Shown here: one piece after another, positions 1 to 64,000 of the stretch | How positions within the stretch are numbered: the stretch's first letter is position 1 | Layout: each line of letters starts with the position of its first letter | Virus record (IMG/VR): IMGVR_UViG_3300022752_002834 | Coordinates: 1 to 64,000 of that record | Length of the DNA stretch: 64,000 nucleotides | Direction: 5' to 3' (one strand) | Source of the DNA: a virus | The notes under the pieces: generated by a model | What the model saw: the letters and a program-made list of their open reading frames with translations, nothing else | Told to the model about the DNA's origin: nothing | Database searches by the model: none | Made by a program: the position numbers and the translations under genes

Positions 1-1
1 G

Positions 2-1255
2 GGAGGGGGAGATCCTCCCGGTGGTGGCGGTGAAGGAGGTGGCGGTGGTGGAGGAGGTGGTGGAGGTGGTGGAGGAGGTGGCGGTGGAGGTGGCGGTGGA
101 GGTGGCGGTGGAGGTGGTGGTGGAGGAGGTGGCGGTGGAGGAGGTGGAGGCGGCGGAAGACCACCATGCCCATCAATCAGAGAAACAATACAAGCTCCCG
201 GAGGAGTAACAATAGATGATCTTGTCGCTGCTGGTAAAAATCCATTAATAGCTAATAACTGTAGCTTACTGTGGAGAGCGGCTGACAGTATACTAAGAGA
301 CAAGTGCAGAGACTCATGGAATAATAATCCATTTATAGATGCTCAAGGTGTTAGAATATATAAAAATACAGTTACAGAGGCTCAATTCCAAAATATTATA
401 AGACCATTCTTCCCCGCTCTAAATGATGATGTTAACGTGGAGTCTATGTTTGATTGTTTTGAACCAAACTGTCAGAAAAAAATAAATCGTAATAGAGGCA
501 GGGTTTGTAATGGTCAATGCTACTATGACTTTACTTATGAGCCAAAGCCAAAATTAAAACTTGGTGCGGATTGTAGAAAAACCGGACTATGCTGCTTATC
601 TACTGGAGGATGCGCCGCAAATATATCACAGTTAGAATGCTCACTATTAGCGCAAGATGAAAATGCTGATAATTGGACTTGGTATGCATATACCGATGAA
701 GATCCCGTACCAGAAGGCAAAGTGGCCGATGGAACTGATTGTAACGACGATACTGCTCCTTGTGGTGCTTGTGCAGATTATTGCTTCGATGATTGTACTA
801 TTAATGGTGCTGGATATGAAGAATTAGAAAACCATCTAAATAACTTCTACCAACACACTAGAGTAGCAAATTTGACAAACTTTGGCCCATATGGCATGGC
901 AGGTTTTGGTATAAGGTATAAAGACGGCGCGTTTGAGGAATTTGATGGATGTTCTTACTTTTTCTGGTCAGATGCTGCAAATAATTGGGTACTAACTCAA
1001 AGTGGACAACCTTGCAGAGTTGGCAAAAGTAGAATTCGTGTTTTTCAAATCAATTGTTCTACTTTTGAATTACAAGATATTACTCAGCAAATTATCGAAC
1101 CAATACCGGGATTCGGAATTTGGCAAGAAGATTTAACACAAGAATATTGTGATTTTCCTTTATTATTTCCAACAGATTGTGAAAGCAATGGTGGCTGTAC
1201 GGCAGAAGTACCAAGTTTTCTACCAGATCCAACAATATCCTGTACGGGGCCATAA
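2..1255 (+). CDS. Cys-rich virion protein with polyglycine tract (5' end missing)
   Basis: The reading frame is open from base 2 to the stop at 1255, so at least 417 residues are present and the start lies left of the window. The visible part begins with a Gly/Pro/Asp-rich segment, then 41 consecutive glycines (bases 35-157). The rest is a roughly 360-residue domain with about 24 cysteines, several in close pairs such as GLCC, CGACADYC and CFDDC. No family is recognised. Its position just before head-tail connector and fibre-like genes suggests a virion component; the polyglycine could be a flexible linker between a lost N-terminal domain and the Cys-rich domain. The cysteines could bind metal or form disulfides after release. 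A later GTG at 437 could start a shorter product, but the frame upstream is continuous and protein-like, so a longer protein is preferred. Function is not assigned. Confidence 0.7.
   Translation, partial: GGGDPPGGGGEGGGGGGGGGGGGGGGGGGGGGGGGGGGGGGGGGGGGGGGGGRPPCPSIRETIQAPGGVTIDDLVAAGKNPLIANNCSLLWRAADSILRDKCRDSWNNNPFIDAQGVRIYKNTVTEAQFQNIIRPFFPALNDDVNVESMFDCFEPNCQKKINRNRGRVCNGQCYYDFTYEPKPKLKLGADCRKTGLCCLSTGGCAANISQLECSLLAQDENADNWTWYAYTDEDPVPEGKVADGTDCNDDTAPCGACADYCFDDCTINGAGYEELENHLNNFYQHTRVANLTNFGPYGMAGFGIRYKDGAFEEFDGCSYFFWSDAANNWVLTQSGQPCRVGKSRIRVFQINCSTFELQDITQQIIEPIPGFGIWQEDLTQEYCDFPLLFPTDCESNGGCTAEVPSFLPDPTISCTGP
35..157 (+). repeat. GGN triplet repeat coding for 41 glycines
   Basis: Every codon from 35 to 157 in the frame of the surrounding gene is GGA, GGT or GGC. 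Part of the tract is built of a repeated GGTGGCGGTGGA unit. The + strand is almost pure G with few A, T and C, in sharp contrast to the AT-rich genome. Such a tract is prone to slippage and could form two-tetrad G-quadruplexes. Confidence 0.95.
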
Positions 1256-1260
1256 TGAAC

Positions 1261-1275
1261 TTAAGTGTATAAATA
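1261..1275 (+). promoter_or_regulatory. Putative late promoter (GTGTATA element, copy 1)
   Basis: GTGTATA sits at 1265-1271 in the gap between two virion genes, 37 bases before the ATG at 1308. It overlaps TATAAATA (1268-1275), which equals the -10 consensus of T4-type late promoters. The same GTGTATA core recurs at the same distance before three other genes in this window (6201, 38971, and 56675 on the other strand). Promoter function is inferred. Confidence 0.5.
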
Positions 1276-1307
1276 CATAGATAATTATTCAAAAACGAGG
1301 AAAAACT

Positions 1308-1826
1308 ATGCCTTGGCAAACAACACTACCAATAATGGTTAGATATTTAATTAGTGACGTAGATAGTTCTAATTACAAGTATTCTAATAGTAGAATAGAA
1401 AAGACCATTTTAGTTGGAGCGCAATTTGTTAGTTTAGAGCTAGATTTTCCAAATGTCTACACTATAGACATAGCCAATGATATTATATCTCCAGACCCAA
1501 CCGACCCTGCGACAAAAGATAATTCATTTATCAATCTACTAGCACTTAAAACTGCTTGTATTATAGTTGGTAGTGAAATGAAAACAGAAGCCGCAAACGC
1601 TATATCTATAAAAGACGGTCCATCTGCTATAGATTTAAGAGGTGTGGCTTCCACCCTTTCTGTGTTATATAAAGACCTTTGTGACAAATATAATGCTATG
1701 GCAGATGATTACAAATTTACTGGAGAAACTGGTCAAGCTATTCTTGGGCCATATAGCCCCGGTGCGGATTTTATATCTCGCACACATAACGACTACGATT
1801 TTAGAGGCAACTACTTTAGGTACTAA
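1308..1826 (+). CDS. Putative head-tail connector protein
   Basis: A 172-residue protein with an SD (GAGG, 7 bases before ATG) and its own promoter-like element upstream. The small size, a largely helical central segment of the type TACIIVGSEMKTEAANA, and the place ahead of the neck and tail genes fit the gp6/gp15-type head-tail connectors that ring the portal. No diagnostic motif is visible, so the call is by position and general character. The C-terminus ends in an aromatic-rich tail (FRGNYFRY), which might be a docking peptide. It could instead be another neck protein. Confidence 0.4.
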   Translation: MPWQTTLPIMVRYLISDVDSSNYKYSNSRIEKTILVGAQFVSLELDFPNVYTIDIANDIISPDPTDPATKDNSFINLLALKTACIIVGSEMKTEAANAISIKDGPSAIDLRGVASTLSVLYKDLCDKYNAMADDYKFTGETGQAILGPYSPGADFISRTHNDYDFRGNYFRY

Positions 1827-1838
1827 TGGAGGATTTTC

Positions 1839-2756
1839 ATGGCTATTTTATCAAAAGATCAAATCAAGACCAATGTACAGAGTGAACTAGCGGATAATAA
1901 CGCTGGTTTAATTTCTGCTTATGATGTTCGCCATAATATGGAGGATATTGTTGATTCTATAAATCAAATAGTTGCTAGCGGCGACTTTGAATCAACCAAT
2001 CCATTCGTAAACAATGTAAAATTTTTAAGAAACATCATCGCGCAGTCCGGTATTCAATTTAGTGATACAACTATACAATATACCGCTTATCCCGGCCCCG
2101 GAAGCGTTCAGCACAATTCTCTTGCTGGATTAACAACCGGAGATGTTCATACTCAATACTTGCCACTTGGGGGTGTTAGAGTTATGACAAACAATCTTGG
2201 TCTTGGTAGCAACTGGATTAATTCTAGCGGAAATTCTCAAATCAGTAGCAGTAATAATAGGGGCATTAGATTTCAATACGCATCTTCTACTCAAGAAAAT
2301 GTAATTATTGGTAACAAGTCTACTGTTGTATTTGAAACAGATAGCTCAAAAATGAATACCGCTAAAGGTGTTGCTAAAGCTTGGATTAGCTTTGATGCCA
2401 GTGGTGTTTCGCACGTTCCAGCAGTGCGAGACTCATATAACATAACCCGGTTAGAAAAGATAGAAGTAGGTAAGTTTAGAATAGTATTTACATCCGGTAC
2501 TCTTAAAAATAACGATTACGTCGCTATCGGCACAAGTAATTCAAGAACAACAGCCGCAAGCAAAGAAGACTTCGACATCAATACCGTTGGCATTGTTGCT
2601 AGATCTGGCGACGATACATCATTATTAAGAAGTTTAACTTTCTGCATACTTAATGATGCTGGTAATTATGTTGATGCACAGATCAATGATCTTGTTGTCT
2701 ATGGTCTTGGCGTTGGCGAATCTAGCGGAGTGCCACCAACAGTAGTAGTACTATAA
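1839..2756 (+). CDS. Fibre-type virion protein
   Basis: A 305-residue protein with a strong SD (GGAGG, 6 bases before ATG). After a helical N-terminus of about 50 residues comes a beta-rich segment with SGIQFSDTTIQYTA and LTTGDVHTQYLPLGG, both of a kind common in phage tail and head fibres, where they form repeated beta-helix units around trimerisation regions. The last 120 residues look like a compact C-terminal beta domain. It lies directly before another fibre-type gene. Unusually, both sit among head-completion genes rather than after the tape measure, so neck or head fibres are possible. The exact receptor or role is unknown. Confidence 0.6.
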   Translation: MAILSKDQIKTNVQSELADNNAGLISAYDVRHNMEDIVDSINQIVASGDFESTNPFVNNVKFLRNIIAQSGIQFSDTTIQYTAYPGPGSVQHNSLAGLTTGDVHTQYLPLGGVRVMTNNLGLGSNWINSSGNSQISSSNNRGIRFQYASSTQENVIIGNKSTVVFETDSSKMNTAKGVAKAWISFDASGVSHVPAVRDSYNITRLEKIEVGKFRIVFTSGTLKNNDYVAIGTSNSRTTAASKEDFDINTVGIVARSGDDTSLLRSLTFCILNDAGNYVDAQINDLVVYGLGVGESSGVPPTVVVL

Positions 2757-2768
2757 TTGGAGTAAAAA

Positions 2769-4055
2769 ATGCTAAATATCTACGATAGAATAAAAGAAAC
2801 AAGTTATACTATTGGAACTGGCAACATTGTCCTCAATGGGGCTGTTGCTAGCTTTAGCACATTTGACTCCGTATATGACAATGGCGATAATTTATTTTAT
2901 GCAGTCACTGATGGTGTTTTCTATGAAGTTGGATCTGGCGTTTTTGCTACTGGTATAGAAGACTCTATTAAAAGATTTCCATTTAGAAGCAGTAATAGCA
3001 ATGCTGTGGTGAATTTTGGCGAAGGCTTAAAAGAAGTATTTGCCACATACCCCGCAACACATTCTGTATTTAATGGATCTGGATTACATACATATTCTGT
3101 CCCACAAGAAAGCGGAGTTGCATTTTGGGCTTCTGATCACATTATAAACTATGATAGTAGTCTCTTATGGGATAGATACAATAAAAGATTGGGCATATTA
3201 AAAAATCCTCCTCAGTACGCAATAGACATCGGCGGTAGAGCCACTCAGTCTATTATAAGATCATCTGGTATACTAACTGGATCATCTGGTATATTTTTTC
3301 CATCTGGAAACAATGGAGACTCTTCTTATTTAGGAGGAAGACAATTAGCTCATTATGAACCAAATGTTCTTAACTCTACAACCGGTAGCAATCAAGTGTT
3401 AGAACTAAGCGGAGTAGCTAAGAATAATATACTCTTTAAAAAGCAAAATGCTGGATTAGTATTTGCTGGCCCAGCTAGTGGATGCACACCACCTTGTTCT
3501 CCAGACTATCCATCATTTAGACCACTATTAATTGAAGATATTCAAGATGTAGATATTTCAGTAGTCAATAACGGCAGTGGCTTAGTTTTCGATCAAAAGT
3601 TAGGCGTAAATACATCTCGCTTAGATGGAAATTTATCATCTTACACCAATCAATTTAACCCACTAACAAGTGGAAATTGGCTTAAAGCATCATATTTAGC
3701 ATCTGGTTTATATGGAGGCGCTGTAACACTCATAGATACAGTTGCTACTAATAACTCTGGTAGATTTGGCTATTCATTATTCACAACATCTTCTGGAACA
3801 AATTTTAACATCGGTGTTAGCAATATCAATGGAACAGTTTCTAATGCATTGGTAGTAAATACAAAATTTAATCCATCTAGCGTTTCTGGTTCTGCTTTAG
3901 AATTTTATGGAAATACCATGAGGGTCACATATCCTAGAACACCAGCTTCTGGAAACGCTGCTGGTAATCAAGGTGATATCTGTTGGGATAGTGGTTATTT
4001 ATATGTATGCATCAGTACGAATTCTTGGAAAAGATCTGCTTTATCTTCTTGGTAA
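2769..4055 (+). CDS. Tail-fibre-family protein
   Basis: A 428-residue protein starting 6 bases after an SD (GGAG). The N-terminal 100 residues carry the widespread phage fibre N-terminal module: DRIKETSYTIGTGNIVLNGA, a segment ending in DGVFYEVGSG, then VNFGEGLKEVFATYPA. This module is found at the start of many fibre and tail-associated proteins. The middle is beta-rich with many Ser-Gly pairs. The C-terminus has the fibre-tip pattern GDICWDSGYLYVCISTNSWK. Together with the preceding gene it probably forms an external fibre. Its place before the tail tube gene suggests attachment at the neck, but this is inference. Confidence 0.7.
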   Translation: MLNIYDRIKETSYTIGTGNIVLNGAVASFSTFDSVYDNGDNLFYAVTDGVFYEVGSGVFATGIEDSIKRFPFRSSNSNAVVNFGEGLKEVFATYPATHSVFNGSGLHTYSVPQESGVAFWASDHIINYDSSLLWDRYNKRLGILKNPPQYAIDIGGRATQSIIRSSGILTGSSGIFFPSGNNGDSSYLGGRQLAHYEPNVLNSTTGSNQVLELSGVAKNNILFKKQNAGLVFAGPASGCTPPCSPDYPSFRPLLIEDIQDVDISVVNNGSGLVFDQKLGVNTSRLDGNLSSYTNQFNPLTSGNWLKASYLASGLYGGAVTLIDTVATNNSGRFGYSLFTTSSGTNFNIGVSNINGTVSNALVVNTKFNPSSVSGSALEFYGNTMRVTYPRTPASGNAAGNQGDICWDSGYLYVCISTNSWKRSALSSW

Positions 4056-4066
4056 TAAGGTGATTT

Positions 4067-4549
4067 ATGCCAGTATATGTTCCAGAAAGTGTATTCGACA
4101 AATATTATGATGTTATAGACTCCACCTTTGATATTTTTGGTGTTACTTGCCAATTAGTATCAATAAACAAAGTGGAAGAAATTGTCTATAATCCAAACAA
4201 TAACGTTATAGAAAAAAACTCTATCAACGCTCACCGTGTTCGTGGCGGTGATTATGAACGTAGCAATAAAGTTATAAAAGAAGTAGAAGTGTTAACAGAC
4301 ATAAAGTTAAAAGTCTATTGGGATCAAAAAAACTGGGTTGGGGTTGGTGGAAATATAGTTCTACCAGACGGCGCAATACAGACTATAGGATTTATGACAG
4401 ATTTGCCAAAAGTTTTAAACGCCAAAGCTTTGATAGTGCATAAAAGCATCAAAGACTATAAAGAATTAAGGTTCGAAAGGGTTGGCGAGCATATTCCAAT
4501 GGGCCTTAGACAAAATAGATATTTTGGATGCATGTGGAGAAGAGTATAA
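4067..4549 (+). CDS. Putative head-closure or neck protein
   Basis: A 160-residue, probably beta-rich protein with SD AGGTG 4 bases before ATG. No motif is recognised. Size, strand and position between connector-like and tail-tube genes fit a stopper/head-closure protein. The stop codon overlaps the start of the next gene (TAATG), so the two are probably translationally coupled. Confidence 0.35.
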   Translation: MPVYVPESVFDKYYDVIDSTFDIFGVTCQLVSINKVEEIVYNPNNNVIEKNSINAHRVRGGDYERSNKVIKEVEVLTDIKLKVYWDQKNWVGVGGNIVLPDGAIQTIGFMTDLPKVLNAKALIVHKSIKDYKELRFERVGEHIPMGLRQNRYFGCMWRRV

Positions 4550-5181
4550 TGACTCTCTCTATTAATATAGTAGACACCGAAAAACAAATAGAACAAAATA
4601 TTAATGCGGCCATAGCGGATGCTATTAACGATATAATATCAAGAAATTTAAAGAGTATAGAAACTTCAGTAAAATCTTTGATACCTTCTTGGATATTATC
4701 ACAACCAGAAATGGTATCACTACAATCGACAGACCCATCATCTTTAGCTGGACAATTCGGTATTCAAGGATCGGTTAGCTTAATAGTAAATAATATAGTT
4801 CAAGCTGTTGCAAATGCTACAAATATAAATTTCGTTAAGTATACTAAGAAACTAAAGGGCGGATTAGAATTACAATTTCAACCAACAGATTTTAATAACC
4901 TATTATCTTTACCAGATGGTCATACTAGATATCGCGGTGGAGACTTGCACTGGTTAGATTGGTTACTTAAAAGAGGCGATAACATTATTGTGGTTAATTA
5001 TCAGTATAATCCAAAAACCGGATTAGGTAGATCTGGTTTAGGAAATATGATAGGGGGTGGATCATTTAGAGTGCCACCACAATTTTCTGGCACAGAATCT
5101 GATAACTTTATTACAAGAGCGTTTATAGGATCAAATCAAGAGCAGCAAATATCTGATTTAATACAAAGGGCGCTTACATGA
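4549..5181 (+). CDS. Putative tail-completion/neck protein
   Basis: A 210-residue protein. The ATG at 4549 overlaps the previous stop (TAATG) and is preferred over an upstream ATG at 4528 lying inside the preceding gene. The first 60 residues are helical. The second half has conserved-looking motifs LHWLDWLLKRGD, GRSGLGNM and FRVPPQFSGT, followed by a short helix. I have an impression that such segments occur in neck or tail-completion proteins of other phages, but cannot name the family with certainty. It overlaps the next gene by ATGA. Confidence 0.4.
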   Translation: MTLSINIVDTEKQIEQNINAAIADAINDIISRNLKSIETSVKSLIPSWILSQPEMVSLQSTDPSSLAGQFGIQGSVSLIVNNIVQAVANATNINFVKYTKKLKGGLELQFQPTDFNNLLSLPDGHTRYRGGDLHWLDWLLKRGDNIIVVNYQYNPKTGLGRSGLGNMIGGGSFRVPPQFSGTESDNFITRAFIGSNQEQQISDLIQRALT

Positions 5182-6152
5182 CAGATTATCTAAATTTAAA
5201 AGGTTTTGATAGCATATCCGACAATACTCTCGGAAACGAGATACAAGATAATCTAGTCGAATTTTTAGATTGGGCCTTACTACAAAAGGGCAACTATCAA
5301 AATGTTACATTAGATGAATTAGCCCCAAATGGTCAAGATTATAGCAAACTAAGACCATCATCCAATCCGCACTACCCTAGCGGTTTAGCTTGGGAAGGAT
5401 TTAGAAAAAATTGGGTTTGGCAAAGTGGTGTATCGTATAATCCAGCCCCGATGGTCGGCACAAATCCAGCTATTCCCGGAATATCTGGTATTTATGTAAA
5501 TGATGTATTTTATGCGTCTAGTACGTCTGGCACGTATGCCCATAAAGTAGACTACTATAATGGACGGGTCATATTTAATAGCCCAGTGTCCAGTGGAAAT
5601 ACCGTTCAAGCAGAATATAGCTATAAATATATTAATATTATATACGCCAATAGCTTACCGTGGCTAAGAGAAATACAGTATAGGACTCTAGATTTTCCAA
5701 CATCGTTTAATATCGATGGTAAAGGCGATTTTAATCTTCCAGCAGAAAATAGGATACAATTACCAGCAATAGCCATAGAAGTTGTACCAAAACGAAGTCT
5801 TAGAGGATATCAACTTGGTGGTGGTCAGTTTGTTGATACAGACATACTTTTTCATTGTTTAGCAGAAGATGAGTTTACCAGAAACAAATTAGTAGATATT
5901 ATATCTCTACAAAATGAGAAAACCATCTATATGTTCAACAGTAATTCTATAGCAAATAGTGGCGATTTTCCGCTAGACTACAAAGGTATTCCGGTTTCTG
6001 GAGCATTAAGATATCCAGATTTAGTGCTAAAACATTTTAGAGGTAAAGTACGGTTAAAAAATTCGATTGTCCAAGGTATGGACCTAGTTAATACCAACTT
6101 TTATGCTGGTATAGTTAGAATGACAGTCGAAACTATAGAAGAAAACATATAA
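5178..6152 (+). CDS. Virion structural protein, neck/tail terminator region
   Basis: A 324-residue protein starting in an ATGA overlap with the preceding stop. The sequence is beta-rich and aromatic-rich (WEGFRKNWVWQSG near residue 75, EYSYKYINIIYANSLPWLREI near 150). No known domain is recognised. Its place immediately before the tail tube gene is where tail terminator or tail-completion genes usually lie, but it is longer than most of those. The stop codon lies inside the promoter-like element for the tail tube gene. Confidence 0.4.
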   Translation: MTDYLNLKGFDSISDNTLGNEIQDNLVEFLDWALLQKGNYQNVTLDELAPNGQDYSKLRPSSNPHYPSGLAWEGFRKNWVWQSGVSYNPAPMVGTNPAIPGISGIYVNDVFYASSTSGTYAHKVDYYNGRVIFNSPVSSGNTVQAEYSYKYINIIYANSLPWLREIQYRTLDFPTSFNIDGKGDFNLPAENRIQLPAIAIEVVPKRSLRGYQLGGGQFVDTDILFHCLAEDEFTRNKLVDIISLQNEKTIYMFNSNSIANSGDFPLDYKGIPVSGALRYPDLVLKHFRGKVRLKNSIVQGMDLVNTNFYAGIVRMTVETIEENI

Positions 6153-6164
6153 TTTCGTGTATAT
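6149..6164 (+). promoter_or_regulatory. Putative late promoter (GTGTATA element, copy 2)
   Basis: Sixteen bases, ATAATTTCGTGTATAT, are identical to bases 38922-38937 in front of another virion gene. GTGTATA (6157-6163) ends 38 bases before the ATG at 6201. Placement before the candidate major tail protein, probably the most abundant tail component, supports a strong late promoter. It includes the stop codon of the preceding gene. Confidence 0.6.
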
Positions 6165-6200
6165 CTTATTAGAATTCCACACTCTTAAAGGAGAGACTAA

Positions 6201-7280
6201 ATGGCCGCTAATAATAGAATTTTTTATGCTTGCCAAGCAGTAGCTATAGGTAGATACCAAGTTGGCGGATCTGCGCCGGGAGCTACACCAGCTGAACTGC
6301 TAAAATCGGTTCACGGCGTTCAAAGCGTTGGTATCAATACAAGTTTTAATCTTGAACAAGCTTTCGAATTAGGTCAGATTTCTATTTATGAAAATATTGA
6401 AGGCTTACCAGACATTGAAGTAACAATAGAAAAAGTATTAGACGGCTATCCATTAATATACCACATGGCAACCAGTGGTGTAATAGAAGTCACCCCATCA
6501 ACAAATAGCTTGGTCGCAAGAGCAAAGCAAAGATGCAATGTTGCTCTTGGTATTTTTAGCGATGAAAAAGAAACAGTAAGTGGCGTTGCTCCAGTAGAAG
6601 TCTTAATGAGTGGTATGTATGTTAGCTCATTAAGTTACACCTTACCAGTTGATGGAAATGCTAAAGAATCAGTAACATTAGTTGGAAATTCTAAAGGCTG
6701 GTTTACAAGCGCCGGAGCTATCACAAATTCTTGGACTAATAACGTCGCGCTAGCACAAGCTCTAAACTTTAATAATGACTCTCCTATAGCAGTTGGTGGT
6801 ATTCAAAGACGAGAAGACGTTATGATGGCGAATTCTATATTACCCATATCAATTTATGGCGTTACACAATCAGAAACTGCTGGAAATAATTGGGATAATG
6901 TTAAACTAAGACCAAAAGCTCATATTCAAAATATTACTATAAGTACTGATCTTGGTCGTGAAGATATTTTAGAATTAGGACATAAAGAGCCATATTATAG
7001 AAGTGCTACATTCCCAGTAGAAGTAACTAGTGAGTTTGAGGTTATCGCTGTTTCTGGTGACTTTATAAACGCCTATGCTAATGGTGATAATACATCAACT
7101 CAAAAAATCCTAATTGAATTAAGAGATGGTACTACTTTTGATCTTGGTGATGAAAATAGATTATCATCTGTTAACTATACTGGCGGTGATGCTGGCGGTG
7201 GAAATGTTAGTATAACATATAGTTTTTCAACTTATAACGACTTAACAATACTGCCCCCATCTAACTTTGTTACACCATAG
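6201..7280 (+). CDS. Putative major tail (tube) protein
   Basis: A 359-residue protein with strong SD (AAAGGAG, about 7 bases before ATG) and its own promoter-like element. The N-terminal half contains FNLEQAFELGQISIYEN and LPDIEVTIEKVLDGYPLIY, a pattern typical of major tail tube subunits: a beta-barrel with a strand-loop-strand followed by a short helix. It is followed by putative assembly chaperones and the tape measure, the normal order tube-chaperones-tape measure. No sheath gene is present upstream, which supports a non-contractile tail. Expected to polymerise into hexameric rings along the tape measure. Two related beta segments (residues about 30-170 and 210-355) may be two tube-like domains. 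Confidence 0.7.
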   Translation: MAANNRIFYACQAVAIGRYQVGGSAPGATPAELLKSVHGVQSVGINTSFNLEQAFELGQISIYENIEGLPDIEVTIEKVLDGYPLIYHMATSGVIEVTPSTNSLVARAKQRCNVALGIFSDEKETVSGVAPVEVLMSGMYVSSLSYTLPVDGNAKESVTLVGNSKGWFTSAGAITNSWTNNVALAQALNFNNDSPIAVGGIQRREDVMMANSILPISIYGVTQSETAGNNWDNVKLRPKAHIQNITISTDLGREDILELGHKEPYYRSATFPVEVTSEFEVIAVSGDFINAYANGDNTSTQKILIELRDGTTFDLGDENRLSSVNYTGGDAGGGNVSITYSFSTYNDLTILPPSNFVTP

Positions 7281-7330
7281 TTAATTCTATAAATTCGATT
7301 AGGACTTTAAAAGGACATAAATAATACTAG

Positions 7331-7382
7331 ACTCCCGCAAATGAGGTTTTTATGAAACACCATGAGCGGGAGTTTTTTATTT
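7331..7382 (+). terminator. Terminator-like hairpin enclosing the next gene's start
   Basis: ACTCCCGC (7331-7338) pairs perfectly with GCGGGAGT (7366-7373), followed by an unbroken T tract (7373-7378) and ATTT. The 27-base loop contains GAGG and the ATG at 7352 of the following gene. As an intrinsic terminator it would lower transcription past the tail tube gene. A ribosome starting in the loop would melt the stem, so translation and termination may interfere. The regulatory role is inferred. Confidence 0.6.
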
Positions 7383-8404
7383 CTATGATAAGGTTCGGCG
7401 GATTATACATTGAAAAAGATAATCTTACATTATTGGTAAAACCGCTTACGATAGAACAGAGTTATAAAGCATCTTTAATATACAATAAAGCTTACGAACA
7501 AGCTATTATTGATGAAATAATGAGCGAAGACGAAATAAATGAATGGATGTTACAAAATGGATTATGGTCAAAGACTCATGAAGACAAAACAGAAGGTTTC
7601 AAAAAAGATCTAGAAAAATTGAAAATAGAAATTTATAATAACAGAAATGACTCCAAGCTACGCGAGCGTATACGATTATATATTCGCACTGGCGAAAAAC
7701 AAATGTCAGAACACTTACGAGAAAAATCCATATACTATCAAAATTCTAGAGAAGGATACGCACTATCTGAAAAAATAGCTTGGATAATAAAAAACTCAAC
7801 ATATTGCGATAATCAACTATATGACTTTAAAGATATATCAGTCTCTTATGTTGTTGATGAGTGGCAAAGCTCGGTTTTATCTGAAGGCATTATAAGAGAA
7901 TTAGCAAGAGAAGAACCTTGGAAATCTTTGTGGTCGATTAAAAGCAATGGAATCAAAAAACTATTCTATAATGAGGACAACCAAGAGCTAACACTAAACC
8001 AGAAAAATCTTGTTATTTGGTCACAGATATACGACAACATACAAGAGTCTATGGATTGTCCAAATGATGATGTTATAAAAGATGATGATCTACTAGATGG
8101 CTGGTTTTTAATTCAAGCTAAGAAACGCGAAAAGGAAAAATTAGAAAAGGAATTTGAGAGTGGAACAAAAAATGACAAAATTAAGAATGCTGGTGAAGTA
8201 TATGTGATGGTTGATCCTAATGATAAAGATAGTATTGACAAAGTAGATTCGATGAATGATTCTATATCTCAATTGATCAAAAAACAAAGATTCGAAGTTA
8301 TCAAACAAAAGAACGGCGCTTATCAACATGATTTTGCTGACGAAAAACAAAAAATGCAAATGCAAATTACAAACCAAATGAGGAACAACATAAGAGGAGG
8401 ATGA
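7352..8404 (+). CDS. Putative tail-assembly chaperone-like protein
   Basis: A 350-residue, charged, mostly helical protein between the tail tube and the tape measure, where tail-assembly chaperones are encoded. The start at 7352 is chosen because GAGG lies 5 bases upstream; it lies in the loop of a terminator-like hairpin. Residues about 57-175 resemble the protein encoded at 8748 in order and spacing (EINEWMLQNGLW against ELEKFMKEQGIW, then a long helix, then a Tyr/Cys-containing segment), so the two are probably paralogues. The C-terminal 100 residues are acidic-basic and low in hydrophobics. The stop overlaps the ATG cluster of the next gene. No enzyme motif is seen. Confidence 0.45.
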   Translation: MKHHEREFFISMIRFGGLYIEKDNLTLLVKPLTIEQSYKASLIYNKAYEQAIIDEIMSEDEINEWMLQNGLWSKTHEDKTEGFKKDLEKLKIEIYNNRNDSKLRERIRLYIRTGEKQMSEHLREKSIYYQNSREGYALSEKIAWIIKNSTYCDNQLYDFKDISVSYVVDEWQSSVLSEGIIRELAREEPWKSLWSIKSNGIKKLFYNEDNQELTLNQKNLVIWSQIYDNIQESMDCPNDDVIKDDDLLDGWFLIQAKKREKEKLEKEFESGTKNDKIKNAGEVYVMVDPNDKDSIDKVDSMNDSISQLIKKQRFEVIKQKNGAYQHDFADEKQKMQMQITNQMRNNIRGG

Positions 8405-8406
8405 TG

Positions 8407-8736
8407 ATGGACCAACCAGAATATAAAAAGATAAGAGAACAAAAGTACAAAGTTGAATCTAAAGAAAGATTGTCAAAGATTCTCAAGAAGAAAATTCAAA
8501 CCACAATGATCGGTGCTTTAAGTAGCATAGAAGAAAATTTTGGTTTTCTATGGGATGACTCAAAACCCGCACTGACTAAAGAAGCTATGAAAGATCTATA
8601 CAATAAAGTAAGATCAGAAATACTAGATAGAGGAAATAATCAAGCTCGCAACATTGATGCTGAATTGTCACAGTACGAAGTTGAGTGGCTAAGATATTCA
8701 ATTAAAATTCCTGTTGTTCAAAAACCACAAAATTAA
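8407..8736 (+). CDS. Conserved helical phage protein, tail-assembly region
   Basis: A 109-residue protein. Three ATGs in frame occur at 8401, 8404 and 8407. AGGAGG ends at 8400, so only 8407 has proper SD spacing (6 bases) and is taken as the start. The protein is helical and charged, with TTMIGALSSIEENFGFLW in the middle and EVEWLRYSIKIPV near the end. I do not recognise a named family. Its position between two related chaperone-like genes and before the tape measure suggests a part in tail assembly. Confidence 0.5.
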   Translation: MDQPEYKKIREQKYKVESKERLSKILKKKIQTTMIGALSSIEENFGFLWDDSKPALTKEAMKDLYNKVRSEILDRGNNQARNIDAELSQYEVEWLRYSIKIPVVQKPQN

Positions 8737-8747
8737 AGGAGGAAAAA

Positions 8748-9593
8748 ATGAGCAAGGATAAAGAAAAAGTCGTAGAAGCAGACGTTAATGGTAACAAAAT
8801 AAAAGTCGTTGTTAAAAAGCCAAATAATGTCACCATTTCACAGGCACAAAGAGTCGGAGCCAAGGCTTGGACAGACTGTGTTAGAGATGGAATTATGACC
8901 AAAAAAGAACTAGAAAAGTTTATGAAAGAGCAAGGCATTTGGGACGATGGCAAAGATAAGGAGCAGAAGACCCTTGTTGAAGAAATCGCCTCGCTAGAAA
9001 AACAGCTATATGTAGGCTCACAAGGCCATACAAAGCTAAAAGCTTCAGAAGGCAAAGATATTGCGATTAAAATGAGAATGAAAAGAGCAGAATTACGAGA
9101 CTTGATTGCGGATCGTATTTCTCTAGAGCAAAATACTGCTGAATCTATTTCGGATAATGCTCGTTTTGACTACCTTGTAGCAAATTGTGCATTTTATGAA
9201 AATGGACAGAAAGTGTATAACTCCTTAGAGGAATATCAGTCTAGGGCAGACGCTGAACCAGCATTTACCGTGGCCTCTACGCTCGCGGGAATGCTATATT
9301 CTGTGGACAGAGATTTCGAAGCCAAATTGCCAGAAAATAAGTTCCTTAAGATGTTTAATTACGTCAATGAGGATCTTAGTCTAGTAAATCAGTCTGGCGA
9401 AACGGTAGATTTAGAAGGTCGCAGAATAGACAAAAATGGTTACTATCTAAACAGCGAAGGTAAGCGTGTAGATAAAGATGGCAACCTCCTAGATGAATTC
9501 GGTAATTATGTTCCCACTGTGGAATATATTACAGAAGATGATTCTGATGAAGAGAAGAAAGATAAACGTAAGAAGAAAACAACGGATAGCTGA
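8748..9593 (+). CDS. Putative tail-assembly chaperone-like protein (paralogue)
   Basis: A 281-residue protein with a strong SD (AGGAGG, 5 bases before ATG). A short beta-like N-terminus is followed by a helical region (residues about 30-135), then residues about 135-215 with SDNARFDYLVANCAFYENG. Residues about 220-255 carry short repeats of the type G-x-R/K-x-D-x-x-G-N/Y-x-L (RRIDKNGYYLN, KRVDKDGNLLDEFGN). The C-terminus is a strongly acidic then basic tail. The first two thirds resemble the protein encoded at 7352. Directly followed by the tape measure, so a chaperone that coats it is a reasonable inference. Confidence 0.45.
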   Translation: MSKDKEKVVEADVNGNKIKVVVKKPNNVTISQAQRVGAKAWTDCVRDGIMTKKELEKFMKEQGIWDDGKDKEQKTLVEEIASLEKQLYVGSQGHTKLKASEGKDIAIKMRMKRAELRDLIADRISLEQNTAESISDNARFDYLVANCAFYENGQKVYNSLEEYQSRADAEPAFTVASTLAGMLYSVDRDFEAKLPENKFLKMFNYVNEDLSLVNQSGETVDLEGRRIDKNGYYLNSEGKRVDKDGNLLDEFGNYVPTVEYITEDDSDEEKKDKRKKKTTDS

Positions 9594-9628
9594 TAGATAG
9601 TGTTGTGTGGCTTTAACAAGGGTACATT

Positions 9629-12600
9629 ATGTCAAGATTTGTACTAACCGCACAACTACAACTTCAAGCACCAAACAATGTAGCTCAAGTCGTTCGCCAA
9701 ATACAGAGCCAGCTAAATAACGTAAACGTTAATGTGCAGGTTCAAGGATCGGCCCAAGCTCAACGTCAACTGCAACAAGTCACGGCCCAAACGCAAGCAG
9801 CAACAACCGCTGCTGATCGTATGGGTCGTGCTTTTGCTGTTTCTATTCGTAGGTTTGCTGCTTTCTCTATTGCCACCAGAGCGGTCGGTCTTTTTACATC
9901 AACATTATCTGATGCTATAAAGTCAGCTATTGATTTTGAAAGAGAGATGGTGCGTGTTAGTCAGGTTACTGGTCAAAGTATAGGGAATTTAAAATTTCTT
10001 ACCAAGGCTATTACTGATTTGTCAACAGGTCTTGGCGTTTCTTCTAAAGATTTACTAAATACTGGACAGTTATTATTACAAGCTGGTATTAGTGCAAAAG
10101 ATACTGAAGTTGCGTTAAAAACACTAGCCAAAGCAGCACTTGCTCCTAACTTTGATAGTTTAAGCGAAACAACAGAAGGTGCTATTGCTATTCTTGCTCA
10201 GTTCCAAGAAGGCGTTGGAGCTTTAGAAAAGCAACTTGGTGCTATTAATGCTGTTGCTGGTGCGTTTGCGGTAGAAGCTGGTGACTTAATTGACGTTATT
10301 CGTCGCGCTGGTGGTGTGTTTAAATCATCGGGTGGCGATCTTAATGAACTTATTGCGTTGTTTACGAGTGTGCGAGCCACAACGCGCGAAAGTGCTGAAA
10401 GTATTGGTACTGGCTTGCGTACTATTTTTACTCGTATTCAGCGCCCTAAAACAATCGAATTCTTAAAACAGTTTGGTGTGGAACTTGTTGACTTAGAGGG
10501 TAAATTCGTTGGTCCATTCGAAGCAGTTAAAAGATTGAGTGCTGCTTTATCTGGATTGGGTGAAGGCGATATTACGTTTATCAGAATTGCTGAAGAACTT
10601 GGTGGGTTCCGACAAATTGGTAAAGTATTACCATTGCTACAACAGTTTAGCACAGCACAAGCCGCACTTAATGTTGCTAATAAGGCTGGTAATAGTCTAA
10701 CTCAAGATGCTGCTACCGCACAGCAAGCACTTGCTATTAGAATTCTTAAAGTAAAAGAAGAATTCTTAGCCTTAGTAAGAAGTATGACTGAAACTAGCAC
10801 TTTCCAAATAATGGCAAATACTGCTTTATCATTAGCTTCTGCATTAATTAAGATTGGTGAAGCTATTAAACCACTACTTCCATTATTGGCCGCAGTCGCA
10901 GCGGTCAATTTTGCTAAAGGTATTTCTGGTTTTGCTGGCGGATTAATGAGAGGTATGCAGTCAGGACGCACATACAGTACCGGTGGTAAGGTTCATCACT
11001 TTGCAAGAGGTGGTATGGTTCCCGGTACTGGTAATCGTGATACTGTTCCTGCGATGTTGCAACCCGGTGAGTTTGTTATCAAAAAGAGTAGTGTTAATAA
11101 ACTTGGTGCTAGTAATTTGGCGGCTATGAATGAGAATCGCTTTGCGCTAGGAGGTCAAGCAAGAAAATTCGGTATCGCTTCATTATTACCTATGGATAAT
11201 CCGCCAAAAGAAGAAAAAGCAACAATACCAATATCAAATATAAGACAATTTTTATCTAAAAAAGCTGGTGGTAAAAATATTGTCAAGAAAGGTAATTTAG
11301 AAAATGTTGATACTACAATTAGAGGAATACTTGGTCTTAAAGGTCAACAGTCGGTAAAAACTTCCGCAATAGCAGAAACAATGTCTAGGCAAGACGTTGC
11401 ATCAAAAATTGAAAAAAGAGTAGAATTATCTATTCAAAAGCTTATAGATAACTCAGCTTCTGCATTAGGTAAATCCTTATCTATTAATGTGGAACGCAAA
11501 GCCGATAATTCTATAGTTAAATCAGTTGGTTCTGCTTCTACAATAGGCTCTGTTTTTGAAGGTGCGCTCGCTATGTTGGGCGCTCCTATGGATACCGGAA
11601 AAGGCGAACAAGATCCGATTGATTTTCCAAGAGGATTGGGACCAAATTTTGCTAGTGCATTTCAGTCTTTGGTTGGTATACCAGTTGACGCAAAAAGAAC
11701 TGCTTCTAAAAAAATATTAAAAGACACAGCCAATAGAAAAGCCGCAGCATATTTAGCAAACGCAGTTTATAGTGATCCTAGATGGCAAGCTTTATCAAAT
11801 TCTTCTACACAAAATCTTGATCCAAATAAATCATATACTTTACAACAACTAGGACTTAGTGCCAAAGACGCTAAAAGTAGAGGATATAGAGGGGTAGGCG
11901 GATTATACAAATTAGAATCCCAAAATAAAAATCTGGGTGGAATTATACAAAAATTTGCCAAAGGCGGTATGGCCCAAGCTCCTCTTATTGATGATATTGT
12001 AAACGCCACTGGAACAATGATGCCTCGCCCAAGTTCAGCAATTGCAGCATTGATAAGTGCTGGTGGTGGAGCAATTGACATAGATAGAACTATTAAACGT
12101 ACTATAGGTGATAAAGCTTATGGTATGGCTAAAACTTCGGGCCAACAATCAGCAGCATTAGATAAATATTTCCGCGATCCACAAGCAAGATTGCGTGATG
12201 TAACATCGGCGCCACTAACAACACTTGGAAGAGAATTGCAAGCAGCAATAAAATCTGGACAATTACAACCCGGTAAACTTTCTATTATAAGCAAATCTCA
12301 AAGAGTTCCGGGGGTTGCGGAGTATCTTAACAGATTATTTGGTATTCCTTTAGCGAATATGATTTTCACTGGCGGCGGTAGCAAACAGCCCGCAATGGAT
12401 GCTTTAAGAAATAAAGGTCCAAGAGCTAGTAGAGTCGCCAAATTTGCTGCTGGTGGCGGGGTTGGAACTGATACTGTTCCTGCGTTATTAACTCCCGGTG
12501 AGTTTGTTATTAATAGATCTTCTGCTCAAAGTATCGGTTATGGTAATCTTAATCGCATGAATAAGGTTGGTAGATATGCTAAAGGTGGGGTTGTTCAGCG

Positions 12601-15600
12601 TTTTGCTAAAGGTACATCTGGAACAGGAGCTAAACCAAAAGGGGATATTTTTCTTGAACAGGCATCATCTAATTTGAGTGGCCTTGATAAGTTTGCTCTT
12701 AGGTTAGACAAATTAGCGGGTGGGTCTTTGTCTAAATTGGGTTCATCTATTGAGTCGCTTGTTTCTAAAATGCGCGGCACAGAATCTGGATATCAACGAT
12801 TACAAAGAGAAACAACGTTTTTGAATAGCATTTTACCAAATTTTGGTAGTACTATCGAAGCCAATAATAAAGCAAATAAACGAACTCTGGGTGCGCAAGT
12901 ATATGTCACTGGAGGACTATACGATTATTTCAAGAGTTTGAAAGATAGCGGAGCTTCTCAGCAAAAGATTTTATCAGAAGCCCATAAGTATATAAATGGA
13001 ATTAATCAGAATACAGCAGCTTTGCAGCAAGGTACTACGTTACAAAATCTTGCTAATAATTCTTTGAAAGCCAATACGTCAGCAGCAACTTCTTCTGCAA
13101 ATCCAGCAACAAGACAAACTCAAGCTCAAAAAATGGGTATGTCTACTGCTAATGTTTTAACTGCTGCTAGAACTCAAGCGGGTTCAGCAGCTTCAACGAC
13201 TTCATCACCAATTAGCGGATCATTAAATGCTTGGAACGCTGCTACAACCGGAGTTAAGAACAATACAGCGGCCACAGTCGCTAATACAAATGCTAATAAA
13301 GGTGCTGCCAAGAGCGCGATGGATGTTGTCAATAACAACAAAATGTTTGCTGCTAGTATGGCTACTAGCTTGATTGCTGGCTTCTTACCGGCAGTTGATG
13401 AAAATAGCGGAGCAATGCTTAGACTTACACACTCACTACTTGGATTAGTGACAACTATTACTAGTGTTGGATTTGCTCTTGAGGCTTTTGGATTAAAGCT
13501 AAACAAGAGTCAAATAATGGACTTTTTAAGTGGAAAAGGCAAAGGGATATCTGGTAGTATTGTTAATAAAACTTCTGCATATGCTAGAGCAGGAACATCG
13601 GCTTTGGGTAGAGGTCTTTCTTCTGTTCAAATACCCGGTATGCCAACCTTTTCTAAAGGCTTACAATCTTTAGGTGGACAATTAACAAAACTAGCTCCGT
13701 CTGTTGGCAAAGCAGCAGGATCTTTCATGTCTTTATTAGGTCCGCTAGTTGCTATTGCTGGTAGCGCATTTGTCGCCACTAAAGCTTTTGAAGCCGCTAT
13801 AGAAGCTGTGTACAATTTTGAAGGAAGATTGAAAATGGCAGTAGAAGCTGGAAATATAGACAAAGCAAAAGCAGTGGCTGGAGAAAGAGCAAGCTTCCAA
13901 GGCGCTAATGTTGTACGAGGCGGTGGAGCTACCGCCGGTGCTGTCTTGGGTTTTATTCTTGGTGGACCAATAGGCGCAGCCATTGGTGCTGGTCTTGGGG
14001 CAGCTGTGGGAACTTTAGCTGCTAATTTATTGCCAGAAGGTGTGCTTGATTCATTAAATGTTATGTTTGGTGGAGATACTAGGGCTAGCGCAATTGCTTT
14101 AGCAGCAGCACAGGCTGGCGCTGTCAAAACACAAAAAGAACTTGAAAAAGCACAAAAAACTGCTACTAATGCAATGCAAGATTTTGAAAACGGAAGTATA
14201 AATGCTTCTGAAGCTTTATCTCGCATTAGAACAGCCACTGCGGAAGCTACAAAACAAGAAAAACGAGCTAGCGACTTTGCAATATCTAATTTAGAAAATA
14301 GAGCTAGTGACGGATTTACTGGAAGAAATATAGCATCAACATTAACTTTTGGAATGGTTGAGTCTTCTTCTGCTAGAAATCAAAGATTAGGACAACAAAG
14401 CGCAGAACAAATTCGCCAAAGTGCTAGATTCCAGAATGAAGCTTTTCAAATGGAGTCTGGCGCAAGAGCAGCTACAATTAGATCCGGTTTTGCTAGAGGT
14501 AGATCAAGATCAGAAATAGAAGCAGAAGCAACAGGAAACCTAAGAAATAGAAGAACAGAATTACTACAAAATGCTCAAAAGGCTTTACGTGCTGGAGATG
14601 AGCAATCTGCAAATGCGTTCAACGAAGCCGCAGAACAACTGCGAGGTCAAATAGAACAAGTAGAAAGAGAAATGGCAAACCTTGAAAAAGAGGTTCTTAG
14701 AGCTAAAGCCGCTTTTGATGCTATGAATCTTGGATTACGCGGACCAACAGCAACCGCTACAGCCATGAGTGCCAGTATGGATAGATTTGTTGCTGGCCTT
14801 GAGGTTGGTGGCAGCACATTTGTTGCTAACACAGAATTTTTATCCGCAGCTATGGGCAGTGCTGCTCAAGCTATGGATCCTGCTGAAATAAAACAAGCGA
14901 TTGATGATGTTGCAAACAATTTAAGTGATATGGGTGCTAATCCTGCAAAATTTAGAGCAAATACGGAAGCATTTATACAAGCGCAACAAAACTATAATAA
15001 AGCCTTTGAAAAGATTAGATCAAATATTCAAGCTAGAAGAGAAAGAGGACAATCACCCGGTGATACACCAGATGAAATTAAAAAAGCATTTGCTTCTGAA
15101 TTAACAGCTGGACTTGGTGACGAAGCCAAGAAAAACTTAACAGCGATAATAGAAAACATACCACTAAGTCCAGAAGAAGTAGATAAGCTACTTGCCGGTG
15201 ACTTATCAGTATTTGGTGACAAACTTAGCGAAGCTGGCAAGAAACAGTTTGAAGAAATAATGAAGATCGCTCAAGAGCGACAAAAAGCTGAACAGGTAGT
15301 TATTAGTTTAATTCACAAGAGAGCAGACGCTGAAAGAAATCTTGCAAGCGCACAAAAAGAAGCGGTCGATCTTTATATTGAAGGTCGAGACGTTCAAGCT
15401 AAATATGGTGGAGTTGCTGTTACATCTGGAGAAAAACGAGCCGCCATAGTAGCAAAAGCAAACGCTGGTGCTGGTAATGCTGGATTACAAGCAATGAGAA
15501 CAGGGAGCGTTGCTGAAATCAGAGCAAGAAATGCACAAATTGCTGGAGGAATATTTGGAATAGAGGCCAGAAGAAGAACTGATGGTGGTATGCAAGGAAG

Positions 15601-16759
15601 ATCTGGAGCAGAAGCTGACATAACTCAACAAAATCTACAGCAAGCCCAAAAAGACCAAATAGATACTATTCGTTCACTAATCAAACTAGAAGAAGAAGAA
15701 CTAAAGATTATTCAAGAGAAAAATAAGATGGAAAAAGATTCATTGGAATCTTTGATTAGTGGCGATATTGACAAGTTCTTTGAACAGCAAGCAGCAGTTG
15801 GCGCTCAAGCAGCAATTGCAACTGGTGATATGACTCTAGCAAACCAATTTGGTAGCAAAGCAATTGGAGATGCATTCAAAGATATTCAACGTCAACAAGA
15901 AGCTGGTGTTCAAAGTTTATATGGTAGGCAGCTTTCTGGTCCCGGAGGATTAACAGAACAAGCGGCTGGTGCAGCATTAGCATCTAGAGGAGTCATGGAT
16001 CCAAGAATGGCCCAAACTCTTGCTGGAACAACTCCAGAAGAAGCAGCGGCTCAAAGAAGATTACAAGAACTTGGTGGTGTTCTTGGCGAAACAGGAGCAT
16101 GGCAACAAGCAACAGCAGAAATGCAAGTACAAACAGCTAGCATCAATGTAAGTAATGCAGAAGTTAAATTAGCACAAATAGAAGAACGCGGTAGACAAGC
16201 CGCAGAAGGATTTGCTAGAGGTGGCGTTGTATATGCAAATCGCGGAATGTTTGTTCCAAGAGGAACCGATACTGTTCCTGCAATGTTAACACCCGGAGAG
16301 TTTGTTGTCAGAAGAGAAGCCGTAAATAGAGGCAATAATCTACAGCTATTACACGCAATAAATGATAACTCTGGATCTCAAGGTTTTGCAAGAGGTGGAA
16401 AAGTTGGCTATTATAATAACGGTGGAAGAGTTCAGTACAAAGCTGGCGGTGGATTACTTGGTAGTATTGGTGGCGCTCTTGGCATAGATCCGCAATTAGT
16501 TACTAATCTAGGCAATATATTCAATACTTTCGTTAGCGGGTTTAATGAGAGTATAAAAAATCTTCAAAATACAAAGTTACAAGTCAAACTAGATAGTGTG
16601 AATGTTAATGTGAATTTGAATGGCACAAGCATGTTAACTCAGATATCTGATCAGACAAGACAAGAAATAATGAAACAAGTTGTTCAAAAGATTCAGAACG
16701 AATATAGCGTTGGTCCCGGTGGAAAATTAACAGAAAATAGAAGTAATTTACCAAGGTAA
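9629..16759 (+). CDS. Tape measure protein with embedded HAD-like segment
   Basis: A 2376-residue protein that should set tail length; at roughly 0.15 nm per residue this predicts a tail near 350 nm. Residues about 65-420 form the TP901-type tape-measure core (FEREMVRVSQVTGQS, SSKDLLNTGQLLLQAG, TRESAESIGTGLRTIFTRIQ). Three copies of the tape-measure motif DTVPA-L-PGEFV occur near residues 470, 946 and 2210, each preceded by Gly-rich FARGG or GGG stretches. Between the first two lies a HAD-like segment: D817-I-D819-R-T, then SIISKSQRVPG near 886 and GGGSKQPAMDALR near 918. Hydrophobic Gly-rich segments near residues 405-440, 1245-1290 and 1435-1470 could insert in the host membrane. Long helical regions follow. 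SD AGGG lies 6 bases before ATG. Confidence 0.92.
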   Translation: MSRFVLTAQLQLQAPNNVAQVVRQIQSQLNNVNVNVQVQGSAQAQRQLQQVTAQTQAATTAADRMGRAFAVSIRRFAAFSIATRAVGLFTSTLSDAIKSAIDFEREMVRVSQVTGQSIGNLKFLTKAITDLSTGLGVSSKDLLNTGQLLLQAGISAKDTEVALKTLAKAALAPNFDSLSETTEGAIAILAQFQEGVGALEKQLGAINAVAGAFAVEAGDLIDVIRRAGGVFKSSGGDLNELIALFTSVRATTRESAESIGTGLRTIFTRIQRPKTIEFLKQFGVELVDLEGKFVGPFEAVKRLSAALSGLGEGDITFIRIAEELGGFRQIGKVLPLLQQFSTAQAALNVANKAGNSLTQDAATAQQALAIRILKVKEEFLALVRSMTETSTFQIMANTALSLASALIKIGEAIKPLLPLLAAVAAVNFAKGISGFAGGLMRGMQSGRTYSTGGKVHHFARGGMVPGTGNRDTVPAMLQPGEFVIKKSSVNKLGASNLAAMNENRFALGGQARKFGIASLLPMDNPPKEEKATIPISNIRQFLSKKAGGKNIVKKGNLENVDTTIRGILGLKGQQSVKTSAIAETMSRQDVASKIEKRVELSIQKLIDNSASALGKSLSINVERKADNSIVKSVGSASTIGSVFEGALAMLGAPMDTGKGEQDPIDFPRGLGPNFASAFQSLVGIPVDAKRTASKKILKDTANRKAAAYLANAVYSDPRWQALSNSSTQNLDPNKSYTLQQLGLSAKDAKSRGYRGVGGLYKLESQNKNLGGIIQKFAKGGMAQAPLIDDIVNATGTMMPRPSSAIAALISAGGGAIDIDRTIKRTIGDKAYGMAKTSGQQSAALDKYFRDPQARLRDVTSAPLTTLGRELQAAIKSGQLQPGKLSIISKSQRVPGVAEYLNRLFGIPLANMIFTGGGSKQPAMDALRNKGPRASRVAKFAAGGGVGTDTVPALLTPGEFVINRSSAQSIGYGNLNRMNKVGRYAKGGVVQRFAKGTSGTGAKPKGDIFLEQASSNLSGLDKFALRLDKLAGGSLSKLGSSIESLVSKMRGTESGYQRLQRETTFLNSILPNFGSTIEANNKANKRTLGAQVYVTGGLYDYFKSLKDSGASQQKILSEAHKYINGINQNTAALQQGTTLQNLANNSLKANTSAATSSANPATRQTQAQKMGMSTANVLTAARTQAGSAASTTSSPISGSLNAWNAATTGVKNNTAATVANTNANKGAAKSAMDVVNNNKMFAASMATSLIAGFLPAVDENSGAMLRLTHSLLGLVTTITSVGFALEAFGLKLNKSQIMDFLSGKGKGISGSIVNKTSAYARAGTSALGRGLSSVQIPGMPTFSKGLQSLGGQLTKLAPSVGKAAGSFMSLLGPLVAIAGSAFVATKAFEAAIEAVYNFEGRLKMAVEAGNIDKAKAVAGERASFQGANVVRGGGATAGAVLGFILGGPIGAAIGAGLGAAVGTLAANLLPEGVLDSLNVMFGGDTRASAIALAAAQAGAVKTQKELEKAQKTATNAMQDFENGSINASEALSRIRTATAEATKQEKRASDFAISNLENRASDGFTGRNIASTLTFGMVESSSARNQRLGQQSAEQIRQSARFQNEAFQMESGARAATIRSGFARGRSRSEIEAEATGNLRNRRTELLQNAQKALRAGDEQSANAFNEAAEQLRGQIEQVEREMANLEKEVLRAKAAFDAMNLGLRGPTATATAMSASMDRFVAGLEVGGSTFVANTEFLSAAMGSAAQAMDPAEIKQAIDDVANNLSDMGANPAKFRANTEAFIQAQQNYNKAFEKIRSNIQARRERGQSPGDTPDEIKKAFASELTAGLGDEAKKNLTAIIENIPLSPEEVDKLLAGDLSVFGDKLSEAGKKQFEEIMKIAQERQKAEQVVISLIHKRADAERNLASAQKEAVDLYIEGRDVQAKYGGVAVTSGEKRAAIVAKANAGAGNAGLQAMRTGSVAEIRARNAQIAGGIFGIEARRRTDGGMQGRSGAEADITQQNLQQAQKDQIDTIRSLIKLEEEELKIIQEKNKMEKDSLESLISGDIDKFFEQQAAVGAQAAIATGDMTLANQFGSKAIGDAFKDIQRQQEAGVQSLYGRQLSGPGGLTEQAAGAALASRGVMDPRMAQTLAGTTPEEAAAQRRLQELGGVLGETGAWQQATAEMQVQTASINVSNAEVKLAQIEERGRQAAEGFARGGVVYANRGMFVPRGTDTVPAMLTPGEFVVRREAVNRGNNLQLLHAINDNSGSQGFARGGKVGYYNNGGRVQYKAGGGLLGSIGGALGIDPQLVTNLGNIFNTFVSGFNESIKNLQNTKLQVKLDSVNVNVNLNGTSMLTQISDQTRQEIMKQVVQKIQNEYSVGPGGKLTENRSNLPR

Positions 16760-16763
16760 AAAT

Positions 16764-19700
16764 ATGTCAGATTGTTTTATTTGTGTAAATAATCATTCAT
16801 TAAAAGTAGATGGAAGTTCTAAAATAAGAGCCAATGCTACTCTTAGTAATGTTTTGTCAGGTAGACTTGGTGGAGTTGCCAAGATCAACCCAAACAAGAT
16901 TCAACAACCAGCACTATTAAAAGGTAAATTTTCTGGTTCTGGTAAAATATTGGGCAAGCCCAAGCTATCTCATAATTTAAGAGCCTTGGGTGCTGTAGAA
17001 ATAGTTGATATAAAAGCTCACTTAGTTGTTAATGGAGTAGCAAGATCAAGATTATCTTCCTCTATTAATATCAATGATCTATATGCTGATAAGTTTGGTG
17101 GCAATATTGATGGGCTAAATGATATAGATAACTTTGCCTCAGTACAAAAATTATATCCAATAAGAGACATAACAACCAGCCTAAACAATAGTTACTTTGT
17201 TAATAAGAATTTATCATCTGGCAATTTATATCAAAGTATTGATGAGGGGATATTTACTGGAAACTATAATCAAAATCTAAAACAGAGCAATAGAATATCA
17301 GACGATAATCTATCTTTTATACAACCATCGTCAGTTTTTACAAGTGGCACATTTAGATATAAATGCGAAGTTAATAAACCGTATCATCATCCAAAAAATA
17401 GCTTCCTATTCATACGTGCCTCTGCCCCATTATCAAATTATGGATCGAACATTGCTCCAGAGTATCGCATACATAACATTAAATTAGAAGATCCATCTGG
17501 TAATCTTATAATCAAATATAAAGAAGTATTCTTACGTGGTGATGCTGATTATACCAATAACTATATAAATTATTCCACGTACATTTCGGAACCGCTAATT
17601 AATAATGCTAATCTACACTCTTGGGATGAAAATTATCCAATATTAGGCGCGGCTAGTGGCTACACTCTTAGTATGGATTTTGATGTTATTTGCTTAGACG
17701 ATCCATTCGCTGAAGGTTTCGATAAAGGTTACGAAGAGTTAGTTTGTTCAGTAGACTTTCTTAATACATCCAACAACGATTATCTATCTATAGATGGATC
17801 ACCAATGTCGGCCCAATCTCAGGGCTACATACTCAATCCAACAAATTCCCTAAGAATATCTGCAATCGAAATTGGAAATAGTGGCGAACTATGTTCATCT
17901 TGCAGTCCAAGCGGAACCAAATATGAATCTAAACTTGGTTTTTATGTAGAGGTAAATTCTATTGGACAAAGATTATCAAGAAATATATTGCCAAGCCAAG
18001 TATTAGTTAATACATATGACGCTGGAATATATCCAGAAGGTTATAGTTTGTGGAGATCTTCTCCAGACTCATTTGCTAATACAGCAGACAATACTAGCAC
18101 AAGTGGATCTATTGTTCTACTAAATAAATTACAAAATACATCAATTTCAGATTATATAACATTAATAAATAGCGACCCAGTTTCTGATAGCGGAAGACTT
18201 ACACTAAAATTTAGTCATACACCACCAAGATATGCATCAACGTTAACGGAGGGTGCTTTTGGTTTTGGTAATAACAACTTTGATTCAGCAGAATTGCAAA
18301 GTATAGCAGAGACTGACAGTTTCTTTAAGATTGATAGTATAGAACTAAAAGTTATCGCCAAAAAAGCTATAGGGTCCGACGATTATGTTCTTGATATTCT
18401 TGGGTATAGCGATGATAGATTATTAAATATAACACCAAAGATTGGTGCATTTTTACAAAACGCAGAAAGTGGCGTTGGGTTAATACCATCGGTGTCTGGC
18501 TTTAGAGGAGTAGATGATCTCGCTCTATCGGCAGAAAGCATATCAGACAAGGCTTCTTACTACGAAAATCCAATTACAAGTGTTAGTGCTGGTGACCATT
18601 ATCTACTATCATCTCTACCTGTAATTAGCGGCACAACATTCCAAGAGTATACTATCCCACTTAATATTTATCTAGATAGTAACCAACTAGGAAATGCCAC
18701 GGATTATTCTCTTAGTTCGTATTTTGAAAATCTATATCTAGATTTATATCCAATACCAACTGGGGCGAGCATATCAACAGTTCAATTAATAATCTACTAC
18801 AAGCCATCCAACGGTTTGATGTTGCATACCCTTGGTACACCAAGCTCAAAAGAACTCGGTCTAAAAGATATCAAACTATTACCACTAGGTAGAGAATCAT
18901 CAGATGATATTTTGATTAACAGCGATGTTGGTGATGAAAGACTATCGTATATCAGCGGAATTCCGCACGGCTATGGCGAACAAACAACACTAAAAACAAA
19001 TTACTCCAGAAGATGGAGAGGCGTTGATGGAAACGTTGTTAATGGCCCATATTATCCAGCCGCATTTGATTTCTCATTCTATAACCCGGAAGCAAACAAC
19101 CCGTTCTTAGATGGTTATTATGATCTGACAAATATCAGTGGTGATTTTATAGTATCAGACGATTATGCTCACAGCGGTTACTACAATGGGTCAGCAACTG
19201 TTCTAAAGAATATAGGGTGGAGATTTAAAAATACTCAACTCTTCCCACACAATACAGATTATACAACAATAGATTGGACTCAATCTGGAGATCCTCTTTA
19301 TGGTAAAATTTGTGACGCTTTTGATTCAGCATTAAGAGTATCTGGCGAATTTGGAAATATTAATTTTGGAAATGTACCAACTAATAGTGGATTCTCACTA
19401 TATATTAGATTTACTCCAGATTATAATATGAGCGGTGTTAACTATAACCTTTTCAACTCTGGCGTTATAGCATCCAAATATGATAGCGGTCAAGAATTGG
19501 AATTTTGGTTTGGATTTGAGAACGAAAGATTAACTCTCAAAGCAAAAGATATAAATACCAATGGTTCTCCATTGGTATCTATTTCCGATTCTAAGACTTA
19601 TGATCAATATCAATATCCATTATCAACATTGATATACTATACCCCCGGAGCAATGGCAATATTGGCCTATAATGAAATTGATGATAATGCTGGATCAGCA

Positions 19701-22700
19701 TATGGAGTTACCTCAACCAATATTATTATCGATAGTGGCAATAGCAATTTGGTAATTGGTCATTGTGACGCAAGTGGTATTGGAACAAATATATTTGTAC
19801 ATGAGATTGGATTATCTATACCACCAAGCATAAATGGTGAAGCAAATAGATCACTAAAGCGCACAACTTTTAAATCTTTCTTTGATAGTCATGGTCACAC
19901 ATTCTTACACAATACAGCCTTAAACACAAAGCTTAATTTACCAGAATTCGTAAATAAAGATACCTCGTCTTGGAAGCTTGGTGATTTTAAGATTTGCTCG
20001 TTTTCACCAGACTTTGATAGTTTCACCAAGAGAGTTGGTCAAGATTATATTATTCATAGACTAAAGCATGATGGTCTTGGTTATGGAAATACCACTAATT
20101 TTCCACTACCATCAAGCCTGTACGCATCTGGTTTAGCTTATCATACACAAATCGAAAACGATTTCTTAAGATTTAACCTTCAAAATATTCCAGATGTTAA
20201 TCCAGAATTCTATACTACTCAGCAAAGAATATGCAAAACACTACCAAGGGGATATGACTTTAAAGAAGGATCATTGGTTGTAGAAAGCATAATAGAACAT
20301 GAAACTTTCAATAATTTGGTTTGGTCTGACAGCAAGATTGGTCCAAAACTAATAGTTAGTTTGTATAGTAAAAATCAAGATCCAGTTAATAGACCAAGTA
20401 AAGTCAACTGGGGTCTTGTTAATAGATCGATTCATTATCTTAAGCCTTCTGGATGTTGGCAGAAACTTAGAAGCACATTTAATTATGATGATTTAGTAGA
20501 TACATCAGAACCTTGGGCAAATTTTGATCTAGATAATATTAGATCAGAGTTTGATCATAAATACTATTCTACAGATATCAATGATATGTTCTTGCAATAT
20601 GATTTGGCGTATCCATCTGGATCACCATTTGACTCATCCATCAAGATACATAGCGTCACAGTTAAGCTAGAAGACGCATTAACATACTTTGCCGACTCAA
20701 ACAATTCAGTAAATCTATTTGCTAGCGGAGAAAAAGTCTCTAGATCAGATGTTAATCTTTATACATATGGTTTAGATTATGAGTTTAATGGAGTAAACCT
20801 ATACGTAAGCGGTCAAGCTTGGCCCACAACTTCTTCAAATATCAATCTTGCTTTATTTGGAGTCAAAGGTATTGAATACAACGACCTATACTTATTCACA
20901 AAAAATAGTGGTATTATTATAGACTCTATTCCAATTTATGTGTCTGGTGGCAATCCAAGACAAGAAACTAGTATTAGTCTTGTAATGTCCGATAACACTC
21001 TTGATCAAACCAGATATTCTTCAGTTCAACTTTACGTAAAGAATAGAGGGATTGAAGAATCAAAGAACTCTCTGTTCTTAGTACAGCCAGAAACTTTCTC
21101 AACATTTAGTCCATTTAACTCTGGATTAATGAGTTTAGTTACATTTAATGAACAAGTAATTACATATAGTACAAGTGAAAACTTTAGCCTATATATTAAT
21201 ACTGATCCATTGTATTCAGCATTATCTGGCTCGCTAAGTTTATTTACAATCAATTATCCAGCCTTCAATCAACAATTTAATCAGCAAGCCTCTATTACTT
21301 GGAATGAAAATAATATTGGCAAAAGTATTTCTGCGTCCGACAACGATAAGGCATTTCTAAGTGCAGATGATGAGATTAGAGGCGTTGACCTACTCTGCTA
21401 TGGAGTGTGTGATACAGAAAACGCTTGCAAAGAAAAACCAATTTATCTACACGATGAATACTGGTATAACGAAAATAGCTGCATACAGGGCGGCATACTT
21501 AGAGTTAAAGATACATATACAAATCTAAATGTTAGTGGGTTTAATAGTCCTATAGGATATAGCGGTCATTTCTATGGTATAAGAAAGTATGATGGTTTAA
21601 TACCAAACGCTCCATACAATGTAACAGTTACAACAAAAACTGGCAACAATCAATCTATACCATTACCAAGAGAATTTGTAGAACTTGACTATGGCTCTAA
21701 CGAGTACGTAAATTACTCTGGTATCAAGTTAACTGCCGATAATGAACGGCAATCTGGAAATAAATATGGCAAATCAGTAGCAGCTAAATACGATCTAATG
21801 GCTATTGGAGCGCCATTCCAAACTGTTCCATATTCTGAATATGATTCTTCTGGTAATCTTTCCACGATAAATCTACAAGAAGCCGGATCGGTATTTATTT
21901 ATAGAAGAGAAGCAAGACCATCTGGTAGCACTTGGTCCAACGATAAACATAAATCGCCTTGGGCTTTAGAAACACAATTAACATTACCGTCTGGTCTTCT
22001 AAAAGATTATCCAACAAATATCTATAGATCAACAATAAATGGCATAGAATTGCCATATCCAATAACAGAAAGATTTTGGAATGTTGGTCAAGAAGGAAGA
22101 CAGTTTGGGCATTCATTAGATATCGCTGTTAATAACAGTCTAACTTCTTTCCAAGAATCTAAGAAAGAGGTTATTGTTGTTGGTGGCCCATCAGCAAAAT
22201 GGAATAGAGACTTTGAAGATTTAGCCACATCTGGAGTTTCAATAGGTCTGATTATATTTACTGATGAATTTACTCCAAGCCTACCAGATCCATCAAACCC
22301 AAGAAAAAATATATCATATACTAAGATATTAGAGACTATTCAAAACAAAGATCTAATATTCCAATATTTCTCTAATCCACCCGTTAGATTTGATGTAAAA
22401 TTATTAATTTGTGAACCAATCGCTGGTGACTCTACAATAACAACATTAGATTTTCCAGAACCAAAACCATCGTTCATTACAAAGAAAAGAATTCCACGCA
22501 ATGAAGGAATAGTTACAGAAGAGGATACATTAGCTGTTTTTAGTGGAATCAAATTAGCTTTTGAAGAAGCCTTCCCATACGACAACGCTAAAATCCATAA
22601 CAATATTCCTGTTATGCTGGGAGTTTACGTTGATAATTCAAGATCACTAGGACGATCCGCTGTAAATCCAGCATTAGATAGATTCCTTCAATATTATCAA

Positions 22701-25700
22701 AATTATAGTTTCGCCAGCGGTCTACAAGATTTCTATGGAATCGCATCTTCTGGCTCTGTTTATGAATACGTTCCAGAGTCTGTTGGATCAGAAGATTGGA
22801 TTTCAATGTCTAATCTAATACTAAATCAATTATTGGATACTGGACGTTTAGTTACAGATAATCAAGTAAGATTTATTACATCTGGGGTTGGTCCAGAGTC
22901 TTTCAATACCAACCTAACGCAGTTCAACCATCCTCCCGCTAGCGGTGGAAGCGTCTATGTTTTTGAAAAAGAAAGTGGGGTATGGAATCTCATTCAAGAG
23001 ATTAAATCTCCAGAAGTTTCTTATACCAGCTATGACAGATTCGGACACGCTGTAGCAATTAGTGAAGATACAAATATTATAGCCGTAGGATCTCCATATA
23101 TTAATGATGCTTGCAAAGTATACCAGTATCGTGAATCAGAAAAAGAAAGACTATTTAACTCACTATATTCTTGGATAACGCATAAGAATTCGCTTGCTGG
23201 TGGATTAGATCAAAGATACTCAAACCTTGTTGATGACTATGCATCGTGGCTAGAAACATACGGATTTAGTTATAGCAATCAAATCCTATACTCAAAACTT
23301 ACCGCAACCGAAAAGTTCGAAGCAAGAGACTATCTAGAAATCGAAGAGTACGAGAATATTTTCACATATCACTATAAAGATATTCCATATGTTGGTACTT
23401 GGGAATTTATTCCACAAACATTTGCTCCAACATCAAGACTTGGCTATAGTGTTGCGGTGAATGACGATGGTAGTACTATTGCAATAGGCGCTCCAACAGA
23501 TAGCTTTAATGCTTTTGATGATTTTAATGTATATTACAAGAATGATGGATATCTTGACCCACTAAATATAGACAATATAAATGGCTTTATTAGACCAAGC
23601 TGGAAATCAAATGTAAATGCTGGCGCTGTTAGACTGCTTGAATCAAGAGATTATTATCCGCACACCAAAGCGGTAGAGTTTGGTAAGTTTGGTAACTTGC
23701 AAGAAAATCTAAATGACCCACTAGATTCTGGTCATTTCAATTATTTATCGACTATATTTCGAGACAAAGACTTTGTTAAAACGCCATTTGATCAAGTATC
23801 AATTCCATCCGACGCTGGATTAGCTTTTGTTATCACGCCACAAATAGATGCTGTGAGCGATGAAGTAATGAACAACATTATTTCTTGGTTGGCACTTGGA
23901 GATAGGAATCTTGTTTTGGTAGGTAATGATCCTATTTGGGAGAGTAGTGGCGTATATCAAACATCCAATGCTATTATTAACAAAATTCTACAAAGACTTA
24001 ATTCTAGAATGAGATTGTATCCGGCTAAGAATCAATATCAGTCTTTGCCATCTGGTAATTCTTTAATCATTCCATCATATATTCCTAAAAATTCAACTGG
24101 ATCATATATTAATCCACTAGAATTAGATACAGGATATGGTGTCGCGGATATCAGAATACATTTACCCGGATATAGCAAATTTATGCCATGTGCTGAAAAT
24201 GGTATAAATGATCAGTGTGCATTACCATTGATTGATAAGGGTGACTTAAGAGCAGAGTGGAAAGCCTCTTGCGTCACAGAATCTTGTGGTTCTCGCACAC
24301 TAGAGTATGCTGTAAATTGGCCTTTTATATTCAAAACATTTACGCCACAATGCTGCGAAGTAGAGTTAGAAACTATAAATGCTGATAGATTTGATCTATC
24401 AAATTTAGAACCAGTACCATTATTAGCAGCTGGTGAAATAGGTACTAGATCTAGAATAATTCCAGCTGTTCCAGAAACTTATATAGATGTACCGATTCTT
24501 GAAGATAGAATAGCATCCACCGCTATTACCTCATACATCTTCGATGAAGATAATATTCAGCCAAGTGCATCTTTTATATATTCTGCTTCTATAAGTGGTT
24601 ATTCTTCATACACACAAAATATAGATGGTGTATCTGATCCATTCTATAGACCATCCGTAATTGAAGATAGGCAATCATTACTACAAGCAAGAGCATTCCC
24701 AATAACAGATACATTGTTTGGTAGACAGTTAGTTTCATCGGTTGGTAGATTTTGCGTTGAACAAACTTTTGGATCCTCAAAGATCATCGCTATAGCAAAT
24801 ATAACATCAGAATCAAAAGACTCATTATTATCTGGACTTGGAGATAATGCCATAAATCTTTATTCTAATCTTGTTGCTAAGAATTCTAGCGGTTCAGCTA
24901 TTATAGCACAGCTTGGTGGATGGACAGGAAGAACTAGCTTTATAGACGCATATACTGAATCTATACTAAATGATGTATTTAGAAATTGTGGAAACGATGT
25001 TAAGCTTAATGTACTTAACTTATCAGCATCTGATGATGTTTGCTGGATTGCTAATCCTATTGGACTCCCATCAGAAGAACAAGTTTTAGATATTAAGGCT
25101 TGGCTTAACACTGGTAATAAAAAGTTAGTTATAACTCATGATAGCACAATTCAACAAATTATCAAGGTAAATAACATACTAAGTCTTCTTGACTCAAATA
25201 TACAATCGCTATACTTACCAGTAAAAGAAGAATACGCTTCTGCAATAGGGTTGGGTTTTGTAAATCAAAATCATCCAGTTGGTCAAGGGTTTGGGCTTTA
25301 TCCGATATCCGAGTTCTTTATAAGAGATAATTTTGTGCCATTTGACACTGGCATAAATATTGTTGATATATGCTCAACTGCTTTACCAATATATGATACA
25401 AAAATAATTTCTGACGGATACTGGAAGATAGATTCTGGTATAGATCATATAGTATTTCCAGCAGTTGCTGGATCTGGCTATAGGATGTTTATAGATATTA
25501 TTTCAGAAAATCAATACGAAACACAGCCATTGACACTATATGTTAAAAATGGCGTTGAACGACCAAAAACACCATTCCCAGATCAATCGCTACTAAGAAC
25601 AGTGTCCATAAAAGAAACATTGTTATCTGATATAGGACCGATAAAAGATCTACAAACAAATATTCAAAATACTGTTAGAACACTCTCTTTTGATGTTCAA

Positions 25701-28037
25701 GTTAAAGAGAGCGCAAACACGCTAGAGCTATACATCAATAGTATAGTGCCTAGAATAAATCAAACAGATTATATTCCAAAAACCATTAGATTACTATCTG
25801 TTTCTGGCGTTGCTATGCCAGTTAAACAAGTCACTATACAAAATAATAGACCATACAAAGAATTAATAGGATACACTGGACAAAAGACAGCCGACGCTCA
25901 ACCAGAAATTACAATCATTGAACCGATAATATCACAGATATCATCTTTAAATGACAGATATTGCTATGATCAAGATTGTTTAGAGTTGGGCCTCGGTAAC
26001 AAGTATATAGCCGATGGGCCAGTTGTTGTAGCGCAAGAGGTAGAATCAATATCATCATTTAATGCTGGTGTGGCTAGATCAAGAATAACTGTTATCAGTG
26101 ATTCTAGTTTAGTTCAAGGAAGATTTATGTCTGATGAATTTGGTAGAATGTCGGCAAATACTGTGGCATTCTTATCAAGTTTATATCCAGAAACACAGTT
26201 CCCATCAGATATTAGTGGCAAACAATACATTAACTTTACAAAGATAGTTGGCCCAGAAAGAGGAAGTCCACAAAAATATCTATCGTTACGTTCTAATGTT
26301 GGATCAAGATATAGATTTAACAATAACGGATCTGCTGCTAGCATATCTTCTTTTGATAGCAAAGAATCAATGTATGATCCAAGATATGTTCTAAGAACAG
26401 AACTTCCTTGGACAGAAGACACACCAGAAATATTAAAAGAACAACTCCGAAATTTTGAAATACAAGAATTCGCATCCGATCTGCTTAATTATGGAGCGAC
26501 TACAAAATTTAGTGGTGTAATAAACTCTCAAACATACATGGATACAGGTATTGCTGGTGGAATTCCAGATATTATGAAAGACACTGGAAGTGACTATCTT
26601 GATTTTGATGTATTTACATCCGGCTTCCCCGGAGACTTGTTTGGGTTTGCGGTTTCACTTCATAAGAATAAGTTGGTTATTGGTGCTCCATTTACAGCGT
26701 TCTCAGACGAAGAAATTCATAACTGGCAATACTATCTGGATACTAATGGTCAATCTGGAATAGAATTGTCTTACAATGGTGGCGCTGGCGCGGTGTACGT
26801 TTACGAGAAAACATTCAATGGTAGTGGCATTAGAAATACAAAAACTCCTTGGGAGTTGATACAGAAGATTAGACCTTCCTCCATCAATATTGGTCAAGAT
26901 CTTTCTAATAGTGGAAATTCTCAATCCTACTTATCGCTTGGCCCAAATAGTTATACATCTAACTATTTAAATCAATTTAGCACTGTAACCGACCAGTTCG
27001 GGTACGACGTTAGTATAGATTCTGATATTATAGTTGTCGGCGCTCCCGGTCATGATTTTGATAAGTATTCATATGATACTTATAATTCTGGATCTTATAT
27101 ACGTAAAGCTTTCAATTCAGAATTTAATATTCCTTTAAGGACGTTATTAGAGCTTGGTAACTCTGGGGTTAGAAACACTATTGGTAGTGGTAATTCTGTA
27201 CTCAATAATGGAGCCATATTTACTTTTGAAAATAAGGTTATTGATTGGCCCTCTAGAACAACAAAGTGGGTTTTTGTTGAGAAAATTCTTCAGCAAGGAT
27301 CAAAAGCAAGAGAACGATATTCGATATCGGCTTCTGGAACAGAAAATGAAAATTTTGGTCGATCAGTTTATGTTCATAGATCAAATCGTTCAGACTCTGA
27401 TTATATAGTTGTTGGCGGGGCTGAGAAACATATTTATTCATCTAGCGGAAATGCTCCATTAGCAAATGCTGGCGCTGCTTATTCTAATGATATTATGTTA
27501 AGAGACTCTTATCCGGCCATAGCAAATCCAAATACATACATAGATGCTAAAGTGTTTGGAGAGCGTGACGCAAGTAACAATCCAACTGTGCTGATAGTTA
27601 CTACTAATTCTATTAGTAATCAATTGTATTATGCTTCTGGAATAGTATATTCCGACGAGAACGGGGCAATATTCCTAGAGGCTTCTGGTCAAGATCCAGC
27701 ATCGCGTGGTTTTATACAGCATAGGCCATTCGTAGTTTCAGTAGACGGTCTTTATAGATACGGCACATCAAACAGTGGAAATATACCATTATTTATAGAT
27801 TCTACTGCTATAAACAACGAAAATATGAATCTTTTCATTGGTTCTACAACTGGAAACGTGTATAATAACATAGGATTGTACAATAGCGCGATTGCGAACT
27901 TTGGATCTGGCATCGTAAATTTCTATACCGATTGTCCAGATCCTACGCAAATAATTGAATCTGGTTTACCATTGTTTACCGCTAGTGGGATAGGACTTAG
28001 CACTGATACATTAAATATGCGCGTCAGAGGAAAATAA
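16764..28037 (+). CDS. Giant tail protein: LamG-like, FG-GAP propeller, VWA-like
   Basis: A 3757-residue protein directly after the tape measure, so a tail-tip, baseplate or giant fibre protein. No signal peptide or membrane helix is visible. In order: an N-terminal beta region; a LamG/concanavalin-like stretch (about 860-1020: FSLYIRFTP, ELEFWFGFENERLTL); short strand repeats of the type NLYxxG (about 1313-1500); FG-GAP motifs near 1670 (IGAP), 1780 (VVGGP), 2090 (VGSP), 2225 (IGAP), 3290 (IGAP), 3410 (VGAP) and 3530 (VVGG), seven in all. A VWA-like segment with D1957-N-S-R-S (MIDAS DxSxS) lies between motifs 2 and 3. Between motifs 4 and 5 are about 1000 residues with several Rossmann-like segments (WLALGDRNLVLVGNDP, WLNTGNKKLVITHDS, SRITVISDSSLVQG). 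The NLF/LYxxG strand repeats return at the C-terminus. Adhesion to the host surface is likely but not shown. Confidence 0.75.
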   Translation: MSDCFICVNNHSLKVDGSSKIRANATLSNVLSGRLGGVAKINPNKIQQPALLKGKFSGSGKILGKPKLSHNLRALGAVEIVDIKAHLVVNGVARSRLSSSININDLYADKFGGNIDGLNDIDNFASVQKLYPIRDITTSLNNSYFVNKNLSSGNLYQSIDEGIFTGNYNQNLKQSNRISDDNLSFIQPSSVFTSGTFRYKCEVNKPYHHPKNSFLFIRASAPLSNYGSNIAPEYRIHNIKLEDPSGNLIIKYKEVFLRGDADYTNNYINYSTYISEPLINNANLHSWDENYPILGAASGYTLSMDFDVICLDDPFAEGFDKGYEELVCSVDFLNTSNNDYLSIDGSPMSAQSQGYILNPTNSLRISAIEIGNSGELCSSCSPSGTKYESKLGFYVEVNSIGQRLSRNILPSQVLVNTYDAGIYPEGYSLWRSSPDSFANTADNTSTSGSIVLLNKLQNTSISDYITLINSDPVSDSGRLTLKFSHTPPRYASTLTEGAFGFGNNNFDSAELQSIAETDSFFKIDSIELKVIAKKAIGSDDYVLDILGYSDDRLLNITPKIGAFLQNAESGVGLIPSVSGFRGVDDLALSAESISDKASYYENPITSVSAGDHYLLSSLPVISGTTFQEYTIPLNIYLDSNQLGNATDYSLSSYFENLYLDLYPIPTGASISTVQLIIYYKPSNGLMLHTLGTPSSKELGLKDIKLLPLGRESSDDILINSDVGDERLSYISGIPHGYGEQTTLKTNYSRRWRGVDGNVVNGPYYPAAFDFSFYNPEANNPFLDGYYDLTNISGDFIVSDDYAHSGYYNGSATVLKNIGWRFKNTQLFPHNTDYTTIDWTQSGDPLYGKICDAFDSALRVSGEFGNINFGNVPTNSGFSLYIRFTPDYNMSGVNYNLFNSGVIASKYDSGQELEFWFGFENERLTLKAKDINTNGSPLVSISDSKTYDQYQYPLSTLIYYTPGAMAILAYNEIDDNAGSAYGVTSTNIIIDSGNSNLVIGHCDASGIGTNIFVHEIGLSIPPSINGEANRSLKRTTFKSFFDSHGHTFLHNTALNTKLNLPEFVNKDTSSWKLGDFKICSFSPDFDSFTKRVGQDYIIHRLKHDGLGYGNTTNFPLPSSLYASGLAYHTQIENDFLRFNLQNIPDVNPEFYTTQQRICKTLPRGYDFKEGSLVVESIIEHETFNNLVWSDSKIGPKLIVSLYSKNQDPVNRPSKVNWGLVNRSIHYLKPSGCWQKLRSTFNYDDLVDTSEPWANFDLDNIRSEFDHKYYSTDINDMFLQYDLAYPSGSPFDSSIKIHSVTVKLEDALTYFADSNNSVNLFASGEKVSRSDVNLYTYGLDYEFNGVNLYVSGQAWPTTSSNINLALFGVKGIEYNDLYLFTKNSGIIIDSIPIYVSGGNPRQETSISLVMSDNTLDQTRYSSVQLYVKNRGIEESKNSLFLVQPETFSTFSPFNSGLMSLVTFNEQVITYSTSENFSLYINTDPLYSALSGSLSLFTINYPAFNQQFNQQASITWNENNIGKSISASDNDKAFLSADDEIRGVDLLCYGVCDTENACKEKPIYLHDEYWYNENSCIQGGILRVKDTYTNLNVSGFNSPIGYSGHFYGIRKYDGLIPNAPYNVTVTTKTGNNQSIPLPREFVELDYGSNEYVNYSGIKLTADNERQSGNKYGKSVAAKYDLMAIGAPFQTVPYSEYDSSGNLSTINLQEAGSVFIYRREARPSGSTWSNDKHKSPWALETQLTLPSGLLKDYPTNIYRSTINGIELPYPITERFWNVGQEGRQFGHSLDIAVNNSLTSFQESKKEVIVVGGPSAKWNRDFEDLATSGVSIGLIIFTDEFTPSLPDPSNPRKNISYTKILETIQNKDLIFQYFSNPPVRFDVKLLICEPIAGDSTITTLDFPEPKPSFITKKRIPRNEGIVTEEDTLAVFSGIKLAFEEAFPYDNAKIHNNIPVMLGVYVDNSRSLGRSAVNPALDRFLQYYQNYSFASGLQDFYGIASSGSVYEYVPESVGSEDWISMSNLILNQLLDTGRLVTDNQVRFITSGVGPESFNTNLTQFNHPPASGGSVYVFEKESGVWNLIQEIKSPEVSYTSYDRFGHAVAISEDTNIIAVGSPYINDACKVYQYRESEKERLFNSLYSWITHKNSLAGGLDQRYSNLVDDYASWLETYGFSYSNQILYSKLTATEKFEARDYLEIEEYENIFTYHYKDIPYVGTWEFIPQTFAPTSRLGYSVAVNDDGSTIAIGAPTDSFNAFDDFNVYYKNDGYLDPLNIDNINGFIRPSWKSNVNAGAVRLLESRDYYPHTKAVEFGKFGNLQENLNDPLDSGHFNYLSTIFRDKDFVKTPFDQVSIPSDAGLAFVITPQIDAVSDEVMNNIISWLALGDRNLVLVGNDPIWESSGVYQTSNAIINKILQRLNSRMRLYPAKNQYQSLPSGNSLIIPSYIPKNSTGSYINPLELDTGYGVADIRIHLPGYSKFMPCAENGINDQCALPLIDKGDLRAEWKASCVTESCGSRTLEYAVNWPFIFKTFTPQCCEVELETINADRFDLSNLEPVPLLAAGEIGTRSRIIPAVPETYIDVPILEDRIASTAITSYIFDEDNIQPSASFIYSASISGYSSYTQNIDGVSDPFYRPSVIEDRQSLLQARAFPITDTLFGRQLVSSVGRFCVEQTFGSSKIIAIANITSESKDSLLSGLGDNAINLYSNLVAKNSSGSAIIAQLGGWTGRTSFIDAYTESILNDVFRNCGNDVKLNVLNLSASDDVCWIANPIGLPSEEQVLDIKAWLNTGNKKLVITHDSTIQQIIKVNNILSLLDSNIQSLYLPVKEEYASAIGLGFVNQNHPVGQGFGLYPISEFFIRDNFVPFDTGINIVDICSTALPIYDTKIISDGYWKIDSGIDHIVFPAVAGSGYRMFIDIISENQYETQPLTLYVKNGVERPKTPFPDQSLLRTVSIKETLLSDIGPIKDLQTNIQNTVRTLSFDVQVKESANTLELYINSIVPRINQTDYIPKTIRLLSVSGVAMPVKQVTIQNNRPYKELIGYTGQKTADAQPEITIIEPIISQISSLNDRYCYDQDCLELGLGNKYIADGPVVVAQEVESISSFNAGVARSRITVISDSSLVQGRFMSDEFGRMSANTVAFLSSLYPETQFPSDISGKQYINFTKIVGPERGSPQKYLSLRSNVGSRYRFNNNGSAASISSFDSKESMYDPRYVLRTELPWTEDTPEILKEQLRNFEIQEFASDLLNYGATTKFSGVINSQTYMDTGIAGGIPDIMKDTGSDYLDFDVFTSGFPGDLFGFAVSLHKNKLVIGAPFTAFSDEEIHNWQYYLDTNGQSGIELSYNGGAGAVYVYEKTFNGSGIRNTKTPWELIQKIRPSSINIGQDLSNSGNSQSYLSLGPNSYTSNYLNQFSTVTDQFGYDVSIDSDIIVVGAPGHDFDKYSYDTYNSGSYIRKAFNSEFNIPLRTLLELGNSGVRNTIGSGNSVLNNGAIFTFENKVIDWPSRTTKWVFVEKILQQGSKARERYSISASGTENENFGRSVYVHRSNRSDSDYIVVGGAEKHIYSSSGNAPLANAGAAYSNDIMLRDSYPAIANPNTYIDAKVFGERDASNNPTVLIVTTNSISNQLYYASGIVYSDENGAIFLEASGQDPASRGFIQHRPFVVSVDGLYRYGTSNSGNIPLFIDSTAINNENMNLFIGSTTGNVYNNIGLYNSAIANFGSGIVNFYTDCPDPTQIIESGLPLFTASGIGLSTDTLNMRVRGK

Positions 28038-28038
28038 T

Positions 28039-29790
28039 ATGATTATTATTTATGATAAGAATCAAATCGCTAGATTTATTAGACCTTGCCCACTTATTAA
28101 TATTACTTGGAATGGTAATTTTAATGAAACTGGTCCAGCTGGCGGCAGTTATGAAATTACTTTAACCGGTTCATTATTAGACAATGTTGGAAGCCCAATA
28201 TTTTCTTATAATAGTAGAGCTAATCCAGATTACGGCGTAACTTGGGCAAATGCTTATGATCCCAGACCCGGACAACAATTTGTTGCAGATAGCGGTGAAC
28301 TTGGTGCTTTGTTATCTAAACAAGTTGCCATTAGAGAGTTATTTGATAATAAAGGCTTGAAGATTGAGGTTTGTTCTATTGAAGGTGATGAACCAGTAAT
28401 TACCTTTTTCCCGCAGATAACATCTATAAACTTTTCAGAAGGTATTTGGGTTAATAAGTGCGACTATACAATTAGTATGACAGCGCCTTTTCTACTAGAT
28501 AAACAAGAAAAAATTATTGGTTCAGATAGTTATGGTAATGAGGGCTATGGTCCCGGAAGTCCCGGATGGAACGACGGAATACCTAATACTAGATTAACTG
28601 TTCCAGAACTTATGGATAAAGTCGGTGGATTTATTCAAGATTTTCAAGAAAGTTGGTCTTTAGAATCTGAAGATGGAAACGGTAACACGTTTGATCCATA
28701 TACAACCGAAAGTATAACTAGAATATATAGGTTAACAAGAAATATTAGCGCCAAAGGTAAAGATATAACTCCATATACTTCTTTTGATGCATCAGTATCT
28801 AATACAAATAATAGAAATAATAGAGCATATGAACAAGCTAGAAGATATGTAATAAATTATATCCGTGCGAGTGGATCCGCTGCGAATCACTGCGACGATT
28901 ATCCATCCCTAAGATCTTTGCCACCATCTAATGTATTTGGTAGTGGCGCATTTAATCTTAGCTCTTTGATGTATAGTGGTTTTAATCACTCTAGAGTAGA
29001 AAATATAGACGTAACAGCTGGCACATATTCTCTTCAAGATACTTGGATACTTTCAAGTGGAAATGCTTATGAAAACTATTCACTATCTTTATCTAACAAT
29101 ATAACAGACTCACGAAATAAAGTTTCAATAGAAGGCACTATAAAAGGTTTAACAAGCATACCAGCCAGTGGAGTTATTTTTGGTGGAAATGCAAATGTCC
29201 CATTAAATACTCCGTATGAAAATGCTATAAACAAATATAGACAAATAACAAACGATGGAGCTTTTGGAATTAGCGCTTGGGTTTTTAAAAGGGCGCAGAA
29301 TGCTGCTGGAGCTTTTAGATTAAACCATATTCCATTGTCTGTTGCTGTTGGTACGAACGAGTTTACTGGAGAAATTACATACTCCATAGAATACGATGAC
29401 CGACCTTTAAATATTATTGATGGCGTTATATCAGAAAACATAAATATAACAGACACATATCCCGGTGACGTTTTTGCTGTTATTCCAGTTATAGGCAGAT
29501 CAACTGGACCAGTACTACAATATATCGGAGGAAGAACTGAATATCAAAGAGCTTTGTCTATAGATATAGTGATTCCACCACCAAGCGGAAACGCAAGAGA
29601 CGTTTTATTACAAAAACCATCACTAAGAAGCCCAACAAGAGAAGGTATTGTAGGAGTTATTAGAAATTGTAATCCGGGGAAAGAGCCGGGGATAAGAAAA
29701 TACTTTTGTTCACCACCTCAAGAAACTTGGGATCCAAAAGAAGGTAGATACTCTTTCAATGTTACTTGGACATACGAACTTAATTATTAA
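28039..29790 (+). CDS. Putative distal tail/baseplate protein
   Basis: A 583-residue protein starting one base after the giant gene's stop, with AGG in the preceding codons as a weak SD. The N-terminal 150 residues are beta-rich (PLINITWNGNFNETG, KCDYTISMTAPFLL), a pattern like beta-barrel domains of distal tail or hub proteins. The middle has a helical patch (YEQARRYVINYIRASGSA), and the end is beta-rich with FNVTWTYELNY. No named family is recognised. Its place after the tape measure and before a probable tail hub supports a tail-tip structural role. Confidence 0.45.
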   Translation: MIIIYDKNQIARFIRPCPLINITWNGNFNETGPAGGSYEITLTGSLLDNVGSPIFSYNSRANPDYGVTWANAYDPRPGQQFVADSGELGALLSKQVAIRELFDNKGLKIEVCSIEGDEPVITFFPQITSINFSEGIWVNKCDYTISMTAPFLLDKQEKIIGSDSYGNEGYGPGSPGWNDGIPNTRLTVPELMDKVGGFIQDFQESWSLESEDGNGNTFDPYTTESITRIYRLTRNISAKGKDITPYTSFDASVSNTNNRNNRAYEQARRYVINYIRASGSAANHCDDYPSLRSLPPSNVFGSGAFNLSSLMYSGFNHSRVENIDVTAGTYSLQDTWILSSGNAYENYSLSLSNNITDSRNKVSIEGTIKGLTSIPASGVIFGGNANVPLNTPYENAINKYRQITNDGAFGISAWVFKRAQNAAGAFRLNHIPLSVAVGTNEFTGEITYSIEYDDRPLNIIDGVISENINITDTYPGDVFAVIPVIGRSTGPVLQYIGGRTEYQRALSIDIVIPPPSGNARDVLLQKPSLRSPTREGIVGVIRNCNPGKEPGIRKYFCSPPQETWDPKEGRYSFNVTWTYELNY

Positions 29791-29795
29791 ACATC

Positions 29796-30176
29796 ATGCC
29801 ACAGCCAAGTTATTACGTTAACAAAGACAACAACAATCCATCCAAAGAAATTTGGGCAAATAGTGGTATATATGATCAAAAAAGTTATGGACCATCGCAA
29901 TACGCTCAAGATATTACAAACGCAATAATTCCTAATACTGGAATATCGCTTCGGACTACTCCACCACCATCAATACCACCATTATTACCAACAGATAGCT
30001 CTTTACTATCCGCACCAGCTAATACATTTTCTAGTGGAAATTACTTTATTGATAATATGGATTTATTTAATCCATTTAGGCATCATAGTATATCAACAAT
30101 GATTTTTGACCCACAAGATTTTTTGGTGGAGACAGTGAATGTATTTAATGTATATAGTAGAAGGTATAGAGCATGA
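29796..30176 (+). CDS. Small tail-tip region protein
   Basis: A 126-residue protein, Pro/Asn/Ser-rich and probably partly unstructured. It shares an N-terminal peptide with the next protein: NNNPSKEI, followed by a spaced Gly-Pro and Gln. A proline run (TTPPPSIPPLLP) occupies residues about 54-65. The SD is poor, so translation may be coupled to the gene upstream; the stop overlaps the next ATG. Function unknown; the shared peptide suggests it binds the same partner as the large neighbour. Confidence 0.5.
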   Translation: MPQPSYYVNKDNNNPSKEIWANSGIYDQKSYGPSQYAQDITNAIIPNTGISLRTTPPPSIPPLLPTDSSLLSAPANTFSSGNYFIDNMDLFNPFRHHSISTMIFDPQDFLVETVNVFNVYSRRYRA

Positions 30177-33100
30177 GTGGTGCATCCCAAAATAATAATC
30201 CATCAAAGGAAATACTTTCTAAGAATGGCACTTTTTTAAGCAAAGAAAATGTTTCAGACGGGCCAAATACACCAAGTCAGTTAATAAATCAACAGACTAA
30301 CACAACAACTACATTAAATCCAAATCAACACTCTATTATTCCAGCAAGTGGATACTGGCCTAATTTACCAATAGCATTGCAGAGCGGAGCTATACCAGAA
30401 TCATTATCTTCTGCAAAGTGGTCTGCTAATGCTCAAGGATTTCCACAGCAAACATTCTTAGGGGCAAGTATACGAAGTTTCAATATGACCGGAGGATTTG
30501 GTGATAATAGCTCATCACTAACAGTAGATTTGGTAGTAGACGAATATAATAGTTCTGATAATACCCTTGCTGGTTTTGGTGATGATGTTTATCATAGCGG
30601 AGCACTAACGGTAACAGAAAGAGGTGTTAACAAAACTGTTGGAGATAATTTTGTTCCACCAATACCGGGGTCGCCAGTATTCTTTAAGTTTGGTCCAAAT
30701 TTTGCCACAGTAGAAGAAGCATTTAAAAAAACATTTGATGATTTATACCAATATCAAACTGTAGATATGACTCCACCACAAAGTGCTGGGGGAGTGACGA
30801 TGAATGATATTATTGATAGAGGTATTGTTAATTCTGCTCCACCCGTATCTTATGTTGATCTTGATTTAATGGATGCTGTTGACGGCGGATCAATAAAATT
30901 AGCAACGGCAAGTAGGCCGGTGCTATCCTATAGTCACAGAACCGGTCCATCTAAAGGTAGAGATCATATAGTTTTTGGTGGAATATTGCAATCATATACT
31001 CAAAATAGAACTCCAAACGGAAATCCATTATATACTGTGAACGTTGTTGATCCTAGAGAAATATTGTCTAACGTAACTTTGATACTAAATAATTATGCTG
31101 GATCAACATACGCTCAAAAAAATGTGCTTAATCTATACGGATTTTTAGAGTATAATCCCACACCGGCCACAATAAGTGAAATAAAGGGTACTTGTCCAAA
31201 TGAATATCCATTACAAAAAATTGTTGACAATACTGGAAATTTTAATTTGATCGGAGATGATAAGTACTATGGACAACTCCCATCGGAAGCTGCTATAGAA
31301 AATGTAAAGTATAATATAAAACAAATTGAGAATGATATTGAATTAGCCAGAATACAAATAGCAAACTTTAAAAGAAATGGACAGTTTGCAGCTGTTCAAT
31401 ACCAGCTTATACAAATTACTAATTTACAAACTCAATTAAATACTCAGCGTAATATTTTACGCCAGTTAAAAACTGCATCCTTGCCAATGTTTCCAATGAC
31501 AGGAACGGGGTTTTCAAGAAGAAGTTCTCAGGGCATTCCTTATTATAGAGTACAGGATGCTCTTAATGGTGTTTTAGAGTACTATACTCCGCTTCCATTA
31601 GAATATAAAGAACAAGGATTCGCTGGGAAAATAAACTTTAGAGGATATAACTATGTGATTGATTTTGGATCATTACCAGAGTTACCAAAAACATACTTTT
31701 TAGATTTTGATCAAATCAATATATTGGAACTAGCATTAGAAATATGTGACATAACAAATAGAGATTTATTTGTTAGCTTACTTCCTGTTATAAATCATCC
31801 AGCATGTGCCTCATTATATAGTAGGAATTCATCTGCTTCATCACAAGACATAATAGCTGGAATAATCAGACTAGACGCTATTGATAGATCTTCTCAGCCA
31901 CAATATGGTGCTGTTAAGGAATATATCGACGCTTTGGCTGTTAATAAAATTTATGTTGAAAATCAAGATCTTGGGTATGAATTAAGCAATATAGTTACAG
32001 ATAAGTTCGTGGTTGGCGCTCAAGAAGTAGAGATGTACTATTTTTCTACCAATGCGGATAGAGACACATTAGCATTTAAAAAAACCAATACAAATGGATC
32101 ATTTCCAAATAAACCAGCTGGCTATGAGTGGACTTTAGAAGCATCATTAGAACAACAAGTTCTTCCGTATTATGGAAAATTGGGTAATCATGCTATTACT
32201 ATTCCTAAAGGATTTGGAGCTTATCAACAAATACTATTGGATGCTAGCACTTTAAACGCTGCTGGAGTTGGTAGTTATTATGTAGCCACAGAAATGGAAT
32301 TAAGGTGTGCGCTAATATCTTTTGATAGATGGAAAGAATTTTTGAAGCTATACAATGATACTTACATGGATTCTATAGAAAAAGATGATGGTTATGATGC
32401 TGCTATAGCTGGATTGACCGGAGCGCCACAAGGAGCAATAAACCCGCCAGTTCTCGCGGTATCTAATACTTATGCTGTTAGCGTTCCAAGGTCCGTATTT
32501 AACACATACGCCACAAGAACCTATGGAGATGATGGTTTACCTTTTAGCCCATGTAATCCTCCTTATGGCTATCCACTATATTATAAACGAATGACCAAAA
32601 TAGGAATACCAGAAGCTGGACTAACAGATTTGTATAGTAGATGGGTAACACTGCAAACAAATTTTGCAGAATTAAGATCAGCAGATAGACTAAATGCTCA
32701 AGGAATTATTAACTCTCAATACAATAGATTACGCCAGTTGAGCGAACAGCAACCATTATCAGCATTTGAGCAACAGTACCTTACAGAACTAGAAAAATTA
32801 TTAAAAACACCACAACAAAATGTTGTATCAACAATACAAACGTCTGTTGGTCTTTTAGAAGCAAATTCTAGAAATAGAAACAATGTTTTTGCTATACTTC
32901 CAAGCATTGCAAAGAAAAATAATCAAAATGCTATGAAGGTATATGAATTTGTTAAATCTGTAGCAGAAGAGTGTTTGGGTAAAAAATTTCTTGTTAAGAT
33001 TCCAAAAGAAGTTAATCTATTTTATGATAACCAAATACTTTGTCCAAATCTAGCAACTGGAGAATATACGCGAGGTCCATTTGGATTTAAACCAAGAACT

Positions 33101-35308
33101 ACCAAAACGATGGTCGGGACTAATATATTTCCTGCATATGAATTTAGTAGTCAATTTAAACAAGAAGTAGCTGCCGCTGCTCAACCAACACCACCAGCTA
33201 TAAATATGATGCAAAGTTTTTTGAGTCCAGCCGTAAATCCTAATCCAACAAGGTTTGGTGGCGCTTTGTCTATAAACTTTAATCCACTCACTGAAAAATA
33301 TGAATCAAATTATAAACCGATGAGTATTGGTGGATATTTTAACTTTGATCTTTATGCTAATACTCTTGGTGTTAGCAATATTAATGCCATAAGTCAAGCA
33401 AATTGGAATAATCTTCCTAGTGGTGTTAAACAAATGCTAGTACCACAAGACTTAACAAATTTCTTAAATGAAGACGGAAGAGTAAGTGCTTATGTTAGAT
33501 TTGATCACAGTCAATTTTTAACTCTTGAAGGTTTAAACAGTTCTGATTATACCCAGCAAATTATAACAGCAAATGGATTTATAACAGATATTTCTGATGC
33601 TCTGGACAATACTGGCCCATATCAATTCCATAGTTTTCCGAATACGGCATCTAATCAAAATAACGGTGGTCAACCGGCTCCGGGACAGGTGGTTTTCCTA
33701 AAGTGTTCTGTTGATGAAAACCTTTATATGCCACCAAAAACTTTAGTTGTAAGAATTCCAGTTCATGGTCAACAAGTAAAAGATATTGGTATTAAGTCAT
33801 CGCCCAAGAAAATATACATTCCATGTTCTGGTATAGAGAATGGGGCATTTGTTACCGGTAGTGGAGTTTATATAGACAGCTTATCGTTTTATAAGGCTAA
33901 CTTTGTTCCACTTCCGATACCGGGTTCAAACGCTGAAGTACTTGATTTTCAAACTTACAATTCTAGTTTCAGTTATCCCGGAGGGGCTATAGCGTTTGAT
34001 TCTGTTTATATCGATACCGAATTGGCTAATTTAAACAAAGATCATGTTTACGCTTTAATAACTTTACCAAATAGAATACTCCCAAACAAAGACTCAAGAC
34101 ATCGTGACGGTCATTTCCAAACAATGTCAGCGGAAAGATTCAAACATCTTATGACTATGGATGTTGTTAGAGGATTACCGGGATTTCAATTACCAATAAA
34201 TCCGCCACAAACACCACCGTGGAATTCTGTTAGACAACTTGGACAAAATACACCAAGCGATGCTAGAGTTCATGCTTGGTTAGCGATGAAAAAAGTGCAT
34301 AGCGCTATGTCATTTGGTTTTCCTCAAGCACTTAATATGACCATGCCATCGCCCGTTTATCCAGATCTTGTTGCTTTACCTTTAATGTCAACTGATAGAT
34401 GCTATGGACCTTGGGTTTCGTCCAACTTAGATGGTCAGGGATATTTGTTACAAAATATAGGCGGAAGGGTAGATTTTATAAAAGATGAGAATCTTTCTCC
34501 TTGGAATTATGGTGGATATGATTTATTAAATGAAGCAGGAAGGCTACAAGCAGAATTCTCTAATAGCCTTATGTTATTTAGTGAGCGGGGTTCGTTTACT
34601 ATCCCCACAATACCACTAGGTAATTCACTATGTAAAGCTTTAATAGACGGCGGTCCACTAGTTACTAGTATAAACGTGGATGTTTCTACTGGTGGAGCTA
34701 GAACAACCTATCAAATGGATCTTTATACTGCTAGTTTTGGTAAATTACAAAAACAAAAAGCTGATGAAATTTCAAAAATTAGTAGAGAAAGAAAGAAGCT
34801 TAATAGTGAGCGTAATGCTCTTATTAGAAAAGGTCTTGGCAAAAATCAAAATAACAGAAACTTCCTTAGTGAATATAATTCATTTATGAGAGGCAATGTT
34901 CCGGGATTAGATCAATTAGGATTAGGTTTAGCAAATGCTAGCACTAGAATAGTAGCATCTGTAAGTCCGTCTACTAACAAGAATTGGTCAAGCTCAGTAG
35001 CTTCAAGTAACACTGCTCCAATACAGAATACAGAATATAATACATATGGATCAATGCAAAATAGTTCGTTGGTCGGTCAGACTGCGCAAAATTTTATCGA
35101 TCAATTTCAATTGGCAGAAAGTTATCAAAATTCTGCATCATCGGAATTAGTAGGTGACGATGGATTATTTACTCCAGCCTCTCACGGGTATCATGCAAAT
35201 ATGTCTAGTAGACCAAATTCTTCGCTAGATGCTTATAATGAGCTTTATTTTATTGACGATGAGGATGACTCTCAAAGAAACGTAATGATATATGGAGATA
35301 GAGCATAA
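30173..35308 (+). CDS. Putative tail hub/tail-tip protein
   Basis: A 1711-residue protein starting in an ATGA overlap. Residues about 60-330 contain FNMTGGFGDNSSSLTVDLVV and VVDPREILSNV, resembling the beta-barrel region of tail hub proteins that cap the tube. Residues about 375-440 form a coiled coil (IKQIENDIELARIQIANFKR, then a second helix rich in Gln/Leu). A second coiled-coil helix lies near 1520-1560 (KLQKQKADEISKISRERKK). The C-terminal 100 residues are Ser/Asn-rich and probably disordered. The N-terminus carries NNNPSKEI, also seen in the small neighbour. The hub call rests on position and character. The next start overlaps the stop (TAATG). Confidence 0.5.
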   Translation: MSGASQNNNPSKEILSKNGTFLSKENVSDGPNTPSQLINQQTNTTTTLNPNQHSIIPASGYWPNLPIALQSGAIPESLSSAKWSANAQGFPQQTFLGASIRSFNMTGGFGDNSSSLTVDLVVDEYNSSDNTLAGFGDDVYHSGALTVTERGVNKTVGDNFVPPIPGSPVFFKFGPNFATVEEAFKKTFDDLYQYQTVDMTPPQSAGGVTMNDIIDRGIVNSAPPVSYVDLDLMDAVDGGSIKLATASRPVLSYSHRTGPSKGRDHIVFGGILQSYTQNRTPNGNPLYTVNVVDPREILSNVTLILNNYAGSTYAQKNVLNLYGFLEYNPTPATISEIKGTCPNEYPLQKIVDNTGNFNLIGDDKYYGQLPSEAAIENVKYNIKQIENDIELARIQIANFKRNGQFAAVQYQLIQITNLQTQLNTQRNILRQLKTASLPMFPMTGTGFSRRSSQGIPYYRVQDALNGVLEYYTPLPLEYKEQGFAGKINFRGYNYVIDFGSLPELPKTYFLDFDQINILELALEICDITNRDLFVSLLPVINHPACASLYSRNSSASSQDIIAGIIRLDAIDRSSQPQYGAVKEYIDALAVNKIYVENQDLGYELSNIVTDKFVVGAQEVEMYYFSTNADRDTLAFKKTNTNGSFPNKPAGYEWTLEASLEQQVLPYYGKLGNHAITIPKGFGAYQQILLDASTLNAAGVGSYYVATEMELRCALISFDRWKEFLKLYNDTYMDSIEKDDGYDAAIAGLTGAPQGAINPPVLAVSNTYAVSVPRSVFNTYATRTYGDDGLPFSPCNPPYGYPLYYKRMTKIGIPEAGLTDLYSRWVTLQTNFAELRSADRLNAQGIINSQYNRLRQLSEQQPLSAFEQQYLTELEKLLKTPQQNVVSTIQTSVGLLEANSRNRNNVFAILPSIAKKNNQNAMKVYEFVKSVAEECLGKKFLVKIPKEVNLFYDNQILCPNLATGEYTRGPFGFKPRTTKTMVGTNIFPAYEFSSQFKQEVAAAAQPTPPAINMMQSFLSPAVNPNPTRFGGALSINFNPLTEKYESNYKPMSIGGYFNFDLYANTLGVSNINAISQANWNNLPSGVKQMLVPQDLTNFLNEDGRVSAYVRFDHSQFLTLEGLNSSDYTQQIITANGFITDISDALDNTGPYQFHSFPNTASNQNNGGQPAPGQVVFLKCSVDENLYMPPKTLVVRIPVHGQQVKDIGIKSSPKKIYIPCSGIENGAFVTGSGVYIDSLSFYKANFVPLPIPGSNAEVLDFQTYNSSFSYPGGAIAFDSVYIDTELANLNKDHVYALITLPNRILPNKDSRHRDGHFQTMSAERFKHLMTMDVVRGLPGFQLPINPPQTPPWNSVRQLGQNTPSDARVHAWLAMKKVHSAMSFGFPQALNMTMPSPVYPDLVALPLMSTDRCYGPWVSSNLDGQGYLLQNIGGRVDFIKDENLSPWNYGGYDLLNEAGRLQAEFSNSLMLFSERGSFTIPTIPLGNSLCKALIDGGPLVTSINVDVSTGGARTTYQMDLYTASFGKLQKQKADEISKISRERKKLNSERNALIRKGLGKNQNNRNFLSEYNSFMRGNVPGLDQLGLGLANASTRIVASVSPSTNKNWSSSVASSNTAPIQNTEYNTYGSMQNSSLVGQTAQNFIDQFQLAESYQNSASSELVGDDGLFTPASHGYHANMSSRPNSSLDAYNELYFIDDEDDSQRNVMIYGDRA

Positions 35309-38300
35309 TGTTTGATATCAATTTTTATTCTAAAGCAACGGACTTCCATAGATATTCTACAGAAGATCTAGCTTTGCTATCTATAGGACTCGGAAATTAC
35401 ACAAAATCTAGCGTTTTAGAATTTTTTAATCCGACTAGACCAAATCCAGATGCAGCAGAATTCTTTTCTAATGACCTGTCTGTAAGAGACAAGATAAGAG
35501 GGTTGGGGTTAGAGGGAAGTATGCAAATATTAGATTTTGATATAGTAGATAAAACCTATAAGATAAAAACGGGATTATCAGAGATTGTTAAATTAAATCC
35601 ACAAAAATATCCGGTTACAAAATATCAACCAGTTACAGCCGGTTCTATCGATATATTTTTAGATAATTGGAATAAAGTACAGATCGGTGATCCAAGTATA
35701 CCACAACTACAAGCAAATACATATAGAGCTATTGTTGATAGAATTCATAATAGTGTGTCTGGATGCTTATCATTTAAAGCAACATTTACTGTTCTTGGAG
35801 GATCAAGGACCGCAGATATTATGCTTGTGCCAACATATTCTAGAGACAACCAGTCATCTAGGACTATATCTTTTAGAGGCTCTCCGTTGATTTCTGCTGT
35901 TCCGCAAACCGCAGAAGGTTTACGATACAGCTTAAATCAAACAAATCAACTTGGAATTGGTCAATACTCTGGCCCTCTTGAGGGTGGTGATAATAATCCT
36001 AAGAATACTGCTGCTGGACACCTGAGATTAGCATATGATCCCACAACTGGAGAGTTTGAATCTGGAACACAACAAATATTAGTAAGACTAGTTGATGATA
36101 TTGAACCAGCAGAAATGTCTGATATTAGTGGAGAAGCTCTTTTAAGCGCAACCGCTCAAGATTGTTATGACTCTCCAGATTCTGACTTATATATGGGTAA
36201 CTTCAAAAAAGGGCGCGGTATTCCACTAAGTATGGAAAATGGAAATCCACATATGTATGGACCCAATTTTAAAGGTGGATGTGCTAGTTCTTCTACTAAG
36301 TCTGTAATAACAGTCGTAAATAGAGCCGCCCAAGGTTTTAAAAGTGGTCAACTTGTAATGTGTAGTAGAATCAATGGTGAATGGGTAATTTTGCCAACCG
36401 GCGAACAAATACTAACGAAAAAGATTACATTTGGCAATTTCGAATATCAACAATACATTATACCAGCAGACTCTTACTTTGCCTACACAGATCTTTCTAG
36501 TCCAAATTCAGAAAAAATATTGCCAGATGATTTTGCTAGAAAAATGAGAAACTCTTATTATATAGACCTAGCATCTAACAGTGATCAAAGAATTATTGAT
36601 ACGTCTATGAATAGTGTAAGCATAATTATGTTATTGAACATTTTCGCATCTACGATACCAACCGACATTGATGATCCAATACAATATATAAAAGATAACT
36701 ATACTCCACAAGAAGCTGCTTTATTATTAAATGAAGCTGACCAAGAAAAAAGACGTGATGAAAACAATTCTCTTTTAAGCTATATTGCTCAAAGTAGTCG
36801 ATCATTTTTATTTTATCCAGATATATATTTTGATGAAATATATTATTCTTTACCAAAAAATGTCCTTTTAAAAACAGCAAGAAAGTTTTCGATTGATGGA
36901 GCAACCGACATATCTTCTTCTTTAAATGACCCTACATATGGAGACGAGGTTCCGTTTTGGGGTATGCTATTTCCAGATGGCTATAAAACAAATGGCACGG
37001 CGTCAGTCATAGCAGAGAATAGAGATTTTATTATAAATAATCCGTTGTTTGCTAATGATAAAAATCTTAAAGAATTATCAGTATTGTCTAGCCTATCTTA
37101 TCCATATATAAAGGATCAAGTAATAAATCTTGGTTTCATAAAAAAAATTGATTCAACTCAACAGACAGACCCATTCAAATATATAAAAAAAACAACCGGT
37201 ATATTTGTAGATAAATTACAGTATGAAAGTTTGGACCTTAAATATATCGGTATATCTAATAGTTATATCGTAAAATTTTATGATGCTGTTTCTTTAAATA
37301 ATCCTGTTGGCGGTGGATCAACTTCCCAATTGTATAGCACACACGGTAGATTATTCCCAAATAGTGTGTATGGACTAGAACCAACAAAACCAAATAGAAT
37401 TCAGTTTTCGTCTATGTCTATAGAACAGCTGTATAGTAAATCGCTATTAGATAATGAAGTCATGTTGATCTATCATCCATACGATTTATTAGGAGCTAGT
37501 GTATCTTATTATCGCAATCTATTTTTCAAAAACAGCGTTGGGCCTACGAGTGGTTGGCAAAGCTTAAAATTTGGAGACGTTATTCACAATTGGTGGAGAA
37601 GTGATAGTAGAAATGCAAGATATGAGACTGTAACTTCTGATGTAGATTATGGGAATAAATATAATATTCTAAGTTTATTAACATCTAAGTTTACACAACC
37701 TGTGGCAAATCGACATCCGTCGCCATTAGGTACTGTTTATCAAATAGTACCAGAAGTACGCGGATATAGAAGATCTATGGCGATACCTGTTCTTACTTGT
37801 AAGAGCAAAATGAAGACTTCGGCAGATTCTTTGGTCTTTGAAACATCACAACTTTTTGGTATGCCAAAACGAACTGTTGTTAGCCCAGCAGATATTAATG
37901 AGCCAATTATTTTACCAATTGGAGCAGGAATAGCATGGAATCAGCCAGATGCTCCAATTTCTGTTAATTCTTTTCCACAATGGGGAGACAGAGCGCGAAC
38001 TGATGATGTTGATAGTATGGGTACAACTGCGTTACATGTTAGAGTATTTGAGGGTTGGCCTATTCATCAAACACTTTATTTTGGTCATTATTTTACACCA
38101 CTACATTTTAATCCATCTGCTCCAGATGTGGAGAAAATAATCGATTACTCCGCTCCCAGCGGTTTGCCAGTATTAATAAATCGTCTAGATGATTCTGGGC
38201 AACCAATTCCCGGTCGGTCTGAAGTTGATTTTAAAATTCCAACAGCTTACGCCACAGAAAATGTTGGCGGATCTCCACTTGGGATTGGAGTGTCCATAAT

Positions 38301-38925
38301 ACCACCAACAGATACTAGTCCGGGTAACTTAGCTCCATATAGTTTATGGAAGCATAACACAATTAGAAGAGCTAAATTATTAACAAATGGCGGTTTTGTT
38401 TATATGATAAGATATATCGGAATTGTAAAAAGCACCGTATCTATTAAAACTAATGGAACTGGATATGCAGAAGGTGATACTTTTGTTTACCCAGACGGAA
38501 CAACAATAGAAGTAAAGAGTGTGGGTGGCAATGGAACAATAGGGTCCGTTGAAGTTACAGAAGGAGAGAACGGAATGACTTCTGTCACAGCAAATCTTCA
38601 ACCACAATATCTAGGATCTTCTGGAAAAGATGCCGTTTGGAATAATGTGCAATTTATTGTAAAAGAAAAATATGGATATGACCCAGCGCCAAAAGAAGTG
38701 GTTCCAATCACAAGGTTGACCAAACCCAGCAATAATGGTGAAGAATTAATAGAAGGGAATTTATCTACTTCTGTGTCTCTTGACAATGATTCTGGAAAAT
38801 CAAAAGAATATGATATTTTCTATTTTTACCACAACGATCCTACTCATTATAGTATGAACAGAGGATTAGCATTTAACGCCGGTTGGGCGCAATATGCTAT
38901 AGTAGAAGTAAATCCCGGCGCATAA
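35308..38925 (+). CDS. Large tail-tip structural protein
   Basis: A 1205-residue protein translationally coupled to its predecessor (TAATG). The sequence is mixed alpha/beta. Around residues 1010-1110 there is a beta-rich segment with YRRA-type and GTGYAEGDTFVYPDGTTIEV, the latter a Gly-rich hairpin motif seen in many phage and bacterial surface proteins. No lytic or protease motif is visible. It lies between the putative hub and the last structural gene and probably belongs to the tail tip or baseplate. The gene's stop lies inside the promoter-like element for the next gene. Confidence 0.45.
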   Translation: MFDINFYSKATDFHRYSTEDLALLSIGLGNYTKSSVLEFFNPTRPNPDAAEFFSNDLSVRDKIRGLGLEGSMQILDFDIVDKTYKIKTGLSEIVKLNPQKYPVTKYQPVTAGSIDIFLDNWNKVQIGDPSIPQLQANTYRAIVDRIHNSVSGCLSFKATFTVLGGSRTADIMLVPTYSRDNQSSRTISFRGSPLISAVPQTAEGLRYSLNQTNQLGIGQYSGPLEGGDNNPKNTAAGHLRLAYDPTTGEFESGTQQILVRLVDDIEPAEMSDISGEALLSATAQDCYDSPDSDLYMGNFKKGRGIPLSMENGNPHMYGPNFKGGCASSSTKSVITVVNRAAQGFKSGQLVMCSRINGEWVILPTGEQILTKKITFGNFEYQQYIIPADSYFAYTDLSSPNSEKILPDDFARKMRNSYYIDLASNSDQRIIDTSMNSVSIIMLLNIFASTIPTDIDDPIQYIKDNYTPQEAALLLNEADQEKRRDENNSLLSYIAQSSRSFLFYPDIYFDEIYYSLPKNVLLKTARKFSIDGATDISSSLNDPTYGDEVPFWGMLFPDGYKTNGTASVIAENRDFIINNPLFANDKNLKELSVLSSLSYPYIKDQVINLGFIKKIDSTQQTDPFKYIKKTTGIFVDKLQYESLDLKYIGISNSYIVKFYDAVSLNNPVGGGSTSQLYSTHGRLFPNSVYGLEPTKPNRIQFSSMSIEQLYSKSLLDNEVMLIYHPYDLLGASVSYYRNLFFKNSVGPTSGWQSLKFGDVIHNWWRSDSRNARYETVTSDVDYGNKYNILSLLTSKFTQPVANRHPSPLGTVYQIVPEVRGYRRSMAIPVLTCKSKMKTSADSLVFETSQLFGMPKRTVVSPADINEPIILPIGAGIAWNQPDAPISVNSFPQWGDRARTDDVDSMGTTALHVRVFEGWPIHQTLYFGHYFTPLHFNPSAPDVEKIIDYSAPSGLPVLINRLDDSGQPIPGRSEVDFKIPTAYATENVGGSPLGIGVSIIPPTDTSPGNLAPYSLWKHNTIRRAKLLTNGGFVYMIRYIGIVKSTVSIKTNGTGYAEGDTFVYPDGTTIEVKSVGGNGTIGSVEVTEGENGMTSVTANLQPQYLGSSGKDAVWNNVQFIVKEKYGYDPAPKEVVPITRLTKPSNNGEELIEGNLSTSVSLDNDSGKSKEYDIFYFYHNDPTHYSMNRGLAFNAGWAQYAIVEVNPGA

Positions 38926-38937
38926 TTTCGTGTATAT
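38922..38937 (+). promoter_or_regulatory. Putative late promoter (GTGTATA element, copy 3)
   Basis: ATAATTTCGTGTATAT, identical over 16 bases to 6149-6164. GTGTATA (38930-38936) ends 35 bases before the ATG at 38971. As with the tail tube gene, it starts within the preceding stop codon and is followed by a strong AAAAGGAGA ribosome binding site. Confidence 0.6.
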
Positions 38938-38970
38938 TACTATGTAACAGTGTTTTAAAAGGAGATTTTT

Positions 38971-39690
38971 ATGGCTGAAATTACGTTTTTTGCTAATATT
39001 AATGGTCAGGGCGCTGGCTCAAACGGCCAGTTAATAAACCATGCTGCTGGCTCTGGCGTTGGTTTTTATGGCAGTAATTTTGGTGTTTCTGTACCAATCG
39101 GCACTAGACAATCCACAACGTTCGTTACAGACTCATTGGGTGTTAATCAAGGCTCTCAGTTAAATAATACCACAATGATGACCAGTGGAGATTCTGTGAC
39201 TGCTGGAACAGTTAGCATAAACGGGGCTAGTTCTATTAATTTAGACAGATTACCAAACTACCTATGCCCACTTAATATAAGGTTCACGCATAGCGAAGCC
39301 GTAAGAGTTCAGAACTGCAAATTACGTATATTTGATAGAAATAACATAATCAACCATGCTAGCGGTGTTGTTACTTATGTTTATGAGAGCCGACATCCAT
39401 CAAGCCTTCAATCAGTCTCCAATTTAAGCCACAGAGGCAGAGAAGCAAATAGCTGGTATGAATTTGATTCACTAGACGCAATGACCGATATGACTTTTAC
39501 AGCCTCTCCCGGTATGAGCGGTCTAAATACCAATGTTCAAGATACAAATCCCGCTCTTGGATATTCTTCTCAGAATGGTAGTTTGCATGAAGCTACCAGA
39601 CATGATTGGTATGTGGCTCTTAGTTCAGAGCCTGTCACCGTTGGTAGTAAAACTCAATACGGCTTATATTTTAGCGTAGAATATCTATAA
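38971..39690 (+). CDS. Abundant virion protein candidate
   Basis: A 239-residue protein with a strong SD (AAAAGGAG, 6 bases before ATG), its own promoter-like element and its own terminator, so it can be made in high amount as a single-gene unit. The sequence is beta-rich and Gly/Ser/Asn-rich: FGVSVPIGTRQSTTF near residue 40, FTHSEAVRVQNCKLRIFD near 110 and WYVALSSEPVT near 210. No transmembrane or enzymatic motif is visible. A surface-exposed or tail-tip beta protein, or a decoration protein, would fit. The family is not recognised with certainty. Confidence 0.5.
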   Translation: MAEITFFANINGQGAGSNGQLINHAAGSGVGFYGSNFGVSVPIGTRQSTTFVTDSLGVNQGSQLNNTTMMTSGDSVTAGTVSINGASSINLDRLPNYLCPLNIRFTHSEAVRVQNCKLRIFDRNNIINHASGVVTYVYESRHPSSLQSVSNLSHRGREANSWYEFDSLDAMTDMTFTASPGMSGLNTNVQDTNPALGYSSQNGSLHEATRHDWYVALSSEPVTVGSKTQYGLYFSVEYL

Positions 39691-39701
39691 TAAAAAGATT
39701 C

Positions 39702-39728
39702 GGGGGTAGTTTTTGGCTACCCCCTTTT
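39702..39728. terminator. Bidirectional intrinsic terminator between converging arms
   Basis: GGGGGTAG (39702-39709) and CTACCCCC (39717-39724) form a perfect 8-base stem with a 7-base loop, followed by TTTTCTTT on the + strand. Read on the - strand, the stem is followed by GAATC and then TTTTT. It lies between the last structural gene and the end of the - strand gene arm, so it can stop transcription from both sides. Confidence 0.9.
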
Positions 39729-39789
39729 CTTTACTTCTAAGCGATAAATCTATTTTGAATATAGATTATTGCAAATAACAACAGATACT

Positions 39790-40125
39790 TCATTCCGCTT
39801 GCTCGCTCTTGGGATTCCACTTTACCCAGCCATTATCTGGAAGCCACTTTCCATCGTTGTCCTTTCGCTTTGGAAATAAACCGCCGCCCTTCTTGTTAAC
39901 GCCAAACGCTAGTCTAGCACCACAATCTAAACAGCGTAGTTCATAATATTGATTATCATCAACATTTCTTACTACGAATCTTAGATTTTCAGAGCCGCAC
40001 TTTCCACATACAGACTCGTCAAATACCTCTTGAAACTTGCTTAGTGATTCAAAAAGATCCTTTTGCGATTCTCCATCAATTTCTACCTTGATTCTGCCGT
40101 TCTTTGTAGTATATGTAATCTTCAT
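39790..40125 (-). CDS. Zinc-ribbon phage protein
   Basis: A 111-residue protein. Two CxxC pairs (CGKC near residue 40, CLDC near 66) separated by a strand segment (NLRFVVRNVDDNQYYEL) form a zinc ribbon. The second half has conserved-looking GGGLFPKRKDNDGKWLP. Small zinc-ribbon proteins of this type often accompany SSB-like or recombination genes in phages. It overlaps the stop of the upstream recombination-like gene by ATGA and is the last gene of the - strand arm. Direct nucleic-acid binding is inferred. Confidence 0.65.
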   Translation of the reverse strand: MKITYTTKNGRIKVEIDGESQKDLFESLSKFQEVFDESVCGKCGSENLRFVVRNVDDNQYYELRCLDCGARLAFGVNKKGGGLFPKRKDNDGKWLPDNGWVKWNPKSEQAE

Positions 40126-40892
40126 TGGTCACGCCACTCCTGTTGATAGCCTAATAAATCTTCTGGAATAGAACTCTTGTCGCGTTGATAATCATTGAGC
40201 CTATCAATAATATCACTAGCAACTTTCTTTGATACCTTACGTCCACTATCTACCTTAAACTCTGCAAATAGCTTCTTTCCATTAACATTAAGTTGCTTGC
40301 ACTTAACATCAATAAAATTGTACTGAGCGTCACTCATTCTACTTTGATCGTCATACTCACCTTCGCTAGCTGACTTAGTAGTAGAAATATCACGAACAAT
40401 CTTAGCAGTATCCTTCTTGGTTAACTCTTCTGCTGCAACACCCTTAATCTTAAGAGCCTTGCGTAATGCTCTAGCCTCTGCTCTTGTGCTTGCTATCGCA
40501 ACAGCAAATGCACAAAACATATCATCGGTATTGCCTTCCCAAGAATCTGCAACCTCTGCATATCTCATACCATTAGCAAACTCTACTGTAAATACTACGG
40601 TTGCACGACCATGATGATCTTCTCGCTGTACCGGAAAGACCTGCGTTGGTCCACTAAAAACAATTGGACCCAGCACAACCTCTGCTACACGCCTCAAACC
40701 AGCAACCAGAGGATGACCATCAATCATCTCCGATTCATGGAACAGCCCCATAGCATAATCATGCCATTCTGCTGATAGCATAGATGGAATATCTGATTGA
40801 ATAACGTCCTTGGTCTTTGTGTTTGTATTGCTTGGAGTAGCTAATTCAACTTCATCAAACAAGCCATTAACGTCTTCTACATAGGTTTTCAT
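40122..40892 (-). CDS. Putative recombination (ssDNA-annealing-like) protein
   Basis: A 256-residue protein. Residues about 70-155 contain GPTQVFPVQ, a beta segment (ATVVFTVEFANGMRYAEVAD), then AFAVAIASTRAEARALRKAL. The last, an Ala/Arg-rich helix after a sheet, is the pattern seen in phage single-strand annealing proteins of the ERF and Rad52-like groups. The C-terminal 80 residues are helical and charged (MSDAQYNFIDVKCKQLNVNG). The start overlaps the stop of the endonuclease gene upstream (ATGA). Neighbours encoding a zinc-ribbon protein, SSB and a RecB-type nuclease in the same arm support a recombination role, but the family call is tentative. Confidence 0.4.
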   Translation of the reverse strand: MKTYVEDVNGLFDEVELATPSNTNTKTKDVIQSDIPSMLSAEWHDYAMGLFHESEMIDGHPLVAGLRRVAEVVLGPIVFSGPTQVFPVQREDHHGRATVVFTVEFANGMRYAEVADSWEGNTDDMFCAFAVAIASTRAEARALRKALKIKGVAAEELTKKDTAKIVRDISTTKSASEGEYDDQSRMSDAQYNFIDVKCKQLNVNGKKLFAEFKVDSGRKVSKKVASDIIDRLNDYQRDKSSIPEDLLGYQQEWRDQ

Positions 40893-41656
40893 ATCTCTAT
40901 CTCAATGTACCTTTCTGACTTTGGTGGAAACGATTTTTCGATTATACTCAAACGATCTAGGATGTCAAGTCTCAATTTTTCTCTGTCTGCTAAACAAACA
41001 GAATCAGCCAAATTTTTGATCCTAATAATTATGTAGCCTTTACTAAGAATTAATCCAGTTTTATTTACATCGGCCTTGATTTGTTTTCTTAGCTTTTCTT
41101 CTCCCCATATCGGTAAGAAGTGAGATGGACCGTCTACCTCTATTATAGTCTTGAGGCTAGGGATGTACATATCGATTTCTAGGTACTCATTTTGAATTAG
41201 ATATTTTTTATGAAATTCTACTGGATAACCGCCATTCATAATCTCTTCATAAAGAAATCTTTCTAGTTTTGATCCTTCTTTACCAGCCACCTGTATTGCT
41301 TTTATGGCAGATTCTAGCATAAGTGTTTTTTCTTGTTCGCTCATCAATTGCCATCGCTTCTTTGACTTGTCTACTTTTTCTTTGTATGTTTTATCATCCA
41401 TCTCTGACCAGTATTTCTTTATACCAGAACTAATCTTTATTTTTTCTTCTTGTGACCTAACCTTGCCCTTAGTTGGATGAATAGCCTTGCCATGTTCTAT
41501 AGCATTTTTCTGTGCTTCGCTTTTGTCTTTTAGCTCGACTCCATTTTTAATTAAAACGCGTCTAATTTTGTTTGGATATGTCTCAAAGTGTTCAGCTATC
41601 TCGTATGTACTTTTATTTTGATTAGTATACATATCAACAATCTTTTTAGCATCCAT
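40889..41656 (-). CDS. EDxHD (Vsr-like) homing endonuclease
   Basis: A 255-residue protein with two parts. Residues 5-45 are a helix-turn-helix (STYEIAEHFETYPNKIRRVL) very like the N-terminus of the HNH protein at 56058. Residues about 130-220 are a Vsr/PD-(D/E)XK-type nuclease fold: KLERFLYEEI, then LEIDMYIPSLKTIIEVDGPSH, then KADVNKTGLILSKGYIIIRI. The E-x-D-G-x-x-H arrangement matches the EDxHD family of phage homing endonucleases. A central basic helical segment probably contacts DNA. It overlaps the next gene by 4 bases and lies at a junction between the sugar cluster and the recombination genes, as expected for a mobile free-standing endonuclease. Confidence 0.8.
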   Translation of the reverse strand: MDAKKIVDMYTNQNKSTYEIAEHFETYPNKIRRVLIKNGVELKDKSEAQKNAIEHGKAIHPTKGKVRSQEEKIKISSGIKKYWSEMDDKTYKEKVDKSKKRWQLMSEQEKTLMLESAIKAIQVAGKEGSKLERFLYEEIMNGGYPVEFHKKYLIQNEYLEIDMYIPSLKTIIEVDGPSHFLPIWGEEKLRKQIKADVNKTGLILSKGYIIIRIKNLADSVCLADREKLRLDILDRLSIIEKSFPPKSERYIEIEI

Positions 41657-41659
41657 ATA

Positions 41660-42100
41660 TCACCTTATTTTGTTTACTATCGACATAAAATCAACACATA
41701 GTTCTGGTTTAACGCCAGTTTTTCTGTGCATGTCTAATTGGTTAGTTTCTGTTTTGGCTACTGGGATTACGCCTTTGGACAAAAGACTCATAAGCGACAA
41801 AGTGTTTACTTTATTTTCCCAGCCATAGTAATAGTAGATTTCTATGTTATTTACTATTTTCAGTGCGCTTATTGTTGACTGAAAAGATGTTGTAATTAGT
41901 TTACCACTGAAGTTCCATATATCAGTAGAATTAAAAATACCGCATTGTATTTTGAATGGATTGAAAGCGATGTTGTCAAAAAATATGCTACAATCATCGA
42001 TTAATTTTTTATTCATACACTCATTGACCGTATCACTAATAGCTTTTAGCTGTTGAGTGTCAGCTAAATTATTGATATAGATACCCAGATTCATATTCAT
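41660..42100 (-). CDS. Unknown protein in the sugar gene cluster
   Basis: A protein of 146 residues if it starts at 42100 (ATG, MNMNLGIYINN) or 144 if it starts at 42094. A longer frame to 42136 is rejected because it overlaps the upstream gene and has no SD; AAGGA lies just before 42100. The sequence is mixed alpha/beta: IDDCSIFFDNIAFNPFKI, then WNFSGKLITTS and IEIYYYYGWENKV. It looks like a small Rossmann-type half-domain. No family is recognised. Location suggests it works with the neighbouring glycosyltransferases, perhaps as an accessory subunit. Confidence 0.5.
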   Translation of the reverse strand: MNMNLGIYINNLADTQQLKAISDTVNECMNKKLIDDCSIFFDNIAFNPFKIQCGIFNSTDIWNFSGKLITTSFQSTISALKIVNNIEIYYYYGWENKVNTLSLMSLLSKGVIPVAKTETNQLDMHRKTGVKPELCVDFMSIVNKIR

Positions 42101-42105
42101 AATCC

Positions 42106-42846
42106 TTATATATAAATGTTTTCGTAACCTAAACATTGGGAAACATAAAAGTAAAATCTTTCTAATCCATGTTCTACTTCCCCATCTGTTCTATATACGC
42201 CATGATTAAAAAATTGCTCATATACACACCCATGAGACTTCTCTACTACACCTCTTCTAATTAAAAATATATTGCCAGCAGAAAATGTAGGACATTTAAA
42301 ATCTTTGTTTCCAATATCGTATTTTGATAACAGTATTTTCTCTAATTCGTGCAACCATATCAACGTGTGCATACTTTGAACAATTTCTTTTCTATATTCA
42401 TATGAATAGGATGCATAAGTGGATAGCAATTCTTCAAATGAGGGCTGTTGTCTTTTATATTTTTCAGAACTAATGATACCACTATTATGTTGGGTAAGTA
42501 TATCCTCGCTCATATCCTTATAGACTGAAAGCATTTGCTGTAACCATCCACGCTTGTTGGGGTGTTTGTCATGACAATAAAAAATCCACGGGGTTTTCTC
42601 AAAATCATATTTAAAGCTATTGTAAAAACCGTACTGATCAGTACCACAATTGTTTACATATACGACGCGGATATCTTCAAAATTTTCTTTTGCAATGTTT
42701 AGCAAAAAATCATTGTTTGGATTATTCTCTACTAGAGAAAGATATAGTGAGCCATTGTAAAACTTAGACACTGTATCTAAAACATACTCTCCTGTTTCTC
42801 CATAATATAGGAACATATGGGCAGATACGAGATTGGGGTTCATCAT
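42106..42846 (-). CDS. Putative glycosyltransferase, rhamnan-synthesis-F-like
   Basis: A 246-residue protein. The start at 42846 overlaps the previous stop (ATGA) and is preferred over an in-frame TTG at 42858. The N-terminal part has DIRVVYVNNCGTDQYGFYNS followed by WIFYCHDKHPNKRGW. This NxGxDxxxF plus H-D-K layout is that of RgpF-like proteins, which add sugars to cell-wall polymers. A hydrophobic helix is not visible, so the enzyme should be cytoplasmic. It is part of an unbroken run of overlapping sugar genes and the donor and acceptor sugars are unknown. Confidence 0.55.
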   Translation of the reverse strand: MMNPNLVSAHMFLYYGETGEYVLDTVSKFYNGSLYLSLVENNPNNDFLLNIAKENFEDIRVVYVNNCGTDQYGFYNSFKYDFEKTPWIFYCHDKHPNKRGWLQQMLSVYKDMSEDILTQHNSGIISSEKYKRQQPSFEELLSTYASYSYEYRKEIVQSMHTLIWLHELEKILLSKYDIGNKDFKCPTFSAGNIFLIRRGVVEKSHGCVYEQFFNHGVYRTDGEVEHGLERFYFYVSQCLGYENIYI

Positions 42847-43484
42847 AGTTTCGACCAATAATGACCAAGTTTCATTGGAACCTTTGTTGTTACGCTCGTT
42901 CCCTCGTAATGAAAGTTATCTTCAAATATTATTCTAAAGTCAACGCTAACCCTGCTTAATCCTGTTTCATTTTGCTTATTACCATGATAAAGATTAGCAC
43001 CATTCCATATGTAAAACTCACCAATCTCTGCGTTCATAGGTGAGTAATCACCCTTGTCTTCTTCACTTTCGGCCCATATGGTGTTTGAATCGAACGCTCT
43101 CGTTAACGGTAGGAATATATTGATTTCATTAGTAGAATGATTGTATGCTTTATCTTTATGCCATTTTGCAACAGCTATATTATTTGGCGCTTGAACTCTA
43201 AATGTTGGTTTAGTTTGGTATATAATATCTGATTCCGAAAAATAATTATTTGCTATATGAGCAACAAATTGTTTATATACCTCTAAAAACTCTGACGGTT
43301 CTTCCTCGTATACTTTATAGAAAATTTTATGAAATGTTGTTTGCTGGTCTTGACTTGGATCTGTGGGCATTTCTAGCTGCTTATCTAATATAGTATGAAC
43401 CAGTGATAAATCTTCTATATTAAATGCTCTTTTTACTATACTAACAAAATCAAATTGCTGTATATTGTATGAATACTTATTCAT
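42843..43484 (-). CDS. 2OG-Fe(II) oxygenase-like protein
   Basis: A 213-residue protein. Candidate iron ligands are H109 and D111 (WHKDK) and H167 (LYHGNK), with R178 or R184 (LSRVSVDFR) positioned to bind 2-oxoglutarate. KPTFRVQAPNNIAVAKWHK and IFLPLTRAFDSNTIW flank the site. The order resembles StrG and related phytanoyl-CoA-dioxygenase-fold proteins found in sugar pathways. A role in hydroxylating or oxidising a sugar or other small molecule is likely. ATGA overlaps link it to genes on both sides. Confidence 0.65.
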   Translation of the reverse strand: MNKYSYNIQQFDFVSIVKRAFNIEDLSLVHTILDKQLEMPTDPSQDQQTTFHKIFYKVYEEEPSEFLEVYKQFVAHIANNYFSESDIIYQTKPTFRVQAPNNIAVAKWHKDKAYNHSTNEINIFLPLTRAFDSNTIWAESEEDKGDYSPMNAEIGEFYIWNGANLYHGNKQNETGLSRVSVDFRIIFEDNFHYEGTSVTTKVPMKLGHYWSKL

Positions 43485-44164
43485 TTTTTCTCCAATAAAC
43501 TCATCGCTGCTTTGTTAAAGTTTCCATGAAAACCAAAGGATTTATATGTATTTATATCAAATCTATTATATTGCTTTAATGGTGATGGATGTTCTACAGC
43601 AAACTGAAACGCTAAAGACAAATCTGCGAACTTTACACCCATAGCAATCATCTCTTTATACGAATAACAGCAAGCAAACCAATCCTCTGGTGTTACAAGA
43701 TCACCAGCTGGTATGTGTGGTTGAAATTGTATCCTACTATTATACTCCAGTGTCTTAGCCGAACACAAAAATTTTTTACTTCTTAACGAGAATCCACCAT
43801 TACCAACATTATTTACTACTTCGAATATCCAAGGCGCACCGATATAGTCATATTCTAAAAATTCATTTAACCATAAATCATGATCAATTACAAATCCATC
43901 GCCTTGAAATGTTAAACAATATTCTGTATCTATGTATTGTGGAAGCTGATATAAGCAAAACTTACAGTATCCTTCTTGATCTAGCTGTGGTATTTTAATT
44001 ACTTCAATATCGTGCAAGTTCATATCAATATTGGATAAAATTTTTACTTTGCCAAAGTCAATATTCTTCATGCAATATCTTGCTGCTTGTATGATTCCAA
44101 CAAGAAATTTTGCATTTCCACAAACTGAAACCAACGTTACGTCTGGTAAACTTAGTTTCCCCAT
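43481..44164 (-). CDS. DUF5672-type glycosyltransferase
   Basis: A protein of 227 residues from the ATG at 44164, which has GGAG 5 bases upstream; an in-frame GTG at 44170 is less likely. Key segments are TLVSVCGNAKFLVGI near the N-terminus, EYCLTFQGDGFVI (the metal- or nucleotide-binding GDG in place of DxD), YIGAPW, and VGNGGFSLRSKKF. This is the DUF5672 pattern of GT-A-fold transferases. Cytoplasmic, no membrane helix. It overlaps the GT-D gene before it and the oxygenase-like gene after it, so the three are probably made together. Confidence 0.7.
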   Translation of the reverse strand: MGKLSLPDVTLVSVCGNAKFLVGIIQAARYCMKNIDFGKVKILSNIDMNLHDIEVIKIPQLDQEGYCKFCLYQLPQYIDTEYCLTFQGDGFVIDHDLWLNEFLEYDYIGAPWIFEVVNNVGNGGFSLRSKKFLCSAKTLEYNSRIQFQPHIPAGDLVTPEDWFACCYSYKEMIAMGVKFADLSLAFQFAVEHPSPLKQYNRFDINTYKSFGFHGNFNKAAMSLLEKK

Positions 44165-44871
44165 ACACACTCCATTTTAGAAAAAACATTGTCTCCAATA
44201 TAATAAAATCTTTCAAATCCCGCTGATTTGAGATATGGATTGAGTGTTGATCCTATATCTAAATATGTATTGTTTGGTTCATACTCAGTTAGCTCATGAC
44301 ATAGAATATTACCAAAAGGTCCACAACAAAATAAGAAAATCATATTCCTTAAATCACAGGTTTTTATTAGCCATTTTGCTTCTTCTATAGTTGACCAATT
44401 ATATTGCCAAGCGTTATTAGAAACACGTATTGTTGCGAATGGCTTGAACGGAAGGTTTTCTACTTGACCATTTTCATTACAGAATAACACAACATTACGT
44501 TCTGAAAATAATGGCAATATATTTTTCACATAATACTTGTAATTACCGTTTACCCATAAATTTGCCCATGTTAATTTATTATCTTCTTGCTCGCTGAATT
44601 CCTTCATTGCTTTAAAAGTTTCCATTCCCTGACAGCATGGACACGATATACCAACATAATATCTGTCGTTTTTATACTTGAAAGACTCTATCAATTTATT
44701 TCTTTTGATTGCATCTAGTTCATTTTCTGGGTCAAACCAAAACTCTTTGTTGTCTATTTTGTGATTTTGCATGACGGCCCACTCGCCATCTGCATACTTT
44801 GAAAAACTAAAGTGGTCGTTTCTTTCTATTTTATCTTTGAAGATCTTGATATCTTTTTTGAAAGTTTTCAT
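44152..44871 (-). CDS. GT-D-fold glycosyltransferase
   Basis: A 239-residue protein. FSFSKYADGEW near residue 22 corresponds to the DGE nucleotide-sugar site of the GT-D fold (DUF1792-like). Later segments YYVGISCPCCQG, RNVVLFCNENGQV and IFLFCCGPFGNILC, then TYLDIGSTLNPYL, match phage proteins of this type, with the last two forming the Rossmann core. Cysteine-rich (CPCC, CC). It starts in an ATGA overlap with the epimerase gene, which suggests a shared sugar pathway. Confidence 0.7.
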   Translation of the reverse strand: MKTFKKDIKIFKDKIERNDHFSFSKYADGEWAVMQNHKIDNKEFWFDPENELDAIKRNKLIESFKYKNDRYYVGISCPCCQGMETFKAMKEFSEQEDNKLTWANLWVNGNYKYYVKNILPLFSERNVVLFCNENGQVENLPFKPFATIRVSNNAWQYNWSTIEEAKWLIKTCDLRNMIFLFCCGPFGNILCHELTEYEPNNTYLDIGSTLNPYLKSAGFERFYYIGDNVFSKMECVWGN

Positions 44872-45857
44872 AGTATCGACTCCAAAATTTTTAATATTTT
44901 ATCGCTTGACGTTCCATCGCCATATGGACAAGCATAATCGACAAGTTCAATTTTTGTTTTATTAAATATGTCTTTTAGATGATCCGGTGAATAACACAAT
45001 TGTGAGAAAATATGCTCACCCTCTGTCCTTTCTGTTGTCTGTCTACAAACTATGCAATGTTTTTTTAAAAACGCGGACTCTTCTTGTATTCCACCACTAT
45101 CCGTTATCACCATAGAACATCTAGCCAAATAATCGACGCACTCTTCATGCGACAATGGATGTACTACTTTCACAATGTTAAAGATATTTCTATATTTTTG
45201 GATTTCTGGATTTGGATGCATAGGGAAAATAAAGTCAAGATGCCTATTCTCTTGTGCTAATTGCTCTATAGCATTGAACCACGATGAAATGTTATCTATA
45301 TTTTCTCTTCTATGCAATGTTACAAGAACAAAATTTTCTAGCGTTGGAACTTTGCTAACTAAAGAATCTAAAACTGTATTACCAACAACATATTTCTCAC
45401 CATCGTTCATTCTTATATTATGCTTATTTTCTTCTGTTGGACATAGATGAATAGATGTTAGGTTGCTTATAGCACATCTATTGAATTCTTCTGGATACGG
45501 ATTATCTATATCCCACGATCTTAAGCCAGCTTCTAAATGTATTACTGGTATTTTTCTATGAAATGAAGCTAAAGCAATAGCAAATGCTGATGTTGTGTCG
45601 CCCTGTACCATTGTATACTTAATATCTTTGAAGATATCTTCACAATGTTCTAGTATAGAAATTATGATAGAATCTAATCTATTTTTGCCATTATTTATAG
45701 ACATGAACTGTACTGGATAATCATTTATAGATTTATCTAACAAATTACTATGTTGACCCGTACACACCAATCTATATGGAATTTTTCCGTCTATCTTATC
45801 AAGAATCGGTTTTATTTTTATCCATTCTGGACGAGTTCCAAATGTTATTAATAGCAT
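44868..45857 (-). CDS. wecB: UDP-N-acetylglucosamine 2-epimerase (non-hydrolysing)
   Basis: A 329-residue protein converting UDP-GlcNAc to UDP-ManNAc. The full motif set is present: GTRPE at residues 7-11, MVQGDTTSAF, HLEAGLRS, PEEFNR, VGNTVLD, LVTLHRREN, FPMHPNP, TDSGGIQEE and RQTTERTEG. It is slightly shorter than the usual 360-380 residues but has no visible gap in the active site. ManNAc or a derivative is therefore a likely precursor for the glycan made by the neighbouring transferases. ATGA and TAATG overlaps join it to both neighbours. Confidence 0.93.
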   Translation of the reverse strand: MLLITFGTRPEWIKIKPILDKIDGKIPYRLVCTGQHSNLLDKSINDYPVQFMSINNGKNRLDSIIISILEHCEDIFKDIKYTMVQGDTTSAFAIALASFHRKIPVIHLEAGLRSWDIDNPYPEEFNRCAISNLTSIHLCPTEENKHNIRMNDGEKYVVGNTVLDSLVSKVPTLENFVLVTLHRRENIDNISSWFNAIEQLAQENRHLDFIFPMHPNPEIQKYRNIFNIVKVVHPLSHEECVDYLARCSMVITDSGGIQEESAFLKKHCIVCRQTTERTEGEHIFSQLCYSPDHLKDIFNKTKIELVDYACPYGDGTSSDKILKILESIL

Positions 45858-46597
45858 TATTGATCTTTCACCAATTTATAACCTTGTGATAAAATATGAT
45901 TCCAATATGCATTTGCTTGAATAAACCCATCTCTTGTTCTTGATGTCGCCGCCATGTCCTCACCATACTTAGAAGGATTTATAGATCCCCACATTTCTTT
46001 ATCGTCTTTTGGCTGTGGTGGAACATATGTTTTAAGTCCAAAATGTTTCTGTATAGCAAATGAAAAATGCATATCTTCTCCACCAAATGGAGGTATTTGA
46101 TATGGCATTTCTGCCCAATATGCTCTAAGCCATTCTTTTTCAAAAAACCAACAATGCCCCATAATATCGACTTGTTCAATATTCTCATTTCCACAAATAC
46201 TTTCATATTTACACGCCGGATATTGGCTATAATCGTCGCCAATCATTCTTACGCCACGACAACCAAGTAAGCCTCTGTGCGTTTGCATTGTATTTAAACA
46301 GTTTTCTATCCATTTGCTACCAAAAATAGTATCATCATCTACTATGCATACATACTTACTGTTGGCATTTAGAGCATAAGCAAATCTAGCCCATACGCCT
46401 AGATTTATATTAGAAAATGCACACGGAACACTATGAATAAAGTCGGTTGGGTAATTTTCTCGTCTAGATCCTTCATCAAAGTTAAACCAGCACATTATAG
46501 AAATATCTTTTATTGTTTGATTTTTGATAGCATCGTACTGCTCACTAATTGTGTGCGGCCTTTTGTATGAATTCATTACTACTGTGACTAAACTCAT
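45857..46597 (-). CDS. GT-A glycosyltransferase (GT2/GT64-like)
   Basis: A 246-residue protein. The N-terminus LVTVVMNSYKRP is the nucleotide-binding start of the GT-A fold, and D87-D88-D89 (CIVDDDT) is the metal/nucleotide-sugar DxD. FGGEDMHFSFAIQK near residue 180 supplies the catalytic-region ED typical of GT2 and exostosin-like (GT64) enzymes. No membrane helix. It overlaps the epimerase gene by one base (TAATG) and the preceding gene by ATGA. Confidence 0.75.
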   Translation of the reverse strand: MSLVTVVMNSYKRPHTISEQYDAIKNQTIKDISIMCWFNFDEGSRRENYPTDFIHSVPCAFSNINLGVWARFAYALNANSKYVCIVDDDTIFGSKWIENCLNTMQTHRGLLGCRGVRMIGDDYSQYPACKYESICGNENIEQVDIMGHCWFFEKEWLRAYWAEMPYQIPPFGGEDMHFSFAIQKHFGLKTYVPPQPKDDKEMWGSINPSKYGEDMAATSRTRDGFIQANAYWNHILSQGYKLVKDQ

Positions 46598-47448
46598 TTT
46601 AGTTGTTCCTCTATAATTGCTTGTAGTTTATCAGTATAAACTTTGCATGGTAGTTGAGATAATAAAGATTTTGCTCTGTGTAGACAGGTATGTTTTTGCT
46701 TTATTCTTTGAGAAACACATCCAGTATCTTGATCTACACATAGACCAGATTCACCAAACAATTTCTGTAGATGAATGTCTAGGACAGATCTATCCTCTAT
46801 ATCATAGTAGACAGTCCTGCCATAGTACGCTGCATCAAAAAACGCTTGTGGTAATATGTTATTAAAGTACTTAAAAATGATTCTATTGTAGCTTGGGTAA
46901 AACTGAGTCAACTTGTGGTTTGGCATAACAATATCAGCAATATCTTCCATCTTCTGAGAATTGGATAAATAGTGATATGTTTCTCCAATCGGTTTAAGAT
47001 TTTCTGACTTGTCTACAAAGATTCCACAGTCTATATCAAACATCTTGTTGATATTGCCAAACAGCACATCAGCACCGTGCAATACAACATTGATATTTGT
47101 TTTAGAAGCTTTTAGCTGATGATCGTAGTTGTTTACAAAGAAAAATAATGGCTTTATACCATTCTCATATAGGGTGGACTCTAGTTGATTTAGGCTATCT
47201 TGCTTAAGATTAGTTACATTCACAATAATATCAATATCTTTGCATTCCTTTAAATAAGCTACAACGTCTTTTGATATTTTTGAGAAATGCGTGATAAATA
47301 AATTTGGTTGTGTAATATCAAAGGTGTCAAACATACTCATATTTGGTGGACACAAAACAGATGTACATCCGATAGAATTGAATATGGTATTTAGATATAG
47401 AGGTTCTGTTGTATGTTCAGATGAATAGTCAGATATCAAAATTTTCAT
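46594..47448 (-). CDS. Putative GT-B-like glycosyltransferase, unassigned
   Basis: A 284-residue protein in the middle of the sugar cluster. It begins like a GT-B transferase (KILISDYSSEH..LNTIFNSIG) and has alternating strands and helices (PNLFITHFSKIS, DIDIIVNVTNLKQ, KPLFFFVNNYDHQ). FYPSYNRIIFKYFNN and PQAFFDAAYYGRTVYYDIEDR resemble the C-terminal donor-binding half of CgeB-like enzymes. No single motif is decisive. Cysteines cluster near the end (CVDQDTGCVSQR). ATGA overlaps on both sides. Confidence 0.45.
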   Translation of the reverse strand: MKILISDYSSEHTTEPLYLNTIFNSIGCTSVLCPPNMSMFDTFDITQPNLFITHFSKISKDVVAYLKECKDIDIIVNVTNLKQDSLNQLESTLYENGIKPLFFFVNNYDHQLKASKTNINVVLHGADVLFGNINKMFDIDCGIFVDKSENLKPIGETYHYLSNSQKMEDIADIVMPNHKLTQFYPSYNRIIFKYFNNILPQAFFDAAYYGRTVYYDIEDRSVLDIHLQKLFGESGLCVDQDTGCVSQRIKQKHTCLHRAKSLLSQLPCKVYTDKLQAIIEEQLK

Positions 47449-48197
47449 ACATTGTTCCCCTTAATAGAATGATACATCTTTATGTTGTTTATTTTTATCA
47501 CTTTGTTCTTATTCAACATTGATTTGACTTCGTATTTCATTTTTATTAACTCGTTGATTGACTCAAATACGAACCGTGTTTTACTGTCATATTTTGTAAC
47601 TATTTTTCTCAATGATTCTATGATTTCTAAACCATTTAGAAAGAATATTTCTGACCAAGTATTATTCGCCCCATACGACAAATGCTGTACAATTTTTTTT
47701 TCATCTATATTTAGTCCAATCTCTAGGTTTTCACATGGATCTTCTTCTATTAGAACGCATGAACAATCTGTGTCTATGTTTCTCAGGCATTCTTCGTTTA
47801 AAATTAAATTCCCATCACATACAACCACTTTGTTATTAGTGGTGTTATTTAATGATAATCGTAAACTTTCACAAGAGTTGGATACATTATGTAATTGATT
47901 CTCAACTATTCTTATTCTTTTGTCGCCATGTTCTGATCTAATATATTTACATATTTTCTCAGCATCAAATCCCACACACAATATTATCTCAAAGTTTTCA
48001 AATACATTTTGAATACATTGAATCTGTAGATCTATTAACTTTACGTCATTTATTGCGACCAAAGAAACTGGACCGTAGGACTTCATTCTATACCCAGAGC
48101 TATCGCATAGCAAAATTACAGTAATAAGATCTGGGGTGGTCTTTTCTTTTTTATCTTTTACCTTCTTTTTAGCTGATACTATGCATTTTGTTTTCAT
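47445..48197 (-). CDS. Nucleotidyltransferase-like protein, degenerate signature
   Basis: A 250-residue protein with a basic N-terminus, then an NTP-transferase (sugar-1-phosphate nucleotidyl- or LicC-type cytidylyltransferase) fold: LITVILLCDSSGYRM, ILCVGFDAEKICKYI, IRIVENQLHNVSNSCESLRL, KVVVCDGNLILNEE (the D in the metal-site position). The usual GxGxRM-x(n)-PK signature is altered: SSGYRM is followed by GPVSLV, lacking the lysine after proline. It may therefore be inactive or use another substrate. It would supply an activated sugar or choline-like donor to the surrounding transferases if active. Confidence 0.55.
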   Translation of the reverse strand: MKTKCIVSAKKKVKDKKEKTTPDLITVILLCDSSGYRMKSYGPVSLVAINDVKLIDLQIQCIQNVFENFEIILCVGFDAEKICKYIRSEHGDKRIRIVENQLHNVSNSCESLRLSLNNTTNNKVVVCDGNLILNEECLRNIDTDCSCVLIEEDPCENLEIGLNIDEKKIVQHLSYGANNTWSEIFFLNGLEIIESLRKIVTKYDSKTRFVFESINELIKMKYEVKSMLNKNKVIKINNIKMYHSIKGNNV

Positions 48198-48198
48198 A

Positions 48199-48936
48199 TC
48201 AAATTTCTATATATAACTTGTGTTCCTTGGATTCTTTGATAATTGTATTGACATTAGCATTATAATCATTTGTGGTGACCTTCATATTTTGAAGCTTATA
48301 AGCAACATTACTTATGCACAAATGGTTTCCATGAGATATTACTAAGAACTTACCCAAATCATCATTAACAAAGCTATTTATTTTTAACAGAATATTTTTA
48401 GATATCTCGCTCGCATCTTTCACAATCATGTGACATAGATTCTTTGTTTTTAGAACATAGTCATTTAAAAATTCATCCATATCTTGATAAACAGATATAC
48501 CGATCTGCGCTTTACACGATCTAGCTATATATTCAACGTGGCTCTTAACGGCTTCTTTTTTATCATATTTATGTGCTAGTATTATGTTAACCTTGTTTTT
48601 AAAGTACAAATACGTAGCTAAAAAGTCTAAGACGCTATCTCTATTCTGTTCAGATAAATCATTACAATCAACTATTAAATCAAATGATATTGAGGATTGG
48701 GCCACTACCTTGTTCTTGTCATCTGCCGTATATCCCTTTTCCTTATCTCTATAGTAGCAACACAGGGTATCGATGACATAAAATTCTTTATTCTCATCAT
48801 AAGCTGGTATAGCCTTTTCTCCAAATTTTGCTACTCTATCAAACTCGCACGATACCTGAGTATTGTTATCATAGATTGCAAAAGCACAATCCTTACAGTT
48901 AGTTTTGATTGATAATTCTTGTTGCTGAGATTTCAT
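48199..48936 (-). CDS. Cys-cluster plus GT-A-like protein
   Basis: A 245-residue protein with SD AGAGGA 7 bases before the ATG. Residues 14-60 hold C14-x2-C17, C30 and C59-C60, a probable metal-binding module (CKDCAFAIYDNNTQVSC). From about residue 85 the sequence resembles the start of a GT2-type fold without a clear DxD (FDLIVDCNDLSEQNRDSV, VNIILAHKY, ICKAQIG-like and CHMIVKDASEI). It could be a glycosyltransferase relative that has lost activity. It overlaps the upstream gene by 38 bases. Confidence 0.45.
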   Translation of the reverse strand: MKSQQQELSIKTNCKDCAFAIYDNNTQVSCEFDRVAKFGEKAIPAYDENKEFYVIDTLCCYYRDKEKGYTADDKNKVVAQSSISFDLIVDCNDLSEQNRDSVLDFLATYLYFKNKVNIILAHKYDKKEAVKSHVEYIARSCKAQIGISVYQDMDEFLNDYVLKTKNLCHMIVKDASEISKNILLKINSFVNDDLGKFLVISHGNHLCISNVAYKLQNMKVTTNDYNANVNTIIKESKEHKLYIEI

Positions 48937-49327
48937 AATTATTTCCTCTAAAAGTAACGGAATTTATTGTTAGGTTTTGTGACTGTATTAAATCACAAAT
49001 GTACCGTGAAGAATATACTCCCAGCTTTCCTGTAATACTCTTATTATAGTCTTCTATATCTATTTTACCGCTAATAAGGTCTTTACTTAAGGCGTATGCA
49101 TCCAATCCGCCAAGATGAATTACTGCATTGATCCTCATTTTACTTGCCATGCCACGAATAAAATCTGCTATATTTTCTTGCTTTATGCTATCTAAAGCAT
49201 CTATCGCTACTATAACTGACGCTCCATTGTTTGGAACGCTGCCCAAGTCTACAGAACCATAAACTATCGGAATAGTATTAAAGCCCTCTATAATCTTATC
49301 TAAATGTTCTGATATGTAAACTTTCAT
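48899..49327 (-). CDS. Small unknown protein in the sugar cluster
   Basis: A 142-residue protein, mixed alpha/beta: KVYISEHLDKI, ASVIVAIDALDSI, INAVIHLGGLDAY, then ITGKLGVYSSRYICDLIQ and VTFRGNNYEISATR. The order and lengths resemble the C-terminal half of a class I methyltransferase, but no SAM-binding glycine loop is visible, so the function is left open. It starts in an ATGA overlap with the GT4 gene before it; its last 38 bases overlap the next gene. Confidence 0.5.
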   Translation of the reverse strand: MKVYISEHLDKIIEGFNTIPIVYGSVDLGSVPNNGASVIVAIDALDSIKQENIADFIRGMASKMRINAVIHLGGLDAYALSKDLISGKIDIEDYNKSITGKLGVYSSRYICDLIQSQNLTINSVTFRGNNYEISATRIINQN

Positions 49328-50322
49328 AATTTTGATATCCCATATGTTTTGTGGAATATATTATTCCACTTATTAGTAAAAGCCTGTTCTGGAAATTTTG
49401 TTTCTATTGTTTTTCTAGCATTATTTCCAATTTGTTCCCTTAATTCAGAGTTTGATAATAAAGTAGTCAAGTATTCCTTGAGTTTATTTTCGTCATTGGA
49501 TATAAAACCATTGACCCCGTTTTGTATAATTTCTGGTATCATACATGTTGCCGTAGACACTACAGCGCACCCACAACTCATGGCTTCTAATAAAGAAGTT
49601 GGAATGGGGCTTAGTGTGGAACTATTAAAGTATACAGCACAGGTATTATATTCTAATACTAGCTCCTCTGTAGAAGATGCTGGCTTAGATAAACCCTTTG
49701 TATCTCCCACTAGTCTTGTCTTTAATCCGTCTGTTACACGCTTCCAGCCATTATAATTTAAGCAATAATCTCTATTAACAAAATCATTAGCGACCGTGAG
49801 TATATGATCTTCTTTTGTAAGGTTTAAGTTTGTGAATTGATTAGTGTCTATACCGTGATGAATGATAGCAGTATTGTTATCAATTCCCCAAGACAAAGCA
49901 GAATACTCAGATATAAACACATTCACATCGCCAACCATTGACTGCATTTGTGATAATTGCTGTCTAGAAATAGTCTGAGGCGTTGGAATAGTATGCTCTA
50001 GTGATATTATGGGAACATTTATAATTTGCTGTATTTGTTTGGCTACTTGGAATTGCCAAAACTTACTCTGTGATAATATAAAATCATAACCAATATATGG
50101 ACATACGTCGCTTTCTGGCAATGTATGATAATTTTCTGGAATGCCTACTTGAGAAGTATTCCACTTCTTTGAATCTGGTAAATGAAATGAATAGAAGTTA
50201 TGGCCGGTCTTGCAAAGCTGTGTCTCATATCTTTCATGTGTAGGAAAGGTTAAAATATTGTATTTTTCTGGAGCTTCTTTGTTGCAAGCGTCGATTATAC
50301 TTTTTGATGAGAACTTAACCAT
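49324..50322 (-). CDS. GT4-family glycosyltransferase
   Basis: A 332-residue GT-B transferase. The N-terminal acceptor domain is short; FISEYSALSWG and IIHHGIDTNQF mark the domain junction, as in GT4 enzymes. The donor site has PIPTSLLEAMSCGCAVVSTATCMIPE, the EX7E-type helix of retaining GT4 enzymes, and GVNGFI. Cytoplasmic. It overlaps the neighbouring genes by 8 bases upstream and 4 downstream, so it is part of the coupled operon. Confidence 0.85.
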   Translation of the reverse strand: MVKFSSKSIIDACNKEAPEKYNILTFPTHERYETQLCKTGHNFYSFHLPDSKKWNTSQVGIPENYHTLPESDVCPYIGYDFILSQSKFWQFQVAKQIQQIINVPIISLEHTIPTPQTISRQQLSQMQSMVGDVNVFISEYSALSWGIDNNTAIIHHGIDTNQFTNLNLTKEDHILTVANDFVNRDYCLNYNGWKRVTDGLKTRLVGDTKGLSKPASSTEELVLEYNTCAVYFNSSTLSPIPTSLLEAMSCGCAVVSTATCMIPEIIQNGVNGFISNDENKLKEYLTTLLSNSELREQIGNNARKTIETKFPEQAFTNKWNNIFHKTYGISKL

Positions 50323-51433
50323 TTAATTCTTCCTTTATAAGTTGTCCAACTTTTTGATAAGAGAATTGTTCGCCCCTCTTTAAGCCATCTTTATTTTTTG
50401 ATTTCCTGTTTTCGTAATAAAATCTCATCGCTTTTTTAATTTCAAGCTCATTCGGAATGAACCAATTATCATGTCCAGTAAATAGATCTTGGAAAGCTGG
50501 ATTTCTGTGATTACAAATGCCCTTTATTCCATCGATCAACCATCCAGTATTTTTGTTATTTGGATCTATAAACTCTTTTGGACCACCTTCATTGCTACAA
50601 ATAGGGGTATTGCCAAAGCACATAGCGTCAAAAGCCGGAATAGACCAGCCCTCTCCGTGCGTAGGACCAACGTAACAATCACAAGACAAATGCAGTATGT
50701 TCATTTGTTCATCAGTAAAGTCCTCTGTGATGAGTATCTCTGTGTTGTAACCGTCTAAATTTTTGTGTAATCTCAATTCATTTTTTACTCTGTCACAAAT
50801 TTTCCCCATTTCAGACCTTAAAAGGTCTTTGTCAACGCCATTCTTTTTTATCTTCAAAACTAAAAGAACAGGCTCATTAGAATTAAATTCTGAATGAAAA
50901 CATCTAATGATCGATTCAATATTCTTCCTGTCATCGATTTCACAAACAAAATAAAATTTGAATGTGTGATTTTTCCCATGAAAACTAAGCCTATTTTTAG
51001 TATCTATATACTTGGTTAAATCAAAAGCGTGTGGTATCACTCTTATAGACTTCTTATCAAATCCATCATTAATGAGATTATTTTTTGAATCTTGATTTGG
51101 AACCCATATCTCATCTAATAAAGATAGACTATTGCTCCAATTATGGAGTCCTACAGAATCTGTTTCCGATACAAAATATCCAATATTTTTCTTAAATTTT
51201 TGAGTCCCTACCATATGATGAGGTAAAATGTGTTGGATACAATAATCGATATCTTGTAAATTTTTCTTCTCTAATTCTAATATGTCTTTTGTTAGTTCTG
51301 GTTGTACCTCTGTTAACTTTATGTCTCTACAAACAACATCTATATCTGTAGTTTGTATAGCCTTAATTAATCCGACAGCCGCTCTTGACCATCCGCTATT
51401 TTCTTTATAGTGTCCTATGTACAAAAGTTTCAT
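50315..51433 (-). CDS. GT4-family glycosyltransferase
   Basis: A 372-residue GT-B enzyme. IGHYKENSGWSRAAVGLI is the N-terminal loop, VIPHAFDLTKY the domain linker, and THGEGWSIPAFDAMCFGNTP with NEGGPKEFI the donor-binding region containing the E/E-like pair and Gly loop. A stretch of strands with KFYFVCEIDDRKNIESII is the phosphate-binding start of the second domain. It overlaps the genes on both sides (4 and 8 bases). Confidence 0.85.
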   Translation of the reverse strand: MKLLYIGHYKENSGWSRAAVGLIKAIQTTDIDVVCRDIKLTEVQPELTKDILELEKKNLQDIDYCIQHILPHHMVGTQKFKKNIGYFVSETDSVGLHNWSNSLSLLDEIWVPNQDSKNNLINDGFDKKSIRVIPHAFDLTKYIDTKNRLSFHGKNHTFKFYFVCEIDDRKNIESIIRCFHSEFNSNEPVLLVLKIKKNGVDKDLLRSEMGKICDRVKNELRLHKNLDGYNTEILITEDFTDEQMNILHLSCDCYVGPTHGEGWSIPAFDAMCFGNTPICSNEGGPKEFIDPNNKNTGWLIDGIKGICNHRNPAFQDLFTGHDNWFIPNELEIKKAMRFYYENRKSKNKDGLKRGEQFSYQKVGQLIKEELNG

Positions 51434-53088
51434 TTTATATCAAAAGCCTCCGCTCTTTTTTGTTCCCAAAAGTTTCTTCTATTACATAGAGCCAACATAG
51501 AATTATACGCCGCGTTAAAATCGAATGGATTTCGTGCCATTTGTCCATCAAACGCTGCTGAACTTTCATTAAAATACATGCCACCAGTAACCGATGTGGT
51601 AGTTTTATACATCAAGTCTCTTATTAGTCTTGCTTCAAGATAAGAATTTAATCTTTCTGGTTCGCACAATACATTGGTGATTAACCACTTGGCTAACTTA
51701 TCGTGTTCTATGTTTGGTGGTAAATTATCTGGTTTTTGTTCTGGTCTTCGTATTCTTGGTGGAGATTTCCAAGTAAATTCTTCTGGCACAATCTCTACGC
51801 TATCAAAATAATCTTCCCAAGCCTTACCGCTTTTATTCCACTGGTAGTGCTTTTCAAAAGCTTCTCTTGTGGTTCTACCATAAGCTTGTCTTTCTTCTTC
51901 AGATAACTTAAAGAAATTTACCATTAAATCAGAAGCAAGGTCATTGTCTGGAACTGCTCTTAAACAGCCCGTTTCTAATTCTTTGTACAAAGCTTTTGGC
52001 TTAACTGGAATTCCTCCAAGGTTTCTAACAACGCTTTCCATTGCGGAATAATCGGTTGCCATTACAGGCACACCACACGCTGCTGCTTCGACTTGTGGTA
52101 ATCCAAACCCTTCACAGTTTGCATATTGAACATAAAGATCAAACATATTCATGATCTTAGAAAGATCTTCATATTCTGCACCATTCTTTACGTTTGATAG
52201 TGTAGCACCATATTTATTTGTATATGGAGACTGCGTGACTGCCCCTCTAAATAAGGATACGAATGGCTTACCGGTCTGTCCACAAATATATGTAAAATAT
52301 ACCTTAGATGACAACCCGTGTTGTTGTAATAATTCTGGTATATCCCAACCCAAATCGGGATAACTTGTATGGCAATATAAGAAATACTTGTGTGGGTTAT
52401 CTACTTTGGATAGAAGCAACTTGAATGCTTCAAATAAATCTGGGTATAATTTTCTTCTTTGATTTCTCATGACTGTTCCTACTATGAAACAATCTTCATC
52501 TAAACCCATAGATACTCTTAGTTCTTTTTTGTTTTGTGGTTTATAAGCCGCATGTGCTGACGGTGGAGATATTCCCAAATAATTTATTTTGCCGCCAGAC
52601 TGAGACTGAAGAACATCACCCGCCCATTCAGAATATGTAAGACAAGCATCTGCTGATTGATAAGTTGCTACCCACTGTCTAGCCTGTGGTCTAGCATCTA
52701 CCGTTGGCATAATGCACCACTTATAGAATGGCCTAAATGGAGAACGTTCTTCAAAGTCCAACATCCAAAAGTCTCTGATATCGCAAACAACATCTGGTTT
52801 AAAATCTAAGCACACAGGCTCAAACATTAGTTCACCAAATGCAGCAATGGGATGTGATTGATACTGCTTCTTTTCTTCTTCCGAAGATTGCTGATTAGGA
52901 ACAACGCCATAAAACTTCCAAGGAATATTTTCTGCTCTTGGATCGTTTTTTTCGCCATAACAAGCTAATTCAGCCAACTCATATTTACCAGTACTGTATA
53001 AATAATTGAGTATTTCTCTAGTATAGGTTGCGTAGCCAGTATTTAAAAATGTGGCTTCGCTACAGAACAGTATTCTTTTTTTTCTCAT
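51430..53088 (-). CDS. Large GT4-family glycosyltransferase
   Basis: A 552-residue protein: GT-B core plus a C-terminal extension. LFCSEATFLNTGYATYTREI is the N-terminal nucleotide-fold loop, YLGISPPSAHAAYKP the linker, FIVGTVMRNQRRKLYPDL the start of the donor domain, and NCEGFGLPQVEAAACGVPVMATD the retaining GT4 EX7E helix. Residues about 440-552 are an unrelated helical domain (WLITNVLCEPERLNSYLEA, FDFNAAYNSMLALCNRR) that may bind the acceptor. It starts 3 bases after the ssb stop, so the sugar operon is fused to ssb transcription. Confidence 0.85.
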   Translation of the reverse strand: MRKKRILFCSEATFLNTGYATYTREILNYLYSTGKYELAELACYGEKNDPRAENIPWKFYGVVPNQQSSEEEKKQYQSHPIAAFGELMFEPVCLDFKPDVVCDIRDFWMLDFEERSPFRPFYKWCIMPTVDARPQARQWVATYQSADACLTYSEWAGDVLQSQSGGKINYLGISPPSAHAAYKPQNKKELRVSMGLDEDCFIVGTVMRNQRRKLYPDLFEAFKLLLSKVDNPHKYFLYCHTSYPDLGWDIPELLQQHGLSSKVYFTYICGQTGKPFVSLFRGAVTQSPYTNKYGATLSNVKNGAEYEDLSKIMNMFDLYVQYANCEGFGLPQVEAAACGVPVMATDYSAMESVVRNLGGIPVKPKALYKELETGCLRAVPDNDLASDLMVNFFKLSEEERQAYGRTTREAFEKHYQWNKSGKAWEDYFDSVEIVPEEFTWKSPPRIRRPEQKPDNLPPNIEHDKLAKWLITNVLCEPERLNSYLEARLIRDLMYKTTTSVTGGMYFNESSAAFDGQMARNPFDFNAAYNSMLALCNRRNFWEQKRAEAFDIK

Positions 53089-53091
53089 TTT

Positions 53092-53403
53092 TTAATCTTC
53101 AAAGTCTTGGTTACAGAAATCGAACTCATTAATTCTAAAAACTATTTGATCATCTTCTTTTGAGATATTTTTTGCAGAGGCGTGAACTACTAATTTCGTT
53201 CCTTTGGTGGCATATTTTTCAAGGGTTTCTGCCCCAGTGTGCCAAGCCTCGCAATGTATGTATGTGGGAATTCTATTCTTTTCGCCAGTTTTGGTTTTTC
53301 TATATGTATAGACAACCATTAAAAAATCAGCTTTTACTATGTCACCAGACATAGATATTCTTGGGTTTTCTACAAGATACCCAGTAAACGAACAAATATT
53401 CAT
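53092..53403 (-). CDS. ssb: Single-stranded DNA-binding protein
   Basis: A 103-residue OB-fold protein: MNICSFTGYLVENPRIS (strand 1 with the family's GxL pattern), KADFLMVVYTYRKTKTGEKN, IPTYIHCEAWHTGAETLEKY and KGTKLVVHASAKNI are the successive elements of the SSB fold. It lacks the long acidic tail of cellular SSB but ends in the acidic CNQDFED. It should coat ssDNA at the phage fork. SD AGGAG; a sigma70-like promoter lies directly upstream. Confidence 0.88.
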   Translation of the reverse strand: MNICSFTGYLVENPRISMSGDIVKADFLMVVYTYRKTKTGEKNRIPTYIHCEAWHTGAETLEKYATKGTKLVVHASAKNISKEDDQIVFRINEFDFCNQDFED

Positions 53404-53433
53404 CTCAAAAATTCTCCTATCTTAGTATTTTAG

Positions 53434-53462
53434 ATGTAACAAGCTAAAAAAAACACTGTCAA
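53434..53462 (-). promoter_or_regulatory. Sigma70-like promoter for ssb and the sugar operon
   Basis: Read on the - strand: TTGACA (53462-53457, perfect -35), 17-base spacer, TTACAT (53439-53434, weak -10). A T-run lies in the spacer. The -35 overlaps the stop codon of the dnaE 3' half. It would let ssb and the glycan genes be expressed independently of the polymerase genes by host sigma70. Inferred from sequence only. Confidence 0.5.
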
Positions 53463-55021
53463 GTTTCATGAATTTGTTCAATGATAAAAGACGAGTCATT
53501 ATTATTGACGTATCCACAAAAAATTAGATTATTCCCTTCATAAAGAATGTACTTGTATTTCTCTTTAATTTTGGGGAAAATTATAACACTATCTAAGGTT
53601 GCTGTTTCGTCCTCTATTGTTAAAAAGGACATCATTTGTCCCTTAGATTCACCCTTCTTTATTTTGTAATCCGCAACACGCTGCACGTTTGCTACTATGC
53701 ACAAATTCTTTCCCTTCTTACCGTTCACAACATCTTTGCATGTTGTATTAGCGGCAGATGTATCAGATGTTTCAACTTTTGTCATACTAACTGGACAACC
53801 CAAAAACTTTACTTCTTGATCTATTAACCAAGATGGATCATCTTTCAAGTCATATGGTGGACTATTAAGCAACTGAATTTCATTAAGAATAACTTGTTTT
53901 CTGTCAGCTTTGCTTGTGCCTCCACCCTCTTTTTTTGTTGGTGCTAAGTCGGTTAGAGCCTCTACCAGACTACTCCACTGTTTTTGCTTGTAATTATTTA
54001 CTAACCAAGTATGTTCTGATTTTGTTAAAGATTTGAAGATCTCATAATCATACAAGGCTTTATTTCTTGAAATGCTATCTTTGAATCCACGGAAAAACCC
54101 TATAGATGCTAAAGCTTTAAATGATGCAGAATTTACGCTTGGACTTAGAAATAATAGTATTTCTACCCAAGTCAACTCTTTTGTTTTTTTATTCAAATCC
54201 TTCTTGACTATTTCAAGGCTCTCCACAAAGCTATCACCGGTTTTACCAGTTAATGATTTGATATCTTTTATACCAAAGTAAATTGTATCATTTTTGATAT
54301 TGAATTTATCGTGATAATTTACTATGCTTGGGGTTTTGACCTTAATATCAAATAGCTTTGCTTCTGATATTAGTTCATAAATTTCTTGGTGTGGATCTTG
54401 CTTCTCGTTTGCATAATACAAATAAGACAAGAAGAATTCTTTAGTATTATGAGCTTTATAATATGCACTCCAGTATGAACATACAGCATACGACACGCTG
54501 TGAGACTTATTGAATGCATATCTAGATGACTTTTCTATCCATCCGAATATCTGTTCCGCTTCTTCTTTAGATACTGTTCCAACGCGTTCAGCACCCGCTA
54601 TAAATGATTTCTTGACCTCGTTCATGAGATCAGCCTTTTTCTTTCCAATGGCCTTACGAAGAACGTCAGCCTCTTGTAGATTGAAACCAGCGATCTTTTG
54701 GGCAATACGCATGGACTGTTCTTGATACACAAGAACGCCATAGGTTGACTTCAATATTTCTTCTAATGCTGGATGTAAATAAGTAACTTCTTCCCGACCA
54801 TGTTTTCTATCAACATAGTGCTGTGTCATGCTTTTGCCGTCAACATATGCCTTCAATGTTCCCGGCCTAATGATAGCAATAAGAGCAGACAATTCTTCTA
54901 TGTTTGTTGGTGCTAATTTCTTAGCCCAAGATTTGCCTAGATTACTTTCAAGCTGAAAGATGCCCTTGGTTTTTCCTTCTGCAAATAATTGCCAAGTTAA
55001 CTTATCATTATAGTTCATCAT
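53459..55021 (-). CDS. dnaE: DNA polymerase III alpha, C-terminal half (split dnaE)
   Basis: About 520 residues covering fingers to OB domain: KTKGIFQLES, ALIAIIRPGTLKAYVDG, HPALEEILKSTYGVLVYQEQ, VLRKAIGKKK, AFNKSHSVSYA, then an OB-fold segment with LCIVANVQRVADYK and MMSFLTIEDETATLDSVIF-like strands. The three catalytic aspartates are absent; they are in the other half at 56727-58355. The AFNKSHS region, site of the cyanobacterial split intein, is intact, so this break is elsewhere. The start is uncertain: ATG at 55021 or 55018, or TTG at 55036 with AAGG nearby. The first bases overlap the endonuclease VII-type gene. The halves probably associate without a peptide bond. Confidence 0.85.
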   Translation of the reverse strand: MMNYNDKLTWQLFAEGKTKGIFQLESNLGKSWAKKLAPTNIEELSALIAIIRPGTLKAYVDGKSMTQHYVDRKHGREEVTYLHPALEEILKSTYGVLVYQEQSMRIAQKIAGFNLQEADVLRKAIGKKKADLMNEVKKSFIAGAERVGTVSKEEAEQIFGWIEKSSRYAFNKSHSVSYAVCSYWSAYYKAHNTKEFFLSYLYYANEKQDPHQEIYELISEAKLFDIKVKTPSIVNYHDKFNIKNDTIYFGIKDIKSLTGKTGDSFVESLEIVKKDLNKKTKELTWVEILLFLSPSVNSASFKALASIGFFRGFKDSISRNKALYDYEIFKSLTKSEHTWLVNNYKQKQWSSLVEALTDLAPTKKEGGGTSKADRKQVILNEIQLLNSPPYDLKDDPSWLIDQEVKFLGCPVSMTKVETSDTSAANTTCKDVVNGKKGKNLCIVANVQRVADYKIKKGESKGQMMSFLTIEDETATLDSVIIFPKIKEKYKYILYEGNNLIFCGYVNNNDSSFIIEQIHET

Positions 55022-55382
55022 TTTGTAAATACTCAATAGCCTTCTGCAATATTACTCTATTGTCCTTAAACGCACCTATTCCCATGTTGCAATTGTGGCA
55101 CAACCATCCTCTGAATTTATTAGTATCATGATTATGATCTAATACCCATCTTGTGCTTTTATTACCTCCACCAGATGATATTTGTTCTTCATTCCTATTA
55201 CATATGGGACACTTATAATTTTCTGGTGGATTACCGTGTTCTTTTCGTAGTTCTTTTCTTTGTTTGCTCAATAAATTGTTGCATCTTTTGCACTCTGGTC
55301 TGAGATAATTACTAGCACTATGTTTACTAAACTCAGAAATTGGCAAATCTTGTTTACATTTATTGCACTTTTTATTTGACAT
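55008..55382 (-). CDS. Endonuclease VII-type HNH endonuclease
   Basis: A 124-residue protein taking the ATG at 55382 (MSNKKCNKCKQ); an upstream in-frame start at 55412 lies inside the exonuclease gene. N-terminal CNKC and CKRC pairs form a small zinc knuckle. The nuclease part is YKCPICNRN, then RWVLDHNHDTNKFRGWLCHNCNMGIGAF, the recombination endonuclease VII (T4 gp49-like) pattern with its zinc-binding CxxC and DHxH. It overlaps the exonuclease stop by 11 bases and the dnaE 3' half by 14, and may be a homing endonuclease or a resolvase. Confidence 0.8.
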   Translation of the reverse strand: MSNKKCNKCKQDLPISEFSKHSASNYLRPECKRCNNLLSKQRKELRKEHGNPPENYKCPICNRNEEQISSGGGNKSTRWVLDHNHDTNKFRGWLCHNCNMGIGAFKDNRVILQKAIEYLQNDEL

Positions 55383-56052
55383 ACAAGCCGCCGTTAGCAA
55401 AAGCTTTATCAAAATTCATGTTTTGGTAGATAGCTCTATGAGTTTTCATGAGCTTAATGAATATGTTAGCTTCGTCTTTTACGTCTTGCAATGCGTCGTG
55501 AGCATTTTCTTTACTAAGTCCCATTCTTTCCCTTAATGCATCCATGCTTATAGATTTTACAGATGGATCGCTTTCTGTCCAAGCAAAAATATTATCCATT
55601 ATATCGAACTTATAAACTTTACTGAATAGTTTTTGCTGCCGACGATCCTTATCCCAAGGACCAAATTGTTCACATAGTCTGTTTATAATTATCATATCGA
55701 ATGATATAATGTTAAAACCAACTGGGATCGGATTAAAAAATGCATCGCCCTTCCAATTATACTGTAAAACAAATTTAGAAAATTTATCCCACACAGACTT
55801 TAGTGCCGGTGCTTTTTCAAGAGATTCTCTAGTTTTGTTGGTGATCTTTAATGCTTCGTCCTCTACTGGATCTAAACCAGCGGCTATAGCCTTTTCTTCA
55901 TCAAAGATTGGCTGTATCTCACTGTTAAATTGACCCTTGACAGAAAAGTTTCTTCCATCTAATGCCAATGCTGCGATCTGCGTTGGTTGAGTCTTGTGTG
56001 GATTGCGTGATCCCGTTTCAAAATCGAACACGACAAAATCTCTTGTAGCCAT
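55372..56052 (-). CDS. DnaQ-like 3'-5' proofreading exonuclease
   Basis: A 226-residue DEDD exonuclease. ExoI is D10-F-E12-T (FDFETGS), ExoII is PVGFNIISFDMII, ExoIII is NAHDALQDVKDEA with the DEDDh-type histidine. SD AGGA lies 6 bases before ATG. It should excise mismatched 3' ends and probably serves the phage alpha subunit, whose own PHP domain is degenerate. Remarkably, the gene lies between the two halves of that polymerase, flanked on each side by an endonuclease gene. Confidence 0.88.
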   Translation of the reverse strand: MATRDFVVFDFETGSRNPHKTQPTQIAALALDGRNFSVKGQFNSEIQPIFDEEKAIAAGLDPVEDEALKITNKTRESLEKAPALKSVWDKFSKFVLQYNWKGDAFFNPIPVGFNIISFDMIIINRLCEQFGPWDKDRRQQKLFSKVYKFDIMDNIFAWTESDPSVKSISMDALRERMGLSKENAHDALQDVKDEANIFIKLMKTHRAIYQNMNFDKAFANGGLYVK

Positions 56053-56057
56053 ATTGT

Positions 56058-56675
56058 TTATCCTATCTTTCTATCCAAATGTGTTAATGTTTGATATATA
56101 TCTGATTTTTGATTTTGCAATACAATGGCCTCGCAAAAATCTAAAAACTCTCTCTCGCCCATATTTCCCTTCATAATATTAACTCTTTTATGCACCCATT
56201 GAACATTTCCCTCTATATAAGGTAGCGACGGATCAATTCTGTCTAGCGATGCGTTAGCCTGTCCCATTCTATGTTCTAGATTGTTTCTTGAGAAGAACAA
56301 AAGTAATCCTGTGTATTTACATTTTCTATCTTGACTTAAAAATAATTCCCATATATATTCATTGGTTACATGGTAATCAATTTTCCTTTTTCTTGCTCCA
56401 GCCTTAATAGAAGATAAAAAAGCCCCCTGCATCTCTTTGTGTCCCGTATATTTAGGATTTTCTTCCCCACTAAGATAACATTTCTTTTTTCTAAATTTTA
56501 CGCCATTAGATTTTAATATCTTCTGAATTTTCTTTGGGTATGAATTCAACTCTATTGCTATCGCTCTTGGGCTTTTACCATTCTTATATTGTTCTATTAT
56601 ATATGTATGGTCTAAGTCTTGTGCAAATTTTTTATCCGGTAAGAATCTTCCCTTATCGTTTCTTTTTAGTGTCAT
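56058..56675 (-). CDS. HNH homing endonuclease with N-terminal helix-turn-helix
   Basis: A protein of 205 residues from the ATG at 56675, which has AAGGAG 6 bases upstream; an in-frame start at 56717 has none. Residues about 15-60 form a helix-turn-helix (SPRAIAIELNSYPKKIQKIL) closely like the N-terminus of the EDxHD endonuclease at 40889. The nuclease part has KCKYTGLLL, ASLDRIDPSLPYIEGNVQW and VNIMKGNMGE, the HNH type used by free-standing phage homing enzymes. It follows the dnaE 5' half by 51 bases, and a GTGTATA promoter-like element lies in that gap. Confidence 0.85.
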   Translation of the reverse strand: MTLKRNDKGRFLPDKKFAQDLDHTYIIEQYKNGKSPRAIAIELNSYPKKIQKILKSNGVKFRKKKCYLSGEENPKYTGHKEMQGAFLSSIKAGARKRKIDYHVTNEYIWELFLSQDRKCKYTGLLLFFSRNNLEHRMGQANASLDRIDPSLPYIEGNVQWVHKRVNIMKGNMGEREFLDFCEAIVLQNQKSDIYQTLTHLDRKIG

Positions 56676-56710
56676 TTTATTCTCCTTGTTTAAGACCTGT
56701 CTCAATGTCT

Positions 56711-56725
56711 TATACACGGAAATAT
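56711..56725 (-). promoter_or_regulatory. Putative late promoter (GTGTATA element, copy 4)
   Basis: ATATTTCCGTGTATA on the - strand, just downstream of the dnaE 5' half stop codon. GTGTATA ends 36 bases before the HNH start at 56675, the same spacing (35-38) as the three copies before + strand virion genes. A late promoter on a homing endonuclease gene has precedent in T4, where it delays endonuclease expression. Confidence 0.5.
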
Positions 56726-56726
56726 T

Positions 56727-58355
56727 TTAAAACTGGTTAATATGTTGTTTATCTTTGATATACATAATTTTATCAAGCAAATTGATTCCTAGAATATCAA
56801 ATTTCACATGACCAAGAGCCTCTAAATCTGACATTTCTAATCCGGCTATCTTTTCGCCCGATCCCCTTTGATTCACCATTGGACATACATTACTTAATTT
56901 ATTTGCTGAAATAACAATACCAGCAGCGTGTTTTCCTTGGGTTTTAAAAGTACCCTCTATATCTATTGCTTGTTGAAAGTATTCAGCATACTCACCATCT
57001 AGTCTTCCATCGTCATTAATATAACAAAAATCTCTTAACTCATCAGCATTGTTGATTAACGCCCAGCGTATGATAGATCTTTCGTCATCTTCCATGTCTG
57101 CCAACTGGTCAGAAATTTCTGCTTCATTAGGTATTGATTTAGTTATAGCATTCATTTCTGCAAAAGAACAGGCTTCATGTATTCTCAATACTTCCTTGAT
57201 AGCACTTCTTCCTTGCAATCTACCAAATGTGATCATTTGACTAACATGATCTTTTCCATACTTATTTTTTAAATAGGCTATAACTTCATCCCTTTTGTTA
57301 CCCGGAACGTCCATATCTATATCTGGTAGCGATATATGATCTTGTGTATTTCTTCCAGCGTTGTAGAATCTTGCAAATAGTAAATCATATTCTAGAGGAT
57401 CTATCTTAGTAACACCAATAAGATATGAGATTAGACATCCCGCAGCACTTCCTCTTCCCGGTCCAGACAACCAACCCATATCATTTACATATTTGATAAT
57501 GTCTTGAACTATCAAGAAATATCCGAATAGATTAGCACTCTTAATAATATCAAACTCTTCTTTGAATCTATCTAGGTATTTTTGCTTATCTTCTTCTGTC
57601 GATACTTTATCCTGCGATATTAAGAGTGTTCTCCATCCTTCTCTGCATAGTTCTTTTAGATATTCTTCTTCTGACTGATTGTTAGGACATTGAAACTTTG
57701 GAAGAATCGGTTTACTCAAGATATTATAGTCTTCGCATTGGTTATATATTGATTCTAGTTCTGCTGTATTTAAGTTCTTAGACTCGTCTTTGTTTAAAAC
57801 ATAAAAGTTATCTTGCATAAAGTACACAAGCTTATCCATATGTTCTTGAGGATATTTTGAATCTACGCTTACACCGCCAAGACGATCTGGTTTTATTGTT
57901 TTTTGAATCTTAGTTAGCGTTGTCTTCATGTCTGAACACAATAAAATTCTATGCAGTTTAGCGTCTTTCTTTTCTGCATAATAACTGTGTGGAATATCTT
58001 TTGATGATGAAGAACTAAGTTTGATCAAATTATTTCTAGACAAGGTTTTATCCAAAAAATCTTTTGCAAGTTCTCCATTTTCATCCAAAGACGAAACTAA
58101 AGAAATTAGATCGTTCCAACCACTCTTATTCTTTGCAAAAAGAGTAAAATTATCAAATGAGCATCCTATGATTGGCTTGATGCCAACCTTTTTACATGCT
58201 TGATAAAACGATACAGCTCCAGATATTGTCTTATAATCGCAAATACCACAAGCTACATATCCGTTGTCCTTGCACTTAGCAGCAAGCTCTTCTGGCTTAG
58301 AAAAACCACGCAATAGACTATAATGTGTAAAATTTTTCAATGGAAACCAAGACAT
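56727..58355 (-). CDS. dnaE: DNA polymerase III alpha, N-terminal half (split dnaE)
   Basis: A 542-residue protein from the ATG at 58355 (SD GAGG, 7 bases). Residues 1-65 are a shortened PHP-like domain: HYSLLRG and GICDYKTISGAV replace the HxH and DH metal motifs, so it is degenerate. The palm carries GPGRGSAAG (298-306), PDIDMD with D345 and D347, and VKFD with D520; these are the three catalytic aspartates of DnaE. The protein stops 22 residues after D520, and fingers, clamp-binding and OB regions are in the separate gene at 53459. A terminator and sigma70-like promoter precede it. Confidence 0.88.
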   Translation of the reverse strand: MSWFPLKNFTHYSLLRGFSKPEELAAKCKDNGYVACGICDYKTISGAVSFYQACKKVGIKPIIGCSFDNFTLFAKNKSGWNDLISLVSSLDENGELAKDFLDKTLSRNNLIKLSSSSSKDIPHSYYAEKKDAKLHRILLCSDMKTTLTKIQKTIKPDRLGGVSVDSKYPQEHMDKLVYFMQDNFYVLNKDESKNLNTAELESIYNQCEDYNILSKPILPKFQCPNNQSEEEYLKELCREGWRTLLISQDKVSTEEDKQKYLDRFKEEFDIIKSANLFGYFLIVQDIIKYVNDMGWLSGPGRGSAAGCLISYLIGVTKIDPLEYDLLFARFYNAGRNTQDHISLPDIDMDVPGNKRDEVIAYLKNKYGKDHVSQMITFGRLQGRSAIKEVLRIHEACSFAEMNAITKSIPNEAEISDQLADMEDDERSIIRWALINNADELRDFCYINDDGRLDGEYAEYFQQAIDIEGTFKTQGKHAAGIVISANKLSNVCPMVNQRGSGEKIAGLEMSDLEALGHVKFDILGINLLDKIMYIKDKQHINQF

Positions 58356-58388
58356 ATATTTTCCTCGCAACTAGAACTCAATCAATCT

Positions 58389-58417
58389 ATTATATCAACG
58401 TTAAGCCAAGAAAACAA
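58389..58417 (-). promoter_or_regulatory. Sigma70-like promoter for split dnaE
   Basis: On the - strand: TTGTTT (58417-58412, 3 of 6 to consensus), 17-base spacer, TATAAT (58394-58389, perfect). It lies in an 85-base gap, 34 bases upstream of the dnaE start at 58355, directly after a terminator hairpin. Likely recognised by the host sigma70. Confidence 0.6.
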
Positions 58418-58439
58418 TGGTGGGCAGTGTCACCCACCA
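58408..58439 (-). terminator. Intrinsic terminator upstream of dnaE
   Basis: On the - strand TGGTGGG (58439-58433) pairs with CCCACCA (58424-58418), loop 8 bases, followed by TTGTTTTCTT. It ends the upstream gene group (primase to 58455) just before the dnaE promoter, and its T tract contains the -35 region of that promoter. Confidence 0.6.
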
Positions 58440-58454
58440 GTGTTCTCTATACTA

Positions 58455-58748
58455 TCAACCATTTAATCCAAGTTGTTCTTTACTAGCCTTTGGTAAAGCG
58501 GCAACAAACTCTGGACCCTTGCTTTTGCACTTGTTATAAAGCTTTTTTAGAAATGCTTCGTAACTCATATTGCCTTTCATGCGTCCAAAATTACTAATAG
58601 CATCTTTTACATCTTGTGGAGTTACTATGGGAAATGATCTATCTTCTGGAAAAAGAAAATCACTATCCTTTAGTTCATTGCGTTTCTTACCTTTGTAAGT
58701 TTTTTGATAGGCGTATAAATCTTCTACATCTTGATTAATTTTATTCAT
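58455..58748 (-). CDS. Small conserved phage protein (DUF6582-like)
   Basis: A 97-residue protein with SD GGAG 7 bases before ATG. FLFPEDRSFPIVTPQDVKDA and NFGRMKGNMSYEAFLKKLYN match a small helical domain often found in phages, alone or at the end of prohead-associated proteins. The short C-terminus is KASKEQLGLNG. It overlaps the preceding gene by 8 bases. Exact function unknown. Confidence 0.55.
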   Translation of the reverse strand: MNKINQDVEDLYAYQKTYKGKKRNELKDSDFLFPEDRSFPIVTPQDVKDAISNFGRMKGNMSYEAFLKKLYNKCKSKGPEFVAALPKASKEQLGLNG

Positions 58749-59181
58749 TATTAGTCTCCGTGTCAGTTAATGGACCGCCAGTTATCCAAGCATCACAAGT
58801 TCTTGATCCAGCACATTTGAAATCAAATAATTCACAATATCCAAGATTTGCTTCACTAACAATTTCTTTAGATATTATCTCTTCATCTATTAATGTGGAT
58901 GCTATTCCCTTTTCTATACATTCTATCATTTTTTCTTTGATTACAAATGCGGCGCAGTTTGAACACCGCATTGTTTTAGCTTCTTCTAACGAAGTTTTAA
59001 ACAAGTCTGCTTTCGCTTGCCAAAAATCATCATTAGATAAATCTGGATTTGCTGGTCCATAGTTTGCCTTATCTACACAAATTTTTCTATTAGCTAGATT
59101 TAGACTAATATCTTGTGTTGCTTGTGGACACTCTATGCGAGCTTTAACTTGTTCAAATAATTCTTTTGTTCTGTCTACCAT
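58741..59181 (-). CDS. Cys-rich putative metal-binding protein
   Basis: A 146-residue protein. Conserved-looking cysteines are C73-x2-C76, C88, C116, C123 and C129 in MRCSNCAAF, LGYCELFDFKC and RTCDAWITGGP. The arrangement recalls small high-potential iron-sulfur-like phage proteins; a bound Fe-S cluster or zinc is inferred. Two further cysteines lie in the N-terminal half. The start lies just after a 23-residue frame with a good SD. Confidence 0.55.
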   Translation of the reverse strand: MVDRTKELFEQVKARIECPQATQDISLNLANRKICVDKANYGPANPDLSNDDFWQAKADLFKTSLEEAKTMRCSNCAAFVIKEKMIECIEKGIASTLIDEEIISKEIVSEANLGYCELFDFKCAGSRTCDAWITGGPLTDTETNNE

Positions 59182-59182
59182 A

Positions 59183-59254
59183 TTACACCTGTAATGATAA
59201 AAAGTTGTCTAGACCCATTTGTTCAATTAGTTTATTCATTGATTTATGTAACAT
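59183..59254 (-). CDS. Possible 23-residue peptide
   Basis: ATG at 59254 has GGAG 6 bases upstream and the frame (MLHKSMNKLIEQMGLDNFLS and three more residues) ends in TAA two bases before the ATG of the next gene. It fills most of a 95-base gap and forms an amphipathic helix on paper. It could be a real peptide or a leader frame that couples translation to the next gene. Confidence 0.4.
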   Translation of the reverse strand: MLHKSMNKLIEQMGLDNFLSLQV

Positions 59255-59276
59255 TGTTTTCTCCATTAAAAGTAAT

Positions 59277-60290
59277 TTACCAAGATTTACAAGCCCAATA
59301 ACGAGCCTTCCATTTTGGGCCGGGATTATCGCAGTTGTGTCTAGCCCTAAAGCTCTTTCTTCTTTCTGGAATGTTCTTTTTGATTTTCATATTTGGGTCA
59401 CCAAATCTTACTATAACAACATTGCCACTCTCATTCTTAACATATACGGCGAACTTCTTAGGACCATCAGAAGTTCTAAATGGTTTATTGAGCGTTACCT
59501 TACGTCCTTGATATTCAGAAGCTTCACCAACATATGTTAATCGCCTACCATCTTTTTCGTAAATTCCTTGACGTTTATAATTATATACTTCTCCAGTTTT
59601 TGGATCTTCGTATTTGAAGCCAGCATCAGACTCAGGCTCTTCTATCTCTAATTCTGATGGCTCTTCAACTTCTTCTGGAGTATATTCGTCTTCATACTTA
59701 CCGGGTTCGTAGTACTTTACAAAGTCATAAACATTCTGAATGTATATTTCGGCTTTAGAAATCATGTCCTTTGTCCAATCTTGGAATTCTACAGACAAAG
59801 ACATTCCCTTTAATCTCATTATGATTTCCATCAACTGATCATGCATTTTTTGGATTTGTTCTAATGCCATTTCATCGCCATCATCAGACTGAGCTTTTTT
59901 CCAAGCTTCTTTACTTGGTCTGTCTGGATCTCCCGGCTTGGCTGGCTTATAATTCTTACCTTCGCGTTCTCTTTTCTTTCTAATATTATCCCATAGTCCC
60001 GGCTTCTCACCAGCAACGTCCCACTCTTCTGTTTCTTCGCCAAAATCCTCGTACTCTGCTTCAGAAGGAACATAAAAATTGTCTTCTGTTAGTTCTTCGG
60101 CGTAGCCAGCTTCCATTTGTAATTCAAAATCAGCAGATTCTACACAATCACAATCTGCCGTGGCTTGACCAATACATATAGCAACTCTTTGCTTTTGATC
60201 TGGATAATCCTTTTTCATTGTTTCATTACCCATGCAGCGGGATACGAAAGCGTCCTTTTGTTCATCTTTTCGTCTATTAGGAATTGGCAT
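59277..60290 (-). CDS. Conserved phage protein with Arg/Lys-rich C-terminal domain
   Basis: A 337-residue protein from the ATG at 60290 (SD GGAG, 6 bases); a GTG at 60302 is less likely. The N-terminus has IPNRRKDEQKDAFVSRCMGN and YPDQKQRVAICIGQA. The middle is acidic and disordered-looking, with a helical patch (KMHDQLMEIIMRLKG). The last 60 residues hold VIVRFGDPNMKIKK, ERRKSFRARHNCDNPGPKWK and ARYWACKSW, a domain I associate with prohead or scaffold-related phage proteins, here without a protease signature. It is unusual to see it in the replication arm. Function unassigned. Confidence 0.45.
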   Translation of the reverse strand: MPIPNRRKDEQKDAFVSRCMGNETMKKDYPDQKQRVAICIGQATADCDCVESADFELQMEAGYAEELTEDNFYVPSEAEYEDFGEETEEWDVAGEKPGLWDNIRKKREREGKNYKPAKPGDPDRPSKEAWKKAQSDDGDEMALEQIQKMHDQLMEIIMRLKGMSLSVEFQDWTKDMISKAEIYIQNVYDFVKYYEPGKYEDEYTPEEVEEPSELEIEEPESDAGFKYEDPKTGEVYNYKRQGIYEKDGRRLTYVGEASEYQGRKVTLNKPFRTSDGPKKFAVYVKNESGNVVIVRFGDPNMKIKKNIPERRKSFRARHNCDNPGPKWKARYWACKSW

Positions 60291-61152
60291 GATGTTCTCC
60301 ACTGTTAAAGATTAATGTCTTAGCTTCTTCGAATATATTGTTCATACTCCATTCTGGAATTCTACTTTGAAAATGATTCTTTATATCTTGTATCATTTGG
60401 TGATTTGGATCTTGTGTTATTTCCATCCACCCAATAAAATAGTTCCAGATTCTATCTTCTAATACTAGTCGATACTTTACGCCATTTGGGCGACTAAATC
60501 TATGATTCCATTTCAATTGTGGCAAGCATATATTTTTACCACCCCATTGTCTAAATTTTTCTGCTATATAGCCCTCTTCTCCACCGAATCCTTTAAAATT
60601 TGTATTTATGCCCTTCCAAGCAGATTTTTTAAAAGATAACAAACCCATTCCCTGCATTGGAATTTCAAAAGGCTTACATGCATTGTAAGATTGGGCGTCT
60701 GTAGCCCATATTCCATACATATCTCCACGCCAAACTGGATCAAAGTGCGTAGAATAATGCTTTAAATCATCATACCACAATGGACCTTGAACTAAGTCTT
60801 TGCACGGGTAATGATGCTCAAAATAGGATAAGAGATTATTGATACCATTATCTTGAATAAGAACATGGCAATCTATTATAAGTACATACTCCCCGTCAGA
60901 ATACTCCACAATATCATACTTATTGAAAGATGACTGTCTCTTTTTATATGGTATGTATTTTCCACGTACAGCATTTTCTACAAACTTTTTGCACTCTTTA
61001 CCATGTTGTCCATCTGGATTGCTATCTAATACTATAAACTCAACAGCATCTTTATCCGCACATATTGGGTGATACATTCTCAATGATTGTATGGAGAAAA
61101 ATACTCCATCATAATCATCATAAGTCGCCATGCCTATTGTCAATTTTTTCAT
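60277..61152 (-). CDS. GT2-family glycosyltransferase
   Basis: A 291-residue GT-A enzyme. LTIGMATYDDYDGVFFSIQS is the nucleotide-binding start, and D94-C-H96 (LIIDCHVLI) the DxH variant of the DxD metal site. GFGGEEGYIAEKFRQWG and W-N-H-R (LKWNHRF) form the acceptor/catalytic region as in GT2 and GalNAc-transferase-like enzymes. It lies apart from the main sugar cluster, between a RecB-like nuclease gene and the conserved phage gene, and overlaps the latter by 14 bases. Confidence 0.85.
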   Translation of the reverse strand: MKKLTIGMATYDDYDGVFFSIQSLRMYHPICADKDAVEFIVLDSNPDGQHGKECKKFVENAVRGKYIPYKKRQSSFNKYDIVEYSDGEYVLIIDCHVLIQDNGINNLLSYFEHHYPCKDLVQGPLWYDDLKHYSTHFDPVWRGDMYGIWATDAQSYNACKPFEIPMQGMGLLSFKKSAWKGINTNFKGFGGEEGYIAEKFRQWGGKNICLPQLKWNHRFSRPNGVKYRLVLEDRIWNYFIGWMEITQDPNHQMIQDIKNHFQSRIPEWSMNNIFEEAKTLIFNSGEHHANS

Positions 61153-61154
61153 GT

Positions 61155-62174
61155 TTAACCCGGTGCAGAATAAAAGCCTATATCAAATCCGGGTTTGGTG
61201 CATTGTTTTATAGCTTCATCCATACCCTTGGTTTTAAGTACGTTCTCTATATGTATACACATATTGGTGTCTGTTCCCGGCCAGTTATTCTTGCAATAAT
61301 GGCACAATTTAGTGCATTTCCAGCCCTGTCTATCTTCTGATATTGGTTTTGGAGTATTATTTTTCTGTATGTCTTTGAACCTCTCTTTTAGCATATTTAG
61401 GAATCTAGACTCATCTGCTTTGTCAAAACACATAGAAAATGGTCCACCATCCTTAATAAAGAAAATGCTCATTATAGACTGTTTGTATTCTGGAAATAAT
61501 TTTGATATTGCATAGTTGTATAGCAAAAGCTGTGGATCTGAACATAACTTTTCATATGTTTTTTCCTCGCCCGTAGCCCAATCAAGCCTTCTGCCAGTTT
61601 TCCAATCGATTACTTCTATAATACCATCAGAAGACTCTGTAACTAAGTCTATAGTACCCTTGATTGCTAACTGACCTTTAATCATCTTACCATTTACTTC
61701 ATATTCATAAAACGCCCAATCTTCATCTATCGGTATATCGAAATGTGGCTCTGCTGCAACTATCTTTCTATACCTTGGATCAAACTGACCATCATTATAT
61801 GATAGAGTGTCCCAAACGAGTTTCAAACAATCATTTTGATCAGCTTTGGAGAAACTGTTTTTTGATTCGGATGTATAAAAATTGTAACTTTTCTGCAAAA
61901 GCTCGTCTATGAACTTAGCTGTATACAGTTCTGATTTTTTGATATTAATCTCACCAACAGCCTCGTCTTGAATACATAGTTTTAGTTTTTTAGGATTATC
62001 TTGTGCGAACTTCTTTAGTTTTGCTAAGACTTCCATCACTTTATGGACTATGGTTCCAAGCTCTGCCTTTTTACCACTATCTGATTGATGACCAAGTACG
62101 TATGTAATAAAGTACTGCATTTGGCAGTATGCATAATTATTATAACTAGATGATCTTATGTATGTTACTAGCAT
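61155..62174 (-). CDS. RecB/Cas4-like PD-(D/E)XK nuclease
   Basis: A 339-residue nuclease. H44 and E48 (GTIVHKVME), D176 (KGTIDLV) and D190-W-K192 (VIDWKTG) form the active site, with QLLLYNYA after it as in RecB-family exonucleases. C17 together with C287, C291, C294 and C306 near the end could bind a 4Fe-4S cluster, as in Cas4 and AddB, although the last spacing is long. Probably a 5'-3' ssDNA exonuclease for recombination or end processing. SD GGAG lies 5 bases before ATG. Confidence 0.82.
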   Translation of the reverse strand: MLVTYIRSSSYNNYAYCQMQYFITYVLGHQSDSGKKAELGTIVHKVMEVLAKLKKFAQDNPKKLKLCIQDEAVGEINIKKSELYTAKFIDELLQKSYNFYTSESKNSFSKADQNDCLKLVWDTLSYNDGQFDPRYRKIVAAEPHFDIPIDEDWAFYEYEVNGKMIKGQLAIKGTIDLVTESSDGIIEVIDWKTGRRLDWATGEEKTYEKLCSDPQLLLYNYAISKLFPEYKQSIMSIFFIKDGGPFSMCFDKADESRFLNMLKERFKDIQKNNTPKPISEDRQGWKCTKLCHYCKNNWPGTDTNMCIHIENVLKTKGMDEAIKQCTKPGFDIGFYSAPG

Positions 62175-62175
62175 A

Positions 62176-62913
62176 TTAGCTCCAAAGATGAGAATATATT
62201 TTTAATGTTTCGAACAACTGATTGAGATCCAGATTAGAATTATCTATAACGAGATCGAAGTTGTTCCAATCATAATTCTTTTTATCTAGAGCAGATTCTG
62301 CTTCAAAATCACTATTGAATATATCTCTTGTTAATCTTATGACTTTTCCACCGGCTTTCTTTATTGCGTCTACTTCATTGGGAAATCTAACATCTGGTAT
62401 GATCGCTATTTCAGAATTATCGGATAATATATTTTTAAGTGTGTATTCTGCCCAAGCGTCAGATTTTATTTTTCGAATAATCGATGTTCCAAAATACTCT
62501 AAAAATTCTCGTATAGTTAGGTTTTCTTCGCTGGCATTTCCACCGGGAAGATCAGACCAAATAAAAGGTGTCTTCTGATTCTTATCATCATTGGATCCAT
62601 ATACCAGCTTTGAATCTAGACCAAATAGATTTATAGCCAAATCCTTTAGTGGGTCTGCAAAGTGATAAACTTTTATGTAGGGCCATAGTTCTTTTTCAGC
62701 ATACTCTACAAATACTTGATCTTTTCTGGTAACGTCAAATATACCATAGCCAACTTTGCCAGAATTATCTTTTGTTGATACAGCCAAAGATCCATCTTGC
62801 TCAATAAAAAAGTCTGATATCATTCCCCTATTTGCAAGAACCACACCATTTATGTAGTTAGCAACAGTATTTTTACCAGCCTGTTTTCTACCAGATATGC
62901 CTACGATCTTCAT
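62176..62913 (-). CDS. Deoxynucleoside monophosphate kinase
   Basis: A 245-residue P-loop kinase. GRKQAGKNT at residues 8-16 is the Walker A; VYHFADPLKDLAINLFG is the base-recognition segment, TIREFLEYFGTSIIR the substrate helix, and AIIPDVRFPNEVDAI the DxRFPNE signature of T4 gp1-like dNMP kinases. It converts dNMPs to dNDPs for phage DNA synthesis. One-base gaps on both sides place it in an operon with the primase and nuclease. Confidence 0.88.
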   Translation of the reverse strand: MKIVGISGRKQAGKNTVANYINGVVLANRGMISDFFIEQDGSLAVSTKDNSGKVGYGIFDVTRKDQVFVEYAEKELWPYIKVYHFADPLKDLAINLFGLDSKLVYGSNDDKNQKTPFIWSDLPGGNASEENLTIREFLEYFGTSIIRKIKSDAWAEYTLKNILSDNSEIAIIPDVRFPNEVDAIKKAGGKVIRLTRDIFNSDFEAESALDKKNYDWNNFDLVIDNSNLDLNQLFETLKIYSHLWS

Positions 62914-62914
62914 A

Positions 62915-63934
62915 TTAACCCCTTATTTGTGATAATACATTCTTCTTGATTTGCTCAATAGACATTTCGCCAATGTCTTTATGATTTAATTTTGGGAAAC
63001 TAAGCTTATAGAATCTTCCCAATTGTCTTTGTAGCTGTATCTTGGATTCTCGTCCAGCTTGATCGTTGTCCGTTAAAATAATTATATGAGTCAGAGGCAG
63101 TTGTTGCAACTTGGATTGTTGCTCTTTGGTTAAAGTCTTACCAAATATTCCAACCGCGTTATATATTCCAGCCTCATACAATTTCCATAAATCTCCCTGT
63201 CCTTCTACTATAAAAACAGAATTGGACTGATGTATGTATGGTAATGCTCTATGTATGTTGTAAAAATGGAATCGTTTGTCGAACCCTTTGGGATAAATAA
63301 GAAACTTGGGTATCTTATACTCTTTTATTGATCTACCAATGTATCCTATGATCTGTCCACACTCACTATGAATAGGGATAACCGACCTGTCATATAGCTT
63401 ACATGTCTTGTCTAAACAATCGCCAACGCCAAAATGTTCTAGAGTTTTTTTCTTGAATCCACGATTTAAGAAGTATTTTGATGGTATATCAAGAGATAAT
63501 TCTACATCAACGCTGTTTATTGTGGGTTTCGTTGCCGTTTCTTTCAAAAGATCTATAAGCTCCTCAAAATCGCTTTTTTCTTCTTGAGGCTCTATTGTCG
63601 TTGCGGCATTTTGCTCATCAATATTAAGATTGAACTCTTTTCTGATCCATCCCAAAACATCGCCAAAACCAACGTCTTCGCCTTTCTCGTTCGATAAAGC
63701 ACCAGATATTAGTCCAAATATATCATTCTTATGATTATTCTGACATTCTCTAGTCCAGCATTTCCATATGCCTCTATTCTTAGAAAATGAGAACGCTCTT
63801 GGATTATCACTTGATTCATGTACTGGGCAAGTGGAGTAGATGTTATCTCCAAAAACTTCATACTTGATACCAAGCTTTGAAAGAACATCTTCTATTCTAT
63901 TGTTCAGTACTTTTTTAATCTGTAACAAGTTCAT
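62915..63934 (-). CDS. DNA primase (CHC2 zinc finger plus Toprim)
   Basis: A 339-residue primase. C36, H39, C59 and C64 form the zinc-binding domain (STCPVHES, WKCWTRECQ). The Toprim core has FIVEGQGDLWKLYEAG (glutamate of motif I) and IIILTDNDQAGRES (DxD). Y/G-rich IGYIGRSIKEYKIPKFL is the usual segment before Toprim. No helicase domain is fused, so a separate helicase is expected outside this window. It overlaps the partial gene upstream by 20 bases. Confidence 0.9.
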   Translation of the reverse strand: MNLLQIKKVLNNRIEDVLSKLGIKYEVFGDNIYSTCPVHESSDNPRAFSFSKNRGIWKCWTRECQNNHKNDIFGLISGALSNEKGEDVGFGDVLGWIRKEFNLNIDEQNAATTIEPQEEKSDFEELIDLLKETATKPTINSVDVELSLDIPSKYFLNRGFKKKTLEHFGVGDCLDKTCKLYDRSVIPIHSECGQIIGYIGRSIKEYKIPKFLIYPKGFDKRFHFYNIHRALPYIHQSNSVFIVEGQGDLWKLYEAGIYNAVGIFGKTLTKEQQSKLQQLPLTHIIILTDNDQAGRESKIQLQRQLGRFYKLSFPKLNHKDIGEMSIEQIKKNVLSQIRG

Positions 63935-64000
63935 TGTTTATTGCGTCTTGTATTCTTACCTTTACAATTCCTTCGTCATTAACCAATCCAGTATCACCCA
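63915..64000 (-). CDS. 3' end of an unidentified gene
   Basis: A frame enters from the right edge and ends at TAA (63917-63915), overlapping the primase start by 20 bases. The visible C-terminus reads GDTGLVNDEGIVKVRIQDAI followed by seven residues ending in TD. Too short to assign; its position ahead of the primase suggests a replication gene. Confidence 0.55.
   Translation of the reverse strand, partial: GDTGLVNDEGIVKVRIQDAINNELVTD

Follow-up and report, generated by a model that had tools for sequence, protein, structure and literature searches.

The start of the gene that follows the tail-tube gene lies within an RNA hairpin that is real and is selected as RNA. We consider it probable that the hairpin, which is conserved in a large family of tailed phages without cultured members, is a lock on the ribosome-binding site (RBS) of that gene, opened by a ribosome on a short leader ORF and so gating the remaining tail genes; it may also act as a partial terminator in the branch to which the DNA studied here belongs. 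The window, by which we mean the whole stretch of 64,000 nucleotides that was analysed, comes from an IMG/VR record of 118,291 bases, and carries the following features at this junction.

6201..7280, + strand: gene for the major tail-tube protein, 359 aa (AlphaFold model match)
7309..7315, + strand: SD-like AAAAGGA, the leader SD in 61 of 70 relatives and kept in the window
7324..7344, + strand: site matching the leader ORF of relatives, here ATA CTA GAC TCC CGC AAA TGA, with AUG there in aligned relatives
7331..7338, + strand: 5′ arm of the hairpin, ACTCCCGC (fold, pattern search, covariation)
7343..7346, + strand: GAGG, the SD of the next gene, within the loop and conserved in the alignment
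7352..8404, + strand: next gene, 350 aa, between tube and tape measure, with its start codon (7352-7354) in the loop
7366..7373, + strand: 3′ arm of the hairpin, GCGGGAGT, which forms codons 5-8 of the next gene (GAG CGG GAG T..)
7373..7382, + strand: T tract, TTTTTTATTT (Phe-Phe-Ile codons), unbroken in the window's branch

The hairpin and its neighbouring genes

The arms ACTCCCGC and GCGGGAGT form eight perfect pairs, six of them G-C, to which A-U and G-U pairs can be added on the outside, and TTTTTATTT stands directly 3′ of the stem, with a T run at 7373-7378 and then ATTT. The 27-nt loop contains both the GAGG and the ATG of the next gene, and can be closed in part by inner AUG/CAU and GUUUU/GAAAC pairs. 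The initial annotation had described a perfect 8-base stem with a T tract and with GAGG and ATG in the loop, and this is exactly what is found. A simple terminator scan missed the hairpin because it admits only loops of 3-8 nt. The 91-nt stretch around it folds with a predicted energy of -27.2 kcal/mol, compared with a mean of -14.4 kcal/mol after shuffling (z -4.5; equalled by 0 of 200 shuffles). The hairpin pattern occurs once in the window, with 0 expected, and the hairpin is one of seven in the 64 kb that combine a perfect stem of at least 7 pairs, at least 4 of them G/C, with a strong T tail. No second copy of the element was found elsewhere in the genome. A chance inverted repeat is ruled out by the fold z-score, the uniqueness of the pattern and the covariation in 45 and 70 loci that is described below.

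Judged by its AlphaFold model, the product of 6201..7280 is a genuine tail-tube protein with a T5/P74-26-like fold: the model resembles major tail proteins, namely those of SH-Ab15497 (E 1.3e-12), P74-26 and T5. The earlier placement of the hairpin, across the beginning of the gene that comes next, is thereby upheld. The ‘strong element’ that had been suggested upstream of the tube gene finds no support, with 68 promoter-like matches where 66.9 are expected by chance. The label of assembly chaperone given to the 350-aa product is a guess, its position before the tape measure being the sole reason for it; the protein received no PHROG assignment and no PDB fold match. Its N terminus, MKHHEREFF, is conserved from position 7352 even in homologues that carry no hairpin, which rules out a start elsewhere, such as the ATG at 7388. 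Relatives have a shorter ORF behind the 350-aa gene that resembles residues about 14-163 of its product (E about 1e-15 to 1e-18), and a 281-aa ORF of the window (8748-9593) has a similar start, so that the pair of genes lying between those for tube and tape measure (7352-8404 and 8748-9593) looks paralogous.

Relatives from environmental contigs

A tblastn search with the tube and 350-aa proteins against 50,697 annotated phage records found nothing. Homologues of both proteins are present in IMG/VR contigs, from which we assembled a hairpin-bearing set of 70 distinct junctions, all of them environmental viral loci. The genome bins in which relatives occur name SAR202, Verrucomicrobiales, Gammaproteobacteria, Flavobacteriales, Micavibrio and Heimdallarchaeota, and a host call by this route was dropped on account of their mutual disagreement. 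In L002 and L094, which have a gene inserted behind the tube, it is the downstream gene and not the tube that the hairpin accompanies.

Two loci are peculiar in themselves. L213 lacks the 5′ arm and loop that are both present in its near-twin L216, a loss that would destroy the gene start; the cause is a deletion or else a collapse of the assembly at this hairpin. L232 (CP070695.1, 45-52 kb) is a tube relative within a 4.9-Mb ‘Candidatus Heimdallarchaeota’ MAG chromosome, has no homologue of the next gene, and is either an integrated virus or a chimeric assembly.

Covariation and codon choice

Covariation of the stem in relatives, named beforehand in the initial annotation as a test on which its proposal could fall, is present in both sets. 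In a MAFFT alignment of 45 loci, made from sequence only, 93.3% of the stem cells are in standard pairs and five pairs show double changes. The double-changed cells number 31, compared with a mean of 14.1 after shuffling, and the covariation score is 0.242 as against 0.143; not one of 500 shuffles matched the observed value for cells paired, double-changed cells or covariation. RNAalifold agrees with the stem on the aligned relatives. Across the 70 loci, 657 of 700 stem cells are paired (94%), compared with 248-417 (35-60%) under shifts of the arms by 1-3 columns. Both outer and inner pairs have changed many times on the tree of these loci, with recurring exchanges from C-G to U-A, and native arm pairings are better than swapped ones. 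Examples of compensated arms are CTCCCTTT/AAAGGGAG (L016), TTCCCG/CGGGAA (L038), CTCTCGC/GCGAGAG (L208) and CTCTCGA/TCGAGAG (L211).

The 3′ arm also leaves its mark on the protein-coding sequence. Codon 6 is CGG in 43 of 45 loci, while CGG makes up 1.7% of the arginine codons elsewhere in the same genes, and GAG accounts for 42 of the 43 Glu codons at codon 7, compared with 31% elsewhere. Such extreme codon choice within the arm shows selection at the level of the RNA, and the overlap of hairpin and coding sequence is strong enough to dictate rare codons.

The loop letters UGAGGUU..AUGAA are well conserved in the alignment, as they would be if the hairpin were an operator for a trans-acting factor. 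Such a factor might be an RNase III-like enzyme, an RNA-binding protein of the host or a protein of the phage itself, perhaps the one encoded by the next gene; that many relatives have another structured RNA immediately upstream also speaks for this. We nevertheless regard an operator as improbable, given that the conserved loop letters are accounted for by the SD, by the AUG and by coding constraint, and that the arms vary with compensation, which is typical of the recognition of structure rather than sequence.

A leader ORF over the 5′ arm

An SD of the AAGGA type followed 4-11 nt on by AUG or GUG is found in 61 of the 70 loci, where 23 would be expected by shuffling. The leader start lies 25-40 nt ahead of the main AUG, just upstream of the 5′ arm, and the leaders run for 1-17 codons, with all 61 stops falling in the interval from -21 to +14 relative to the main AUG. 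Their stops are often TAATG or ATGA, or a TGA inside CATGAG (codons 4-5). The most reduced leader, that of L008, is an AUG-UAA before the stem. Frames 0, 1 and 2 are used by 5, 23 and 33 leaders, respectively. An N-terminal extension of the main protein can be dismissed for the AUG leaders, as all five of the five in frame 0 stop before or at the main AUG, and a conserved leader peptide is ruled out by the differing frames and sequences. The leaders hold neither the conserved regulatory codons nor the slippage run of a leader-peptide attenuator. With frame and peptide both free to vary, it is the act of translating the leader, and not its product, that appears to matter.

The window itself belongs to the nine of 70 loci (with L002-L006, L101, L130 and L186) in which the SD is kept and no AUG or GUG follows. 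Its 7324..7344 has no canonical start; an AUA stands 8 nt after AGGA, and the TGA stop overlaps the GAGG. Use of this stretch as an ORF is speculative, and the missing leader AUG is the weakest point in applying the family model to the window. The site of the leader AUG reads ATA in L002-L005, L101 and L130 and ATT in L006 and L186; positions 7321-7326 of the window, at the same site, are ATAATA.

Between the tube stop and the leader SD, some relatives carry a further structured RNA in which a variable P1 stem closes the core UUGCGAUAGC..UUAGGANA..GCRAGU. It occurs in about 34 relatives besides L019, L027 and L035 (where it lies about 43 nt downstream of the tube stop), and is absent from the window. 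In 40 loci the sides of P1 pair with their own partners at a mean of -13.5 kcal/mol, compared with -5.9 kcal/mol with those of other loci, and the own partner is the better one in 40 of 40. A T run follows P1 in L230, L051 and L053. Eight loci gave no Rfam match for this RNA, which looks like a new motif, possibly a switch or a protein site.

The U tract and termination

As in an intrinsic terminator, the G+C-rich stem of the window is followed by a U tract, one that is often broken in relatives; the loop, at 27 nt, is not the short loop of most terminators. At codon 8, 32 of 70 loci have TTT and an equal number have TAT or TAC, so that about half of the hairpin clade keeps the stem but has its U tract interrupted by a Tyr codon. 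On the tube tree, intact and interrupted tracts follow the branches, with the window in an intact one, and T in the third position of codons 8 and 9 exceeds background only modestly. The stem, and not a terminator tail, is therefore the constant of the family. The initial annotation’s reading of the hairpin as a terminator is plausible for the window’s branch, where the tract is intact, but does not extend to the family as a whole, in which the tract is not conserved.

In a distant sister clade, T-tailed hairpins, mostly strong and with short loops, separate the tube from the next gene in 20 loci. L074, L075 and L077 have strong T-tailed hairpins within the coding region of the next gene, and the stems of L075 and L077 differ through compensating changes. 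Taken together, these hairpins suggest that some break in transcription at this junction is likely to be an old trait, and the intergenic terminators of the sister clade favour termination as the old job of the junction, which counts against the RBS lock.

A plain partial intrinsic terminator that ends the tube gene, and would cut transcription into the downstream tail genes, with the overlap of the next RBS a matter of incidental compactness, draws on these hairpins (the 20 of the sister clade and the three inside the ORF) and on the GC-rich stem with TTTTTATTT. It also draws on distance. A ribosome at a stop codon represses termination within about 27 nt (PMC4824070), and the tube stop is 50 nt from the stem; translation of the tube should thus not suppress a terminator here. 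We still rate a plain terminator as rather unlikely, in view of a U tract that is broken in about half of the hairpin clade with the stem retained and a loop that is unusually long. It also leaves unexplained the conserved leader ORF and the hairpin’s staying with the next gene upon gene insertion. Partial termination as a second function, in the branch with the intact U tract, is plausible from the sequence.

Discussion

We tentatively propose the following mechanism, in which the structure, its covariation, the codon bias and the position of the leader ORF are demonstrated, whereas lock, coupling and termination are activities that we infer. Since the stem encloses the SD and the start codon, a free 30S subunit cannot easily initiate on the next gene. 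The structure and the predicted cost of opening are both those of an inhibitory structure over a downstream RBS: in the window this cost is 12.8 kcal/mol, the highest of 16 gene starts tested there, and is predicted to drop to 6.4 kcal/mol once a ribosome occupies the 5′ arm; the family mean falls likewise from 12.1 to 8.0 kcal/mol with the upstream arm held. A leader ribosome that covers or translates the 5′ arm would open the stem and, finishing at or beside the main start, would allow translation of the next gene by unfolding together with termination-reinitiation coupling. Coupling through RNA unfolding and reinitiation is established (PMC12548453, PMC6728339), and uORF translation is essential for the next gene in uPPE2-ppe2 (PMC11260477). 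One point against such a lock is that the 27-nt loop might admit a ribosome unaided.

The initial annotation had a ribosome load directly on the GAGG and ATG in the loop, melt the stem and so let the polymerase read through. The SD and ATG are indeed inside the loop, and ribosomes close behind the polymerase do suppress terminators (PMC4824070). However, with the polymerase on the U tract the main start would have barely emerged, and a full 30S footprint would not yet fit; moreover, terminators less than 100 bp into a coding region were measured to escape ribosomal repression, and one that directly followed an RBS was among them (PMC4824070), and the U tract is not conserved. We therefore hold read-through by loading in the loop to be very improbable. 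The leader ORF over the 5′ arm, which is absent from that account, is on present sequence evidence the more likely way for a ribosome to open the stem.

In the window’s branch, the uninterrupted U tract behind the stem implies that a fraction of polymerases probably terminate there as well, so that the hairpin would serve as a weak attenuator to begin with and as a translation lock afterwards. Either effect would reduce the next genes relative to the tube. We take the RBS lock to be the main function and termination to be the second on the basis of the fit to the coupling model, the 50-nt distance from the tube stop and the data on terminators near ribosomes (PMC4824070). For the window in particular, a 30S subunit parked at AAAAGGA, or weak initiation at the AUA, would need to open the stem; alternatively, the next gene may simply be kept low. 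A wider proposal, that a dual sequential gate (a partial terminator read by the polymerase, then an RBS lock read by the ribosome) is common to a whole group of uncultured siphophages, and that in the window’s branch, where the leader start has decayed to AUA or AUU, its opening hinges on near-cognate initiation and hence on initiation-factor levels, strikes us as doubtful.

Tailed phages need many copies of the tube and few of the proteins that follow it, and the known solutions include frameshifting, terminators and weak RBSs. Here, a covariation-supported RNA element stands at the tube junction of about 70 distinct environmental phage loci, and provides a compact test case for how a terminator, a leader ORF and an RBS lock combine or replace one another in evolution, with the plain terminators at the same junction in the sister clade available for comparison. 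Within 7150-7500, Rfam 15 gave no match up to E 1, nor did eight relatives at the gathering score, and we found no description of the hairpin element in the literature searched, which leaves aside most subscription papers.

The individual features of the element do have counterparts. T-phi of T7, after gene 10, is a partial terminator behind an abundant phage structural gene, and the present hairpin likewise comes directly behind a gene whose product is abundant in the virion and ahead of genes for less abundant proteins; unlike T-phi, it is a putative terminator, has a long loop with the next RBS in it, and is under strong coding constraint. The E. coli pyrBI leader resembles it in that a short ORF, equipped with an SD of its own, extends over the 5′ side of a T-tailed hairpin, and ampC has a start-stop leader in a leader-ORF transcription attenuator, of which the AUG-UAA of L008 is reminiscent. 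Unlike pyrBI and ampC, the hairpin described here also contains the site at which ribosomes bind and start on the regulated gene, its leaders have no run of regulatory codons, and its U tract is not conserved.

In arrangement, the element also resembles the coupled systems MS2 coat-lysis, rpmI-rplT and M. tuberculosis uPPE2-ppe2, in which, as here, an upstream ORF enters a structured RBS and ends at or beside the downstream start. In contrast to these, the upstream ORF is a dispensable leader of 1-17 codons that shifts in frame, and is without its AUG in the window, while the 3′ arm is part of the coding sequence downstream, with a U tract behind it in one branch. The parts are of known kinds; what is new is their overlap in one hairpin, together with the coding constraint and the clade-wise exchange with plain terminators.
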